Positions 1 to 64,000 of a DNA stretch of 64,000 nucleotides are shown here, one piece after another; position 1 is the first letter of the stretch; the number at the start of each line of letters is the position of its first letter. Under the pieces are notes generated by a model. The model did no database searches. It was not told where the DNA came from and saw nothing but the letters and a program-made list of their open reading frames with translations. Source of the DNA: Thermicanus aegyptius DSM 12793. GTDB taxonomy: Bacteria; Bacillota; Bacilli; Thermicanales; Thermicanaceae. Both the position numbers and the translations under genes were made by a program. The DNA lies in NCBI RefSeq assembly GCF_000510645.1, contig NZ_KI783301.1:2208420-2272419 (forward strand), written 5' to 3'.

Positions 1-435
1 AGCGAATAAGTAAGATAGAAACTGTATCCGCATGTCTACCTTTGCCTTGATCGACGGTGGAAGCCACCCTTCAGGACGTTTACGATTGGAAAAACGCTTG
101 GGCCGTCTTCTTGTCTTGCGGAACCGCCTGGCACGGCGCATATTCCTGCGCGTTTCCATCTTGTCTTTGATCCGGTTTTTCACCACCAACATGCCAGAAA
201 ACTGCATCTGCTCCTTTGTGGCGATTGCCACCCCGTCATAATTGGCTCCCGGATCAATTCCTAGTGCCATATCTTGTGTATGTTTGCTCGTTGGTGTGGT
301 TAACTGAATAAAAAAGATTCCGGTTTTCGTCCACTTTTTCACAGCCGCGCCGCTTCTTAGCAGCTTTCTCGCTTTTGCAGGCGTACACGGCATAAGCGGT
401 GTTCCATCCATGTGTACAACAGGTACTTTCCGCAC
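1..435 (-). CDS. iscB: IscB/IsrB-type RNA-guided nuclease, N-terminal part (cut by left edge)
   Basis: About 145 residues are visible and the rest runs off the left edge. The GTG start at 435 sits about 10 nt after an AGGAGG site. A PLMP motif lies at residues 13-16 followed by the KARKLL helix, which is the signature of the IscB/IsrB N-terminal domain. The first RuvC motif, GIDPGAN, has the catalytic Asp at about residue 61. An Arg-rich bridge-helix stretch follows at about 90-120. In this family the protein uses an omega RNA encoded just upstream to nick or cut DNA, and the HNH domain separates IscB from IsrB. That domain would be off the window, so the two cannot be told apart. The N-terminal half is intact. 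Confidence 0.88.
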   Translation of the reverse strand, partial: MRKVPVVHMDGTPLMPCTPAKARKLLRSGAAVKKWTKTGIFFIQLTTPTSKHTQDMALGIDPGANYDGVAIATKEQMQFSGMLVVKNRIKDKMETRRNMRRARRFRKTRRRPKRFSNRKRPEGWLPPSIKAKVDMRIQFLSYLFA

Positions 436-439
436 GGTA

Positions 440-665
440 CTCGTGCCTCCTTTTGGAGTTTTGTGCCCTTCGACCATGCCTGTCAGGCTTAGATGTGCAA
501 AAACACATCGTGGCATTCAACGATTCTGCCGCATATCCCCAGACTAGGGCGTGCAGCCGGGAGGTGCTTGGTAGCCCGTCAGGGCGTAGGCTTTCGCCTC
601 GGTCTAGTCAACGGTTGCCTTGGTATCGTCATCCCAAGCTCACGCCTTCAGGCGTGGGGTCGTTG
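440..665 (-). ncRNA. Omega RNA (HEARO-type) upstream of iscB
   Basis: IscB loci carry a structured RNA directly upstream of the ORF in the same direction. This stretch on the minus strand starts with a strong hairpin (CCACGCC...GGCGTG, about 637-652), contains several further GC-rich stem-loops, and ends just before the iscB ribosome site. Gene context and GC-rich structure support the call; exact ends are estimates. The leading hairpin resembles relic hairpins seen elsewhere in the element. Confidence 0.6.
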
Positions 666-692
666 ACCCTCCTTATCTCTTGGAATCAAAAG

Positions 693-718
693 AAAAGGAG
701 CCGTCGATAGGACGGCTC
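693..718 (-). terminator. Intrinsic terminator after the stalk-domain protein gene
   Basis: On the minus strand GAGCCGTC pairs with GACGGCTC around a 5-nt loop and is followed by a pyrimidine run (CTTTTCTTTT). It lies 18 nt past the stop codon at 736. Confidence 0.75.
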
Positions 719-735
719 GCTAAACGATTTATTCT

Positions 736-2172
736 TTATTCGCTTTTCTTGTACCACGATCTCGATTCTTCATACGTTGCTTGCGGAATCCAAGCGGCTG
801 CATCCTTTGTCCACGGCCTCCATTCGCTGCCGGGTGTAAAGCTTCTCCGCTTGGTGAAGTAATCGGGCAGAATCTTACTTCCAGGTGAAAGATCACTTTC
901 TTCCATGAAATAGCCTCCAACTACAAACTGGAAATCACCTCCGCCACGAATTGCCTTAACCATATAGTCCGTGTTATTCCAGCGATACTCTTCAACATAC
1001 TTAAGGCTAAAGTCATTATCGGAGTAAACCACAAAAGGAGGGCTAAAGCGGGTATTTAATTCCCCGGTAGCTCTTCCTGTTCCAGAATAAAGACCAATAA
1101 CCACACCTGATTTCTTGATCTCCTCGAAAATTTCCGGAGTAGCAATCTCGCTTAATACTCCGTTGAATTTTTCGTCATTGAATCCTGCCCATCCGACATT
1201 ATTTACATAACTTCCAATCGGATTTTTGATGGTAACCCGGAATGCGTAACGCTGTCCAATGGGACGGAAGATGAAGCTGTCCAGTTTTCCTTCTTCGTTA
1301 AAGTGATAGTCGAGGAGAATGGCGTAGTCGAAGGACCAATCACGTATTACTCCAAAGGAATCTGTTAGTAATGCTTTTGGAACCTTATCCCATGATTCGT
1401 ATCCCATATTTTTAGCGATCCTGCTCATCACTTCTTTTTCATAAGGGCTGGCGGGAATGGGGCCTTTGTAATAGGCCCAGAGAAGCTCTTGCAGCGAAAG
1501 GCGCGGAAAGGGATCAGAATTCGGTTTGCTGATTTCGTCCGGATGTTCCTTTCTGTATTTCTCTGCCATTTGAAGCCCCTGCTTGAAATCCGGATAAATC
1601 CTCGTCACCCGAAGATAGGCCAAACCACCGATTCCCCAGTTATCCCAAGTCTTGGCCCCTGTCTCACCCCATGCCTTAATAAAATCCTCCTTCGTCAGGG
1701 GCTGTACATTCCTCGGACCTCCCGTCTCCACATAAACCGCATATGCCTTGCCATCCCACGTCACCTTCGCTCCGTAGCGTTCACTTACAAACCGGATCGG
1801 CACGAGCGTCCGCCCGTTCACAATCTTCGCAGGCACATCGAGCGGTACAATGCCGCCGTTGGCATAGGCCGTCTTCTTCCCGATGGTGATCACCACCGTC
1901 CGCCCGTCCGGCGCCTGAATCGTCACTTCCTGCTTCTCACCGTTCCATTCTACATCCATCCCCAGGTTTTCGCTGATCACGCGAATAGGTACGAGGGTCC
2001 TTCCGTTTTCAATGATGGGAGGAACATCTGTTTTCACTTCTCCACCGTCGATAAAGAGCCTGGCGACCTTCGGTGCGGCTTCAACACCACCACGAGGAAG
2101 GTTAAGCGATGTCGCGGTCAACACAAACACAAGCACGAGAGATAACAATCGAAACACATTTTTCTTCTTCAT
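736..2172 (-). CDS. Secreted protein with two copper-amine-oxidase-type N-terminal (stalk) domains
   Basis: 478 aa. The ATG at 2172 has an AGGAGGA site 8-9 nt upstream; a TTG two codons earlier is less well placed. A Sec signal peptide spans about residues 1-33 (KKK start, hydrophobic core, Ala-rich end). Two tandem stalk domains follow at about 35-140. Each carries the hallmark NGRTLVPIR motif, typical of Cu_amine_oxidN1 modules found in many Bacillota surface proteins. The remaining roughly 330 residues are Trp/Tyr-rich and not recognised. The likely location is the cell wall or extracellular space. The gene stands alone, with its own terminator downstream. A role in surface contact during transfer is possible but only inference. 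Confidence 0.75.
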   Translation of the reverse strand: MKKKNVFRLLSLVLVFVLTATSLNLPRGGVEAAPKVARLFIDGGEVKTDVPPIIENGRTLVPIRVISENLGMDVEWNGEKQEVTIQAPDGRTVVITIGKKTAYANGGIVPLDVPAKIVNGRTLVPIRFVSERYGAKVTWDGKAYAVYVETGGPRNVQPLTKEDFIKAWGETGAKTWDNWGIGGLAYLRVTRIYPDFKQGLQMAEKYRKEHPDEISKPNSDPFPRLSLQELLWAYYKGPIPASPYEKEVMSRIAKNMGYESWDKVPKALLTDSFGVIRDWSFDYAILLDYHFNEEGKLDSFIFRPIGQRYAFRVTIKNPIGSYVNNVGWAGFNDEKFNGVLSEIATPEIFEEIKKSGVVIGLYSGTGRATGELNTRFSPPFVVYSDNDFSLKYVEEYRWNNTDYMVKAIRGGGDFQFVVGGYFMEESDLSPGSKILPDYFTKRRSFTPGSEWRPWTKDAAAWIPQATYEESRSWYKKSE

Positions 2173-2287
2173 AAGCAATATCCTCCTTCTAAATCGATTT
2201 CGTTTGAGTATGTGAATTTATGATTGGTGTCCGTTTGTTCCTGCTACTTATTATAACGGCATTCCTTGGCAAAAGTTTCATCAAGAC

Positions 2288-2301
2288 GGTATGCGCATAC
2301 C
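2288..2301. repeat. 14-bp palindrome GGTATGCGCATACC, copy 1
   Basis: Perfect inverted repeat. Identical copies lie at 6189, 24776 and 33467. None was noticed in the chromosomal part of the window. Confidence 0.85.
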
Positions 2302-2396
2302 TTCTTCATTCTGTCTCCAGCCTCCCTTTTCCTGCTATTTTACGTCTTCACTTTCCACACCCCTTTCGTGTATCGGCTAAATTCCCCTTCACCCTA

Positions 2397-2513
2397 TGCA
2401 ATAAAAAAGGCCCACCCTACTCTTTTGGAGCAAAGTGGGCCGGTAAAAACGCCCTTTCCGAAAAAGGGCATAGCTTCGCCATTGAATTGTCAAGTCTATT
2501 TTAGCAGGTTTTC
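2397..2513 (-). terminator. Repeated terminator cassette, copy A
   Basis: On the minus strand the unit reads a conserved lead ending in an AAAGGGC hairpin, then GGCCCACTTTGCTC...GAGTAGGGTGGGCC followed by a T run and the tail TATTGCATAGGGTG. It lies directly after the S-subunit gene. Related copies are at 14462, 27626, 29222 (lead part only), 35443 and 35790. Confidence 0.8.
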
Positions 2514-2541
2514 GAATGTCTTACAATATATTGTCCAATAC

Positions 2542-4017
2542 TTACCTTTTATGAATAACTTCTTCGTTGACAATGATTAATGCTTGCTGTTCTAACTTGT
2601 ATGCTTCATATCGAAGTTTATTAGCTTCTAACGCCAAGCGGTTTATTTCGTCTTGTATACCTCGATTTATTAAAGGAATTTCAATTTGTGAAACATGGTT
2701 ATCATCAATTTCATCTACAACAGACCCATAAGTAAATCTTTTTATCAATTCATATCCATATGGACTGGAAAGAAATACATAGAGGTAGCCAGCTATTGAA
2801 TCAGAAGAAGGAATAATTCTAATCACGTGTTGATTCATCGTCCAGTTTTCCCAATGTTTTGGTACAAGGGCTGTTTTCCCAATAGTTCCACTACAAGTAA
2901 TTAATACCATGTTCTCAATTAAGCGCAGCTCTTTCTGAATTCTATTCTTATGATGTCTTGTAGATAAATATTTTTTATTTGACGGGTCAAGCTCATATAT
3001 TTGCTTGCCGCCAAAGAATACAGTTCCTTGACCTTCCTCAACGTAAACCCTTTTAAAGCGTCCAGGAAGGATTATCTTTTTACTAATCCGTTCATCACCA
3101 ATGGTTGTAACCTCTTCTGCATGACTTTTAAGATGATTAATGATTGATTTGACAATTGGTACATGAAAAGAGGCTTCAAATCGGTTACTTAACTCAGAAA
3201 ACTTTACTGAATAATTCTTTAGATTAGACGATGTATCAAAATATTCTGGTTTAAAATCATCAATAGGAGGAAGTCTTAACTCATTGACCATTAACTCCTC
3301 GGCTTTATCAAGTAATTCATTTGACTCGTCCCGTAGTTCATAAGACTTCATCACAAGCTCGTGAATTTGTTTCTTTAGCATACTAGGTGGATTGGGTATA
3401 GGAATATTGTTTAAATGCTCTGGTTCAATATGTGATACAACTGCACCATAGTTATTGGTATTTATAAGAGTATTCCCTATCTTTGTTTTTAGGAACGCGT
3501 AAACATATCCAATATCAATTTCATCTTTACAATCAATTCTTATTAAGTCGTGACTGAATATCTTGTTATCAAGCGTTTTTGAAACAATACTACAACTCCC
3601 AATAGTACCGGAGCAAGTCAAAAGAATTTGTCCCTTTTTTACCCTTAATTCTTCAATATCAGTCTTTGTAGCTTCAGAAATATACCCACTAGGTTTTGGA
3701 TAAACTTCTAGTATTTGTGATGGCTGATAAATTGGGAAAGGAGATTTTTCTACCCAGATTCTTTTAAAGCGCGGTCTATGGTAAGCAGTAGCTAAGCCGT
3801 TATCACCACAGAATGAAGATAACTCCCACTTACATTTTTTAAGAATTTCTCTCGCGTGACGACCCTCAATATTGTAGACACTAGCCTCCAGCCTTGTATC
3901 ACTATTTAAAACTTCCGACAGACTAACACTGCCCCAATTTAGTTCCTCTTGAGGCATATCAATAATTTCTACTTCAGAAATTTTCCGAGCTATTGCATCT
4001 TTGTTCGTTTCTACCAT
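2542..4017 (-). CDS. Restriction-modification specificity (S) subunit, two target-recognition domains
   Basis: 491 aa. ATG at 4017 follows an AGGAGGG site by 6 nt and overlaps the stop of the methylase by 7 nt, so the two are translationally coupled. The protein is a tandem of two similar halves, each starting with an R-[LF]-E-A-S stretch (about residues 40 and 270) and containing the repeated TCSGTIGK/S pattern typical of HsdS target-recognition domains. Each half ends in a helical spacer. It should set the bipartite recognition sequence of the complex with its partner at 4011-6056. The region is markedly more AT-rich than its neighbours, suggesting separate acquisition. Confidence 0.85.
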   Translation of the reverse strand: MVETNKDAIARKISEVEIIDMPQEELNWGSVSLSEVLNSDTRLEASVYNIEGRHAREILKKCKWELSSFCGDNGLATAYHRPRFKRIWVEKSPFPIYQPSQILEVYPKPSGYISEATKTDIEELRVKKGQILLTCSGTIGSCSIVSKTLDNKIFSHDLIRIDCKDEIDIGYVYAFLKTKIGNTLINTNNYGAVVSHIEPEHLNNIPIPNPPSMLKKQIHELVMKSYELRDESNELLDKAEELMVNELRLPPIDDFKPEYFDTSSNLKNYSVKFSELSNRFEASFHVPIVKSIINHLKSHAEEVTTIGDERISKKIILPGRFKRVYVEEGQGTVFFGGKQIYELDPSNKKYLSTRHHKNRIQKELRLIENMVLITCSGTIGKTALVPKHWENWTMNQHVIRIIPSSDSIAGYLYVFLSSPYGYELIKRFTYGSVVDEIDDNHVSQIEIPLINRGIQDEINRLALEANKLRYEAYKLEQQALIIVNEEVIHKR

Positions 4018-6056
4018 GTTATTCCCTCCTGTTGCTTCCAAATCTTAAAAACATCAGCAATAAGAGGGGTTTGGTCATCGCGAATTTTCGTTTTTGAGAT
4101 GGTTTTAACAGTTTTTGTTCCGTCAGCTATTTCTCCAATGGCAAGAACGTTATTTTCCTCTGGCACCAACAGTTCATTACCGTATTTGTCGCGTTTAAAT
4201 AAGGTGTTACCTCTTTTGTCGTGTCCTATCCGTTCAGCCATAGCCATGAAAATATTGTAGTCAGCCATTTTCCTGCTTTTCTCTTCAAAATCAATCTCTT
4301 GTTGACTCTTCTTTTGAAGAACCAAAACAGAAGTCTGTGTTCCATTTCTAGGTTGAAAGGTATCAACATGCAAATCAATACTTGCAATAATTTTTGCGTG
4401 TTTTATAATCCACTGCCGAATATATCCTAAACCTGGAGACCCTAAAATAGCATCTGGTAGCACAATACCCATACGTCCACCATCTTTTAGGAACTGCATA
4501 CATCTCTCAATAAATAATTGTTCTGGAGGTACAGAAGATTGTAATCGGCTGGTTTTAACCCAATAACCGTTATTTTTCTCCCAGATATGTCCTAAATCAT
4601 ACTGTTCTAAAATTGCTGGGTCTTTAATAGGAATTTTACTTCCAAACGGAGGATTTGTAACTATTACATCAAACAATGCTATTGATTTCGAGTTACGAAT
4701 TGCCGACCTACTTATTCCCAATATATCACTGAGCTTTTCTTTAATATCACTTGACCACTCATGAGGCGGCAGGAGGGAATTAATTCGGAATATATTACCA
4801 CTCCCGTCATTGTTCATTACCATATTCATTTTTGTTGCTTTAACAAGGTCAGGGTTAATATCAAAACCGAAAAAATTGCTGGATGCAACGTCAGATATCT
4901 TGTCCTGGAACATTCTGTATTCATCGTGATTCCATTTAGGGCGTGGTTTTCCAAAAACAGCCTCCATTTGTTTTTCAAGCTCTTTTATTACATTATTCAT
5001 TGCAATAACAAGAAATCCGCCTGTTCCACATGCGGGGTCCAGAATTTTTTCGGTTGATTTAGGAGAAAGCATTTCAACAGTCATGTGCATTACATTTCTC
5101 GGAGTAAAAAACTCGCCTCTATCACCCCGTAGATTTGCTCCTACTAACTCTTCATAAGCTTTACCTTTAATATCAATATGGGTATTCAAAAGGCTGTAGC
5201 TTTGAAGCTCGCTAACAATATAGGCTAAACTTCTAGGTGATAAACCTATTTCGTCATTATGTTCAAATATTTTATTATGACGCCTTTTTACTCTCTCGAA
5301 TATCTTCGATATTCTTTTTTTTACTGTAAGTTGACCATCAGGGTTTGACCGTTCAGATGAAGTTACGTAAAATTCAAGTGGATTAGGAATGTTTCTTTCG
5401 TCTTCAATTTTACAGAAAATGACTTTGAGTAACTCAAAGAAAGCTGGCTGTTTTTGCATTCCATCATTAGCGTAAATGTGATTATGACAGGTCTTGAAGA
5501 CAAATAAAAGGTTGTCCTCAACAGCGTTGCGTAATGATACTCTTTTAGGTCTATCTATGTCTTCAACTGAGCCGTCAGCGGAAGGTATATCGTTATAATC
5601 TATAAACTCAATCTGTCCTTTCTCGTTAATCACTTTTCTTAAAACTTCTTTATACTTACCATTAGTCCACATACCCCACTCACAGTTAGGACAAGCAGAC
5701 ATATAAGATTTTAGCTGTTCTACTCCATCTTTTTTATTTGTAGGCTCAACGGTTTCTTTTTTACACTCGATGATAAGTTTTACGTTTTCCTGACTAAAGC
5801 TCTCTACCCCATCCGGAAAAATAACAATGTCTGCTCGAGGTCTTCTGGAACCAACTTTAATTCCATACTCAACTTTTATTCTTTCTCTCGAGTATTTGAG
5901 CTCATTAACTAGTCTTTTTTCAATGTTTTGCCGCACATATTCTTCCGGGGTGTCATTCCTAAATTTACCATCTATATAATCGCATATTTTTCCTTCCGGA
6001 ATAGTAATAATTGAGGTTGTTTTTTCATCATCTATTATATTGGCAGTTACTGACAT
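4011..6056 (-). CDS. Fused PD-(D/E)XK nuclease and N6-adenine DNA methylase (R-M subunit)
   Basis: 681 aa. The N-terminal 100 residues form an HSDR_N-like nuclease domain with D76 and the E97-x-K99 pair (ADIVIF... IIECKK). A helical N-terminal methylase domain follows, then AdoMet motif I DPACGTGG (about 340) and catalytic motif IV NPPF (about 470). No DEAD-box translocase is present here or next door. Nuclease and methylase in one chain plus a separate S subunit is the BcgI-type (type IIB/IIG) arrangement. Alternatively it is a type I methylase whose HsdR lies elsewhere. It protects element DNA and could cut unmodified DNA. AGGAGG site at about 6064; start well supported. Confidence 0.85.
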   Translation of the reverse strand: MSVTANIIDDEKTTSIITIPEGKICDYIDGKFRNDTPEEYVRQNIEKRLVNELKYSRERIKVEYGIKVGSRRPRADIVIFPDGVESFSQENVKLIIECKKETVEPTNKKDGVEQLKSYMSACPNCEWGMWTNGKYKEVLRKVINEKGQIEFIDYNDIPSADGSVEDIDRPKRVSLRNAVEDNLLFVFKTCHNHIYANDGMQKQPAFFELLKVIFCKIEDERNIPNPLEFYVTSSERSNPDGQLTVKKRISKIFERVKRRHNKIFEHNDEIGLSPRSLAYIVSELQSYSLLNTHIDIKGKAYEELVGANLRGDRGEFFTPRNVMHMTVEMLSPKSTEKILDPACGTGGFLVIAMNNVIKELEKQMEAVFGKPRPKWNHDEYRMFQDKISDVASSNFFGFDINPDLVKATKMNMVMNNDGSGNIFRINSLLPPHEWSSDIKEKLSDILGISRSAIRNSKSIALFDVIVTNPPFGSKIPIKDPAILEQYDLGHIWEKNNGYWVKTSRLQSSVPPEQLFIERCMQFLKDGGRMGIVLPDAILGSPGLGYIRQWIIKHAKIIASIDLHVDTFQPRNGTQTSVLVLQKKSQQEIDFEEKSRKMADYNIFMAMAERIGHDKRGNTLFKRDKYGNELLVPEENNVLAIGEIADGTKTVKTISKTKIRDDQTPLIADVFKIWKQQEGITW

Positions 6057-6186
6057 TTGCTATACCTCCTTATCCATGACAAAATTTAAAAACCAAGGGT
6101 TTTAGTGGTCGCTTTTCGACTAACAGGCTACGTTGATTATTTTAGCAAAAAAAAGTCCTATTGGATACCCTTTAAGGGCTGGGGAT

Positions 6187-6204
6187 GAGGTATGCGCATA
6201 CCTC
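6187..6204. repeat. GGTATGCGCATACC palindrome, copy 2 (18-bp extended)
   Basis: Core 6189-6202, with the symmetry extended to GAG...CTC on both sides. It lies between the restriction-modification genes and the end of the pilus ATPase gene. Confidence 0.85.
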
Positions 6205-7453
6205 AATCTCTAAACCACCCCTCATCCCCCTTCACCCCATAAGCCAGCGCCCCTTCAAGCGCCCGTTCAGGAATATATCCTGTTGCTTTCAACGTGTTTC
6301 CCTCACGAACAAAAATATCCTTCACATCCGGCTCTTCCGTCACTTCGCTAATTCTGTCACAGTAACGAATTCCGGTATGCGGGTCCTGTTTCAGATGTAC
6401 GATCAAGTGCAATCCGGACGCCGCAAAGGACAATTTTTCATCCAAAGAGAGATCGACCGCTTCCCGCGACATCGAAAGCATCATCGGTATCCGTTTGAAA
6501 AAGGCTTCTTTCGGGCTATTGGCATGAACCGTAGACATCGATCCCTCATGTCCAATCTGCATCGCTTGAAGCATGTAGAAGACCGCACCATCCCGTACTT
6601 CTGAGACGATCACCCTCGTCGGCTTCATCTGTAACGCGAGCTTTAAGAGATTTCCTAAAGTGATCTCTCCAGTCCCCTCAACGGATGGCGGTCTTGCAAC
6701 CAACCTTCTTAAATGAGGAACGTTCATCGGCGTTTCCATGACTTCTTCAATAAGAAGCGGATATTCATCTTCTCCAAAGTGCTTACTTGCAATGGCGATC
6801 ATACTTGTCTTCCCGGTCCCCATCCCGCCTGTAATCAGGATGTTCCGCCTTCCCTTAATTGCAAATTTAAAAAATTCCCCGGCTTCTACCGAGAAATACC
6901 CGCTCTGAATCAAATCGTCCACTGAAGGAAGTGTTACAAATTTCCGAATGGCAACGGTAGGATAAAGCGCAATCGGCGGAATCGCCACCGCCGTCCGATA
7001 CCCTTCCGGTAAGGTAAATGATGTGATCGGGTGGGATATATCTACCCTCGCTTTGGACAGAAATGCGAGCTTTTCAATGAACATCATCAGGTGTTGCTGG
7101 TCTCGGAATGATTGCGGGAAAATATATTTCTTCCCATATTTTTCATAGGTGATGTCATCATGCTTATGGATAATAATATCGCTTACACCGGGGTCTTGTA
7201 TTAGTGGTGCGATAACCCCATAACCTTTGATATCAATCATCACTTCTTCGACGATCCTATCCGCTTGTTCCGTAGAAATTCCATAACGGCTCGTCAAAAA
7301 GTGGTGAATCCTAAAGTAGACTTGAGTTTCTTCTTCTAACGTGATTTTTTGTTCCTGTATCTCACGTGTAAGAAAATTTCTTGCAGAATTAAGCAATTCT
7401 TCATCGAATTCTTCTTTTGTGAAATCTTCTTTTGTAAAGATAGACGGATTCAT
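6203..7453 (-). CDS. tadA: TadA/CpaF-type secretion ATPase
   Basis: 416 aa; ATG at 7453 after a GGGGGG site. The family is VirB11-like hexameric ATPases that drive Tad/Flp pilus assembly at the cytoplasmic membrane. Walker A GGMGTGKTS lies at about 209-217, the acidic/Walker B region VIVSEVRDG at 281-289, and a His box GHEGSMSTVHA at 301-311. An N-terminal helical domain covers about 1-100. Length fits TadA. It is the last gene of the pilus block, 73 nt after a pilin gene. It could equally serve as the VirB11-like motor for the linked T4SS, since no other VirB11 is seen. Confidence 0.9.
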   Translation of the reverse strand: MNPSIFTKEDFTKEEFDEELLNSARNFLTREIQEQKITLEEETQVYFRIHHFLTSRYGISTEQADRIVEEVMIDIKGYGVIAPLIQDPGVSDIIIHKHDDITYEKYGKKYIFPQSFRDQQHLMMFIEKLAFLSKARVDISHPITSFTLPEGYRTAVAIPPIALYPTVAIRKFVTLPSVDDLIQSGYFSVEAGEFFKFAIKGRRNILITGGMGTGKTSMIAIASKHFGEDEYPLLIEEVMETPMNVPHLRRLVARPPSVEGTGEITLGNLLKLALQMKPTRVIVSEVRDGAVFYMLQAMQIGHEGSMSTVHANSPKEAFFKRIPMMLSMSREAVDLSLDEKLSFAASGLHLIVHLKQDPHTGIRYCDRISEVTEEPDVKDIFVREGNTLKATGYIPERALEGALAYGVKGDEGWFRD

Positions 7454-7526
7454 TCTGTTCCCCCCTAGCCAAGGTGAACAGGGGGTAAGCACGCCTACCC
7501 CCTTCTCCTTGTTCTAACTTTAATTA

Positions 7527-7739
7527 CTAGTTACTAGTACCTAAGAAAATATTCTTTAACTCATTGAATTTCCCGACGATTGCACCCCCCATTCCGGTTA
7601 GCGCCGGGATAGCTGCCAGAGCGATGAGAAGGATGATAAGCGCCTTCTCAACGATGTCTCCGCGTTTACCGCCTAAGAGTCCTTTCGCCTTCATCTTGAA
7701 CATTTCAAAACGAACGAATCCTTTTAGAATGAAATCCAT
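7527..7739 (-). CDS. Flp/class III-type pilin, paralogue 2
   Basis: 70 aa; the ATG at 7739 has an ideal AAAGGAGGTG site. A charged N-terminus (about 30 aa) leads to K-R-G-D-I-V-E, then a continuous hydrophobic segment (LIILLIALAAIPAL). This is the layout of prepilins cleaved after the Gly, with a Glu near +4/+5. The C-terminus is short (KNIFLGTSN). It is nearly identical in its last 45 residues to the pilin at 7810-8022. No prepilin peptidase is encoded in the window. Confidence 0.75.
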   Translation of the reverse strand: MDFILKGFVRFEMFKMKAKGLLGGKRGDIVEKALIILLIALAAIPALTGMGGAIVGKFNELKNIFLGTSN

Positions 7740-7809
7740 ACCTACACCTCCTTTCATTAAAAAATATCGAGAGGGGGGTATGTGTTTACCCCCTCATATA
7801 TACACCGCT

Positions 7810-8022
7810 TTAATTGCTTGTACCCAAAAAGATATTTTTTAACTGCTCGAACTTCGATACAATCGCGCTCCCCATTCCGGTTAACGCAGGAATAGCTGCC
7901 AGAGCGATGAGAAGGATGATAAGTGCCTTCTCAACGATGTCTCCTTTCTTGCTGTTCTTGATTTCTTTTACCCTCATCTTAAGCATTTGGTAATGAATAA
8001 AACCTTTTAAAACCAGATCCAT
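7810..8022 (-). CDS. Flp/class III-type pilin, paralogue 1
   Basis: 70 aa, same length as its neighbour at 7527. ATG at 8022 follows GGGGAGGTG. The predicted cleavage region is K-K-G-D-I-V-E followed by a 20-residue hydrophobic helix. The N-terminal leader differs clearly from the paralogue while the mature part is almost unchanged (GMGSAIVSKFEQ against GMGGAIVGKFNE). It follows TadB/TadC and precedes TadA, as pilin genes do in compact Tad loci. Confidence 0.75.
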   Translation of the reverse strand: MDLVLKGFIHYQMLKMRVKEIKNSKKGDIVEKALIILLIALAAIPALTGMGSAIVSKFEQLKNIFLGTSN

Positions 8023-8087
8023 CCTTTCACCTCCCCTCCTTTGTATTTTGAAAAGCAAGCTCGTCCCTCCCTTCCAAAATTGGGTTT

Positions 8088-8215
8088 CTTCCCAGCCCTA
8101 AAGGGTGGAGATTCTTTCTTGCTCATCACGAGCTACACGGGTAGATGCGGATGCTACCATACACCCGTGATGGAAGCCACGATTCAGGCTCTCAGGTCTA
8201 AACTCTGTTGCTTCT
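8088..8215 (-). ncRNA. Orphan TnpB-type right end / omega-RNA-like relic
   Basis: On the minus strand a stem CACGGGT...ACCCGTG (about 8133-8166) is followed by GTGATGAGCAAG and a terminal hairpin CCACCCTTTAGGGCTGGG. This is very like the right end behind the tnpB at 45.9 kb (CCCCTTTAGGGGTGGGAAG). No tnpB lies beside it. The sequence immediately 3' (from about 8087), where a guide would be, reads into the upstream region of pilin 1. Confidence 0.5.
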
Positions 8216-8260
8216 AAGCCTTTTTTTGGCTTCCACCCTATGTAATAAACAAAAAAGCCT

Positions 8261-8287
8261 ACCCTGCAATACAGGGTAGGCTCCGTT
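8261..8287 (-). terminator. Terminator after tadC
   Basis: On the minus strand GAGCCTACCCTG pairs with CAGGGTAGGCT and is followed by six Ts, 20 nt after the tadC stop. Its flank (TATTACATAGGGTGG) matches the tail of the repeated terminator cassette. Confidence 0.8.
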
Positions 8288-8307
8288 TCTGCCTGGAATA
8301 ACCAACC

Positions 8308-9141
8308 TTAAAAACCGTTTAAAAATCCAATGACAAGCGGTCCCCATGCAAAGGCAAGGACGGCCCCAAAGAACATCATAATGGGTAGAGTGAATTTCGC
8401 TTTCGCTTCTTCCGATTGTTTTTCGATCCTTGCCTGCCGTAATTCCCTTAAGTGCCTTACGATCTCTTTGACCGACTCAGAAAACCCTCTGCTCCCCGTT
8501 TTCATCGCCTGGATTAACTGGTCAATGAAAGCGTACATTTCCTGAAGCTCCATCACATTAGATACCTTCAAGAGAGCTTGTTCCGCAGGTGTTCCCATCC
8601 GGATTTCTACGATTGCCCTATGAAGTTCTTCATACAATTCCCCTTTTTGCCCTACTACGGCCTTTTCAAGTGAATCAAGCGGTGAAAGTCCCGCTGACAC
8701 ACCAACGGCTGTAAGTTCCGCTAAATTAAGCACATCCCTTCCCATCCTCACCCGTTTCTTTTTCCATTTCCCCTTTATTTGGGAAGAAGGAACAAGGAGG
8801 ACAAGTGCAACCACTAGATAGACAAACGGCGTTTTCAGGATAACACCCACCGCTAGAAGAAGAAATACGGCTAAATATTGTAGCCCCACAATTTCCTTGG
8901 CTGAAACGGTGTCGATTCTTAATTTATCCAAATTGATTTGCATTTCTTCTTCTTGCTTCGCGATATACTTCACTTTATGCAGGAGTTTTTCGTAGAAAAC
9001 TTTTCCCAATCTCTTCGCTTGGTTTAAAAGTGATTCTTTTTTGATTGGCACTAAAATCTTCTCTAACCGATTTTCGGGCATAAGGGATAAATAGAGAAAC
9101 AAAACTGAAGTTACGGTGAGAATTACAATGATCGTCTCCAT
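8308..9141 (-). CDS. tadC: TadC-like type II secretion F-domain membrane protein
   Basis: 277 aa. ATG at 9141 sits 8 nt after GAGGAG; the longer reading frame has no such site. Membrane segments lie at the N-terminus (about 3-20), at about 97-130 (two), and at the C-terminus (about 250-272). Between them is the helical T2SF domain (LNLAELTAVGVSAGLSPLDSL... GTPAEQALLKVS). In Tad systems TadB and TadC form the inner-membrane platform on which TadA acts. Only 2 nt separate it from tadB. Assignment of B against C rests on order and size. Confidence 0.82.
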   Translation of the reverse strand: METIIVILTVTSVLFLYLSLMPENRLEKILVPIKKESLLNQAKRLGKVFYEKLLHKVKYIAKQEEEMQINLDKLRIDTVSAKEIVGLQYLAVFLLLAVGVILKTPFVYLVVALVLLVPSSQIKGKWKKKRVRMGRDVLNLAELTAVGVSAGLSPLDSLEKAVVGQKGELYEELHRAIVEIRMGTPAEQALLKVSNVMELQEMYAFIDQLIQAMKTGSRGFSESVKEIVRHLRELRQARIEKQSEEAKAKFTLPIMMFFGAVLAFAWGPLVIGFLNGF

Positions 9142-9143
9142 CT

Positions 9144-9989
9144 TTAAAACTCCTCGATCTTGTTTAATATCCGAAAGACCATGTACCACCCGATAACCAT
9201 CAGGACGATCCCGATGAGCAGAAAAAGTTTAGCGTCTGTAACCAACGTCTCAAAAATCTGCGGAGACATAAGTTTAAAGATGATGAGTATTCCAATCGGC
9301 ACACCGCTAATAATAACCCCCGACCATTTCTGATAGGTTGTTTTTGCCTTAATCTTTTCCTCAACCTGCTTACCTTCGCGGATACTATTCGCTACACTTC
9401 TCATAACTTCCGGTACTTCCTGACCTCCGAATTCCGTCGCGAGTGACGTAGCGTGGTACAGCATGTTAACCTCTCGTGCATCCCATTTTTTTGCAAATAA
9501 TTCAAGCGCTTTAGATAAAGTAAGTCCTCCGTACCTTACTTGATTAACAACCGTTTCCAATTCTTCTTTAAGCGGGGAATGTACATACTTCGCCGCCTGT
9601 GAAAAAGAATCAAGCAAGGTAGACCCACCCCTTACGGTCGCAGAAATGACCATCATCGCCCCTTCCATCTCTTCTAATAGTTTCTTTTTCTTAAAGTTTG
9701 TTCTCCATTGTTGAATGAGGTTCGGAAGTTTTACTGCCAAAAAGTATCCAAAGGGAAGAGAAAAAAGTCCGGCTTGGCGAGACACAAATATACTAAGCAC
9801 GATATAAAAGAGAACAGCCCCGGAAAGTCCGTAGACCCATCGGGGCAGTTCCAATCCGACTTCTTTTTTCTCCCATATTTTCCTGATGACCTTCTTGGAA
9901 AAAAGCGATTCGAGATGGTTGGTAGGTTTTAAGCCCAGCCAAATTAAGAATACGGATAGGGAACTTATGAGTGAAATGGTAATTGTCAT
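9144..9989 (-). CDS. tadB: TadB-like type II secretion F-domain membrane protein
   Basis: 281 aa. ATG at 9989 follows AAAGGAGG by 6 nt, and that site overlaps the stop of the upstream ATPase gene. Layout: N-terminal helix (about 4-22), a helix pair (about 60-95), a cytoplasmic F domain with the family pattern ISATVRGGSTLLDSFSQAAKY and LATEFGGQEVPEVM, then two C-terminal membrane helices (about 218-275). It pairs with TadC as the platform of the pilus machine. Confidence 0.82.
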   Translation of the reverse strand: MTITISLISSLSVFLIWLGLKPTNHLESLFSKKVIRKIWEKKEVGLELPRWVYGLSGAVLFYIVLSIFVSRQAGLFSLPFGYFLAVKLPNLIQQWRTNFKKKKLLEEMEGAMMVISATVRGGSTLLDSFSQAAKYVHSPLKEELETVVNQVRYGGLTLSKALELFAKKWDAREVNMLYHATSLATEFGGQEVPEVMRSVANSIREGKQVEEKIKAKTTYQKWSGVIISGVPIGILIIFKLMSPQIFETLVTDAKLFLLIGIVLMVIGWYMVFRILNKIEEF

Positions 9990-9990
9990 C

Positions 9991-11253
9991 TTATTCCTCC
10001 TTTCTACCAAAGAGTCGGCTTAAAAAAGATTGTTTCTTTTTCGCTACAAAACTCCCTTCGGGAAGGAGGTTTTTGGTTAGCTCTTTTAGTGCCTTTCCAT
10101 ATTTCGTTTCGAAGATCGCATCTGTAACCGCGTTTTTCTCCGTTCTCCATTTTCTAAGCTCAGGGTCTTCCGGGATTTCTGCGAAAAGCGGAAGGCCAAT
10201 TTTCTCCGACACACTCTGAAGTGTGTATAGCGGTCGATCGGGTATCTGATTTAAAACAAGGCGAAACTTTTCAAGCGGCAGATTTAATTTTGTGACTGTC
10301 CTTCGGATAAACCCACTTGATATATCAATACTGTCAATATCCGCGCCGCTTACGAAAAGAATCGCGTCGCTGATCTCCATCGCTTTCACATTTCCACCCC
10401 TCAAGTCATCCGCCAGATCGAAGATCAGAATATCAAAGTGATTTTTCAAGATATAAGCCACTTTCTCCGTAAGCTCTGCTGTGATCAGTTCGTTATCTTC
10501 GACATTCATAGGACTCGCAAGGTAATAAAGGCTGGGGAGACTTGTTTCCTGAAGGAAATCTCGTATCTTGTCCCAAGAGCGGTATTCTTTCTCAGGAAAT
10601 CGATGGAAATTGACGATGGTTTTAATTTTCTGCATGTCGTCCGTGATAGAGAAAAGGCCGAATTTCCTTGCAACATCCGACCCTTCTCTCGTATGGTCCA
10701 AGTCTATAATGCTCACTTTGAGATTGGTATTCTTCGCAATTGAATACCCAAGAAAGGTTGCCAATGTCGTTTTTCCTACGCCACCCTTTGGTGAATATAC
10801 GGCAAAAATCCGGTGTTTCAAAACACCGAATTTAGCCGTTTTTTCGCTAACCTTCATTTTACGGGCAGCGATGTCTTTTTTCTTCACATCATCCTCTTCT
10901 GTCGGGTCTGTTTTTTCTTCCGTTTTTGTTTCCGTTGTTTTTAGAGTTTCTTTCTCCATCCCATGAACAACAGGTATCGCACCAAGGGGTGCCAATGCTT
11001 TCCAGACATCAAGATTGATCGCATTTACTAATACCCATACTTTTGCTCCAGCCTTCGGCTTAATGTCTTTGAGAAGTGTTACGGCATCTTCCAGCGGGAA
11101 ACCGAGAAACACCCCGTCGTACCCGGCTGAACGGAACAAATCGGCAGCTTTTGGGATTGAGGTAGCGAGAGCCACAACGTTGTGGCCCATCTCCCTCAAA
11201 TTTCTCTGTTGTTCATCGATAAATCCGCTATCTCCCGCAAGTAAAACGTTCAC
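9991..11253 (-). CDS. CpaE/TadZ-like ParA-family ATPase (copy 1, intact Walker A)
   Basis: 420 aa. GTG at 11253 is 8 nt from GAGGTG; the GTG at 11262 lies inside that site. The N-terminal 100 residues look like a receiver-type alpha/beta domain. An acidic linker (ETKTEEKTDPTEEDD) follows, then a MinD/ParA domain with the deviant Walker A KGGVGKTT at about 156-164. CpaE/TadZ proteins place Tad pili in the cell and bind the TadA complex. It overlaps the ribosome site of tadB. This is one of three related proteins in the cluster, and the one closest to a standard TadZ. Confidence 0.8.
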   Translation of the reverse strand: MNVLLAGDSGFIDEQQRNLREMGHNVVALATSIPKAADLFRSAGYDGVFLGFPLEDAVTLLKDIKPKAGAKVWVLVNAINLDVWKALAPLGAIPVVHGMEKETLKTTETKTEEKTDPTEEDDVKKKDIAARKMKVSEKTAKFGVLKHRIFAVYSPKGGVGKTTLATFLGYSIAKNTNLKVSIIDLDHTREGSDVARKFGLFSITDDMQKIKTIVNFHRFPEKEYRSWDKIRDFLQETSLPSLYYLASPMNVEDNELITAELTEKVAYILKNHFDILIFDLADDLRGGNVKAMEISDAILFVSGADIDSIDISSGFIRRTVTKLNLPLEKFRLVLNQIPDRPLYTLQSVSEKIGLPLFAEIPEDPELRKWRTEKNAVTDAIFETKYGKALKELTKNLLPEGSFVAKKKQSFLSRLFGRKEE

Positions 11254-11277
11254 TGTTTTCACCTCTTTCTTTTTCTT

Positions 11278-11910
11278 TTAGTGATTCTGACCTTGTAGCG
11301 GAAGGAGAACCACTTGAATGGTCGATCCCGCCGCAATCGCCCTTTCATATGCATCGACTCGATCTTGAGGCACTGCTAAAACAATCGCTTCATTCTTGTT
11401 TGCCGCCTGATCGTTATTCTTCTGAGGTGCAGGTGTGCCTTTAATCACTTCCACCCCTTCAAGTATTTTCTCTGCCCCCGCCTTGGAGAGCGCGTACACA
11501 TCCACCTTATCACCTGGAAGTACACTTCCACCTACCGTTGTTTCAATCGACAAAGGAAGAGCGATAGCAACTAAGTCTCCCCCCTTTTGAAGTAGGGTAC
11601 CGCTTACCCTCGTTTTCTCTGTGTCAATAAACATCTGAAGCCTTGCAATCGTGTCTTTCAGTACGATCCCGCGGGTGTTTTTCCCTGTCACGACGTTTTT
11701 ATCCGTAATGGCATCCTGAGGAACGGCTGCCACCGGCAACTCTTTTTCAATCAACATATCTGGAGAAAGTGGTACGGTTGGATCTACATCTTGTGTAAAT
11801 GCATAGACTGTTTTTGTTTCCGAAAACTTTTTAATATACCCATTCACCAGATATCCCGCAAGTACAGCGAGAATCAGCCCAGTAAGCAAAAAGACTTTTC
11901 TTCCTTTCAC
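11278..11910 (-). CDS. cpaB: CpaB/RcpC-like SAF-domain pilus protein
   Basis: 210 aa. GTG at 11910, 8 nt after AAGGAGG. One N-terminal membrane segment (about 5-24) anchors an extracytoplasmic SAF domain (PTVPLSPDMLIEKELPVAAVP, about 45-95). A CpaB-type C-terminal domain follows, with VLPGDKVDVYAL and NEAIVLAVPQDRVDAYERA. In Gram-negative Tad systems it works with the secretin. Here, with no outer membrane, it probably shapes the wall-spanning part. It lies between two ParA-like genes. Confidence 0.8.
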   Translation of the reverse strand: MKGRKVFLLTGLILAVLAGYLVNGYIKKFSETKTVYAFTQDVDPTVPLSPDMLIEKELPVAAVPQDAITDKNVVTGKNTRGIVLKDTIARLQMFIDTEKTRVSGTLLQKGGDLVAIALPLSIETTVGGSVLPGDKVDVYALSKAGAEKILEGVEVIKGTPAPQKNNDQAANKNEAIVLAVPQDRVDAYERAIAAGSTIQVVLLPLQGQNH

Positions 11911-11950
11911 TTTCTATTCCTCCTTATTCTTCTTTCGGGGCTGGAAGGAG

Positions 11951-12970
11951 TTAATCCAAGTTTAACTCTGCCGCCAGTTTTGCAATCGCATAATCAAACG
12001 GATGGCGCAAGTATGCAGGTTTTCTTTCCGCAAAAGCAGAAGCCACTCCGTCTGATTCTTCAATTTCTACGAGTTTGCCCCCAGCAAGACTTCTCATCAG
12101 ATGAACAAAGGAATACCGGAGCGGTTTGGTTTCATCAATCCGATTCACGACGAGAAGATGGCGTTCATCCATCCCGTCTGTATAAGCCTCCAGCTTCATG
12201 TAGTCGAGTTCCGACGGGTTTACAACCGTAACAATCCTGTGTGCCAAATCCAATAATTCCTCTTTATATGGCGAATACGAAGGAACGTCCGCTACGATGA
12301 TATCCGCATTTCGTTCTAACCCTTTTTGAATGACGATTCTTTCTCCCTTTGTTTCAAAAAGATCACCAAAGCCTGTTTCTTTCAGCACTTCGTTATTTGG
12401 CGCACTTCCATAATGGAAAGCTGCATCCCCTGTATTTGATACATCCAAAAGAAGGGTCTTTAATCCTCTCGCGCGATAAAAGCTTGCTAATGAGGTTGCA
12501 ACCGTTGTTACTCCTGAACCCCCATTTACACCATGAACGATGACAAGTTTTGCCGTAGTTCTAAGTTCCAGAGGTTCCTCTGTTTCCTTATGTTCGCGGA
12601 AAACATAAAAATCTTCATTTTCTCGTTCAATAAAGACCCTTGCATCAGGGAGCTTGGGATCTCTTAACACTTTTTCTATCTCATTTTGAACCCCAGACAT
12701 CCTCCATTCTGTGCCGGTCAAAACTTCCTCAATGCCGTTTTCTTCAGCATAACGTTGAAATGCTACGCCTTTTTCGTCCAATTCCCCGGTCATAATGACT
12801 ATAGGCACGGAAGCTTCCGTTTGGATAATCACATCATCAATCATCTTCTCGTTTACTTCGTTTCCGCGGACAATTAAGACTACCTTCGCTTCTTCTAAGG
12901 AATCTGTTAGATTCCGAAAATGTAGTTTAAAACGCCTTTTCATCTTTTCATCTGCAATTAAATAAATCAC
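11951..12970 (-). CDS. CpaE-like ParA-fold protein with degenerate Walker A (copy 2)
   Basis: 339 aa. GTG at 12970, shared GTGA with the stop of the upstream gene. A receiver-like N-terminal domain (about 1-100) is followed by a ParA/MinD-type domain. The P-loop reads GVNGGSGVTT (about 147-156). The invariant GK-T/S lysine is Val and the signature Lys at the loop start is Asn, so ATP hydrolysis is doubtful. The downstream DVSNTGDAAFHYG and ADVPSYSPYKEELLDLAHR positions of a ParA fold are still recognisable. It may act as a non-catalytic partner of the neighbouring copies. Confidence 0.72.
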   Translation of the reverse strand: MIYLIADEKMKRRFKLHFRNLTDSLEEAKVVLIVRGNEVNEKMIDDVIIQTEASVPIVIMTGELDEKGVAFQRYAEENGIEEVLTGTEWRMSGVQNEIEKVLRDPKLPDARVFIERENEDFYVFREHKETEEPLELRTTAKLVIVHGVNGGSGVTTVATSLASFYRARGLKTLLLDVSNTGDAAFHYGSAPNNEVLKETGFGDLFETKGERIVIQKGLERNADIIVADVPSYSPYKEELLDLAHRIVTVVNPSELDYMKLEAYTDGMDERHLLVVNRIDETKPLRYSFVHLMRSLAGGKLVEIEESDGVASAFAERKPAYLRHPFDYAIAKLAAELNLD

Positions 12971-14397
12971 TGTACATTCACTCCTTCATTGATTTTTTGA
13001 CTTTTTCGTAGTGCTTCTTCAAGCGGCGCGACAATCTTATTTTCTTTTATAAAGACTGCCGTTGTTCTCTTTTTTATTGCTTTTTCAATTGTTTCCAAAT
13101 CCTCCGGCACAATCGCCGTTAAAGGCAACCCCAGTCTGCGTCCAACTTCCCAAGGCTCTAAACCTTCTCCAACTTTGTAGCGATTTACTATTAAACGGAT
13201 TTCATTTTCTAATCCCCTCCCTTCTTTTTCCATAAATCGCTTCATAATGGAGACCGAAAGGCTTTCCGGTACTGCCACTAAAAAAAGTGTGTCGCATTTT
13301 TGCAACACACGAAGCGTTTCATCATTGATAAGGTTTCCAAAGTCGATGACGATATATTCATAATCATCGACAAACCTCTCTACGTGAATATCTTTATCCA
13401 CCATCACCCCACCAAGTATATCGGAGATATCCGGAAGGATTCGATCTTCTCCGAAAGCAGCCATCGTCGCCCCTCTGCTTCCTGAATCTGCATCAATGAG
13501 CAGGGTTTTCTTCCCTTTCCTTTGAAGAAGGGCGGCAAGATTTGTGGATAGCGTGGTTTTCCCTACACTTCCTTTTGTACCGCTAAAAAAACCAATAATA
13601 CGCGATTGAGTCCTATTCATCGGTTTCAATGCATTTGTAATATTAAAAGATGAATTAGGAATTGTATTTGGTTTTAATCCAAATATTTCATCCACTGTTT
13701 TCCCGCTGTTGTAAGATACTTCATAGGTTCTATCCTTGAATTCAGCAGTTCTTTCCTTCTTTGGGATCTTCATTTTTGGCCATCTTATCTTTACAGAAGG
13801 AATCTTTATAGATGGAATTTTCAATGAGGGGAATCGTAGAAGCCTTTTTTTAGGATCACTCTCAGTTACCCTTTTTCTTTCTATTTTTCTTTCCTTTACT
13901 TCTGATTTTACCTCCGGCAAAGGGGGTTCAATCTGCATTTGAAAATTTTCGCTTTCTTCTTCTACTTCTTCTTCTGCGTCTAACCGCCCGGCAAGCATCA
14001 TCCGTGCATAAGCAATTGAACGCTTCTTTATAAGCCAATCTACTGCATCTTCTATGCCAAACTCTTCTCTGACGTGAATATCATAGACTCCTAGTTCAAC
14101 TAACCCTGTTATGACATTTCGAGATTCGTATAGATCACTAAAGACAAAAACCATCCTGAGTGATGGCTCAAGAATACGAATCTCTTCGATCAATCTCAGG
14201 TATTCCTGATCTGAAATAGACACTTGGGGTCCGTACAAAAATGCAAGTTTGCTTTTTACCTGTCTGCTCTTCACGGCAGCATGAAATTGTTCGAGATTAT
14301 AATCCCTGCCAATAACAAGAAAACCTTCTTCAGAAAGGAGTCTGGCCATTTCATCAAATTCCGGCTCATTTGAAAAAACAAGATGAAGATTTTCCAA
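12967..14397 (-). CDS. CpaE/TadZ-like ParA-family ATPase (copy 3, long linker)
   Basis: 476 aa using TTG at 14397, 8 nt after GGGGGTG; two alternative starts lie 4 and 6 codons upstream. The receiver-like N-domain covers about 1-120. A charged linker contains a short repeat of P-S-x-K-I units at about 190-205. The MinD-type domain has GTKGSVGKTT at about 273-282 with both lysines present. It is the first gene of the pilus transcription unit after terminator cassette B. The protein is longer than the other two copies because of the linker. Confidence 0.75.
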   Translation of the reverse strand: MENLHLVFSNEPEFDEMARLLSEEGFLVIGRDYNLEQFHAAVKSRQVKSKLAFLYGPQVSISDQEYLRLIEEIRILEPSLRMVFVFSDLYESRNVITGLVELGVYDIHVREEFGIEDAVDWLIKKRSIAYARMMLAGRLDAEEEVEEESENFQMQIEPPLPEVKSEVKERKIERKRVTESDPKKRLLRFPSLKIPSIKIPSVKIRWPKMKIPKKERTAEFKDRTYEVSYNSGKTVDEIFGLKPNTIPNSSFNITNALKPMNRTQSRIIGFFSGTKGSVGKTTLSTNLAALLQRKGKKTLLIDADSGSRGATMAAFGEDRILPDISDILGGVMVDKDIHVERFVDDYEYIVIDFGNLINDETLRVLQKCDTLFLVAVPESLSVSIMKRFMEKEGRGLENEIRLIVNRYKVGEGLEPWEVGRRLGLPLTAIVPEDLETIEKAIKKRTTAVFIKENKIVAPLEEALRKSQKINEGVNVQ

Positions 14398-14461
14398 ATA
14401 ATAAAGCACCCCCAATATTTGGTTTTTATCTTATTAAAATACCTTTCTACCTTAGAAAAAC

Positions 14462-14572
14462 AAAAAGCCCACTTTACTCTTTTGGAGCAAAGCGGGCCAT
14501 TAAAATGCCCTTTCTGAAAAAGGGCATAGCTTCGCCATTGAATTGTCAAGTATTATTTTAGCGGGTTTAGCG
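14462..14572 (-). terminator. Repeated terminator cassette, copy B
   Basis: Same unit as copy A, about 85 percent alike by eye over about 100 nt: lead, AAAGGGCAT hairpin, then GGCCCGCTTTGCTC...GAGTAAAGTGGGCT with a T run on the minus strand. It separates the EAL/zinc genes from the pilus genes. Confidence 0.78.
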
Positions 14573-14597
14573 GAAAAATTCAATAGATAATGCAAAA

Positions 14598-14843
14598 TTA
14601 ACCGCTTATTTCGAGCGCAAATTTAACAGCTTCTAACCTCTTTTTGCTCTTTGGTTTCTCTATTCCTTTGTAGAGCATATACAGTTCCACATCACGTTCT
14701 ATTTTTTCCCAAAAATTGGGGTCGTCTGAATAGGCAAAGCATTCTCCTTTCTTCCCTAGCATAACTTGCAATGCTAAGCATTTTCGTATCTTTCCTGTTT
14801 CGTCCCTCCATGCCTTAACGCAAGTATCACACTTTTTTGGCAT
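14598..14843 (-). CDS. Small Cys-rich (zinc-ribbon-like) protein
   Basis: 81 aa. ATG at 14843 follows AAAGGAG; upstream in-frame codons lack a site. Four cysteines in a C-x2-C...C...C pattern in the first 40 residues suggest a bound metal. The remainder is charged and helical (KIERDVELYMLYKG). Family not recognised. It overlaps the end of the EAL-like gene by 17 nt, so the two are probably co-translated and may act together. Confidence 0.65.
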   Translation of the reverse strand: MPKKCDTCVKAWRDETGKIRKCLALQVMLGKKGECFAYSDDPNFWEKIERDVELYMLYKGIEKPKSKKRLEAVKFALEISG

Positions 14844-15423
14844 TATTTTTTTCTCCTTTCTTTGTGTTAAACAAATATCCTTGTCCAAAACGAAAACCTA
14901 TTTCTTTTGCCCATTCTTTTTCCTCTTCTGTTTCGATTTCCTCTACTATTAATATTTTTTGCGTGCCCAATAGCTCTTCCAACAGAGTTTCTTCTACATC
15001 ATTCTTTCGCACCTTGTACCCATCCACTTGTATATCCCGCCACATCTCCCATTCACTTAGCTTGAGATCGTCTGCAAATACCATAAGGCCTCTTTCTTTG
15101 AGCAAATGTGTTGCTATCGCTAAATCTATTTCCGTTTTAGGTCCCCATTCTACAATCTCTACACCACCTTCCCATGTAAGATTCGTCTTTAGGAAAAAAG
15201 AGAGTGATGAAAGCGTGATGTTCATCGTGATTGGAGAACGAAACGTCTTTTGTAGGTCGATCCCATACAAGATACAAGCAAGCTCTCTACCCCAAAGATC
15301 AATTCGATCATATGTCGAAAAAAATTCCTGTATACTCATTGCTCTTGGGCGACATAAAAGCTCAAAGGACAGAATTTCTCCGGTGACAAGGTTAATGATC
15401 GGCTCTTTCGCTAAAGATAACAA
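14827..15423 (-). CDS. Degenerate EAL-domain (c-di-GMP-type) protein
   Basis: 198 aa; TTG at 15423 after GGGGAG. The EAL fold signature can be followed throughout: F-E-L-L-C-R-P (EAL position, about 18-25), M-N-I-T (about 68), EIVEWGP (about 92), FADDLK (about 119), DGYKVRKND (about 133), ILIVEEIET (about 155) and GQGYLF (about 180). Several metal- and base-contact residues are kept but the domain is shortened. It could be a c-di-GMP binder or a weak phosphodiesterase. Its position next to a Tad pilus and T4SS suggests control of pilus output by c-di-GMP. That role is inference. Confidence 0.72.
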   Translation of the reverse strand: MLSLAKEPIINLVTGEILSFELLCRPRAMSIQEFFSTYDRIDLWGRELACILYGIDLQKTFRSPITMNITLSSLSFFLKTNLTWEGGVEIVEWGPKTEIDLAIATHLLKERGLMVFADDLKLSEWEMWRDIQVDGYKVRKNDVEETLLEELLGTQKILIVEEIETEEEKEWAKEIGFRFGQGYLFNTKKGEKNNAKKV

Positions 15424-15469
15424 TATATCTCCCCTTTTCGTGGTTTCTGTTTCTAACCTCCATCTATAA

Positions 15470-15502
15470 CAAAAAAGCCGTCCTTTTTAAGACGGCTTAT
15501 TA
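15470..15502 (-). terminator. Terminator after the M23 hydrolase gene
   Basis: On the minus strand AAGCCGTCTTAAAAAGGACGGCTT is followed by TTTT. It separates the T4SS block from the EAL/Tad block, unless read through. Confidence 0.78.
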
Positions 15503-15515
15503 GAAGGCTGATTAT

Positions 15516-17006
15516 TTACTCCTCCCCATGATCCCCTCCCCCGACTTCAGGGAATGTATTATCTTTTATCGAAAAATGCATCGCCGGATCGGTCGCCACA
15601 TCATCAACATAAATTCCGAAATGCAGGTGTGGACCTGTCGAAAGCCCTGTTGAACCTACAAGTCCGATTGCCTGCCCGGCTTCTACATCCGCCCCAGCCG
15701 TCACCTTAATCTCCGAAAGATGTCCGTAGAGCGTTTTTACCTTCGGATCACCGTCTGTCAGAACAATGATCGCATTCCCGTAAGCTCCGTACCAGCCAGC
15801 GTAAATCACCTTACCGGAATATGCCGAATAAATTTCCGTACCCTTTGGAGCCGGAATGTCTATACCTTCATGAAAACTTCGTTTATGCGTAACCGGGTGT
15901 TCACGCCATCCAAAAACCGACGAGATTCTGTTATATCCTGATACGGGCCACGTTAACTCATTAAGAAGTTCCGGACGTTTATCGTACAAATTCTGAACGG
16001 CTGCACGCATAGTCGGATCATCCAGAATCTTACCCGACAAATCCGGCTGTTGATTATCACTATATAACGCAAACTGGATTGAAGTTAGAGGATCATAGGC
16101 TTTTGCCAGTTCAATTACCAAATCCATATCCAGTTTTTTAATGAAACCATGTGCGACCAAATATTCTCTTAGCGGCATGTACAGTTCCGGGCCCGATGGA
16201 GCCGAAACCAGATTCATTACCTCGAATCGACGCTTATGTTTCAATTGTCCGCACGGACTACTTTCATACCATTCTTTATCTACCCATTCTCCTTCATATT
16301 TATAGGTTCCGACAATGGTATCAGCCCGCACAAGCGTCCGTTTTTTAACGGTATTTTCTGCACTCGTTTTCTTATAAACTTGTTTGCCGTTTTCATCCTT
16401 AATCGGGTTCCCTTCTGCATCGAGCTCCGGTTCACATGCTTCATCATAATAATATTCATAAGATGGTTGCCATACAAACCGTGGTCTTAGCGCCTCAAAG
16501 ACATCTCTTGGTTCAGGCGTGATCGTCTTACTTTGCAAAAAAATTCCGTCATGCGTTGCCCTGTCTACCGCGAGAAGAAGAGACCACGGTAATGCGTGCT
16601 CCGAATAAAGCATCGCTTCTTCTTCCGATAGTCCTTCCTTCCAGTAATTTGCAATATCTTTATACCACTGATAAAAATCTGGGGTCAAATAACGTTGCGG
16701 TGTTCTCGGATCGCCGCCAAAAAAGACGCGCACTTTGTCCGCCCAATTATCTGTCCACGAAACAATATTATGAAAAATATCCTTAGGTGCCTCTATGACT
16801 AAACCATATGCAAAAGAAAAAAGTAAATAAAATACTATAAACCCGATAACAGCAAGCCAAAAATAAGGATTTTTAAAAAGTGCCATAGCCGCTCTACGAA
16901 AAAGCTGCTGCATAAGCCTTTTCCCTAAATGTCGAAGAGCTTGACCGGCTATTTGACGTGCTTTATCGGAACCCGGAACTTTGTAATCGTCCTGATATGA
17001 GGACAA
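15516..17006 (-). CDS. Membrane-anchored M23 peptidoglycan endopeptidase of the T4SS
   Basis: 496 aa; TTG at 17006 after GGGGGAG. A cytoplasmic basic N-terminus is followed by one membrane helix (about 48-72) and a long extracytoplasmic region. The C-terminal M23/LytM domain (about 355-480) has zinc-site motifs HEGIDIP (His...Asp) and HLHFG. The middle region resembles lysozyme-like spacers but no clear Glu-based motif was found. Such hydrolases open the wall for the Gram-positive T4SS channel, the VirB1-like role. It follows the VirB6-like gene as expected for a conjugation operon. Confidence 0.85.
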   Translation of the reverse strand: MSSYQDDYKVPGSDKARQIAGQALRHLGKRLMQQLFRRAAMALFKNPYFWLAVIGFIVFYLLFSFAYGLVIEAPKDIFHNIVSWTDNWADKVRVFFGGDPRTPQRYLTPDFYQWYKDIANYWKEGLSEEEAMLYSEHALPWSLLLAVDRATHDGIFLQSKTITPEPRDVFEALRPRFVWQPSYEYYYDEACEPELDAEGNPIKDENGKQVYKKTSAENTVKKRTLVRADTIVGTYKYEGEWVDKEWYESSPCGQLKHKRRFEVMNLVSAPSGPELYMPLREYLVAHGFIKKLDMDLVIELAKAYDPLTSIQFALYSDNQQPDLSGKILDDPTMRAAVQNLYDKRPELLNELTWPVSGYNRISSVFGWREHPVTHKRSFHEGIDIPAPKGTEIYSAYSGKVIYAGWYGAYGNAIIVLTDGDPKVKTLYGHLSEIKVTAGADVEAGQAIGLVGSTGLSTGPHLHFGIYVDDVATDPAMHFSIKDNTFPEVGGGDHGEE

Positions 17007-17118
17007 TCGAATCTCCCCCTTTTTGTTGCCGTTTTTTTTCAGATCAACGGCACGAAGACATCACCTTTTTCCCCTTTAATCTCTTTTGTTTCGACCACAG
17101 GACTTCCTCCCCCCCTTA

Positions 17119-17155
17119 AAAACAAAAACCCTCGTGATTAGTTCACGAGGGTCTG
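17119..17155 (-). terminator. Terminator upstream of the M23 gene
   Basis: On the minus strand ACCCTCGTGA...TCACGAGGGT with a following T run (TTTTTG). It lies between the 63-codon gene and the M23 hydrolase gene, so expression of the latter needs read-through or its own promoter. Confidence 0.72.
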
Positions 17156-17164
17156 CTCGTTAAC

Positions 17165-17214
17165 CCCAGGCTTGCTCATCACAAGCCCCCGCCTTTAGGC
17201 GTGGGGTGGTTGAC
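17165..17214 (-). repeat. Relic IS200/IS605-type end hairpin
   Basis: On the minus strand CAACCACCCCACGCC-TAAA-GGCGGGGG is followed by CTTGTGATGAGCAAG. The last string recurs in the orphan omega-RNA-like unit at 8.1 kb, and the hairpin recurs at 637-652, 24508 and 28571. No transposase gene is nearby. Confidence 0.5.
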
Positions 17215-17216
17215 AA

Positions 17217-17408
17217 TTAAAGTATTGGAACATAAACATCTCCATCTTTCGTTTTAATTTTCCTCATTTGAATCGTCTGTGGAATCGATTTTCCGCTCAT
17301 AAACCGATTCCACATAACAGGCTTCGATTTTGTCGGTACATAAACTACGCCGTGATCCGTCTTTACTTCTACAGTATCATACGATGGCGAATATTCCGTA
17401 AAACGCAT
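17217..17408 (-). CDS. Small hypothetical protein in T4SS operon
   Basis: 63 aa; ATG at 17408 after GGGAGGTG. It contains two copies of a short beta-type motif ending V-Y-V-P (about 20-24 and 58-62). No membrane segment or known family was recognised. It lies 13 nt after the VirB6-like gene and is likely co-transcribed. Confidence 0.6.
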   Translation of the reverse strand: MRFTEYSPSYDTVEVKTDHGVVYVPTKSKPVMWNRFMSGKSIPQTIQMRKIKTKDGDVYVPIL

Positions 17409-17421
17409 ATTCATCACCTCC

Positions 17422-20202
17422 CTATTTTTTGTCTTGTTTCGGAACATAGGTATCGCCCGCCTTTTCCATGTCTATAACCTTTCCGGATTCCCTGATAGCC
17501 TTCGATTCTTCAGGTGTTAATACCCTGATTTCTCCAGCATTTTCTTGGTCTTGATTCTCTTGTTTTGGTTGTTTGTTTTCTTGCGCGGTATCTTGGAATG
17601 TTTTCTCATTCCGCAATGGCACACCTCCTTCCACAGTTTTATCTCTGCTGCTTACCGCTTCCTGACCGAAGTTCCCTGCTTTACTTTGTGCGCTTGTATT
17701 TGTTCGCGAATCCTCTTGGGGGCTGGGGTAGGCTTTTCCCCTTACCTTATTCCATGCCTGCCCGATTGCTGCGCCCGTCGCCTTTGCGGCTGTTCCTGCC
17801 GCATTCCATGCTTGCCCGATTGCTACGCCCGTCGTCTTTGCGGCTGTCCCTGCCGCTTTCTCGACCGTCCCTCGATATTTTGTAGATGCATTTGTCATCG
17901 CGGTATGAGCAGAACGGAAAACACGTTGGAACGTACCTGTGTTCACCTCTCCAGTCATCATGGCTGACGTGGCGGTAGCAGCAGCAGCGGCTGTAAACGC
18001 AACACCGTATTTCGTAAACTTCCGCCCTGCAAAGTAAGCACCTTTCCCCACGGCTTTCGCAGCACGGCCTAACCCTCTCAATGCTGCCGCCCCAAAAGAA
18101 CTTCCTTTTGATGCAGAACTGTCTTGGGATGTCGAATCTTTCTGAGTGCCTGTTTGTTCAATGGCAGAAAGATTCTTTTCCTGTTGAGCAACCATTGCTG
18201 TCGGTTGAAGCGTCTGATGACCTACGATATTTTCAGCACTTCCATGGCCCGGAGCTCTGTGTTCGGTCGTTTCCTTAGCTTTTTCCCAAGGCTGTCTTGT
18301 TGTCCTTCTGACATCAGATTCTTGGGCTGGGGGAAATGCCCCCCCGCTTTCTCTTCGATCAGGATTCCTAATATTCCCGTCGCGCCGACCGGGCATGTCC
18401 TGCTCAAAATCTCCTCTCTTCGAGAAGCGCCCCCGCATCCTACCAATCCCATATCCAATTGCTCCTCCAATCATAGAGCGGGTCGTTCCCGCGGCAGCAG
18501 AGTCTAAACGGTGATACATTTCACCTCCGCTAAACATTCTCGAAAACAATCCTTGTATAAAACGAGGTGCCTTCAACAACAAAAAGAAAAAGGCGAATAC
18601 CGAAAGAAGCCCTGCTCCAGGCCCTGCAATTGGAGTAACCGCATTTGTGGGAATATTAGATTCTAACCCTAAAAGCACTTTCAGAATTAACAAAAACGGA
18701 ACTATGGCAATCCCGTGATAAACCGGCAACAATGCATGTCCTAAAAAATCGGAAAGCCATTGGTTTATAACCCCTTTCTTTCCGGGTTGCAAAGCCGCAA
18801 TCAACACAAAAGGAAATGCCGCCAAATGATAGACCATCCAAAAAATTCGCATCGTATATTGGAATGTGTAAATCGCGTTAAATACAATAAAAGTCAACGC
18901 GATTAAAAAAATAACAAAAGAAGAGGATATTTTTGTGAAACTATCAAACGAGTCCGTTCCGGCAGCATTTGTTGTGCCAAAAAGAATTGCAATGAAGTTT
19001 TTATTTAGATTAACACCCATAGCTCCGGCAACCAGTTGTATGATGTACAAGATGGAATCTATAAACGCAAAAATCATTTTCAGCAAATAGTCGCCAAAAA
19101 AAAGGAGAGCCACAATACCTACGGTTTTTATAATCTGATCCTTGAGCAAAAGAAGAGCGCCGGGGGAACCTGCTCGAAAGATTACGATAAGCCCCGCAAG
19201 AGCGAGCATAATTACCACCGGTATTGAAAAGTATTGTCTCATCGCTTTGTTGAACGTCTCTACGATATTCCAAAGATAAGTCGGTAACCCAGAATTGTAC
19301 TCAATATTTTTTTCTCCATAAATCTTATCAGAGTGAAATGCTAGATCTATAATATCTTGTGCCCCTATAATCCAATGTATAAATCGTAATAGCGCAAGAA
19401 GAGGGCCCGTAACCGTCCGCTCAAACCAATCAGGTTGGTTTGCCTGATCGTTCAAGAAATTTTTCGCCACTTGTGTAGCAATACCGTCTTTTGTTTCTTC
19501 ACCACCTTTAGCTTGCGGATCATATCCTCCTTCATCCACCGTTACCCCGACCGGTATCACATTGTCATTCGCGTCATCAAGCGTTAACTTAAGATTTGCG
19601 GCAAGCACAGGGACGATTGACGAAGCTTTTACATCTACTCCATCATACAGATCAACGCTGGCAGTTCTTAAATCGTGTGCTTTGGCATAAAGCTCATCAA
19701 GTTTTTTGGATATTTTTTGCGCGTCGTTTCTAGCATTTATAAATGCTTCATTATTTTTCTCATCGTCTAAACTGGGCTTGTAAAACCACCACCACGGCCA
19801 CCAATTAGGCCACATATATCCCCCTTGTCCATAATCGAACTGGTACTTTTTCACAAAATCATCTAATGTATTTTTGAAATCCACATATTGCTGATAATTT
19901 CCTGCCTTTTTCCACCAATCTTCTCTCAGTTTCTGTTGTTTTTCTTCCGGTGTAAGATCCCCGCCAAAATTTTCTTGGCCGATCCCCCAAGTATCACTTT
20001 TTTCTTTCGGCTTGTAATTTTCTTTTGCCGAATCCCCAGAAGACGATGGATTATTTGGAGTTTTACCGTACTTGATTGTATCAACAGGGTTTATTTCCCC
20101 TTGCGCATAAACCGGATGAATGACGGACGTTAAAAAATAAAAGAATGTAAACAAAAGCAAAGTGGCGTTAACTGAAAACTTCTTGAGTTTCCTGATTTTC
20201 AC
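17422..20202 (-). CDS. VirB6/TrbL-like polytopic T4SS channel protein
   Basis: 926 aa; GTG at 20202, 9 nt after AAGGAGG. A signal peptide or helix lies at about 11-33, then a hydrophilic extracytoplasmic stretch rich in Trp/Tyr. Six or so membrane helices follow between about residues 275 and 560. The long polar C-terminal tail (about 570-926) contains a tandem 18-residue repeat (AAGTAAK-T/A-TG-V/A-AIGQAWN). Size, helix cluster and tail match Gram-positive VirB6-like proteins such as Orf15 of Tn916. It overlaps the VirB4-like gene by 35 nt, indicating coupled translation. Confidence 0.85.
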   Translation of the reverse strand: MKIRKLKKFSVNATLLLFTFFYFLTSVIHPVYAQGEINPVDTIKYGKTPNNPSSSGDSAKENYKPKEKSDTWGIGQENFGGDLTPEEKQQKLREDWWKKAGNYQQYVDFKNTLDDFVKKYQFDYGQGGYMWPNWWPWWWFYKPSLDDEKNNEAFINARNDAQKISKKLDELYAKAHDLRTASVDLYDGVDVKASSIVPVLAANLKLTLDDANDNVIPVGVTVDEGGYDPQAKGGEETKDGIATQVAKNFLNDQANQPDWFERTVTGPLLALLRFIHWIIGAQDIIDLAFHSDKIYGEKNIEYNSGLPTYLWNIVETFNKAMRQYFSIPVVIMLALAGLIVIFRAGSPGALLLLKDQIIKTVGIVALLFFGDYLLKMIFAFIDSILYIIQLVAGAMGVNLNKNFIAILFGTTNAAGTDSFDSFTKISSSFVIFLIALTFIVFNAIYTFQYTMRIFWMVYHLAAFPFVLIAALQPGKKGVINQWLSDFLGHALLPVYHGIAIVPFLLILKVLLGLESNIPTNAVTPIAGPGAGLLSVFAFFFLLLKAPRFIQGLFSRMFSGGEMYHRLDSAAAGTTRSMIGGAIGYGIGRMRGRFSKRGDFEQDMPGRRDGNIRNPDRRESGGAFPPAQESDVRRTTRQPWEKAKETTEHRAPGHGSAENIVGHQTLQPTAMVAQQEKNLSAIEQTGTQKDSTSQDSSASKGSSFGAAALRGLGRAAKAVGKGAYFAGRKFTKYGVAFTAAAAATATSAMMTGEVNTGTFQRVFRSAHTAMTNASTKYRGTVEKAAGTAAKTTGVAIGQAWNAAGTAAKATGAAIGQAWNKVRGKAYPSPQEDSRTNTSAQSKAGNFGQEAVSSRDKTVEGGVPLRNEKTFQDTAQENKQPKQENQDQENAGEIRVLTPEESKAIRESGKVIDMEKAGDTYVPKQDKK

Positions 20203-22129
20203 GCGCTTTCGCCTCCTTAATCTGGCGGACTAGCCGCTTTCTTTCCCAATAAGCGGGGTCGTTCGGGTCAGTCGTAAATGCCATATGCTCCCACGGACAG
20301 GATTTAATTTTCACGAAAGCTCCCTCGTCGTCAATACGCACCAAAACCTCTCCACGCAATGCTTGTATGACAAATTCGGATTCGCCTTCAGTGAGATTCA
20401 ACACATCGGCAACGCTTTCAATATCTGTCTTCTCCTGCTTCCCGATAATTTTGATCGTGCTGTTTTTCAGTGCAGCAATCCCTGATTGGGTGCGCATGAA
20501 TACTTCAAGACCTTGAGTTACGGCTACAACACCGGCATTGTAGGCGCGAAGTTCACGATATGCGCTTTCTACCCAGGGAGCCCCAATATCCGGATCGTTG
20601 AAAAGATTTTGCGCCTCTTCAATCAAAATCCGTTTTTTTACCTTTGGTCTCCTTTTGGCCCATCGTTCCGTGATCCAGTGGGTGGTTGCCGCCAACGCAA
20701 CGGATCTCATAATTTCTTTGTCCAAACGGTTAAGAGCGATGATCAGAAAAGGCGCTTCACCAAAATCCGCCGTAGATTGTCCGTCAAAAATGGCATAAGA
20801 AGGAGCCCCTCCTTCACGAGTGAATTGCTTTAACACCTGAGCTGCCCTTTGAACATCCTTTTGGGGCTGCTCACGGAGTTTGTGATAAAGATCAAGTAAC
20901 GTTGGCATCTCCTTCCGTTTCATTGCGGCTCCAAATCCTTCGCGGCCTCGTTGGTGAACGTACAGACTCTCCGGATTTCTTGTAATCCCGCGTTCGGAAT
21001 ATAGTTCGCGAATCAGATGGTTTACCGCAATTTTAACGTCCGTCGTAACCACGGGATTCTGCGCATCTTCGTAGACACGAAGCATTTTAAATACAAGTGC
21101 CTGGACGAAGTTGACGGCGGATTCTATGTCAACAAAGCGCGTCCCGGATAAATCTTCGGCAATGTCCAAGTCAAACGGATTCAGCCTATCCGGGCTGTTT
21201 TCATAGAGTTCAAGATAAGGGGCACCTACAAGCGCAGCAAAATCCCCGTATTCTCCCTTCCAGTCCAAAATCGCGTGCTGAATGCCGGACAAAAGTGAAC
21301 GAAACACCAAAAGCATCGTGGTGTAAGTTTTTCCGGCACCGGATCGACCAATCACAACCATATGCTGGTTAGGCAAACCGGGCGCCCAGGTATCCAGCCA
21401 CACAGGCCGCATGTTCAAATCGTGTCCGATGATGGGCCCGGTCGTGTGGGAAAGAGAGGCTGAGGAAAAGAGAAAAAAGTCGGCTAAATTAGAGGTTTCC
21501 AGCGTCATCGTATGGTAGGATGGCGTTTTTACTTCTTTGGTAATTGGGACAATACTTTTAAGCGCCTCAAGTTGCATTCCATCCAGCGGTCTTAAATAAA
21601 GACTTCTCGCCGCGTAGCTTTTTGCCAATGTTTTACTCATCGAAATAAGTCGGTCTTTGTTTTGGCTGGAGGCAATAACCTCAATCCGCGTTCGATAGGT
21701 TCGTTCAATATTCATGCGTAGGCGACGTTGCCGTTCTTTCACGTCCGCAATCTCATCATCTAACGCCGCTGCCCTGGAGGGATTTCCTTCGCTCCATCTG
21801 TCGGCGTAAAGGTCAGATAATTTTTTGTCGAGTGCTTTCAGTTCATGATCCACCTGAGTCGGTTCAACATGTATGGCAATATCAACATCGCCATCAAAAC
21901 GTTCCGCTACATCCGAAAGCCCGTCAAACATCCCAAACCACGTGTAACCTGAAAGAACATCAACATGAAACGCACGCGCATACCGTTCCCCGCCGAATGC
22001 ATCAGTAAGAAGGGTGTGCGTGAACTGTTCCTCGACGGCAGACGGCACAACAAAATCTTGTGGTCCTTTTTTTCTATCTTGTCTTGGTTCTGAATCGTGT
22101 TCGAGTCTCTTTTTCTTTTTGAAGAGCAT
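20168..22129 (-). CDS. virB4: VirB4-like T4SS ATPase
   Basis: 653 aa; ATG at 22129 after a GGGGG site. The N-terminal CagE/TrbE-like domain covers about 30-215. The motor domain has Walker A GRSGAGKT at about 261-268. Walker B is in KKRILIEEAQNLF, where Glu-Glu replaces the usual Asp-Glu. A conserved Gln follows in VTQGLEVFM. VirB4 powers substrate passage and pilin handling in every conjugative T4SS. The gene overlaps both neighbours (55 nt upstream, 35 nt downstream). This is the best marker that the block is conjugative. Confidence 0.92.
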   Translation of the reverse strand: MLFKKKKRLEHDSEPRQDRKKGPQDFVVPSAVEEQFTHTLLTDAFGGERYARAFHVDVLSGYTWFGMFDGLSDVAERFDGDVDIAIHVEPTQVDHELKALDKKLSDLYADRWSEGNPSRAAALDDEIADVKERQRRLRMNIERTYRTRIEVIASSQNKDRLISMSKTLAKSYAARSLYLRPLDGMQLEALKSIVPITKEVKTPSYHTMTLETSNLADFFLFSSASLSHTTGPIIGHDLNMRPVWLDTWAPGLPNQHMVVIGRSGAGKTYTTMLLVFRSLLSGIQHAILDWKGEYGDFAALVGAPYLELYENSPDRLNPFDLDIAEDLSGTRFVDIESAVNFVQALVFKMLRVYEDAQNPVVTTDVKIAVNHLIRELYSERGITRNPESLYVHQRGREGFGAAMKRKEMPTLLDLYHKLREQPQKDVQRAAQVLKQFTREGGAPSYAIFDGQSTADFGEAPFLIIALNRLDKEIMRSVALAATTHWITERWAKRRPKVKKRILIEEAQNLFNDPDIGAPWVESAYRELRAYNAGVVAVTQGLEVFMRTQSGIAALKNSTIKIIGKQEKTDIESVADVLNLTEGESEFVIQALRGEVLVRIDDEGAFVKIKSCPWEHMAFTTDPNDPAYWERKRLVRQIKEAKARENQETQEVFS

Positions 22130-22934
22130 ATTTCATCCCCCTTTCACTTTTTAAAACGGTTCGATAAGCTGTTTCCGGAATTTTTTCAACTGGAAACGTA
22201 TGGCGCGCTTCGCGAATTAAAACCTGCTGCGCAAGTCCGTAAATCCCCTTTCTGTCCAACCGTTCAACCCTCATGCGCATATTTGAAGCTGCAGCTGAAA
22301 GCATTGTTTCTACTTCGAGAATCATTTGCTTTGCAATTGCTTCTTTTTCCTCTTCGGTGTAGCTTCGCGAAACCGCGTTTACCGTAGTGTCAAAAAGACC
22401 AAATCCTGTTTTCACGCTTCCTCCTTCGAATTGCATCGTTGGGTTAATCCGAACAATGATATACATTTCTTTATCCCGAATCCCCCCATCACGATCCAAA
22501 GACTCATAGTGTTGAAGAACGTGTTTACCCGCTTCGCGCATCTCCGGAGTTAGAACGGCGTTATCCATCTCCTTTTTGAACCGTTCTATGTAATCACCCA
22601 TCCGGAGATATTGACTGGTAACAAGAAACGTATGGGGGATTACCATTGACGCCGTGTAAGAACGCCAGGCTTTCCAAATAATGTCTAACTCCGCGTCCGA
22701 CATGGTGGTTAGATTCACCGGAGTCACAATGCGCCAAGCCGCCCTCCACTCATCCCCGGCACGGATAATTCCGTCATCCGATACTTCCGCACCCGTAAAG
22801 AGATCCTGGACAAAGTTTGTCGCTTTCTTCTTTTCAACCTTTTTAACCTGGTTTCTATTTTTCTTTTTAATCCAAAAGTAGATACCACCCATAATTGCAA
22901 CTAAGACCAGAGCAAATAAAATGTCATTTCCCAC
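22074..22934 (-). CDS. Membrane-anchored VirB4 N-domain-like T4SS protein
   Basis: 286 aa; GTG at 22934. One membrane helix (about 5-23), a basic stretch of Lys, then a domain with the pattern TMVIPHTFLVTSQYLRMGDYIERFKKEM (in part). That resembles the first sub-domain of VirB4/TrbE proteins, which often follows a PrgI-type helix pair. The downstream VirB4 lacks this part, so the function looks split over two polypeptides with a 55-nt gene overlap. The ORF is open across the overlap in both frames, and the VirB4 start has its own ribosome site. Confidence 0.7.
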   Translation of the reverse strand: MGNDILFALVLVAIMGGIYFWIKKKNRNQVKKVEKKKATNFVQDLFTGAEVSDDGIIRAGDEWRAAWRIVTPVNLTTMSDAELDIIWKAWRSYTASMVIPHTFLVTSQYLRMGDYIERFKKEMDNAVLTPEMREAGKHVLQHYESLDRDGGIRDKEMYIIVRINPTMQFEGGSVKTGFGLFDTTVNAVSRSYTEEEKEAIAKQMILEVETMLSAAASNMRMRVERLDRKGIYGLAQQVLIREARHTFPVEKIPETAYRTVLKSERGMKYALQKEKETRTRFRTKTR

Positions 22935-22976
22935 TTTATCCCACCTTTCCTATTTCAAAAAAAAGAGTCGTTCCCT

Positions 22977-23297
22977 TTAACGAAAGAAAAATTGCTTTTT
23001 TCGGTAATAGTGTTTGATTTTAAGTAATACAAAGGTGCTGAACGGAACTTTCATCTCCGGATGTTCCGCAAAGGCCATAAACGCGGCGATAGCTAACGGA
23101 ATAACAGTATGCAATCTACCTAACGCCGGATCAGGTAATAGCTGGGGCGTGTATCTAAAGAGTATATAAGTAAAATACAAGCCAATACTAAGCCACACGG
23201 ATTCGGTGAAGGAAAATTTTCCTATGAAACGGGATTTAATTCCACTGCGGTAAGGCACCGGGTGTCCCATAAGCCCCTGATATTCTTTCTCTTTCAT
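22977..23297 (-). CDS. VirB3/PrgI-like small T4SS membrane protein
   Basis: 106 aa. Two membrane helices (about 33-52 and 64-80) are followed by a basic amphipathic end (KHYYRKKQ). Size and position directly before the VirB4 unit match VirB3/PrgI-type subunits. The ATG at 23297 has no good ribosome site and lies just past a terminator T run. An internal ATG at codon 10 follows AGGGG and is an alternative. Confidence 0.65.
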   Translation of the reverse strand: MKEKEYQGLMGHPVPYRSGIKSRFIGKFSFTESVWLSIGLYFTYILFRYTPQLLPDPALGRLHTVIPLAIAAFMAFAEHPEMKVPFSTFVLLKIKHYYRKKQFFFR

Positions 23298-23298
23298 G

Positions 23299-23330
23299 AA
23301 AAAAACGGCGCACCCACAAGCGAGTGCGCC
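23299..23330 (-). terminator. Intrinsic terminator inside the T4SS operon
   Basis: On the minus strand GGGCGCACTCGC...GGGTGCGCC is followed by seven Ts and then directly by the ATG of the VirB3-like gene. It should reduce transcription past the two VirB2-like genes unless antiterminated. Confidence 0.78.
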
Positions 23331-23386
23331 CTTCTCTCCTTTCTACGACTTTATTATTGTCCTGTTTGCGTTTAGTTTGCGGTCGA

Positions 23387-23722
23387 TCACTCAAAGAAAC
23401 TAAATACTGCATCCGTTATCGGTTGTGCGAGGAAAAGCACCCCAACGGCTATTAAAAACACAACCGCAGTGCCTTTGAGCCATCTCATCGCATCTGGCTC
23501 TCCGGATTTAAATAGAAGAATAAATCCGGCGATCGCAACTGCAATTACCGCCACAATTTTTGCGACATTCTTCAATAAACCATAAATACTGTCCTTTGTT
23601 TGTGTTAATTTCGCGTTAAGATCTTCTCCTGCCGCAAAAACTACCGCTTGTGTCAGAAAAACAGAAAGAAACACGAATGCCATCAAAAAAGACATGGCGC
23701 GAACTACCTTCTTAGAGATCAT
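23387..23722 (-). CDS. VirB2/TrbC-like membrane protein (b)
   Basis: 111 aa; ATG at 23722 after AAGGAGG. Signal peptide (about 10-31, A-x-A-like end), short loop, then two hydrophobic helices (about 54-72 and 85-104) separated by a charged turn (SGEPDAMRWLKG). This is the VirB2/TrbC T4SS pilin layout. It sits before the VirB3-like and VirB4-like genes as in other T4SS loci. Confidence 0.72.
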   Translation of the reverse strand: MISKKVVRAMSFLMAFVFLSVFLTQAVVFAAGEDLNAKLTQTKDSIYGLLKNVAKIVAVIAVAIAGFILLFKSGEPDAMRWLKGTAVVFLIAVGVLFLAQPITDAVFSFFE

Positions 23723-23765
23723 TTAAATTCCTCCTTCATTTTTCATTTTTGTTGCGCCAACCAAA

Positions 23766-24071
23766 TTAACCTTTTCCGTTAACTTGAACCGATTGTGCCG
23801 CTTTAGGATCAACGATATTTTGAATTCCCGCCACAATGTCAGGTGCATAGCGGATAAGCACATAGGCTAAAATAACAGCAACCAAAATTTTAACGGCAGC
23901 CCCGATCCCGCGAAAAACCCCGACGACAATTACGATAGCCGCAACAAGAATAGCAATAAGCATCAAATACTGGCTGGAACCTAACAGTGTATTATACACC
24001 CACTCTGAAAGGCGTTGAAAAACAGAAATAATTTGATCCATACTGCCTTGTGTGTTTTGTGCCGTATTCAA
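23766..24071 (-). CDS. VirB2/TrbC-like membrane protein (a)
   Basis: 101 aa; TTG at 24071 after GAGGAGGG. There is no cleavable signal. Two helices (about 35-57 and 62-80) lie with a short GIGAAV turn between them, then a polar tail. It overlaps the upstream gene by 4 nt (TTGA). Either this or the neighbouring 111-aa protein could be the T4SS pilin or channel-lining subunit. Confidence 0.6.
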   Translation of the reverse strand: MNTAQNTQGSMDQIISVFQRLSEWVYNTLLGSSQYLMLIAILVAAIVIVVGVFRGIGAAVKILVAVILAYVLIRYAPDIVAGIQNIVDPKAAQSVQVNGKG

Positions 24072-24418
24072 TACGCTCTACCCTCCTCTATCTTGGTGAA
24101 AAAATCATTCGTTAACAAAAGCTCGTAAACATGCGCCTCCCATTCCTCATCATCCACCGGCAGCCCATACCAATCTTCGCCGTTTAATGGATCTCCCTCA
24201 AATACGCCAAACGCTTTGTACTCCCCAAGTCTTGGTTTTAAAGTAACTGGTTCTAGTTCTGCGACGATCACATACTGCTTCACCCCTTCCATTCGCCAAT
24301 TTTCATCTTCTTCATCCATAACCGCAGCCACGTAGAATGCGCCTTTTTCCCCATTCTCCATCGGAAAGAACATAAACGGTCCAGGTTTGTCTTTTTTTGG
24401 CAAAAATACGCGGATCAT
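24068..24418 (-). CDS. Hypothetical acidic protein, first gene of T4SS operon
   Basis: 116 aa with ATG at 24418, which lies past the leader terminator and a GGGGGTG site. The reading frame extends upstream across the terminator, but that part is not protein-like. The product is soluble, acidic and Trp/Tyr-rich with no membrane segment; no family recognised. First position in the operon suggests a cytoplasmic accessory or regulatory role. Confidence 0.6.
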   Translation of the reverse strand: MIRVFLPKKDKPGPFMFFPMENGEKGAFYVAAVMDEEDENWRMEGVKQYVIVAELEPVTLKPRLGEYKAFGVFEGDPLNGEDWYGLPVDDEEWEAHVYELLLTNDFFTKIEEGRAY

Positions 24419-24445
24419 TTCTTTGATTTCACCCCCAATAAAAAG

Positions 24446-24475
24446 AAAAAGAGGGGCAGCTATATTCCCCTCTTT
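24446..24475 (-). terminator. Leader terminator 2, directly before the first T4SS gene
   Basis: On the minus strand AAAGAGGGG-(loop)-CCCCTCTTT is followed by TT and a pyrimidine run. It overlaps the region just upstream of the ribosome site of the gene starting at 24418. Confidence 0.72.
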
Positions 24476-24775
24476 TTTTGTTGCCTTGCAGTTTCGCAGT
24501 TGGCAAAACAAGTCCACGCCTTTAGGCGTCGGATATTTGGCCTTATTTATTTTTTAGATTTATTTTTTAACAGTTTCCCGCGATCCCCCATTTGGTGGAT
24601 TTCGGGAGGGAACTACCCTCCCATCGTCAGGCGGGGATTATTTTTATTTTTTATCCGATCTATTTCTTGAAAAGGTATAGGCTTTTTTTTAAAAAAGGCG
24701 ATCCCCGCCTTTTTAGCAGAAATCGCCATTTTAAACATAATAAGGGTCTGGTTTCATAGACCCGATTTTATAAAA

Positions 24776-24789
24776 GGTATGCGCATACC
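24776..24789. repeat. GGTATGCGCATACC palindrome, copy 3
   Basis: Perfect copy inside the T4SS leader, about 115 nt downstream of the predicted transcription start, next to a second small palindrome (CTCTATATAGAG). Confidence 0.85.
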
Positions 24790-24909
24790 CTCTCTATATA
24801 GAGAAGGTTTTTGTTTTCCCTCTCCCTGTAATGGAAGATGGAAAGATTATACCACCATCCTCTCCCTGAACGGAAGAAGAAGAGTTTGAGTTCAAACTAC
24901 TGTAGTATT

Positions 24910-24938
24910 ATTATAATCTTTTTCAATTTATAATGCAA
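24910..24938 (-). promoter_or_regulatory. SigA-type promoter of the T4SS operon
   Basis: On the minus strand TTGCAT (24933-24938), a 17-nt spacer, and a consensus TATAAT (24910-24915). It reads leftward into the leader at 24903-24419. Confidence 0.72.
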
Positions 24939-24996
24939 CTTATGTTGCAATAGGTTTTTGAAGTCCCGCGACGGTTAATGTGTCCAATTTTACAAT

Positions 24997-25290
24997 TTAA
25001 TGCCGAACGCTTTTCGGTATCGTAGAAAGAATAACGATCCCGGCCAATAAGTGCAACATCCAACTAACAAATGGTATCCAACCAAGTACTGAGGCTACAA
25101 TTCCCAAAGCAGATCCGATGGAATTATTCCCGTTTTTGAAGGTAAAAACCAGAGTGATAATGTGCAATACAAACATGAAAAACAACGGTGTCAACAAAAA
25201 TCCATAAACAATTGCAATGCCTAAAAACGGTATTGCAAGAAAAAGTTCGAAGATCCCTGTGAGGATTTTAAGCACTTTCTCTGTTTCCAT
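24997..25290 (-). CDS. Small membrane protein
   Basis: 97 aa from ATG at 25290 (G-rich ribosome site); a GTG two codons upstream is possible. It has three to four hydrophobic helices (about 8-26, 30-48, 60-75, 78-92) with a short basic end. Family not recognised. It is the last gene of the small-ORF group before the T4SS promoter. Confidence 0.6.
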   Translation of the reverse strand: METEKVLKILTGIFELFLAIPFLGIAIVYGFLLTPLFFMFVLHIITLVFTFKNGNNSIGSALGIVASVLGWIPFVSWMLHLLAGIVILSTIPKSVRH

Positions 25291-25336
25291 GTACACACCC
25301 CCCCCAAAAAAAAGAAAAAGCCCTGCGGCTTTCCGG

Positions 25337-25744
25337 TTAAAACAAATTGTATATCCATCCTATTAAGTTTATAAAGAATGATACTATTCTTAGAACAAAA
25401 ATGAGAATGTAGTTAAAGATAATCATGAGCACCGAAGAAGTCTTTTGGATAATATTCGAAATAAGCGAGTGGAATTCTTCAGAGTAGATCATCCACCCAA
25501 AACCCCTTAGCATAAGCACAAACGCCATAAGAACGGCAGCTGCTGTCGTTACTATACGAAGTAGGTTGGCTATATTATGGTTCACCTCATCTACTCGGTC
25601 CTCAATAAGCTTCTCTTTCTGTTCTTTGATTTCTACCTTTTCGTAGTACGTTCCGTCTTCCTGCTGTACGAACGTCCGCATTTTAAACGTAGCTTTCCCA
25701 TTTTCATTTGTGATTGGATCATATGTTACGTAAGTCCGTTCCAT
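25337..25744 (-). CDS. Membrane protein with cytoplasmic N-terminus
   Basis: 135 aa; ATG at 25744 after AAGGAGG. The first 60 residues are polar and charged, with a short coiled-coil-like KEKLIEDRVDEVNHNIANLL. Two membrane helices follow (about 62-82 and 102-132). It overlaps the upstream membrane-protein gene by 26 nt, so both probably act together. No known family; a part of the conjugation envelope machinery is possible. Confidence 0.6.
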   Translation of the reverse strand: MERTYVTYDPITNENGKATFKMRTFVQQEDGTYYEKVEIKEQKEKLIEDRVDEVNHNIANLLRIVTTAAAVLMAFVLMLRGFGWMIYSEEFHSLISNIIQKTSSVLMIIFNYILIFVLRIVSFFINLIGWIYNLF

Positions 25745-26354
25745 CTCTTTGAGCCTCCTTATCCCTTATTCTACTATTGTTTTGTGGCACATATTGTTTC
25801 GCTACCTCCCAAAACGGGATAAGATCTGGCTCTTGGTTTAAATCAATATACTTTAAATCTACATCCATAAAGTATGGGCCTCGTTCTTCTTCATCTACCC
25901 ACACGACATAATAAGCTCTCATCGGGGCTGTTCTCATCCCTATCCCGATTAAGTAAACGATATTCCCCTCGGCATCTTGCAATGTCTGATTGGATTTAAA
26001 AAAAACGAATTGCGGCACGGCCACATACCGTTCGCCTTCTCTTTCTCGCTTCACCTTCTTCCATTTTACTTTTCGCCCTGCCTTCGGATTTTCGCCATTC
26101 TTTCGCACCGAACGAAGATATTCAACCGGCCTAGACAATAATTTGGGCATTACCGCTAAGAATTCTAAACTCATACGATATACCCAATATGAGGCTTCAT
26201 AGACAAGGGCAATACCAAAAAACAAAACATAGAGCCAAACAATAAAGGAAGCAGTCCACATCACAAGATTTAATAAAACGATCAAAAACGCAAATGGCTG
26301 TTGGATCGTATCCCAATTCCCGATAAAATCAGGTATATCAAAAAAATTACCCAT
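25719..26354 (-). CDS. Membrane protein, unknown
   Basis: 211 aa using ATG at 26354 (9 nt after GGGG); ATG at 26363 is too close to the site. Two hydrophobic stretches lie at about 15-65, followed by a basic linker (RKVKWKKVKRERE) and a beta-rich soluble C-terminus (about 115-195). Not recognised. Coupled to the next gene by overlap. Confidence 0.6.
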   Translation of the reverse strand: MGNFFDIPDFIGNWDTIQQPFAFLIVLLNLVMWTASFIVWLYVLFFGIALVYEASYWVYRMSLEFLAVMPKLLSRPVEYLRSVRKNGENPKAGRKVKWKKVKREREGERYVAVPQFVFFKSNQTLQDAEGNIVYLIGIGMRTAPMRAYYVVWVDEEERGPYFMDVDLKYIDLNQEPDLIPFWEVAKQYVPQNNSRIRDKEAQRDGTDLRNI

Positions 26355-26394
26355 ACGGATCATCCCCTTTCATTCGTATTTTTTTTAATTTATT

Positions 26395-26973
26395 TCACTT
26401 CTCTTCATCCTCTGAAATTGTGATATTAACTTTAAAATTGCTCGACTCTCCTTCTAGAATACTGGAGATAGAAAGAAGCCTTTTTATAAGTTTTTCTGCA
26501 CTATACTTACCGTGAAGTGAAATATTAAACCCGTTCGATAAATTTGTTTTTACCTCATCAGTTTGAGGCGTAGATGTTGTAGATGTTTTAGTAGCCAACG
26601 GTCCACCTCCATGATATCTTGGAATATTGAATTTGTCCATGAGTCTATAGAATTGATAGCTCTTTAAATTTAGAGTTTCCATTATCTGTTTTGTTGAATA
26701 TCTGTCTCTCCAGCGTAGTAAGCATTCCTTTTTCTGTTCATCGTCAAGTTTATCAAACTCCTCTTTCGGCATTAGTTTGTCGAACATATTATAAACGATT
26801 ACCTCCCCACCTTTCGTGTACTCCCGCTTGGCTTTCCCTTTTAAAAAATCAACCGGGGTATGCATTTTTCCAACATACCCCCTAACTCCTTTCCTTGAAT
26901 GAACACCAACCGCGATTCTTTTCTTATCTTTTACATCCTGGAGAAAAATTCTTTTAGCATCGTCCACGAACAT
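26395..26973 (-). CDS. Putative DNA-binding protein (HTH-like segment)
   Basis: 192 aa. A helix-turn-helix-like stretch is visible at about 90-115 (YSTKQIMETLNL followed by YRLMDKF), preceded by charged helices and followed by a Thr/Ser-rich linker and a C-terminal domain of about 50 residues. ATG at 26973 overlaps the upstream stop (TAATG). It could be a sequence-specific accessory factor of transfer or a regulator. Confidence 0.55.
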   Translation of the reverse strand: MFVDDAKRIFLQDVKDKKRIAVGVHSRKGVRGYVGKMHTPVDFLKGKAKREYTKGGEVIVYNMFDKLMPKEEFDKLDDEQKKECLLRWRDRYSTKQIMETLNLKSYQFYRLMDKFNIPRYHGGGPLATKTSTTSTPQTDEVKTNLSNGFNISLHGKYSAEKLIKRLLSISSILEGESSNFKVNITISEDEEK

Positions 26974-27155
26974 TACAACCCCTTGCCTTTAGTCGCTGAA
27001 CGGTTTATTTTTAATAGAATATTTCTCTTGGAACGTCGTCCAAAAACATAACGATATTGCTGTTCTTTTGAAATCTCTTCCGTTTCCTTTTCTAATTTTT
27101 CAAGTTCTTCTAATATCTCTTCTCGGATTACTTTCTTTTGTTCGTTTATTGACAT
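26973..27155 (-). CDS. Small charged helical protein
   Basis: 60 aa; ATG at 27155 after GGGGGTG. Glu/Lys-rich N-terminal helix (VIREEILEELEKLEKE in part) and basic C-terminus. It overlaps the next gene by one codon. Unknown function, but its operon position and ribosome site support it as real. Confidence 0.55.
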   Translation of the reverse strand: MSINEQKKVIREEILEELEKLEKETEEISKEQQYRYVFGRRSKRNILLKINRSATKGKGL

Positions 27156-27157
27156 TT

Positions 27158-27577
27158 TTAAGCACCCCCTTCTTTAACGTCTTTGCACGGAATTAGATTG
27201 CGGCTCCGCAAACTTTCGATAGCATACTCTTCAGCCAATTTTTGATCGACGAGACAAATTTTCGTCGGATGGCTAAGTTTATAATCGTATTCGATGGGTT
27301 TGTATACATCTTCGCGATACCCTTTATATCCTTTTTCGTAGAGTTTTACCCTTGCGACAAATTTAACTTCCACCCCCGGAGCAAGCGGCAGCACCTGAAA
27401 GCCCTTTGTATAGTTAAACCAAAGATGATCTGCCACAATTTCGCCCTTTGAATTTCTAATATCCTTCAGGAGTACCGTTTTCTCCGGACCGTTCCATCCG
27501 TTTTTTACCCCAAAACGTTCGAAAACGCCGGTGAATGTTGCACGTGTACCGTTTATCTTCTGTAAGTTTTTTCTCAT
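27158..27577 (-). CDS. Hypothetical protein, OB-fold-like
   Basis: 139 aa; ATG at 27577 after AAAGGAG. The pattern RATFTGVFERFG...KTVLLKDIR...WFNYTKGFQVL...GVEVKFVARVKLYEKGYKG suggests a small beta-barrel of the single-strand-binding or OB type, often found in ICE and phage replication regions. A C-terminal His/Cys-containing tail follows. First gene of the group running down to 24997. Confidence 0.55.
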   Translation of the reverse strand: MRKNLQKINGTRATFTGVFERFGVKNGWNGPEKTVLLKDIRNSKGEIVADHLWFNYTKGFQVLPLAPGVEVKFVARVKLYEKGYKGYREDVYKPIEYDYKLSHPTKICLVDQKLAEEYAIESLRSRNLIPCKDVKEGGA

Positions 27578-27613
27578 CCTCTCACTCCTTTCGTTTATCA
27601 GCTAAATTCCCTT

Positions 27614-27668
27614 TCGCCCTATGCAATAAAAAAGCCCCACCCTGCTCTTCGTGAGCAAAGTGGGCCAG
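27614..27668 (-). terminator. Repeated terminator cassette, copy C (short)
   Basis: Hairpin GGCCCACTTTGCTC...GAGCAGGGTGGGGC followed on the minus strand by a T run and TATTGCATAGGGCG. The upstream lead seen in copies A and B is missing. Confidence 0.72.
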
Positions 27669-27731
27669 TTATTTTGAAACATAGGCAATGGAGAAAAGAC
27701 GAGACAAAAGAAATTCCCAATCGTTCGTCAC

Positions 27732-27769
27732 CCGTAAGCTCGTAAACTGTAAGCCGTAAACTGTAACCC
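27732..27769. repeat. Short direct-repeat cluster (iteron-like)
   Basis: Two adjacent copies of CGTAAACTGTAA(G/C)C with 14-nt spacing, plus a partial third copy (CCGTAAGC) to the left. It is intergenic. It could be a protein-binding array for a regulator, replication or transfer protein. Confidence 0.55.
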
Positions 27770-27886
27770 GTTTTTCAAAAAACACATATTGTTCCTTTTT
27801 TTTAACCTAGATATAACCCTTTGATACGCCCAAAGGTCTTAAAGCGGTGTCTACACTCTTTTCCCCGATTTGCCTGCCGGGAGATA

Positions 27887-27950
27887 AGCCCGGCCATCAG
27901 GATACCTTCCAAATACCCTCATGGCCGGGCTCGCCTCATCTTTCCCGGCT
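27887..27950 (-). terminator. Long nested hairpin after the DIP1984-like gene
   Basis: An 11-bp perfect stem AGCCCGGCCAT/ATGGCCGGGCT is flanked by an outer CCGGGA...TCCCGG pairing. It begins at the stop codon of the upstream gene. There is no T run on the minus strand, so it may be an RNA-stability or regulatory element rather than a simple terminator. Confidence 0.45.
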
Positions 27951-28464
27951 ACGCCAAATAATCCGAAGCATTGAAAGGAATTTCTACGAAGTGATTCTGG
28001 TGTTCAATATCTGACGAAAGTTTCTCGACCTGACGTTCCAGTTTTAAAGCCTTCAGGCGGTACTCTTCCGGGTCGTAGGTCGTCACCTGCAATAGATTCG
28101 TCTCTCCCGAAAAACGTCCCGTAACCCTTTGCACTTTCTTCTCGGACGCCAAGCTTTTTAATTGCTGAAGTTCGGAACGCATTTGCCTCGCCATTTCCAA
28201 AGCCCTGGTGAGAGAGATCTTCTCCTTATCCCACTCCACCGTGTGATTTAGATTAGCGATGGCGATCATCTCCGTAAGCCTGCATAGATCCGCTTGGGCT
28301 TTTTCGATTTCGGCAGTAATCATCTCAACGGTTCGGATTTGCGGCTCCGGCTCTTCACCTTTTGCGACCGTAACAGTTGCAACGTTGTGACGCTCCAACA
28401 TTAACTCCTCAATGCGGCGCCTGATAACTTTTTCTAATGGGATTGCTTGGGCTAAAGTGATCAT
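27949..28464 (-). CDS. DIP1984-like helical protein
   Basis: 171 aa; ATG at 28464 after AGGAGG. Long amphipathic helices and a pattern L-x-x-A-I-P-L-E-K-x-I, E-P-x-x-R-T, LTEMIAIANLNHTVEW resemble DIP1984/DUF6847-type proteins found in many bacteria and mobile elements, of unknown role. No membrane segment. Likely an antiparallel coiled-coil. Confidence 0.55.
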   Translation of the reverse strand: MITLAQAIPLEKVIRRRIEELMLERHNVATVTVAKGEEPEPQIRTVEMITAEIEKAQADLCRLTEMIAIANLNHTVEWDKEKISLTRALEMARQMRSELQQLKSLASEKKVQRVTGRFSGETNLLQVTTYDPEEYRLKALKLERQVEKLSSDIEHQNHFVEIPFNASDYLA

Positions 28465-28570
28465 TTTCTATCCTCCTCTTAGTTAATTGTACCTGAAAAA
28501 GTCCTTTTTTTTGAATATTTTCTTTCTTTATTGGCCAGTCCACCAATCCTCTTCCTGCGTCGGGTGTCCC

Positions 28571-28604
28571 AAGCTTCAGCCGTGGGGTGGTTAACAAACC
28601 CTCG
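28571..28604 (-). repeat. Relic IS200/IS605-type end hairpin
   Basis: On the minus strand TTAACCACCCCACGGCTGAAGCTTGGGA, like the units at 17165 and 637. It is an orphan end without transposase. Confidence 0.45.
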
Positions 28605-28628
28605 ACTTTAGTTGTAGACGGAAACTGT

Positions 28629-28997
28629 TTATGGACGTTCGAATTCTCCCGAAAACGCGCCATACATTTCCCGTCCGTGAATATTGTACCGCTGTCGGAC
28701 CTCGTTTACTCGATTTTGGATCAGGCTTGCGACCTTATCCGCTTTTTTAATCCCTTTTAGCATCATTTCTGAATCCGTTACGTCTGTTGCATACAGGACG
28801 ATTGTCCCAAGCCCCAAAATACGGTCAAGCGGCGTTTTTCGAACTTGAATATCAAGTATACGATAAAGCGGTATCCGATCTTCTTTGATCCACAAAAATC
28901 CTTTTCGGCGATGGAGTGTTTCGTCTACCATCCAGTAGCGAGTGAATAATATTGGAAGCCCAAGCCATCTCGCCCGATCTTGCCATTCTACGTTCAT
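28629..28997 (-). CDS. Bacterial PH-domain (YdbS-like) protein
   Basis: 122 aa from ATG at 28997; a TTG at 29015 adds six residues and neither start has an ideal site. The sequence shows the bPH_2 pattern: R-Y-W-M-V-D-E-T-L, R-R-K-G-F-L-W-I-K-E-D-R-I-P-L-Y-R-I-L-D-I-Q-V, TPLDRILGLGTIVLY, and a closing helix (ADKVASLIQNRVNEVR). The typical N-terminal membrane helices are missing, so it is a stand-alone soluble version. Function unknown. Confidence 0.7.
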   Translation of the reverse strand: MNVEWQDRARWLGLPILFTRYWMVDETLHRRKGFLWIKEDRIPLYRILDIQVRKTPLDRILGLGTIVLYATDVTDSEMMLKGIKKADKVASLIQNRVNEVRQRYNIHGREMYGAFSGEFERP

Positions 28998-29383
28998 CGG
29001 CGCAGGAGACTCCAACCTGTATAGGCTGGAGCGCCTTCCCTCCTTTCCTTTTTTTTTGATATTTTTAATTTGTCTCTACCCTATAGAAAAGCAATAAGCC
29101 TGCCCCGAGTGAGGCAGGCGATATAATCCAGCGCCCGATTCCCTATCCAAAAGGATTTCCGCACGACCGAAGAGGTCGTGGTTTCGGGTGATCGTGGCGC
29201 CGGTAGGGGTTAGCTAGGCAGTTTTAAAAAAAGGCATAGCTCCGCCATTGAGTTGTCAAGTCTATTTTAGCGGGATTTAAAGTATTTTGCAATAGATCGA
29301 GTAAAATTAACATTGTGCAATATTAACACCTTTCTTTTGCGAACAATCTCATTGCGTCTTCCCTTGTGATACAATTTGTATGG
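28998..29383. other. Gap with terminator hairpins and cassette-D remnant
   Basis: It contains a GCCTGCC...GGCAGGC hairpin (29099-29120), a further structured stretch (29130-29215, with CGACC...GGTCG stem) and the lead part of the terminator cassette (29222-29281) without the main hairpin. No gene seen. Confidence 0.5.
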
Positions 29384-30304
29384 CTAATTAGCTACGGAAC
29401 TTCTGTCGCTAATTAGATTAAAGAATTTTGATATTTGTTTAACTGAGTTGGGATAAGGTGCTATCATGGAATTTGAAAAGTCTATTTTTAACATGCCTTC
29501 TACGTCTATCGTTTTAAAAGGTATTCCCTTTATATAACAAATATATAAAAGAGTTGAATTGACACCCACAACAAGGTCGCAGTAGTTGATAAAATCAAAT
29601 ATGAAATTATTTTTATCCTCATTGAATATTTTGACTGGATATTTAGAAAGCCACGAATGGTCTTCTCTTGGGTGTGGTTTGACTATTATATTTACCTCTG
29701 AACTACTATCTTTAAGTACATACCTTTTGAAAATTTCTTCCTGGGTTATACCATAGCCATCCTCTTTGAAACTCTGCGAGGCGAAAAGTATGGTTTTCTT
29801 CTCATCTTCAAAGTATTTCCTGAACTCTTCTTTAAATTCGGGTTTGTATATCTTCATTTTCTCAAAAAATGGGTTGCCGTAAGGTAAAAGTTTTTCTTCT
29901 GCGAATCCTTCCTGAATCATTTCTTGTCGTATATATTCATTTGGAACGATAATATAGTCAGGTTCTACTGCAAATCTTTTTCTGTATCCACCAAAAAAGT
30001 CTAGCAACCCTATTGTTGTTATATTTGATTCTTTAGCGGTCTTAATTACTTCATAATTACATTGACGAGGCACTCCATCTACGGCAACAGCCATGGAATT
30101 TCCCTTTCTAATAAAATTCAGTACACTTTCCAAATCATTAAACTTGTATTGTCTTATACCGTTTTCTTCTAACAGCTTTTCGATAACTGGAGATAATGTG
30201 GTTACAATTATGTTAGCTTCTAATATATCTTTTTTCTCATATATCGGTGAAATGAAATCGACCCCCGCAGGTTGCATTAGAAACACAACTATATTCTCCT
30301 TCAC
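29384..30304 (-). CDS. GT-B-fold glycosyltransferase/epimerase-like protein (cargo)
   Basis: 306 aa. The GTG at 30304 lies 6 nt after GAGGAGG. An ATG at 30385 would add 27 residues but overlaps the upstream gene and lacks a site. The C-terminal half has VKPHPRED, then a Tyr/Asp pattern ending in CDLVVGVNSTLLYICYIKGIP (in part). This is the nucleotide-binding half of CDP-glycerol/polysialyl-type transferases and UDP-GlcNAc 2-epimerases. It probably modifies a surface glycan. The gene is visibly more AT-rich than the replication genes beside it and looks like a later cargo insertion. Confidence 0.6.
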   Translation of the reverse strand: MKENIVVFLMQPAGVDFISPIYEKKDILEANIIVTTLSPVIEKLLEENGIRQYKFNDLESVLNFIRKGNSMAVAVDGVPRQCNYEVIKTAKESNITTIGLLDFFGGYRKRFAVEPDYIIVPNEYIRQEMIQEGFAEEKLLPYGNPFFEKMKIYKPEFKEEFRKYFEDEKKTILFASQSFKEDGYGITQEEIFKRYVLKDSSSEVNIIVKPHPREDHSWLSKYPVKIFNEDKNNFIFDFINYCDLVVGVNSTLLYICYIKGIPFKTIDVEGMLKIDFSNSMIAPYPNSVKQISKFFNLISDRSSVAN

Positions 30305-30377
30305 GGTAATCCTCCTCTTCTTTACGATATAGGTGGGAGTTAAAAATCGAAAATTCAACGCGCCTACTTTTTTTTTA

Positions 30378-31205
30378 TCAAACAATCACCTTTAATTGCT
30401 CCCTTAACCACCCCGCCGCAAGTCCACCACTTGCAAGAAACTCCTCCACCTGTTTAAACAACCGTTCGGCCTTTTTCATCTCTTTATCTTCTTCTTCCTG
30501 AACAACATCCACCCTCCCTTCGTCCTCCAGAATCTTTTTCCTCAATTCTCTCGTGGACAGCCCTTCATCATTCGCTACCGCAATATATTTTTGCGGCTCT
30601 TTGCTGTTAGCCGCAATCCGATGATGATACCATGACAAAGATGGTATGCGCGTACTCTCCTCTGGAAAAACCCGATATACCTTTACAAGTTCCCTGATCT
30701 GCGCCGTGCTCACCCCCAATTGCGACGAGAGAAAGCTCGCTTTCGCGCCCGCTTTAAGCATCGCGTCAAGAAGCTGCCCCTTCGTCCAACGTACTTCTTG
30801 CTCCTGCTCATCCAATTGGTGGTAAGCTGAGATAAGTTCCTCCAGGGTTGGCTCCGGCTCCTCTTTTGGAATTTCCTTTTCCACAGGCTGAGGCAGCAAT
30901 CCAAGAATACCGTAGATTTCTTCCGCCGTCTTCCCTTCCCGCCCAGCCACCGCCAGAATCAAATGATGGCGGTCGATGTGACCATCATGATAAGCACGGT
31001 GATGTTCCCCGCAAAGCTGAATAAGGTTTTCCCGGATGTCGCTTCCCCCTGCTCCACGGGTCCGAATGTGATGGGGTTCCCCGGGGGCTTCCCTTTCGCA
31101 TCGTTGACCGGTTGCCGGATCAACGTATTCACACCGAAATTCCGCTTCCTCACGGATGGATTGAATCACTGATCGGTTTTGAATTCGTTTATCTAATACC
31201 TGCAA
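30378..31205 (-). CDS. HNH endonuclease domain protein with ParB/KorB-type helical domain
   Basis: 275 aa from TTG at 31205 (8 nt after GGAGG); ATG at 31220 is the alternative. Both overlap the helicase gene. An HNH domain lies at about 20-75: Cys pairs (CEYVD...CER), HHIRTRGAGGSD, NLIQLCGEHH and the final H. It is followed by a linker and a ParB/KorB-like helical region (KGQLLDAMLKAGAKASFLSSQLGVSTAQIRELVKVY, in part). The fusion could bind and nick element DNA, and is a candidate replication or transfer nicking factor. That role is inference. Confidence 0.7.
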   Translation of the reverse strand: MQVLDKRIQNRSVIQSIREEAEFRCEYVDPATGQRCEREAPGEPHHIRTRGAGGSDIRENLIQLCGEHHRAYHDGHIDRHHLILAVAGREGKTAEEIYGILGLLPQPVEKEIPKEEPEPTLEELISAYHQLDEQEQEVRWTKGQLLDAMLKAGAKASFLSSQLGVSTAQIRELVKVYRVFPEESTRIPSLSWYHHRIAANSKEPQKYIAVANDEGLSTRELRKKILEDEGRVDVVQEEEDKEMKKAERLFKQVEEFLASGGLAAGWLREQLKVIV

Positions 31206-32901
31206 GGCTTCCGCCTCCATTCTTTCTGTTTGATAGAATTTTACCCAGAATGATCGATGCTTCCCCGGCCAGTAAATCTCCCGGTGGAAGCGGAATTTTT
31301 TCTTGTTTAAGAACTTTGAACTGGTCTTTGGTCATCGGCTTTAATTGCCACGGAGCGGTGAAATGCTTCTTTGCCTCATCTGGAGTGGTTCCAAGGATGA
31401 TTCCCCATACCTTAGCTTTCCGTTCCGTCCAGTCCAGCATGGCTTCCAGATGGCGTTTGATACAGAAACTCGCCTCAAAACGGGTAAGGTTCACGATCTC
31501 TTCCATCGGCCATCCGAACCCTTCCAGCGCCTTTTTCTGCCCATCGGATACCCGGAGCGTAGAAGTATCATAGTTTTTAGAGCCCCACTTTTCTTTAAAT
31601 TTTTTCCTCTCTTCTAAGTACATGTCCTCGTCTTCCCTCAATTCCTCAAGTTCTCCCAACACGTCACGCCAATCGTAGTCCGGGAGGACGCTCGTATCTG
31701 AAAACTCAACCAGTAGATCCGATACTTTCTCCACTTCGATCGTCGGGAACACTTTGGAGATAAACTCCCTGACTTCAGGAATTTTCTTTTCTTCCTCCAG
31801 AACGGCTACGGTAAGCCGCTGCCCCTGCTTTACAGAATTTTTAAGGCCGACCATTTCCATCACGCTTACCACGCGGTGTCTCTTTGTGTTATCTGCAATG
31901 TCAAGCAAAATGAGGCGTTCTTTGTCCGGATGTAACCGCGTCCCGCGACCGACCATCTGGGTAAATAATGCCAACGATTTCGTGGGCCGCGCTAAAATAA
32001 CCACCTCCACACTGGGTTCATCAAATCCTTCGGTTAACACCGAGACATTCACAACCACCGGAATTTCTCCCGTCTTTAGACCATCCAGCACTTCCCTCCG
32101 TTCCTCTTTCGGGGTTCCGCCGTGGACAAATGCAGCATTGATTCCCGCCCTTCGAAAGATTTCGGTGAGAGACACAGCATGTTCAATGTCTACTGCAAAC
32201 ACAATCGCTTTTTTCCCCGGGGCGTACTGCACATAAGCCTGAACAATCGCTTCGTTTCGATCCGCCACATTCACACGCTCCGAAAGCTCTCCGAGGTTAA
32301 AGTCCCCGGCGTTCGTTTTCACAGAGTCCAAATCCACATTGGTTTGGACTCGATAAGCTTCGATGTCCACAAGATACTGGTTCCTAATCCCTTCCAGTAT
32401 CCCGTAGCTGTAAACCACCTCATCAAACACTTTCGCAAGCGTGACCCGATCCCCACGAAAAGGGGTTGCCGTTACTCCCAAAAGCAATTCCGGATTGAAG
32501 TAGTCAATCACTCGTTTATAACTGGGAGCAATGGCATGATGGGCTTCGTCAATGACTACGGTGTGAAAGCGATCAGGCTCCCACTGTTTGAGACGTTTTT
32601 CGTGCAGGGATTGGATACTTGCAACAACAATATCCGCGTCCTTTTCGTTTCGCTCCGCCTTTACCACGCCGATTTCCGCCTCCGGATAAACTAAACGGAT
32701 TTTGTCTTCCGCCTGCTGAATAAGTTCGTCACGATGAGCCAAGACCAAAGCGGTTTTCCCGCGTCGGCGGAGTAATTCGGCAAAGACAATTGTTTTCCCC
32801 AATCCAGTGGCAAGGTTTAGTACCTGCTTTTTGACCCCTCTGGCAAGGGCTTTTTCGATGGCTTCCAACGCTTGTTCCTGGTAGTCCCTTAGCTTGATCA
32901 A
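31189..32901 (-). CDS. DEAH-box superfamily 2 helicase
   Basis: 570 aa; TTG at 32901, 9 nt after AAAGGAG. Motifs: Walker A ATGLGKT (31-37), DEAHH (118-122), TATPFRGD (about 144-151), then the helicase C domain with VLTEGFDEPSVEVVILARPT and QMVGRGTRLH. It is a ResIII/SSL2-type DNA translocase without attached nuclease. The C-terminal 150 residues are specific. It lies in the replication block between the primase and the HNH protein, suggesting unwinding at an origin or fork. Confidence 0.85.
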   Translation of the reverse strand: MIKLRDYQEQALEAIEKALARGVKKQVLNLATGLGKTIVFAELLRRRGKTALVLAHRDELIQQAEDKIRLVYPEAEIGVVKAERNEKDADIVVASIQSLHEKRLKQWEPDRFHTVVIDEAHHAIAPSYKRVIDYFNPELLLGVTATPFRGDRVTLAKVFDEVVYSYGILEGIRNQYLVDIEAYRVQTNVDLDSVKTNAGDFNLGELSERVNVADRNEAIVQAYVQYAPGKKAIVFAVDIEHAVSLTEIFRRAGINAAFVHGGTPKEERREVLDGLKTGEIPVVVNVSVLTEGFDEPSVEVVILARPTKSLALFTQMVGRGTRLHPDKERLILLDIADNTKRHRVVSVMEMVGLKNSVKQGQRLTVAVLEEEKKIPEVREFISKVFPTIEVEKVSDLLVEFSDTSVLPDYDWRDVLGELEELREDEDMYLEERKKFKEKWGSKNYDTSTLRVSDGQKKALEGFGWPMEEIVNLTRFEASFCIKRHLEAMLDWTERKAKVWGIILGTTPDEAKKHFTAPWQLKPMTKDQFKVLKQEKIPLPPGDLLAGEASIILGKILSNRKNGGGSLAGIR

Positions 32902-32917
32902 TTTTCTTGACTCCTTT

Positions 32918-40944: not shown

Positions 40945-41040
40945 TGGTGCTGGCGGAGGGACTCGAACCCCCAACCGCGCGCTAATCTGGCGCATACGTG
41001 AGGTATAAGCTCACCGCTCTACCAATTGAGCTACACCAGC
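40945..41040 (-). tRNA. tRNA-Ile-like (UAU anticodon) with extended variable arm
   Basis: 96 nt including CCA. Acceptor GCTGGTG/CGCCAGC, D arm GCTC/GAGC, anticodon arm GTGAG-CTTATAC-CTCAC, T arm GGGGG-TTCGAGT-CCCTC. The loop gives UAU, which would read the rare Ile codon AUA. The variable region is about 20 nt longer than normal and can form a GCGC/GCGC stem, unusual for an Ile tRNA. Confidence 0.75.
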
Positions 41041-41041
41041 A

Positions 41042-41115
41042 TGGTGACCCGTATGGGATTTGAACCACTGTTACCACCGTGAAATGGTGGTGTCTTAACC
41101 ACTGACCAACGGGCC
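41042..41115 (-). tRNA. tRNA-Glu (UUC), T stem partly mismatched
   Basis: 74 nt including CCA. Acceptor GGCCCGT/ACGGGTC (one GU), anticodon arm CCACC-ATTTCAC-GGTGG with UUC. The T stem has two mismatches (AGTGG against CCCAT), so function may be reduced. Confidence 0.75.
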
Positions 41116-41138
41116 ATATTAAAGTAAGCTTATGAACA

Positions 41139-41354
41139 TTACATCCAGACGAATTTTTCCTCGATGATTTCTCCTTGCTTATATCGGTATGTGATCATCT
41201 CATCCCGTGACGGGTGTACTACAACCCCCATTGGTGTACGACGTACAAAACGCCATCCGTGCTTTTCAGCTTGCTCTTTCATGATCTTGTCCAATTCTCT
41301 TTCTACTTGATATGGTTCACAGGTTTTATATGATTTTTTATAGACTAATTCCAT
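41139..41354 (-). CDS. Small hypothetical protein
   Basis: 71 aa; ATG at 41354 after GGGGTG. Basic helical N-terminus followed by a beta-type C-terminus (GVVVHPSRDEMITYRYKQGE in part). No membrane segment; family not recognised. It lies between the tRNA cluster and the regulatory genes. Confidence 0.52.
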   Translation of the reverse strand: MELVYKKSYKTCEPYQVERELDKIMKEQAEKHGWRFVRRTPMGVVVHPSRDEMITYRYKQGEIIEEKFVWM

Positions 41355-41404
41355 CTAAACACCCCACTTTTTTTAAGCAGCATGTTTCTGATTGCCGCGG
41401 TCTT

Positions 41405-41620
41405 TTATTTATTGATGTATCGTTTTGCAAATGCGTAGTTTGTACGCAAATTATTTAGTAAAGCCCTGATTCTCTTAAGTTTCAATATTTTTTCTATATC
41501 TTCTTCTGTAGGCCTTTCGCTGGTGATTACAATCTCTTTTTTGATCTTGCGGACTTCGGCTTCTAAAGCGTTTATATCTTTCTTTAGTTTCATTACATAT
41601 TCTTCCATAGTATTTTCCAT
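41405..41620 (-). CDS. Small coiled-coil protein
   Basis: 71 aa; the ATG at 41620 has AAGGAGG 8 nt upstream, unlike the upstream in-frame codons. Two charged helices (MKLKKDINALEAEVRKIKKE in part; EEDIEKILKLKRIRALLNNLR in part) suggest a helical hairpin. Unknown function. Confidence 0.58.
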   Translation of the reverse strand: MENTMEEYVMKLKKDINALEAEVRKIKKEIVITSERPTEEDIEKILKLKRIRALLNNLRTNYAFAKRYINK

Positions 41621-41666
41621 CGGGCTCGCCTCCTTTTTAGAAGGATTTTTCGAATAAATGTTGAAG

Positions 41667-41819
41667 TTACTTATTACCCTCGACTTCTGATTTCTCCGTT
41701 TTGTTTGGTTTATAGTCAAGCATGATTCTTATTGCTTTGATCATTCTTTCAAGGTCAGGCTCGTAAACAGCTTGGTAGGTAATTCCTGAAGGATGCTTTT
41801 TCGAAGGATGCTTTTTCAA
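41667..41819 (-). CDS. 50-aa protein, TTG start
   Basis: TTG at 41819 follows CAGGTGAG by 5 nt. The start has a tandem repeat of K-K-H-P-S (two copies, each encoded by AAAAAGCATCCTTC). A helical part ITYQAVYEPDLERMIKAIRI follows, a pattern often seen in small phage/ICE proteins of Bacillota. Probably in the leftward early operon. Confidence 0.5.
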   Translation of the reverse strand: MKKHPSKKHPSGITYQAVYEPDLERMIKAIRIMLDYKPNKTEKSEVEGNK

Positions 41820-41961
41820 TGATTCTCACCTGCCCCAAGTCGGGTTGTAGATAAATTGGTGGGTTATTCCACTTGGACGATAACTTTTAATGATGATCAT
41901 CTCCTCTCAAGCAAAAAAGTATTAAGAGCGTAAATGAATCTTTATGTTGCTTTTGTAATCT

Positions 41962-42222
41962 TCAAATAGCTTTCTTTGATCCACTTTCTGACGATTTATT
42001 TCCTAGTTGATAAAGAAACGTTTCGTTTCTTTGATCTTCAAAAAAAAGAGTCCAGTCGATATTCAAAACAGACGCTATTCTTTTTGCTACTACTACACTT
42101 GGATCACGATCACCACTTTCGATCATCCCATAATACTGACGACTTATTCTAGCATTAGCAGCCACTTGTTCTTGGGTCATATTCATAAGCTCCCTAATTC
42201 TAATTAACCATGGACGTTGCAC
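41962..42222 (-). CDS. XRE-family HTH regulator (leftward)
   Basis: 86 aa; GTG at 42222 after GGGGTGA. The HTH of lambda-Cro type is at about 10-55 (MTQEQVAANARISRQYYGMIESGDRDPS in parts). It is the first gene behind the leftward promoter at 42265-42293 and diverges from the ImmR-like repressor. The pair forms a Cro/CI-like switch that likely sets expression of the leftward element genes. Confidence 0.8.
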   Translation of the reverse strand: MQRPWLIRIRELMNMTQEQVAANARISRQYYGMIESGDRDPSVVVAKRIASVLNIDWTLFFEDQRNETFLYQLGNKSSESGSKKAI

Positions 42223-42264
42223 ATAATCACCCCATTAACGAATCATTTTGTTTCTCATGACTAC

Positions 42265-42293
42265 AGTTTAACGCAACATTATGTTTCTGTCAA
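42265..42293 (-). promoter_or_regulatory. Main leftward early promoter
   Basis: On the minus strand TTGACA (42288-42293), a 17-nt spacer and TAAACT (42265-42270). Three TTGTTTC-like boxes (about 42247, 42281, 42308) and repeated ACAGTT...GCA units in and around it are likely operator sites for the two XRE proteins. Confidence 0.7.
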
Positions 42294-42327
42294 TACTAAA
42301 TGCTACTTTTTGTTTCTTTTATTTTTT

Positions 42328-42350
42328 GCTACATACAGTTGCATTATAAT
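42328..42350 (+). promoter_or_regulatory. Probable rightward promoter of the ImmR-like gene
   Basis: A consensus TATAAT at 42345-42350 with only a weak TTTTTG -35 at about 42323. Weakness of the -35 would fit a regulated repressor promoter. Confidence 0.45.
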
Positions 42351-42382
42351 TAATACATACTCAGCAGAGGATGATGGTGCTT

Positions 42383-42709
42383 ATGTTTCAAAAAAGGTTA
42401 AAAGCTTTAAGGACCAAAAAAAAATTAACTCATCAGGATATGGCTGATTTCCTTGGAATTAGTCGTCAAGCATACGGTCTTTATGAAAATGGAAAAAGGG
42501 AACCGGATTTCCATACATTACAAAAGCTAGCCGATTTCTTTAATGTCAGTACAGATTACCTTTTAGGGAGGACAGACGAACCAAACAATGAAACCCTCGC
42601 TGCCCATCGTACAGATGACCTAATGGCTGATCTCCCCCCAGAGGCGCGTAAGTCCTTGGAGGAGTTTATCGAAAGCATGAAGAAGTTATATGGCGGGAAA
42701 AAGGAATAA
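42383..42709 (+). CDS. ImmR-like XRE-family repressor
   Basis: 108 aa from ATG at 42383; alternative starts at 42371-42377 are close to the GAGG site. HTH at about 5-60 with KKKLTHQDMADFLGISRQAYGLYENGKREPD in parts and the FFNVSTDYLLGRTD closing motif, typical of ICEBs1 ImmR and phage repressors. The C-terminal helix (PEARKSLEEFIESMKKLYG) is probably for dimerisation. It is followed by an ImmA-like peptidase gene, as in ICEBs1, where ImmA cleaves ImmR on DNA damage or quorum cues. Confidence 0.85.
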   Translation: MFQKRLKALRTKKKLTHQDMADFLGISRQAYGLYENGKREPDFHTLQKLADFFNVSTDYLLGRTDEPNNETLAAHRTDDLMADLPPEARKSLEEFIESMKKLYGGKKE

Positions 42710-42759
42710 AGCCAGTTCAAATGACACTCATGATGTCGTAAATACAAGAAAATCCTCAA

Positions 42760-42945
42760 ATGAGCCGAGCATTGCGTGATGGACAAGAAGAAATAAAGGC
42801 TCAACTGAATGCTCTTTCTGTGGATGTTCATGTACTTACCAGCAAAGTCGCTTCACCGGAAATGAAAAACTGGATCGACAGAATCAAAAGACAGAATCGA
42901 AATATGGAATCTTTAGCCATTCGATTTATTAAAACGATGAATTAA
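42760..42945 (+). CDS. Small hypothetical protein between immR and immA
   Basis: 61 aa. Charged and helical (GQEEIKAQLNALSVDVHVLTSK in part). No good ribosome site. It may be a real accessory gene or a remnant. Confidence 0.4.
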   Translation: MSRALRDGQEEIKAQLNALSVDVHVLTSKVASPEMKNWIDRIKRQNRNMESLAIRFIKTMN

Positions 42946-43056
42946 AACGATAAGATAGATATGTTCTCTTTTTCATTCCAAAAAAATAAGAACATATATT
43001 CACGGCTAATACTGCTTTATATATAATATATATAAATAGAAAGGGGTGCTGTTCCA

Positions 43057-43515
43057 TTGCCTTTTCCTTTACTTCAATTAGCCGATAAAATGGGAATAAA
43101 GGTACACTATCACGATTTTTCTCCTCCTTTGGAGGGGGTTTATTGGTCCCATCCAGATTATCCGCCGATCATTGGGCTTTCTCGTTCCCTTCTTAGTGAC
43201 CGTGCTCGTTATCGTTGTGTACTGGCCGAAGAGATTGGTCATCACTTTACTACACCTATTTTTGCTACCCTCCCCAAAGCATACTTTCACTATCGTGATC
43301 GACTTGAAATTAGCCGAGCCGAATATCGTGCCTTGAAGTGGGCGGCGAATTATCTGATACCTTTGGACAAGCTCTGTGAAGCTCAAAAAAATGGGATTGT
43401 TGATCTGTGGGATTTAGCGGAGCATTTCGATGTTACGGAGGAAATGATGAGGTTTCGGATGAATTTGGCAGATGTGCGGGGGAGATTGAAGCTCATGGAG
43501 AAAATGTCGGTGTGA
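43057..43515 (+). CDS. ImmA/IrrE-family metallopeptidase
   Basis: 152 aa; TTG at 43057 after AAAGGGGTG. The zinc motif is E-E-I-G-H-H (about 66-71), the variant in which the first His of HExxH is Glu, common in Bacillota phage and ICE ImmA proteins. A helical substrate-recognition part follows. It should inactivate the adjacent ImmR-like repressor and release the leftward promoter and excision genes. Confidence 0.82.
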   Translation: MPFPLLQLADKMGIKVHYHDFSPPLEGVYWSHPDYPPIIGLSRSLLSDRARYRCVLAEEIGHHFTTPIFATLPKAYFHYRDRLEISRAEYRALKWAANYLIPLDKLCEAQKNGIVDLWDLAEHFDVTEEMMRFRMNLADVRGRLKLMEKMSV

Positions 43516-43846
43516 TAAAATTTTGATGAACCCTTGTAAAATATATTTCACGAGATAAATATCATCTAAGGGATTAAAATCTAGGGGATGATGATAGGCT
43601 GTTTGTGCAAAATGTACTAATGTTTAAGAAGGAAGAAAGGCGGTGGAATCATGTTGGAAAGCGTTGTATGGTTGGCTAGTTCTCTGGAAGAGGTGATTTT
43701 TTTAACTCTTCAGTAGTATACAATCGTTATTATCTGCAAAAATTATACCTATTTTAAATTTGAATTAATTTAATATTAAAATAGATGATTCTACAGTTAA
43801 TTTTAACTTGAGCGAGAGAAAAAAAGAAAGAAGGGAGTTAGTTTCA
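43516..43846. other. AT-rich gap before the TcmP gene
   Basis: About 330 nt. A 21-codon ORF (43651-43716) with a fair ribosome site is present but is not supported. The stretch 43740-43800 is very AT-rich and may hold the promoter of the TcmP gene. No clear hexamers were fixed. Confidence 0.4.
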
Positions 43847-44956
43847 ATGAGTGATTTCTTTGAAGAAATAACTGAATCATCAGAAGTAAAATCGGAAATA
43901 GTTCGTAAATACTTTGGAGCATGGGCTAATATCATGAAGTCTCGTTCCACTAAAATGGTATATATCGATTTATTTTCAGGTCCCGGAAGATACAAAGACG
44001 GGAGCGAATCTACACCTTTAAAAATTTTGAAACAAATTATTCAAAATCCTGCCCTTAGAGAAAAAATGGTGACTATTTTTAATGATAAAAAAGAGTCGTA
44101 TGCGAAAAATTTAATGAATGAAATCTCTAAATTAGAAGGGATTGATTCTTTAAAATATAAACCTTTAATTGTCAATACTGAGGTTGGTGATGAAATTGTA
44201 AATTTATTTGAGTCAATAAATTTGGCACCCACTCTTGCTTTTATCGATCCTTGGGGTTATAAAGGGCTGAGTTTAAGATTGATCCGAGCTTTAGTTAAAG
44301 ACTGGGGATCTGATTTGATCTTTTTCTTTAACTACAATAGAGTTAGTATGGGGCTTAACAACTCTTCGGTAACAGAATGTATGAACAACATTTTTGGTGA
44401 AGAACGAGTTATCCAGTTAAAAGAAGAAGTAAAATTCATGTCTCCTTATGAACGAGAATTAACTATTCTTAATTCTCTTGCAGAATCTCTTTCAGATCAG
44501 GCAAAATATTATGTTTTACCTTTCCAATTCGTAAACGCGAAAAAAAATAGAACTAGTCATTACCTAATATTTGTGTCAAAACATGAACTGGGTTATACTC
44601 TAATGAAAGAGATCATGTGGGATCATAGCTCAGAAAAGGAAGATGGAGTGGCCAGTTTTTCTTTTATTCCGTTATCTCAGGAATATCAGCAATTATCCAT
44701 ATTATCATTATATTCTCGGCCCCTTGACGAATTGGGTATAGAACTTATGAGAAAATTTTCAGGTAAAACAATGTCTGTCCTTGAGATCTTTAAAAAACAC
44801 CATGTTGGAACACCATATATTTTAAGAAATTATAAAGAAGCATTAAGTAGACTTGAAGAACAAAAACGGATTAAGGTCAATCCACCAGCAGAAAAAAGAA
44901 GAATGCGTAAAGGGAAAAGAACATTTCCGGATACAACAATCGTGCTTTTTCCTTGA
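43847..44956 (+). CDS. tcmP: Three-Cys-motif partner protein (TcmP family)
   Basis: 369 aa; ATG at 43847 after AAGGGAG. The TcmP pattern is clear: KYFGAWANIM, VYIDLFSGPG (D41), FIDPWGYKGL (131-140), FFFNYNRV. The core looks like a Rossmann methyltransferase-type fold with a C-terminal winged-helix-like domain. TcmP genes are found beside three-Cys-motif (Gp37/Gp68, DUF5131) genes, as here 69 nt downstream. The biochemical role is not established; a defence or competition function is a reasonable guess given its mobile-element cargo position. AT-rich compared with neighbours. Confidence 0.85.
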   Translation: MSDFFEEITESSEVKSEIVRKYFGAWANIMKSRSTKMVYIDLFSGPGRYKDGSESTPLKILKQIIQNPALREKMVTIFNDKKESYAKNLMNEISKLEGIDSLKYKPLIVNTEVGDEIVNLFESINLAPTLAFIDPWGYKGLSLRLIRALVKDWGSDLIFFFNYNRVSMGLNNSSVTECMNNIFGEERVIQLKEEVKFMSPYERELTILNSLAESLSDQAKYYVLPFQFVNAKKNRTSHYLIFVSKHELGYTLMKEIMWDHSSEKEDGVASFSFIPLSQEYQQLSILSLYSRPLDELGIELMRKFSGKTMSVLEIFKKHHVGTPYILRNYKEALSRLEEQKRIKVNPPAEKRRMRKGKRTFPDTTIVLFP

Positions 44957-44973
44957 AGCAGCAAAAAGATCAT

Positions 44974-45001
44974 TTGTTCTTATAAATCGGTATGATATAA
45001 T
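44974..45001 (+). promoter_or_regulatory. Promoter of the three-Cys-motif gene
   Basis: TTGTTC (44974-44979), 16-nt spacer, TATAAT (44996-45001), 24 nt upstream of the start codon. This allows expression apart from tcmP. Confidence 0.6.
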
Positions 45002-45025
45002 TCACTTAAGAAAGGAGTGTATGAA

Positions 45026-45772
45026 TTGGCAAGCAGATCGAACATTGAATGGACAGAAGCCACTTGGAATCCTGTAACCGGATGCACTAAGATTTCCGAA
45101 GGTTGCCGTCATTGTTATGCGGCTACGATGGCAAAAAGGCTTCAGGCAATGGGAAACCCTCGATATAAAAACGGATTTAAGGTAACTTTACATCATGATT
45201 TAATCACATTACCTCTAACATGGAAAAAGCCACGTCTTATCTTTGTAAACTCGATGTCTGACCTTTTTCACAAGGATGTCCCCCTTGAGTTCATCCAACA
45301 AGTGTTTGAAACGATGGAAAAGGCCTATTGGCATACGTTTCAGATTTTGACAAAACGTTCGGATCGTTTATTGGAATTGGCTCCTCATCTTCCTTGGCCG
45401 GATAACGTTTGGCAAGGTGTGAGCGTAGAAGACGAGCGGGTGAAATTCCGAATTGATGATCTTCGTAAGATTCCAGCAAAAATTAGATTTCTGTCTTGCG
45501 AACCTTTAATTGGTCCTTTAGAAAATTTAAATTTAGAAGGTATTCATTGGGTAATTGCTGGTGGTGAATCAGGACCAGGAGCAAGACCGATGAAAGTTGA
45601 GTGGGTAAGATCGCTAAGAGATCAATGTGTAAATCAGGATGTAGCATTTTTCTTCAAACAATGGGGCGGCGTTCAAAAGTTCCGAACCGGGAGGACATTG
45701 GATGACCGCACTTGGGATGAACTCCCTGTCCGACCAAGACTTAACTCGGAAGTCAGTTTACAACCCGTTTAA
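45026..45772 (+). CDS. Three-Cys-motif protein, phage Gp37/Gp68 family (DUF5131)
   Basis: 248 aa. TTG at 45026 is 8 nt after AAAGGAG; the GTG at 45017 lies inside that site. It begins [16 protein letters not shown] and has the C20-x6-C27-x2-C30 cluster, a radical-SAM-like iron-sulphur motif placed in a TIM-barrel-type protein ([41 protein letters not shown]). It ends with FFKQWGG and [10 protein letters not shown], normal for the family. Partner of tcmP. The tnpB insertion lies just past its stop codon. Confidence 0.87.
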
Positions 45773-45782
45773 ATTACAAAAT

Positions 45783-45832
45783 CCACGCAGGAAAGCCCAC
45801 GGCTTCAGTTGTGGGATGAAAGCGAAAAAAAG
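45783..45832 (+). repeat. Left end of the TnpB element
   Basis: A hairpin-forming stretch (CCCACGGCTTCAGTTGTGGG) at about 45798-45817, like IS200/IS605 subterminal palindromes, 71 nt before the tnpB ribosome site. Confidence 0.5.
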
Positions 45833-45902
45833 AGAACATGTGTTGTGGTTTTTTCGCGTTTTTTGTATCATAAAGATAGAGGACAGAAAGGAGCAGGGGG
45901 CG

Positions 45903-47174
45903 ATGGCGCGGAAGAAAAACTCCGGCAACCACACACCGATGCAAACCATCACGTCTAGGGCCAAAATTGTCTATCTCGCAGACCAGGACGCCCTACTACT
46001 GGGGCTTTTGGGTTTTTTCGCAACTAAGCTCTGGAATACTGCCAATCATCATCGGCGCGTGGTCTGGGGCGAGACTGGTAAAATCCCAAATTTTGTTGAA
46101 CAATGTAGGGATCTCAAGACTAACAGGTGGTACAAGCTGATACCTTCACAAAGCGCCCAGGAGATTCTTGGGGAACTGGACGACTCCTATCGCTCCTGGT
46201 TTTCTCACCGTAAAAACGGCGACCTAAGCGCACGTCCGCCGCGATTCCGGAAAAAGGAACCATTAAGCACCATAACCTTTAAACAGAAGGCTTTTGAAAT
46301 CCTGCCGGGCAACCATGTCAAGGTGAGGTTGCCCAAGACCTACGCGAGGCGGGAAATGGTTTTGGAATACCACCTTCCTCCTGATACCACCTTGGGCAAA
46401 GTTCAGCAGGTCAAGTTGTCCTGCGACCCCACGAGCGGGGATTGGTACGTGCACATTGTCCATAAAGTGCCAATTAAGTACCGTGAAACCGGCCAGGTCA
46501 TGTCTCTTGACCTTGGGATCGTGAACACTGTGGCCGGACTAATCACGGATGGGTTTTCATTTCTCGTGCCCGGAGGCGAGCTTTTGGCCCTTGACCGGTA
46601 CTTCCAGAAGGAAAAGGCGAAATGCACGAAATCAACCAGCAGAAAGTGCATCAGAATCAACGCCAAATGGGGAAGGCAACGCAGCCACTATCTGCACGCC
46701 TTGACAAAATGGCTGGTGGACCTGGCCGTTGCCCACAACGTTTCCACCATCCTAGTCGGCGAATTAAAGGGTATTCGCGCAGACAAAGATTGGGGAGACG
46801 CGGGGAATCAGAAACTTCACACCTGGCCCTTCAGCAAGATAATAAGCTTGCTCACCTACAAGGCAGCCCTTGCGGGCATTCGGGTAATTAAAGTGTCGGA
46901 AAAAAGCACCAGCACCACCTGCCCGGTATGCTCCAGGAGAACTAAAAAAGCCAGGGTTTACCGAGGATTATTCGTCCATTGCGGTCTTGCGCTGAACGCC
47001 GACTTGGTGGGCGCGTACAACATTTTGCAAAGATATCTCCGTGAGACGGGTCAGGCTTGGCCGGACCCGGTGGGAGTAGTGGGCGCACTGGCACGCCCAG
47101 CAGTCAACCTGTTTGTGTGGAGAAAAACCACACCGCTAGGCCGAGGACAGGGGACGTTCAGGCGGGCTGCTTAA
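45903..47174 (+). CDS. tnpB: TnpB RNA-guided nuclease (IS200/IS605-type, no TnpA)
   Basis: 423 aa; ATG at 45903 after AAAGGAG. RuvC catalytic residues are all present: D203 (MSLDLGIVNT), E287 (VGELKG) and D367 (NADLVGAYNI). The zinc finger has C340-x2-C343 but only one Cys (C360) of the second pair. The N-terminal helix-turn-helix and bridge region look normal. There is no transposase TnpA, so the unit is a TnpB-only element. It should be guided by the RNA at its 3' end. It is inserted between the DUF5131 gene and the recombinase. Confidence 0.88.
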   Translation: MARKKNSGNHTPMQTITSRAKIVYLADQDALLLGLLGFFATKLWNTANHHRRVVWGETGKIPNFVEQCRDLKTNRWYKLIPSQSAQEILGELDDSYRSWFSHRKNGDLSARPPRFRKKEPLSTITFKQKAFEILPGNHVKVRLPKTYARREMVLEYHLPPDTTLGKVQQVKLSCDPTSGDWYVHIVHKVPIKYRETGQVMSLDLGIVNTVAGLITDGFSFLVPGGELLALDRYFQKEKAKCTKSTSRKCIRINAKWGRQRSHYLHALTKWLVDLAVAHNVSTILVGELKGIRADKDWGDAGNQKLHTWPFSKIISLLTYKAALAGIRVIKVSEKSTSTTCPVCSRRTKKARVYRGLFVHCGLALNADLVGAYNILQRYLRETGQAWPDPVGVVGALARPAVNLFVWRKTTPLGRGQGTFRRAA

Positions 47175-47242
47175 GCCTGTTTGGACATCTGCGAACCGAC
47201 TATCCCCGAAGGGGAACCAAACCCCTTTAGGGGTGGGAAGAT
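47150..47242 (+). ncRNA. TnpB right end / omega-RNA 3' region
   Basis: The tnpB 3' end continues into inverted repeats (GACATCT...AGATGTC), a CCCCGAAGGGG hairpin and the terminal CCCCTTTAGGGGTGGGAAGATGTCA, the standard RE/omega-RNA end. The sequence immediately after it (from about 47243) would be the built-in guide. Confidence 0.6.
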
Positions 47243-47247
47243 GTCAG

Positions 47248-47285
47248 TTAACCTCCCATAATAAAACTAAGGGAGGTTAGTTTAT
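47248..47285 (+). terminator. Terminator-like hairpin before the recombinase
   Basis: TTAACCTCCC...GGGAGGTTAG followed by TTTATATTTT. It could end tnpB or tcmP-side transcription. Confidence 0.6.
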
Positions 47286-47347
47286 ATTTTATCAACTTCA
47301 TCCGACTTCCCTCCAGCCCCCCCAAAAAAATATGTAAGGTGATCTTT

Positions 47348-48955
47348 ATGAAAGTAGCTATTTACGCAAGAGTATCTTCGGAAGATCAACAAGAAAGAGG
47401 CACAATTGGAAACCAGACTGAATTTGCCCAGAAATATTGTGACCTACATCAATTAGATGTATTGCATTGGTATCTTGATGATGGGATATCCGGGACTATT
47501 CCTCTCGAAGAACGCGAGGAAGGAAAGAAGCTCTTGGAAGACGCAAAAGCCGGGAAAATTGACTTGCTCCTGATCTATCGTCTGGATCGACTAGGCCGAT
47601 CCGCACGAATCATTTTAAATGCAGTCTATGACCTGGAACAAAACGGGGTTAAAATTCGTTCCATGACCGAACCCTTCGACACCGGCGATCCGTCTGGGCG
47701 TTTTCTCCTAACCATCCTCGCAGGTGTTGCGGACCTGGAACGGGAAACAATCCTTGAACGCATGTGGTTAGGAGCAAATCGTGCGGCCCGCTCCGGCAAA
47801 TGGCTGGGGGGGATTGTCCCTTATGGATATCGAGTGAACAAGGATGGATTTATTGAGGTCAACGAAGACTTTCTCCCGGGCTTTGATATGAGTGAAGCTG
47901 ATGTGATACGCTTAATCTATCGTCTTGTTGGGGAACAGGGAATGTCCACAATCAAGTTGGCGGATTATCTAAATGCGCTTGGTATACCTCCTTCTTATGT
48001 AAAGGACGCACGCATGGTTACGCAAGGAAAAAGAAAAGTTGCCACGTCCGGTATATGGCTTCCCGGAAGAATCCGAAATATGATTGTAAACACAACCTAT
48101 AAAGGAATTCATTATTATGGCAAACGAACAAATAAGAAAAGAGAGCTTATTAAAAGAGAAGTCCCTGCAATCGTTTCTGAGGAATTATGGCAAAAAGCAC
48201 AAGATGCCTTGAAACAGAATCAGATCGAGGCCATGCGAAATTCCAAAAGGAAATATCTCCTCAGAGGCTTAATCAAATGCGGTGTTTGTGGGCTCACCTA
48301 TCACGGATCAGTTTTTGGAAAGGAACTAAAGGCGTTTTATCTTTGCGGTGGGAAAACTTCCTATCACGGACCTTTTAAAGAAAAATGTGTTTCGAAGAAC
48401 GTCCCGGCAGAATGGGTGGAGGAGTTGGTCTGGAATGATTGTGTGAATTTTATCCGTAACCCTGGAAGTGCCATGATGGAAATGGCAGCAACCTTTGAGG
48501 AACGTACATTTCATAAAAAGGAGATCCTCGCGGAATTGGAGAGTGTAAAAAAGGCCTTAAACGAAAAAGAGGAAGAGAAGCAGAGCATTCTCGACCTTTA
48601 CCGTAGGAAATTGATCGGAAGTACCGATGTGGAAATCCAGCTTCAACGTATATCCAAAGAGAAAGACTCATTAGAGCTTAGAATCGCGGATCTCGAAAAT
48701 GAACTAAGGCTGGAGGATGGGATGGCGAAGCAGTTTTTTTCCGTGGAAGAGTTACTTAAAGATCTCCGGAGCAAAATTGAAGGAGACCCTCCGTTTGAGG
48801 TGAAAAGGGAAATCATCAAGACGTTGGTGAAAGAAGTGGTCGTCCATACGATTCCAAAAGAAAGGGGAAGGCCAAATGCGACGGTTACTGTACACTTTAC
48901 CTTTTCCAAGGATGTTCCACGCACGGACAGGGATTCATCGAAGCGATTAACATGA
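47348..48955 (+). CDS. int: Large serine recombinase (element integrase)
   Basis: 535 aa; ATG at 47348 after AAGGTGA. Resolvase domain with the catalytic Ser10 (YARVSSEDQ), the YRLDRLGRS and [17 protein letters not shown] motifs, a recombinase domain, a zinc ribbon (C-G-V-C...C...C at about 310-350), a coiled-coil (about 385-460) and a C-terminal end. It integrates and excises the element at comM. The last codons and stop (about 48922-48955) are formed by host comM DNA read on the opposite strand, so the C-terminus would change on excision. Confidence 0.92.
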
Positions 48956-49973
48956 ATCGGGCAGGGAAGGTGAGCGCCCCCCTCGCCCTGCCGATGGTCA
49001 CCTGACCATCTTCCAGCGGCTGGCGCATCACTTCCAGGGTATGGCGGGTAAACTCCGGCATCTCATCGAGAAAGAGAACGCCCCGGTGGGCCAGAGAGAC
49101 TTCCCCGGGCCTTGGGACGGCTCCCCCTCCCACCAGTCCATGGACCGAAATCGTATGGTGAGGAGACCGGAAAGGACGGTTTCGCATCAAAGTGCCCCGC
49201 TCATTTAGTCCCGCAATGCTGTAGATCTTCGTCACCTCCAGCGCTTCCTCCCTTGTCAAGGGAGGAAGAATCGATGGAAGCCGCCGGGCCAGCATCGTCT
49301 TCCCCGAACCGGGCGGGCCCACCATCATGAGGTTATGAAACCCCGCCGCCGCCACCTCGAAAGCCCTTTTCGCCTGATATTGTCCCTTCACTTCCTTAAA
49401 ATCAGGGAGAGTCTCCTCCTCGATCTTCTCCTCATCCTTCATACGTGAACGTGGTATCGGAGAGGGATTTTTCAAGTATGAAACCACCTCCTCCAGACTT
49501 GTCGCCGGAAGAGTCGTAATCTCTAACAAATCCCCCTCATTCCGGTTCGCTTCCGGAATAACCACCAACTCATACCCCGCCGCCTCCGCCGCCATTAACA
49601 TGGCGAGGAGCCCCTGAACCGGGCGCAAGCCCCCTTCCAGGGAAAGTTCCCCTACGAAGAGGATCTTCCTGAGGTCAAGGGGGGTTTTCAATTGTCCGCT
49701 GGCAAGAAGTATCCCCACCGCGACAGGCAGGTCCAAAGAGGAGCCTTCCTTCTTCATGTCGGCAGGGGCTAAATTGGTCGTAATGCGAAGGAGCGGGAAC
49801 TCAAACCGACTATTGCGTATGGCGGAGCGCACCCTCTCCCTCGATTCACGGATGGCGCTGTCGGGAAGTCCTACCAGATCGAAGGTGGGCAATCCGTTGC
49901 TCAAATCGATTTCTACCTCAATGAGGTGTCCGTCCACCCCATATACGGTTGCTCCATATACCCGAGCGTACAC
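48897..49973 (-). pseudogene. comM: comM (YifB) truncated by element insertion, 5' part
   Basis: 358 codons remain of about 500. It starts with GTG at 49973 ([16 protein letters not shown] in ComM style); an ATG three codons upstream is also possible. The Lon-like N-domain (about 1-170) and the AAA+ Mg-chelatase domain with [10 protein letters not shown] are intact up to the conserved MNPCPC motif. The frame then leaves comM sequence at about 48921 and stops after seven foreign codons in the recombinase 3' end. The missing C-terminal half should lie at the other end of the element. ComM is a branch-migration helicase in transformation. Confidence 0.88.
48912..48935. other. Right attachment site (attR) of the element
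   Basis: The switch from comM sequence (AATCCCTGTCCGTGC, minus strand, ending at 48921) to recombinase-gene sequence marks the crossover zone. The exact core dinucleotide cannot be set without attL. Confidence 0.7.
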
Positions 49974-50111
49974 TTGATGCATTCTCCTTATCTACTCAAT
50001 ATCACAACATGTCGCATGGATTACTCCTATCCTCATTCGTATTCTACATCTATCGTCTAAATCCTTTTATGAGTTCCCAAAAATCACCCTTTTCCTTAGA
50101 ACCGATTCAGG

Positions 50112-51068
50112 TTAGCGTCCCAGCAGGAAGAGAGTGGAAGAGAGAAAGAGGATAAAGAAATTGGCCACCCCATACATGAGGTGAACCGTTTCGACGATGT
50201 GAGAAGGCCGAAGCGGATGAAGCGGCTCTCCCAGGTAGGCACGGAAAGATTCCACTCCTTGATAGCGATTGAATCCCCCTAAACGGATCCCTAATGCGCC
50301 CGCCACCCCGGCTTCAGGAATCCCACTGTTGGGACTGGGATGCTTGCCGGCATCGCGCCACATGGTTCGCCAAGCCCCCACGGCATCAAGGCGGTAAACG
50401 AAAGAGAGAAGTACAATCAGGATCCCGGTGATGCGGGCAGGGATGATATTGAGCACGTCATCCAATCGCGCCGAAGCCCAGCCTAAGTTTTGGTACCGTT
50501 CGTTTTTATACCCCACCATCGAATCGAGGGTATTGGCGGCTCGATAGGCTAGGGCGAACGGCGCACCACCCACTGCGGCATAAAAAAGGGGGGAAATGAT
50601 GGCATCCACGATATTCTCCGCCACCGTCTCCACAGCTCCGCGAACCACCTCTTTCTCCTCCAAGTGTTCCGTATCCCTTCCCACAATCATGGATAAAGAA
50701 GCGCGCGCATGCCGCAGATTTCCTTCCCTCAGCTTGTCATACACCTCCATCGCCGCATCCGCCAATCCTTTGGAGGCGATGGTCGTCGAGATGAGCCAAA
50801 TCTCCAGGAGTTCGGAAAGCCAGGGATGAATCATCTTTAATCCCGTAATGAGCCCCCAAGCAATCCCCCCGCTTCCTCCAACCAAACATAGAGGATAAAG
50901 AAGGCCAATCCGGCGAAGCGCCTTCTCCGATGAAGCCATTCTCCTCAAAAACGGTTCCATGCGGCGAATGATGTTTCCCATGATTACCACCGGATGAGGA
51001 ATGAAACGCGGATCTCCAATCCCACGATCCACCAGATAGGCGAGGAGAAGTTTCAAAGAGAGCATCAT
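50112..51068 (-). CDS. cbiB: Adenosylcobinamide-phosphate synthase
   Basis: 318 aa, normal length. A membrane protein beginning LAYLVDRGIGDPRFIPHPVVIMG, with the family motifs KGLADAA, RDTEHLEEKEVVRGAVETVAENIVD (in parts) and DAGKHPSPNSGIPEAGVAGALGIRLGG. It joins adenosylcobyric acid with aminopropanol phosphate. ATG at 51068 overlaps the cbiZ stop by 4 nt. It is the last gene of the corrinoid operon, ending about 140 nt before the comM start. Confidence 0.93.
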   Translation of the reverse strand: MMLSLKLLLAYLVDRGIGDPRFIPHPVVIMGNIIRRMEPFLRRMASSEKALRRIGLLYPLCLVGGSGGIAWGLITGLKMIHPWLSELLEIWLISTTIASKGLADAAMEVYDKLREGNLRHARASLSMIVGRDTEHLEEKEVVRGAVETVAENIVDAIISPLFYAAVGGAPFALAYRAANTLDSMVGYKNERYQNLGWASARLDDVLNIIPARITGILIVLLSFVYRLDAVGAWRTMWRDAGKHPSPNSGIPEAGVAGALGIRLGGFNRYQGVESFRAYLGEPLHPLRPSHIVETVHLMYGVANFFILFLSSTLFLLGR

Positions 51069-51778
51069 CTCGCCAAAGCCTCCTTAATGGCGGCATAGAC
51101 CGCCTTGCCCACTCCATCTCCCAACGTCGTCGCCGTCCCGGCGAAATGATGTGGATACTCTTCCCCCTTCCCGCCCTGGACCGCCAAAACGATGGAATCC
51201 GTCGTGGTTCCCGTGGCGATTTCTCCATCTACGGTACGTACTCCCAAATCCTGCAACAGGGCGCACTTTGCCTCTGTGGCCGTCATGATGAGATTGATCA
51301 TGGCTGCCTCGGTAAGCGATGCTTGCAAAAAGAGAAAAAGGTTGATGGTACCGCTAAGGTAACTGGAAAAAAGAGACTTCACTTTCCCCACCCGTCCCGT
51401 ATTAGAAAGGCCTGCCGTGGCGCAGACGACCAACCGGTACTGATCACCCACCCTCTCGATCACCGAGGTTCGCTCCAAATTGGCTGCGGTAAGAAGAACC
51501 ACCGTGCCTTCCTCCTCAAATCCCCAGGTGGCAAGGCGCTCCTTCACCCACTCCTCGGGGTTGTCGCTGTGATAAGAAAGCGGAACCTTTCCATTAATAA
51601 AGCGACTTATCTGTCGCAGCCCACCTCCCCAGAGTGCAGAACTCAGGGTGGTCATGGTCTCACCGCTTTCCACCAAAAGGTAATCGGGATGTAACTGAAA
51701 GGTAAGGGTGGGCCAAAAAGAAGGGGAGTACATGTAACGATCTGTTCCATTCCCATGCTTCAACCAAAACGTGTTCAT
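51065..51778 (-). CDS. cbiZ: Adenosylcobinamide amidohydrolase
   Basis: 237 aa. Motifs of PF01955 are visible: SSALWGGGL, VVLLTAANLE, VVCATAGLSNTGRVG, TEAAMINLIMTATEAK, ATGTTTDSIVLA and FAGTATTLGDGVGKAVY. CbiZ cleaves the amide of (pseudo)cobinamides and cobamides, giving adenosylcobyric acid for rebuilding by CbiB. That fits a salvage and remodelling operon. It overlaps cobU by 4 nt. Also a possible fit for the related ThiN/YfkR-type, but the context decides. Confidence 0.88.
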   Translation of the reverse strand: MNTFWLKHGNGTDRYMYSPSFWPTLTFQLHPDYLLVESGETMTTLSSALWGGGLRQISRFINGKVPLSYHSDNPEEWVKERLATWGFEEEGTVVLLTAANLERTSVIERVGDQYRLVVCATAGLSNTGRVGKVKSLFSSYLSGTINLFLFLQASLTEAAMINLIMTATEAKCALLQDLGVRTVDGEIATGTTTDSIVLAVQGGKGEEYPHHFAGTATTLGDGVGKAVYAAIKEALAR

Positions 51779-52326
51779 CCCCTTTGCTCCCCTTTAAGAC
51801 GCAGAGGGAGCCCGGCCACTACCCATGTCACTTCATCGGAGACGGACGCCACCCTTTGGTTTAATTCCCCTAAGAGATCGGCATACCATCTCCCCAGAGG
51901 GGAGAGCGCTACACCGCCGAGACCGATCTCATCGGAGACGATAAGCCAATTCTGATCTCTCCCCTTGATCACTTCGAGAAAACGGGAGATGTCCTCTATG
52001 ATTCTTTCGTTATGCCTGGCTCCGCGCCATTCCGCTTCCGGAATGGGGGACAACCGATTGCTTAACCAAGCGGAGAGGGAATCCAATAAGACCACCCGAT
52101 CCCCTTCTGTGATGGATGAGATTCGTTTTAAATCGAGAGGCTCTTCCATCACTCGCCAAGAAAGGGGACGCCGCGCTTGATGAAGACGAATCCGTTCTTT
52201 CATCTCCTCATCCATGCAAACGTTGGTCGCCACATAAGAAACCGGCCCCCCATCTCCTTGAGCCAACTCCTCAGCCACCCGGCTCTTTCCGGAACGAATC
52301 CCGCCTAACACCAGATGAATGGTCAT
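51775..52326 (-). CDS. cobU: Adenosylcobinamide kinase / adenosylcobinamide-phosphate guanylyltransferase
   Basis: 183 aa from ATG at 52326 (GGGAGG, 7 nt). The reading frame extends 94 codons upstream, but that part is the antisense-frame shadow of cobD. P-loop GGIRSGKSR at about 7-15, RRP...W, DSLSAWLSN and VSDEIGLGGV motifs of CobU/CobP are in place. It phosphorylates adenosylcobinamide and forms the GDP adduct in nucleotide-loop assembly. Confidence 0.93.
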   Translation of the reverse strand: MTIHLVLGGIRSGKSRVAEELAQGDGGPVSYVATNVCMDEEMKERIRLHQARRPLSWRVMEEPLDLKRISSITEGDRVVLLDSLSAWLSNRLSPIPEAEWRGARHNERIIEDISRFLEVIKGRDQNWLIVSDEIGLGGVALSPLGRWYADLLGELNQRVASVSDEVTWVVAGLPLRLKGEQRG

Positions 52327-53513
52327 CTTTCTCCCTCCCCTTGTTTTACAAAAAGGACCGGAGCCTGTTCGGATCCTACCCGCGAAAGGAGAAGATCCCG
52401 CGCCCGTGCCATCTCCTCCATCAATCGTGCATTCTCCGTCCGCGTGCGAACCGCAATGCGAAAATGGAATGGGGTTAATCCCACATACGAAGAGGCATTG
52501 CGGATGAGAATGCCCCGCTTTCCCAAAACCTCCTGCAGGTCCGTCACCGTAAAAGGATCCAGAATACGCACCAAGAGGTAATTGGCGGCGGAGGGATAGA
52601 CCCTCCACCCCAGCCGTTCCGTAATCGCCTCGTTAAGAAAGCTCCTCTCCTGCTGAATCAACACGCGCGTTTGTTCCACATACTCCTTCTCGTCAAGACA
52701 AGCCAGTCCCACTTCCTGTGCAAGGAGATTGACACTCCAGGGCACCTGAAAACTCTCCAGCCGACGGATCATGTGGGGTGAAGCCAAAGCATATCCTAAG
52801 CGTAATCCGGGAATGGCATAGATCTTCGTCAGGGATCGGAGCAAGAGAAAATAAGAATCGTGGCGGAGAAAGGGAAGGAGGGTCGCCTGCTCCTGATCAG
52901 GAAGAAAGTCGATAAAGGCTTCATCCAACACGCAGAGAATCTGTCGCGCTTTACTCCATGCGAATAGATGAAGCAATTCTTCCCGTGCATACACACTGCC
53001 CGTCGGATTATTGGGAGTGCCCAGGAGGATCAGGTCACACTCCTCAAATCGGGCCAGCATCTCTTGAAGATGCGGGCGGTATTCATTTTCCTCCGCAGCC
53101 ACATAGCGGACGATTTCCACCCCGTAGATCCTCGCCATCCGCTCATATTCAACGAAAGAGGGGGATAGGAGCCCCACCCTCCGAGGACGGAACGCTTGGA
53201 AGAGAAGAGAGAGCAGTTCTGCCGCTCCATTCCCGACGAGAATAAAGTCCTCTTCCATGTGGTGCAAAGAAGATAATTTACGGGTTAAAGCCCGTTTCCC
53301 CGGATCTGGGTAACGATCAATCCTCCCCATGGCCTGTTCCATCGTTTTATATACCGTAGGGGGTGGTCCCATGGGATTGATGTTGGCACTGAAGTCGAGG
53401 AACTGGTCCGGATGAAACGGGAATTTCTCCGCCGCGCTCACCCGATCCCCCCCATGGCCATATTTCTCCAACCGACCCTCTTCGAGGTTCATCCTCGTCA
53501 CTATCCTTTCCAC
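52323..53513 (-). CDS. cobD: Threonine-phosphate decarboxylase
   Basis: 396 aa with GTG at 53513 (5 nt after GGAGG); GTG at 53525 and ATG at 53492 are alternatives. A fold-type I PLP enzyme: HGGD, DFSANINPMGPP, GNGAAELL, GTPNNPTGS, DEAFIDF and the PLP-lysine region RSLTKIYAIPGLRLG. It makes (R)-1-amino-2-propanol phosphate for CbiB. Overlaps cobU by 4 nt. The HGGD/SANINP features separate it from HisC. Confidence 0.9.
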   Translation of the reverse strand: MERIVTRMNLEEGRLEKYGHGGDRVSAAEKFPFHPDQFLDFSANINPMGPPPTVYKTMEQAMGRIDRYPDPGKRALTRKLSSLHHMEEDFILVGNGAAELLSLLFQAFRPRRVGLLSPSFVEYERMARIYGVEIVRYVAAEENEYRPHLQEMLARFEECDLILLGTPNNPTGSVYAREELLHLFAWSKARQILCVLDEAFIDFLPDQEQATLLPFLRHDSYFLLLRSLTKIYAIPGLRLGYALASPHMIRRLESFQVPWSVNLLAQEVGLACLDEKEYVEQTRVLIQQERSFLNEAITERLGWRVYPSAANYLLVRILDPFTVTDLQEVLGKRGILIRNASSYVGLTPFHFRIAVRTRTENARLMEEMARARDLLLSRVGSEQAPVLFVKQGEGER

Positions 53514-53541
53514 TTGAACCTCCACTCACATCATCGATCAC

Positions 53542-54555
53542 TCACTTAAAGACGTCCGGATAAACATCTTTCGCGATCTCCTCCAAGGCATCCATGAGAC
53601 GAGGGCCAGGGCGTGAAACGGTATCCTGATTCAATTGGTAGATTTCTCCATTCTTAACCGCCGGAACTTCCTTCCAGGCCGGACGCTTCTTCACTTCTTC
53701 TACGGCATTGGGTACATAATCATAAGTTAACAAAATGACATCCGGTTTGGCCGCCACCGCCTGCTCCTCCGTCCACTTCGGCCAACCTTCCTGATCGGCG
53801 GCCACATTGATGGCTCCCGCCGCTTCGAGAAGCTCATTCATAAAAGTTCCCTTTCCGGTGGTATAAAGTTCCGGGGGAGCAGAAATCTCCACCCATACTT
53901 TTTTCTTTTTATCGGCTGGGATCGTTTTCGCTTTCTCCACCACCGCCCGGTAACGTTCCTGCATGCCTTTAATCACTTCTTCTCCTTTATCGGAAGTGCC
54001 CGTCACTTTCGCCAAAAGTCGAATAGATTCATAGACCTGATTCAGAGAAGTCGCGTCGTTCACCACCAAAACGTTTAACCCCGCTTCCCGCATCTTGGCC
54101 ACCTGATCCACTTGTCCCGTCACATGCCACTGGTTGGCCAGCACAAGATCGGGATGGAGGGAGACCACTTTCTCAAGATCTACATTCATGTCGCCCACTT
54201 TCTCTTTGTTCTTTACCTCTTCCGGATAATTATCATTGCTCGTCACCCCTACGATTTGATCCCCGTATCCCAACGCATAAATAATCTCTGTATTGCTGGG
54301 AATGAGGGAGATGATCCGCTCAGGGGCTTTTTCCACCGTAATCTCTTTGCCCGTCCCATCCTTGACGGTCACAGGGAAGGCATTCTCTTTCGTTGGGTTG
54401 TTTTCCGTGGGGGCGGTCGTCTGTGGATTCGAAAGTTGACCGGATGCGCTCTGTTCCGGTTTCCCTTGATCGGCACTGCACCCGATCATGCCCATCATGA
54501 CTAGCGACAAGATAAGCAGGAACAGGCTTAATTTACGAAAGATCGACTGTTTCAT
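53542..54555 (-). CDS. btuF: Corrinoid (BtuF-type) ABC transporter substrate-binding lipoprotein
   Basis: 337 aa; ATG at 54555. Lipoprotein signal peptide with the lipobox M-I-G-C (Cys about 26), then a spacer and a periplasmic-binding (BtuF/FhuD) fold: VTVKDGTGKEITVEKAPERIISLIPSNTEI (in parts), LVLANQWH, and GAINVAADQEGWPKW. Being first behind a cobalamin riboswitch makes corrinoids the likely substrate. The cognate permease and ATPase genes are not in this operon. Confidence 0.87.
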   Translation of the reverse strand: MKQSIFRKLSLFLLILSLVMMGMIGCSADQGKPEQSASGQLSNPQTTAPTENNPTKENAFPVTVKDGTGKEITVEKAPERIISLIPSNTEIIYALGYGDQIVGVTSNDNYPEEVKNKEKVGDMNVDLEKVVSLHPDLVLANQWHVTGQVDQVAKMREAGLNVLVVNDATSLNQVYESIRLLAKVTGTSDKGEEVIKGMQERYRAVVEKAKTIPADKKKKVWVEISAPPELYTTGKGTFMNELLEAAGAINVAADQEGWPKWTEEQAVAAKPDVILLTYDYVPNAVEEVKKRPAWKEVPAVKNGEIYQLNQDTVSRPGPRLMDALEEIAKDVYPDVFK

Positions 54556-54674
54556 TTTTTCCCCTTCCTTTTTACTGGTCTATTGGTCCATAAACATTTT
54601 TATAAGGACAGCAGAATCGATTCCCTTTTCTTTCTATCCCACCTCCATCCTCGAGTTTCCCTTCATGGCGGCAT

Positions 54675-54712
54675 GAAAAAGGAGACTTCCCCTTCAGGAA
54701 ATCTCCTTTTGC
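54675..54712 (-). terminator. Riboswitch expression-platform terminator
   Basis: On the minus strand AAAAGGAGATTTCC...GGAAGTCTCCTTTT with T run, between the riboswitch and btuF. Confidence 0.8.
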
Positions 54713-54786
54713 AAACGGATTTCGATACAAAGCTATGTATCTTCTCTGCCGTTGCCCTTTTCCTCGAAGGGAACTTGCCGTTCTTT

Positions 54787-54950
54787 TAGGCAGGTCTCCT
54801 GGCTTGCAGTTCCTCGATTCGTTCACCTTCCCATGCACGACGGTACACAGTGGCTGCCTTTCGGCCTAAACGTCTCTCCCTGCTTACAGTGGCGGGACCG
54901 CGCCGGATTTCCACCGGACTTCCCTATTAACACTTAGCGAGTCAACTAAG
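54787..54950 (-). ncRNA. Cobalamin riboswitch
   Basis: On the minus strand it holds the conserved elements in order: GGGAAGTCCGGTGGAAATCCGGC, GCGGTCCCGCCACTGTAA (in part), a long paired region, and the closing GCCAGGAGACCTGCC box (54789-54803). With the terminator downstream it should shut the btuF-cobD-cobU-cbiZ-cbiB operon when adenosyl- or other cobalamins are plentiful. Confidence 0.95.
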
Positions 54951-54985
54951 TGACCTAAAAGAGATATGAAGTTGATCTAAGCTTA

Positions 54986-55013
54986 ATTATAGTAAAAAAC
55001 CGGAATGAATCAA
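54986..55013 (-). promoter_or_regulatory. SigA-type promoter of the corrinoid operon
   Basis: On the minus strand TTGATT (55008-55013), 16-nt spacer, TATAAT (54986-54991), a short distance upstream of the riboswitch. Confidence 0.72.
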
Positions 55014-55062
55014 CCGTCTTAGGATCTAAACAGGATCAAAATTTACATCATTCATCCTTACT

Positions 55063-55503
55063 TTACTCCTCTTTCTTTCTGACCACCAATACCGGGCATC
55101 TCGTCTGATGTATCACCCCGTAACTAACACTTCCCAAAAGTGAACCTCTTAATGGCCCCATCCCCCTCGCCCCCATCACGATGTAATCCGCCTTCCACTG
55201 ATCCGCAGCCTCCACGATTTTCTCTGCAGGGTTGCCCATCTCCACAACCTTTTCATAGGGGATGTGGGCTTCTTCCAAAAGGGACAGATAAGGAGTCATC
55301 ACCGCCTCTCCCAATTCCTCGGCATAGGAACGTATTTCTTCTTTGGAGAAAAAGATCTTGGTATGGGCGGTATCGAAACTGGGCTGTACGTTCATGATAA
55401 GAACCTTGGCGGCAAAAGCCTTGGCCAGTTTCATTCCTTCCTGCAGCGCCTCTTTGGAATGGTCAGATCCATCTACCGGAACCAGAATCACCATCTTGAA
55501 CAT
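55063..55503 (-). CDS. Universal stress protein (UspA family)
   Basis: 146 aa from ATG at 55503 (site very close) or 143 aa from ATG at 55494 (GGAGG 11 nt away). One Usp domain: ILVPVDGSDHSKEAL at the start, then the ATP-binding end G-x2-G-x9-G (MGARGMGPLRGSLLGSVS in part) and CPVLVVR. Cytoplasmic. Single gene, divergent from the acetone regulator. Confidence 0.9.
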   Translation of the reverse strand: MFKMVILVPVDGSDHSKEALQEGMKLAKAFAAKVLIMNVQPSFDTAHTKIFFSKEEIRSYAEELGEAVMTPYLSLLEEAHIPYEKVVEMGNPAEKIVEAADQWKADYIVMGARGMGPLRGSLLGSVSYGVIHQTRCPVLVVRKKEE

Positions 55504-55633
55504 CGCCTCCCCTTCCGGCCTTTATCCAATCTGTATGATAACTTCGACGGAGGGAGGCGATTCCCCTTCCTTGCCGGGCTAGAAAAATAAAATCACACAA
55601 AACATTTTCATGATATCGTTTTCATTTTTATTA

Positions 55634-55642
55634 TGATATAAT
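55634..55642 (+). promoter_or_regulatory. Extended -10 promoter of the acxR-like gene
   Basis: TGATATAAT at 55634-55642 has the TGn extension before a consensus -10. The -35 is weak. About 90 nt upstream of the start codon. Confidence 0.5.
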
Positions 55643-55731
55643 AGAGAATAGTACAATAATTCTGTTACATAGAAAGGGAAAAGAAATGGCAGGTTATCGG
55701 CAAAAGCCCCCAATCCACAGGAGGGAAAAAG

Positions 55732-57687
55732 ATGAACCCCCAGTTATCCTTTCATTCAGCCAGAGAAATGCATAAGAAGATCGATGAATTGGCCAATCTT
55801 TGGAGGACCTATGTTTTGGAAAACCATGACCCAGGACCCATACGACAAGATGTTCTGGAATCGTGGAAGCGGAGTGAACAATTCGGCGTAAGCCCAAAAC
55901 AGAAAAGGACCTCGATCGTATGGACCGATGAAGAGATAAAAGAATGGACTCGGAAATCAAATTTCTATAAGATTTCTTATCCCATCTTGCAACACCTAAC
56001 CTCTCAAATCAAGGGAACCGGTCACATGGTGGCGTTAACCGACCATCATGGGCGAATCGTCTATTTGGAAGGGGACCAACCGATTTTAAAAAAGGGGGAA
56101 GAGATTCATTTCCTTCGCGGGGCCGATTGGAGCGAGAAGACGGCAGGCACGAACGCCATCGGAACATCCCTCGCGCTCTCCCACCCCATCCAAATTTTCT
56201 CCTATGAGCATTTTAGCGAAGGCTTCCATCCCTGGACCTGCGCTTCCGCTCCCATCCGCGACCCGTTTACCGGGGAACTACTGGGTGCCATCGATCTGAC
56301 CGGGCCCACCGAGTTTGGGCAGCCCCATACGTTGGGAATCGCCACGATGACCGCTTCCATCATACAACAGGGATATAAAGAAATCTCCCAAAAGAATTAT
56401 CATCTCCTGCATGATCATTTTTTTAAAACGTTGCAGCTCTATAAAAATGACCCCCTGATGGTGCTCAGCTCTACGCTGCAGGTGATCGATGCTTCGGAGA
56501 AAGCCTTTGCCTTATTTCAGATGCAGGATCTCCATACCTTTTGGTCCCTTCCCGGAATGGACGGACTAAGGGAAGCCCTCCTTCAACAACGGGAAAGCAA
56601 AACCGAGATCGAACTATCCTCTCGTTCGTTAAAAATCATCTCCCAACTTCTCATGACGGATGGGAAGAAAATAGGGTACCTCCTCCATCTAAAGCGGTCG
56701 GAAAGAAAGCCGATTCCCCGCCTTATCCCGGAAGACCCGTGGGAGGAATTGATCGGGCAATCCCAGGTAATGAAAGAACTGATCCAAAAAGGCAGAAAAG
56801 TCTCTCCCACCAATGTTCCCGTCCTCTTAACCGGGGAAAGCGGTACGGGAAAGGAGAGGTTCGCCCAGGCGATTCATCGGTCCAGCCTCCGCCATAAAGG
56901 ACCTTTTGTCGCCATCAACTGCGGGGCCATTCCCAAAGAACTGATGGCCAGCGAACTCTTCGGTTATGAGCCGGGAACCTTTACAGGAGGGAACCCGAAA
57001 GGGAAGGCCGGAAAATTCGAAGAGGCGAATGGAGGGACCCTCTTCCTGGATGAAATCGGAGAGATGCCTCTGGACCTGCAAATCTATCTGTTGCGGGTAT
57101 TGCAAGAGAAGGAAGTTATACGGCTCGGTTCCTCCAAACCGATCCAGGTGGATGTTCGGATCCTGGCCGCCACCAACCGAAATTTGGAGGAAATGGTGAC
57201 GAAAGGGCTATTCCGGGCAGATCTCTACTTTCGCCTAAACGTGGTGGAGTTAAAACTCCCTCCCCTGCGGGAACGAAGGGAAGACATTCCACTCTTATGC
57301 CGATATTTTCTCCGGAAAAGCGCCATGAAGCATCAGAAACAGGTCTTGCGACTGGACGAAGAGGTAATGAACCTCTGTATGCATCATCCCTGGCCCGGGA
57401 ATCTCCGCCAACTGGAGAACGTGATCGAACACGCCCTCATTTTCGCCCATGGGGACATGATTCAGCGGACGGATCTCCCGGCCTCCCTCTTCTTTCAACC
57501 TGAGATGGCATCGGAAGAAGAGGGGGAAGGAGAGGAGGATAACCCCCTGGCTGCAGAAGAAAAACGTCTGCTCCTAAAGCTTATCCTCGAGACGGATGGG
57601 AACCTCTCCGAAGTGGCAAGACGTTGCAACATCGCCCGATCCACCCTCTATCGGAAACTGCGGAAGTACAAGATAAAGATGAAATAA
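55732..57687 (+). CDS. acxR: Sigma-54-dependent activator of the AcoR/AcxR type
   Basis: 651 aa; AGGAGGG-like site before ATG at 55732. N-terminal GAF-type sensor (about 40-210) with the AcoR pattern W-S-E-K-x-A-G-T-N-A-I-G-T-x-L, a PAS-like middle (about 235-320), an AAA+ domain with Walker A GESGTGKE (368-375), sigma-54 contact loop GTFTGG (415-420) and Walker B TLFLDEIGEM, and a Fis-type HTH (about 618-648). It lies convergent to the acetone carboxylase operon, whose -24/-12 promoter it should activate, probably with acetone or a product as signal. Confidence 0.88.
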   Translation: MNPQLSFHSAREMHKKIDELANLWRTYVLENHDPGPIRQDVLESWKRSEQFGVSPKQKRTSIVWTDEEIKEWTRKSNFYKISYPILQHLTSQIKGTGHMVALTDHHGRIVYLEGDQPILKKGEEIHFLRGADWSEKTAGTNAIGTSLALSHPIQIFSYEHFSEGFHPWTCASAPIRDPFTGELLGAIDLTGPTEFGQPHTLGIATMTASIIQQGYKEISQKNYHLLHDHFFKTLQLYKNDPLMVLSSTLQVIDASEKAFALFQMQDLHTFWSLPGMDGLREALLQQRESKTEIELSSRSLKIISQLLMTDGKKIGYLLHLKRSERKPIPRLIPEDPWEELIGQSQVMKELIQKGRKVSPTNVPVLLTGESGTGKERFAQAIHRSSLRHKGPFVAINCGAIPKELMASELFGYEPGTFTGGNPKGKAGKFEEANGGTLFLDEIGEMPLDLQIYLLRVLQEKEVIRLGSSKPIQVDVRILAATNRNLEEMVTKGLFRADLYFRLNVVELKLPPLRERREDIPLLCRYFLRKSAMKHQKQVLRLDEEVMNLCMHHPWPGNLRQLENVIEHALIFAHGDMIQRTDLPASLFFQPEMASEEEGEGEEDNPLAAEEKRLLLKLILETDGNLSEVARRCNIARSTLYRKLRKYKIKMK

Positions 57688-57788
57688 ACCCCGTCATAAA
57701 ATCTCCATCAACTCTGAAAACGGAAAGTTCACCTCTTTATCCCCGATCATCGAAATTCCAGGAACACGGCTGATACCGCATCGGAACT

Positions 57789-57829
57789 CATGCGAGGTTC
57801 ATACCCTCATATGCGGGGTTCATACCCGA
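57789..57829. repeat. Direct repeat ATGCG(A/G)GGTTCATACCC
   Basis: Two copies about 21 nt apart, in the gap between the convergent acxR-like and acxC genes. Possibly a binding site, or a by-product of slippage. Confidence 0.5.
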
Positions 57830-57838
57830 ATAAAGGAA

Positions 57839-57863
57839 AATGCGCCCGTTTTCGGGCGCACGT
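57839..57863 (-). terminator. Terminator of the acetone carboxylase operon
   Basis: TGCGCCCG-TTTT-CGGGCGCA hairpin, followed on the minus strand by TTTTCCTTTATT. It can also end the convergent regulator transcript. Confidence 0.78.
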
Positions 57864-57930
57864 AGAAAAATCGCCATCAGATTCCACAAAATATCTCCAG
57901 TTCTGCATCACCATTCCCCTCAAGCAGCGT

Positions 57931-58425
57931 TTATCTCGGGACCGGGCGCCCCAACCATTCTTCGTAGAACGCATCGATGTCCGGCTCAAACTCCTTGATG
58001 ACCGGATACCAAGGGGCCACATTTTCCACCTCCAATTGGGTCCCGCAGGAAGGGCAGTAATATTCCCGGAGCACCTGCCAGGCAGGATCGGGTGCCAGGA
58101 GCTTGGGATAAATCTCTTCCAGCTTCTCCTCCGTATCCCTCACATAAACCAACGCATGGAGTTTCCAATTGTCCGATGCATCGCAAAATTCATGGCCGCA
58201 ATCGCACTTCACCACCCGTTTTCCATCTTCTTTCGCCACGATATAGAGATGGAGGCCTGCCGGAAGGAGGATCTTCTCCTTCCAGGGAACCCGCTCCTGC
58301 AAAATCTCCAGGTATAGATCAAAGCGATCCGGGTCCTTAAAACTGGAGAGCATCTCCTTCAGCTTAAAGAACTCAATCGTCCCATCGATCAATTCTTCAA
58401 TGGTCTTCTTCTCATATTTCGCCAT
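57931..58425 (-). CDS. acxC: Acetone carboxylase gamma subunit
   Basis: 164 aa, family length about 165-170. ATG at 58425 (GGGAGG); upstream in-frame sequence lies inside the acxB 3' end in another frame. Two cysteine pairs (CDCGHEFC and YYCPSCG) form a zinc/metal site. The IEELIDGTI and W-Y-P-V-I-K-E-F-x-P-D segments are typical. The alpha2beta2gamma2 enzyme turns acetone, bicarbonate and ATP into acetoacetate. Confidence 0.92.
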   Translation of the reverse strand: MAKYEKKTIEELIDGTIEFFKLKEMLSSFKDPDRFDLYLEILQERVPWKEKILLPAGLHLYIVAKEDGKRVVKCDCGHEFCDASDNWKLHALVYVRDTEEKLEEIYPKLLAPDPAWQVLREYYCPSCGTQLEVENVAPWYPVIKEFEPDIDAFYEEWLGRPVPR

Positions 58426-58499
58426 CTGTGATCCCTCCCTTTTTGGCTCTTTCCCGCAAAAATCGCCTAATGACTCCCCGACGCACCGGAAGAGTGAAT

Positions 58500-60782
58500 T
58501 TAGTTGCGGCGATGCGCTCCGAAGATGGGCATCTCCTGCGCTAACTCGCTTTCCGTCAATTCCCATTCGTCGGGCAGATTCCAGAAAGCACGGAATTCCT
58601 GGAGAAAGCGACCACTTAAGGCGAAGCTGGAAGCATACATGTGGCGCACCTGGATGGCTGCCTCTTTCTTCAGAATTTTTTCCCGTTCCATCTCCATCCA
58701 TTCCCGCGTCGGCCTGCCTCTTTTGATCCGCTCCTGCCGGATCTTCCTCCTTCGCTCTTCCGTCTTTTCTTCATCCACCACCCATTTCCCTTTCTCATTC
58801 CGTGAAATGACGGCTCCGTACACCTTCTCCGCATAGTCGGGCAAAAGATGGCCACCATTCAGATCCTGTTCAATCGCCTTCGGTCTCCTCTCCAGGGGGT
58901 CGCCGAATCCAGGGCCCCCTCGGAGATAATTGAGGTAAAGATCATAATTCTCGAAGATGGCCTCTGTGGTGATCGCCTGCTTATCCCGGTATACCTCTTT
59001 GGCATTCATCACCTTCTCATACTGGGGATTGCCGGGATCGGGATCGCCTCCCAGCGGGATGGGCAGTTTCTTTTCGATCCGTTCATTCAAATCAGTGCCA
59101 TGGGCTTCAAAACGATATCCCGATGCAGCCGGATATCCGCCCATGAGCCCCCCGTCGCTCGATACATAACCGTTCCCCATGAAGAACATGGTCCAATCCT
59201 TCGCACCCCAAACCATGCGCAGGCTCTCATACCCATTTCCTCCCCGGTATTTGCCCGCTCCTCCCGTATTCGGTTTTATCTTTCGGCCCAGGTAGATCAG
59301 GGGTTCGGCCAATTCCCAGATCTCCATATCCCCCATGTCCCCTTCCGGGTTCCAAACCGCGGCGGCGTGATCAATTCCATCCTTTACCGCACCGGCGCCT
59401 ACCCCTTCCGCCGCCGACTCAAAACTGTTCACCGCATGATTCTCATGAAACTGGTTGTATCCGCCTCCTTGCAGCCAGTTGCTGGTATTGGCATTCCCTG
59501 CGTTTACCTCTTCCAAGTATCCCCGGGCAAAATAGGCTCGGCTTAGGGAACGCCACAGGGGGCTCCAGGCCGATACGAGGAAGTGCCACGCGTAACTATG
59601 GGCGGTGCGGATATCATCGGGGTTGAGCCAGGAACCGTACGGTAGATCAAATCGGCTGGCAAAGTAAGCGCCGTCATTGATCCGGTCATTGGGGACGAGG
59701 GTCTGGGAGAGCATCACCCAGATGCCGCTGGTGATGGATACCGGGGTTGCGTTATAGCTGTGCCATCCCCAGCGATTTACCCCTTCAAAATCAATTTGGA
59801 ACTTCCCATCCTTGTGAATGGTCATCTCATGGGGAGCATGCATCATGGTGTCGATCCGGGCATAGGGAGGGACATCCACATTCCGATAAGGAATATCGAC
59901 GAAGGAGACGCCTCGGTACTTTCCAGGAATGGTGAGTGTTTTCACCTGATTGATAAATCCCCGCCGCCCGTCTTCAATCACTTCCCGGATGAACTGCTTA
60001 TAGGCATCAATCCCCTCATCCTCCACCATCTGCAGGACCAGATCCCGAATCATGTGGCAGCCGGCAATCCGGGTCCGTTCATCCAACAGCCAATATTTGG
60101 TCGTGCGGATGGAACGTTGGCTTTCAATGAGCCAATCCCGGGAAAGGGTATCATTCTGACCGATTTTGCGGCAGGCGATCTGATACCCGTCGTCATAGCG
60201 GGTGACCGGTCCCACCGTCATGCTTCCCGGCGCGGTGGCGCCCGTGTCGATGACGTGGGTGACGCCTCCCACCCAGCCGATCAGTTCATCTCCCCAGAAA
60301 ATGGGGACGATCGTGTGGACGTCGCAGGGATGGACATTCCCGATTTGACAATCGTTGTTGCAAAAGATATCCCCCGGATGGATGCCCGGATTTTCTTCAT
60401 ATTCGTTGCGGATCATAAACTTGATGGCGGCGCCCATCGTCCCCACGTGGATGATGATCCCCGTGGACGTGACGATGGAATCCCCCTCCGGGGAATAAAG
60501 GGTAAAGCAGAGTTCCCCTTCCTGCTCCACGATCGGGGAGGCAGCCACCCGTTTCGCCGTTTCCCGGGCGTGAACCACCCCTCCCCGGAGTTTGGCAAAC
60601 ATCTTCTCAAAACGGATCGGATTCGATTCCTTAAACGGAAGCTCCGTAAGCCCGGCGTAATGCCCCGTCTCTTTGCTGATGCGGTCCATCTCTTCCCGCA
60701 TCTCCTTCAGGGTCTTCCCGTTCCAGCCAATGGCCTTATTGGGGCTTACTCCTGCTTTTAAATCTTCTTGCCGAATGGCCAA
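58500..60782 (-). CDS. acxB: Acetone carboxylase alpha subunit (hydantoinase B/oxoprolinase family)
   Basis: 760 aa; TTG at 60782, 8 nt after AAAGGAGG. HyuB-type motifs: DGDSIVTSTGIIIHVGTMG (in part), GDIFCNNDCQIGNVHPCDV (in part), GWVGGVTHVIDTGA, and a Gly-rich GGAGKYRGGNGYE near residue 520. Length close to known AcxB (about 770). It carries the metal site where acetone enolate is carboxylated. 41 nt after acxA. Confidence 0.92.
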   Translation of the reverse strand: MAIRQEDLKAGVSPNKAIGWNGKTLKEMREEMDRISKETGHYAGLTELPFKESNPIRFEKMFAKLRGGVVHARETAKRVAASPIVEQEGELCFTLYSPEGDSIVTSTGIIIHVGTMGAAIKFMIRNEYEENPGIHPGDIFCNNDCQIGNVHPCDVHTIVPIFWGDELIGWVGGVTHVIDTGATAPGSMTVGPVTRYDDGYQIACRKIGQNDTLSRDWLIESQRSIRTTKYWLLDERTRIAGCHMIRDLVLQMVEDEGIDAYKQFIREVIEDGRRGFINQVKTLTIPGKYRGVSFVDIPYRNVDVPPYARIDTMMHAPHEMTIHKDGKFQIDFEGVNRWGWHSYNATPVSITSGIWVMLSQTLVPNDRINDGAYFASRFDLPYGSWLNPDDIRTAHSYAWHFLVSAWSPLWRSLSRAYFARGYLEEVNAGNANTSNWLQGGGYNQFHENHAVNSFESAAEGVGAGAVKDGIDHAAAVWNPEGDMGDMEIWELAEPLIYLGRKIKPNTGGAGKYRGGNGYESLRMVWGAKDWTMFFMGNGYVSSDGGLMGGYPAASGYRFEAHGTDLNERIEKKLPIPLGGDPDPGNPQYEKVMNAKEVYRDKQAITTEAIFENYDLYLNYLRGGPGFGDPLERRPKAIEQDLNGGHLLPDYAEKVYGAVISRNEKGKWVVDEEKTEERRRKIRQERIKRGRPTREWMEMEREKILKKEAAIQVRHMYASSFALSGRFLQEFRAFWNLPDEWELTESELAQEMPIFGAHRRN

Positions 60783-60823
60783 AGTAAATCCCTCCTTTTT
60801 TCTGTCTCACATTCCAGTTCCTT

Positions 60824-62971
60824 TTATGCGTTCCGCGGCTCTTTCAAGTGAAAGATCCGGTGGGCATCCAAATAGGTCTCGTAACCGGGAGGCACGACAA
60901 AGGTGGTGGCCGAAGATTCCAGAATGGCAAATCCTTTCACCCGGTTTCCTGCCTTTAAAGCTTCCATCTTCCATATGTCGGCCTTCACCCATTCTCCTTT
61001 CCAGTACACATTCCTTTGCCCCACATAAGCTTCCGCCGGGGGGGTTGCTCCCTGCAGGGGCTCTTCGGGAATCTTCGGTTTCGGCACATCGACGATTCCC
61101 CGGACGATCGCCCCGGTGACGGAGTACCCCAACTCCGGAGAACGGGCCGCCTTCGCATAAACCCTGGCATACGTCTCTTCAAAGGCATTCACCAATTCTC
61201 CCCAGTCTTTCACCGTTTTTACCTCCCGGATCGGGGATTCGATCTCCAAGTCGTTTAATTGCCCCTGGTATTGCATGCGGAAGTAGAAACGGAACTTCAC
61301 CTTCTCCTTGGAAAAAAAATTCTTCTCAAACTCTTCCGCCACTTTTTCCGCCAGTTCTTCCCACGCCGCTTGTAAGGCGGCACCGGCCGCTTCTTTCTCC
61401 CGATCGGAGGCGTTGGCGTTTACATTAATGTCCAAGGTTTTATCGTAACGGTATTCAAAATCGGCCGCCCCGCACCCGAAGGCGGAAAATCCGGCCGCCC
61501 AGGCCGGGACCAGGATATCCTCGAAACCGAGTCCTTTCGTGTAGCCGGCCGTATGAAGGGGGCCGCCTCCTCCATAGGAAAAGCAGACGTATTGGGAGGG
61601 GGTATAGCCTTTCCCCAGGATCATGGACTCCAAGTAATTCCTGAGCTGCGATTCGAGGAGATCAATCACCCCATAGGCCGCATCTTCCACCGTCAACCCC
61701 AAAGGATCCGCGATCTGCTCCTTGATGGCCTGGTAAGCCCGTTCCGGATAAAGCTTCACCTCACCTCCCAGGAAATTGTCCGGGTTGATCAAGCCCAGGA
61801 CCACGTGGCAATCGGAGACGGTCACCGTATCAACCCCTCCGGCCGGGTTGCAGACCCCCACCCGGTAACCGGCGCTGTCCGGTCCCAGGGTGATCGACTT
61901 ATAATTCGGATCGATCCGTACAAAACTTCCCGCCCCTGCCCCCACCGAATCCATGGCCACCAACGGGAGAGACATGACGAGGCGGGCCATATCGGGACTT
62001 GAATTAATGCTTAGGTCCCCCTGGGTGATGAGGGCCATATCAAAGCTGGTCCCGCCGATGTCGGAGCAGGCGATGTTCGGCAGCTTCAGATAATCCCCCA
62101 GGTATTTCGCCCCCACCCCCCCGCCGATGGGACCCGAGACGAGGGTTCGGGCCAGTTCATTGGCTCGAATGCTGATCGTTCCACCGTGGCTCGCCATCAC
62201 CCGAAGATCAAAGTGGGCCCCTTCTTCTTTCATCCGTTTGTCGATTTTGGAAAAAGTCTGCCGGGAGGGGTCTGCCGCATAGGCTTCAATAATGGTGGTG
62301 TTGGTCCGATGGGATTCCTTGCGAACAGGATAGTAATCGACGGAAGCAAAGACGGGGATGGAAAGGCCCCGCGCCGCGATGATCTCTTTCGCCCGATCCC
62401 TCACCCTGCGCTCGTGATCCGGGTACTTATACGAATGGAGGAAGCTGATCACAATCGCCTCCACATTCTCGTCGAGGAGTTCATTCACTGCCGGATCAAT
62501 CTCGTGTTCGTAAAGGGGGATCACCACGTTTCCGAAGAGATCTACCCTTTCCGTCACCCCCCTCGTCCATTCCCTGGGAACCAGGGGAGGATCATAGCGG
62601 TGGGTGTTTAAGTGGATCCGATCGGAGTATGAATACCCCAGATAAGACTGAATCGCTCTCCCCATGCGGTGAAAATCTTCCATCCCTTTGTTGGTGATCA
62701 GGCCAACACGTCTTCCCTTCCGGGAGACGAGGCGATTCAACATCGCCGTTCCGGAGTAAACCCCTGCCACCATCTGTGGGAAAGCATCCCGGACTTTAAT
62801 CTCCCACTGGGAGAGGGCGTCCCGGGAAGAATTAAGGAGCCCCACCGATTCATCCTCCGGTGTAGATTGGGCTTTCCCCACCACGAACTCTCCCCGGTCA
62901 TCAATGATAAAGGTGTCGGTCATGGTGCCTCCCGCATCAATCGCGAGAATTTGCGGACTTCTCATCGCCAT
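60824..62971 (-). CDS. acxA: Acetone carboxylase beta subunit (hydantoinase A/oxoprolinase family)
   Basis: 715 aa with ATG at 62971 (9 nt after AAGGGGTG); the GTG at 62983 lies in that site. The ASKHA ATPase start ILAIDAGGTMTDTF, then SDIGGTSFDMA and SYGGGGPLHTAGY give the nucleotide-binding core. This subunit phosphorylates acetone and bicarbonate. First gene of acxABC, behind the sigma-54 promoter at 63093-63108. Confidence 0.92.
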   Translation of the reverse strand: MAMRSPQILAIDAGGTMTDTFIIDDRGEFVVGKAQSTPEDESVGLLNSSRDALSQWEIKVRDAFPQMVAGVYSGTAMLNRLVSRKGRRVGLITNKGMEDFHRMGRAIQSYLGYSYSDRIHLNTHRYDPPLVPREWTRGVTERVDLFGNVVIPLYEHEIDPAVNELLDENVEAIVISFLHSYKYPDHERRVRDRAKEIIAARGLSIPVFASVDYYPVRKESHRTNTTIIEAYAADPSRQTFSKIDKRMKEEGAHFDLRVMASHGGTISIRANELARTLVSGPIGGGVGAKYLGDYLKLPNIACSDIGGTSFDMALITQGDLSINSSPDMARLVMSLPLVAMDSVGAGAGSFVRIDPNYKSITLGPDSAGYRVGVCNPAGGVDTVTVSDCHVVLGLINPDNFLGGEVKLYPERAYQAIKEQIADPLGLTVEDAAYGVIDLLESQLRNYLESMILGKGYTPSQYVCFSYGGGGPLHTAGYTKGLGFEDILVPAWAAGFSAFGCGAADFEYRYDKTLDINVNANASDREKEAAGAALQAAWEELAEKVAEEFEKNFFSKEKVKFRFYFRMQYQGQLNDLEIESPIREVKTVKDWGELVNAFEETYARVYAKAARSPELGYSVTGAIVRGIVDVPKPKIPEEPLQGATPPAEAYVGQRNVYWKGEWVKADIWKMEALKAGNRVKGFAILESSATTFVVPPGYETYLDAHRIFHLKEPRNA

Positions 62972-63092
62972 CTGTTGAATCACCCCTTCTTTATTTTCAT
63001 GGTCAGGAAGCGGGTCTTCTCTCTTCTACCCCTTTTGTCCTTTGGAGGAGAAGGATGAGCCCCCTCTGCTCTTCCCTTCCTACCCCATCCGT

Positions 63093-63108
63093 TGCAAGTA
63101 CCATGCCA
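63093..63108 (-). promoter_or_regulatory. acxAp: Sigma-54 (-24/-12) promoter of acxABC
   Basis: On the minus strand TGGCATG-GTAC-TTGCA, matching the TGGCAC-N5-TTGC consensus with correct GG/GC spacing. About 122 nt upstream of acxA. Confidence 0.85.
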
Positions 63109-63395
63109 AAACACCCATGTTCGTCTTCTTCGCCTCCATGCTGCGGTCATTGCACCTTCTCTCCTTTGATACCAGGCGGCGGGCACCGCCCCCTTCTCCC
63201 TTGATTTCCAAGATCCGATGGCGGCAACATGATCGGATGAAAACGTGAAACGAGCCAATTCTCTGAACCGGTGTTGAACCGGGAGGAGAATAAGCCGACC
63301 TTCCATGTGTTGCAAAACGAAACAACTGTATCACTACAGAATGAGACAGGTGTAATTCGGACGAGATTTGAAAAAACCCCTTTGTTATTTGGGGA

Positions 63396-63424
63396 TTGAC
63401 AGTTTATCACCCCCGTTGTATAGT
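63396..63424 (+). promoter_or_regulatory. SigA-type promoter of the acyl-CoA synthetase gene
   Basis: TTGACA (63396-63401), 17-nt spacer, TATAGT (63419-63424). The leader to the start codon is about 190 nt. Confidence 0.75.
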
Positions 63425-63457
63425 GAGGACGAACGGAATGATCGCAGAGATCGAAGT

Positions 63458-63476
63458 CTGTTGTATTACACAACAG
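63458..63476. promoter_or_regulatory. Inverted repeat, probable operator
   Basis: CTGTTGT-ATTAC-ACAACAG, about 34 nt after the -10 box of the rightward promoter; well placed for a repressor. Confidence 0.5.
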
Positions 63477-63622
63477 GCGAAGAAGCTCTTATTTCGTATG
63501 AAAATTCTTTTTAGCGGTCCTCGATGAGCAGTCTCCGTTTTCTTTATCTTCGGTGATCTGTTAATCATCATAAATCATGATGTTTTCTCATTTTTCTTTT
63601 AAAATCGAAAGGGGAGGTACAC

Positions 63623-64000
63623 ATGGGTAAAGCGGTTTGGTTTCCCGATCCGAAATGGATTGAAGCAACCCGTCTCGATCGCTGGATGAAGCAACTGGGG
63701 TTTACTAACTATGAGGAGTTCTTCCAAGCCTCCGTCAGGGATATCGGCTGGTTCTGGGGAGAAGTGGAGAAGGCATTGGGCATCGAATGGTTTCAGCCCT
63801 ATGAAAGGGTGCTCGATCTATCCCAGGGGATCCAATGGCCCCATTGGTACGTGGGCGGCAAGATCAATGTGGTCCATAATGCTCTGGAAAAATGGAGCCG
63901 AAACCCCGCGACGAAAGAACACCTCGCCCTCCTTTGGGAGGGGGAGGATGGAAAAACGAAGAGATACACTTATTCCCAATTGGCGGAGTGGGTGGAACGC
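63623..64000 (+). CDS. Acyl-CoA synthetase (acetoacetyl/acetyl-CoA ligase type), N-terminal part
   Basis: 126 codons, cut by the right edge. ATG at 63623 after GGGGAGG. The N-terminus matches the ACAS_N region of AMP-forming acetyl-CoA/acetoacetyl-CoA synthetases (NYEEFFQASVRDIGWFW, WPHWYVGGKINVVHNALEKW in parts) and the start of the ANL domain (KRYTYSQLAEWV). Beside acetone carboxylase it likely activates acetoacetate to acetoacetyl-CoA. The catalytic motifs are beyond the window. Confidence 0.85.
   Translation, partial: MGKAVWFPDPKWIEATRLDRWMKQLGFTNYEEFFQASVRDIGWFWGEVEKALGIEWFQPYERVLDLSQGIQWPHWYVGGKINVVHNALEKWSRNPATKEHLALLWEGEDGKTKRYTYSQLAEWVER

Follow-up and report, generated by a model that had tools for sequence, protein, structure and literature searches.

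Terminator-antiterminator control of conjugation operons has been established for Tn916, which uses canT (PMC11658703), and for pLS20, which uses conAn (PMC8955417). In the first of these, RNA-based processive antitermination opens the conjugation genes of the ICE, with terminators placed between promoter and genes (PMC11658703); the second is bipartite, comprising the ConAn1 protein and the conAn2 RNA, and operates where a conjugation operon with internal terminators begins (PMC8955417). Processive antitermination by RNA only is represented in the Bacillales by EAR of exopolysaccharide operons (named in PMC8955417 and PMC11658703). The putRNAs are about 70 nt in length and consist of two stem-loops, with putL located just downstream of its own promoter (PMC9378689), while LoaP acts on leaders that carry a hairpin and a terminator (PMC12691694). 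The known cases of processive antitermination of conjugation genes each involve a single leader (canT, conAn). In the element described here, one covarying module appears to gate nine operons and, if so, these would form an antitermination-based regulon like that of lambda, with many more sites.

The window analyzed is a stretch of 64,000 nucleotides from the genome of Thermicanus aegyptius DSM 12793 (contig NZ_KI783301.1) that includes part of an element of approximately 120 kb, the minus-strand genes of which run from about 43 kb of the window leftward to about 2128 kb of the genome. Genes for a T4SS, a Tad-like pilus, RecT, a RadC-like protein, a primase, and helicases are carried on it, and no integration repeats were identified for it. 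The T4SS operon, which like all of its features described below is read from the minus strand, begins with an open reading frame of 116 aa to which the Pfam search assigned no family (24418-24068). It encodes further a TrbC/VirB2-type pilin (23722-23387; Pfam 1.6e-9, above cutoff), a PrgI/VirB3-like protein (23297-22977; Pfam PrgI 6e-5, scoring 23.9 and hence just below the cutoff of 27), and a VirB4-like ATPase (22129-20168; NCBIfam 2.7e-42, below that model's own cutoff, and Pfam TraG P-loop 1.3e-15).

Transcription of this operon is predicted to start at a sigma-A-type promoter, TTGCAT-17-TATAAT (24938-24910), which was overlooked by a consensus scanner because its -35 element agrees with the consensus at only three of six positions; the same layout recurs in eight homologous leaders, the -35 elements of which include TTGACA and TTGCAA. 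Alignment and covariation placed two hairpins downstream of it, hairpin A with the sequence UCUUCUUCC-GUUCA-GGGAGAGGA (24880-24858) and hairpin B with the loop AUUACA (consensus ANYACA), followed by AAACAAA (24844-24815). Comparison of the leaders added hairpin D, GGGTCT/AGACCC (24763-24744), the pairing of which is preserved despite altered sequence in the four other type I leaders. A type I terminator then follows (24727-24691), and its folding energy of -19.7 kcal/mol was matched by no shuffle. Folding identified a second, weaker terminator immediately 5' of the first gene (24479-24445; -14.4 kcal/mol including flanking A-U pairs and -10.8 kcal/mol without them), the opposite strand of which is terminator-like too, making it bidirectional. 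Within the operon, one terminator (23330-23299, -16.5 kcal/mol) separates the SD of the VirB3-like gene (about 23345) from its ATG (23297), and another is found 5' of the gene for an M23 peptidase (17154-17118, -18.5 kcal/mol). Folding of the former would bring SD and ATG near each other, and translation of the VirB3-like gene may depend on it. Between positions 12000 and 26000, terminator-like sites numbered 30, about double the 13.3 +/- 3.1 of shuffles. A preliminary description of the window had named this promoter together with the four terminators and had argued that the transfer genes would stay silent without read-through. All five features were recovered, and the argument is strengthened by the homologous leaders, which, as judged from their sequences, strongly suggest that control is co-ordinated and exerted by antitermination.

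The initial 250 nt of the leader (24938-24690) proved to be one of nine copies of a single RNA unit in the element. Every unit opens with a sigma-A-type promoter; a pair of tandem hairpins comes within some 30 nt of the start and is succeeded by a strong terminator, beyond which lies a gene. The genes behind the nine leaders include those for RecT, a RadC-like protein, a DUF6744 protein, a MoxR-like ATPase, and a TnpB-like protein as well as the T4SS operon. When the copies were aligned and analyzed with RNAalifold, the two hairpins emerged with 11 of 20 pairs changed on both sides and 96.1% of cells paired. None of 500 shuffles reached the observed covariation score and all slid controls were lower; as paralogs of a single genome are the source of the covariation, relatedness is corrected for in part by the slid controls and not by the shuffles. 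Both hairpins are also present in the minimum-energy fold of each leader. The derived covariance model, R1, scored the T4SS copy of the tandem-hairpin module (24884-24807) at 83.1 bits, and a search of the complete 3.66-Mb genome returned nine strong matches (70.8-87.6 bits) on one strand within 2132198-2233303, all of them on the coding strand of the element. These matches are the sequences on which R1 was trained, and the informative part of the search is the absence of others: the genome held nothing further up to E 0.1 except two weak antisense echoes at the same places. R1 likewise had no match in any of the class's 399 other genomes, and no Rfam family matched the unit at threshold. A search with the hairpin-B pattern retrieved nothing related from the collections of genome and viral contigs, and its 14 matches in 85,000 genomes were scattered over unrelated taxa at no more than 27.6 bits.

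The arrangement of the unit is as constant as its pairing. A promoter is present in all nine copies, with the -10 element ending 20-28 nt ahead of the hairpin module, and each copy has a terminator after hairpin B (-15.6 to -22.2 kcal/mol). Five of these terminators are of the GGCGATTTCTGCTAAAA.. type, with additional hairpins in between, and four are of the GCCATTTCTTTTAAAACG.. type; the pattern GC(G/C)ATTTCT..TAAAA is common to both. In six copies an RBS follows 22-61 nt past the terminator, a gap that could scarcely, if at all, accommodate a second promoter. With the remaining three (c1, the T4SS copy, c8, and c9) the first gene lies farther from the terminator, and a separate promoter could be situated between the two. 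The nine copies are 70-80% alike, and through compensatory changes all have retained strand, promoter, pairing, and terminator, which makes it very improbable that they represent nothing but a selfish or duplicated intergenic repeat devoid of a regulatory role, even though other kinds of repeat (a palindrome and another family of promoter-terminator units, both described below) have also spread in the element.

Each unit, extending from promoter to terminator, is self-contained and could in principle be a gene for a small RNA, whereby a structured RNA of 150-220 nt would act in trans and the downstream gene would be served by modest leakage. The C-rich and GGGAGA-rich character of the hairpins would suit such a function, and the distal part of three copies weakly resembles the Enterococcus sRNA EF3314_EF3315 (22.6-26.2 bits against a gathering threshold of 100). 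However, every one of the nine units precedes a gene, six of them with the RBS at the short distance given above, and nine near-paralogous sRNAs would be unusual for one element. We consider this explanation improbable.

Three more familiar kinds of leader control were evaluated and rejected. A fold-switching attenuator would require an alternative partner for the 5' arm of the terminator; none was conserved across the nine leaders, and upstream pairing gained only 0.2-5.2 kcal/mol compared to the -15.6 to -22.2 kcal/mol of the terminators. Translational attenuation found no better footing, as a leader peptide occurs in copy c2 only and none is conserved among the nine. With neither an alternative partner nor a leader peptide conserved, both switches are unlikely, and what is left is either an effect of the hairpins on the elongation complex or simple leakiness of the terminators. 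Binding of a CsrA-type protein was considered for the ACAGGGA of hairpin B, but its GGA is located in the stem and co-varies with its partner in copy c6.

Leaky terminators alone could be enough for downstream expression. The leader terminators would then be simple attenuators or insulators that permit a constant partial read-through, thereby lowering expression, setting stoichiometry, or blocking read-in from upstream, with no dedicated antiterminator involved. Related elements, whether or not they encode an NGN protein, indeed often have terminators separating genes of the same strand, and the one at 23330-23299 comes after the pilin gene, a position at which reduced expression would be sensible. 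This reading leaves unexplained why all nine terminators are accompanied by conserved tandem hairpins that covary and share the loop ANYACA, and we regard it as unlikely.

The leader is instead thought, with slightly better than even confidence, to function as a cis-acting signal for processive antitermination of the put or canT kind, with its nine copies placing most operons of the element under common control. By default, RNA polymerase would halt at the leader terminator. Recognition of the tandem hairpins, either directly by RNA polymerase as with put of HK022 or by a protein of the element, would convert the transcribing enzyme to a terminator-resistant elongation complex, which would then pass the leader terminator and subsequently distal ones such as those at 23330-23299 and 17154-17118. 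Transcripts started spuriously and lacking the hairpins would still terminate.

In architecture, and not by homology, the module resembles putL and putR of HK022: two stem-loops near the transcript start, present at least twice in a mobile genome. It differs in that the element has nine copies, is Gram-positive, and has hairpins about 15-20 nt apart with a terminator following at once. A likeness to canT is also confined to architecture, in that terminators stand between promoter and genes; canT is a single RNA of 452 nt, whereas the element has a module of about 80 nt in nine copies. With pLS20, the likeness lies in the position at the start of the conjugation operon and in a terminator of its own just ahead of the first operon gene. 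Homology to the conAn2 RNA was rejected, as R1 found nothing better than 12.6 bits (E 0.74) in the 50 of 65.8 kb of pLS20 searched. Comparison of four early proteins of the pLS20 operon, one of them presumably ConAn1, with the element revealed no clear relative (best E 0.076). The leaders also differ from EAR, for which they give no match in Rfam. In addition to the regulon they may form, the nine natural variants would allow a direct reading of the sequence rules of the module.

Among the proteins of the element, the best candidate for recognizing the hairpins is the NGN-domain protein encoded on the minus strand at 40294-39599, directly upstream of the gene for a RecD2-type helicase (39606-37381, minus strand; NCBIfam 2.2e-228). 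It was presented in the preliminary description as the obvious processive antiterminator. The domain itself is real (Pfam NusG 30 bits against a cutoff of 22.2, residues 5-95), the profile of its family agrees with the NGN domain in solved structures of NusG, and the protein is distinct from the housekeeping NusG, encoded at G000:C1:3612765. A C-terminal KOW domain was found in neither Pfam, NCBIfam, nor the PDB, and a conserved helical C-terminus is present in its place; single-sequence structure prediction was too poor for use (mean pLDDT 53). At E <1e-20, this subfamily is represented in 12 of the class's 400 genomes, always directly beside recD2 (12 of 12), and the leader is a candidate RNA target for its members.

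The NGN protein could itself be the antiterminator, binding (or pausing at) the tandem hairpins and traveling with RNA polymerase as LoaP and RfaH do. Consistent with this, its own operon has no leader, as would be expected of an early regulator, and the combination of an NGN protein with a leader hairpin and a leader terminator is that of LoaP (PMC12691694). Against it, the protein lacks a KOW domain and scores 26.2 bits with the NCBIfam LoaP model, the cutoff of which is 125, and the UNCG hairpin sought in the leaders as the LoaP-type hairpin is absent from all nine. Moreover, the 11 other elements that have the NGN-recD2 pair are without the leader module, and neither intergenic BLAST nor word counts turned up a comparable family of leaders in related elements with NGN. 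The expectation that NGN elements would contain more operon-internal terminators was not borne out, with 27 in 462 junctions compared to 8 in 161 for comparable elements without NGN (p=0.84; genes taken as simple longest-ORF calls). Finally, the constant adjacency to recD2 may indicate a role in DNA processing. RNA sites and proteins can diverge fast, and the leaderless relatives would hence be compatible with an NGN role. The description of this protein as the obvious antiterminator was therefore too strong; its link to the leaders is one of co-residence, by which it is hypothesized to be a plausible partner, and its acting as the antiterminator in this manner is entertained as a tentative possibility.

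The NGN-recD2 pair together with the VirB4 and M23 peptidase genes is common to a 101-kb plasmid of Brevibacillus marinus and a 69-kb contig of genome G032. Searches of the collections of genome and viral contigs with the NGN protein, and of the viral contigs with VirB4, returned no related match. Upstream of the NGN operon are genes for tRNA-Glu, tRNA-Ile(TAT), and tRNA-Trp (window 41115-40645, minus strand), with a fourth tRNA-like sequence (about 40842-40645) that is seemingly split by a long insertion and was not called by ARAGORN.

Between its two terminators, the T4SS leader contains a fold like that of a hammerhead ribozyme (24635-24577), the core of which, CUGACGA/GAAA/AUC, is intact. 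Prophages are a common location of hammerheads, which may cleave long transcripts (PMC3088659). This copy is 77% identical to one at genome 2172868-2172811 that has a canonical type I core (CUGANGA / GAAA / NUH) and stems of 5, 6, and 7 pairs; the stems II of the two are wholly different in sequence, and both pair. Controls comprising 20 shuffles of the element and 1.1 Mb taken from other loci contained no such pattern. In Rfam, the canonical copy scored 19.4 bits against a gathering threshold of 34 and the leader copy was not listed. Stem II of the latter carries a U bulge and stem III a single mismatched pair, and the activity of this copy as a ribozyme is consequently uncertain. In its boldest form, our interpretation would posit a new class of antiterminator RNA, nut-like and composed of tandem hairpins within about 80 nt, which is used nine times and recruits a KOW-less NusG paralog to switch on nearly all operons at once, with the hammerhead of the transfer operon cutting the antiterminator part off the mRNA; we rate this full combination as a long shot. 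The canonical hammerhead-like copy (L086 4450-4391) is situated about 40 nt 5' of a gene encoding a Csx3-domain protein.

Another repeated sequence, CGCCTRAAGGCGNNNRCTTG, was considered as a site for the NusG paralog; it has three copies in the genome, in the T4SS leader, at 17.2 kb, and at 0.65 kb. It was rejected on recognition that it is the 5' domain of HEARO. At the Rfam gathering threshold of 83, HEARO (omega-RNA) was approached at 667-458 with 68.2 bits, while 17214-17063 gave 27.5 bits and the T4SS leader was not listed. The leader copy is a HEARO-like 5'-domain fragment, CGCCTAAAGGCGTGGACTTG (24528-24509), and that at 17214-17159 (27.5 bits) lies upstream of the terminator there, both on the minus strand. 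The HEARO-like RNA just under the gathering threshold is followed by an RRXRR-type ORF in what resembles an IscB/IsrB-like locus (window 667-1, minus strand, continuing into L085 20000-19416).

The palindrome mentioned above, the 14-bp GGTATGCGCATACC, occurs in six exact copies in the genome, all within the element (window 2288-2301, 6189-6202, 24776-24789, and 33467-33480; genome 2136986 and 2154083) and one of them inside a coding gene. It looks like a DNA-binding site for a regulator or partition protein of the element. The second multi-copy promoter-terminator family consists of CGCTAAAATARACTTGACAATTCAATGG... and then a terminator of the GGCCCRCTTTGCTCC.. type (window 14610-14435, 2552-2378, and 29311-29222; genome 2197348-2197202), with terminator-only copies near 27667, 35489, and 35890. 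Repeats of the AAAAAGTCCCATTGCC type are present within the primase gene and again in intergenic DNA (window 34010-34230 and 35483-35613), and are possibly the iterons of a replication origin. Beside the T2SSF genes of the Tad-like pilus cluster are two small genes in tandem (window 7527-8058) that are 76% alike in DNA sequence and possibly encode duplicated pilins.
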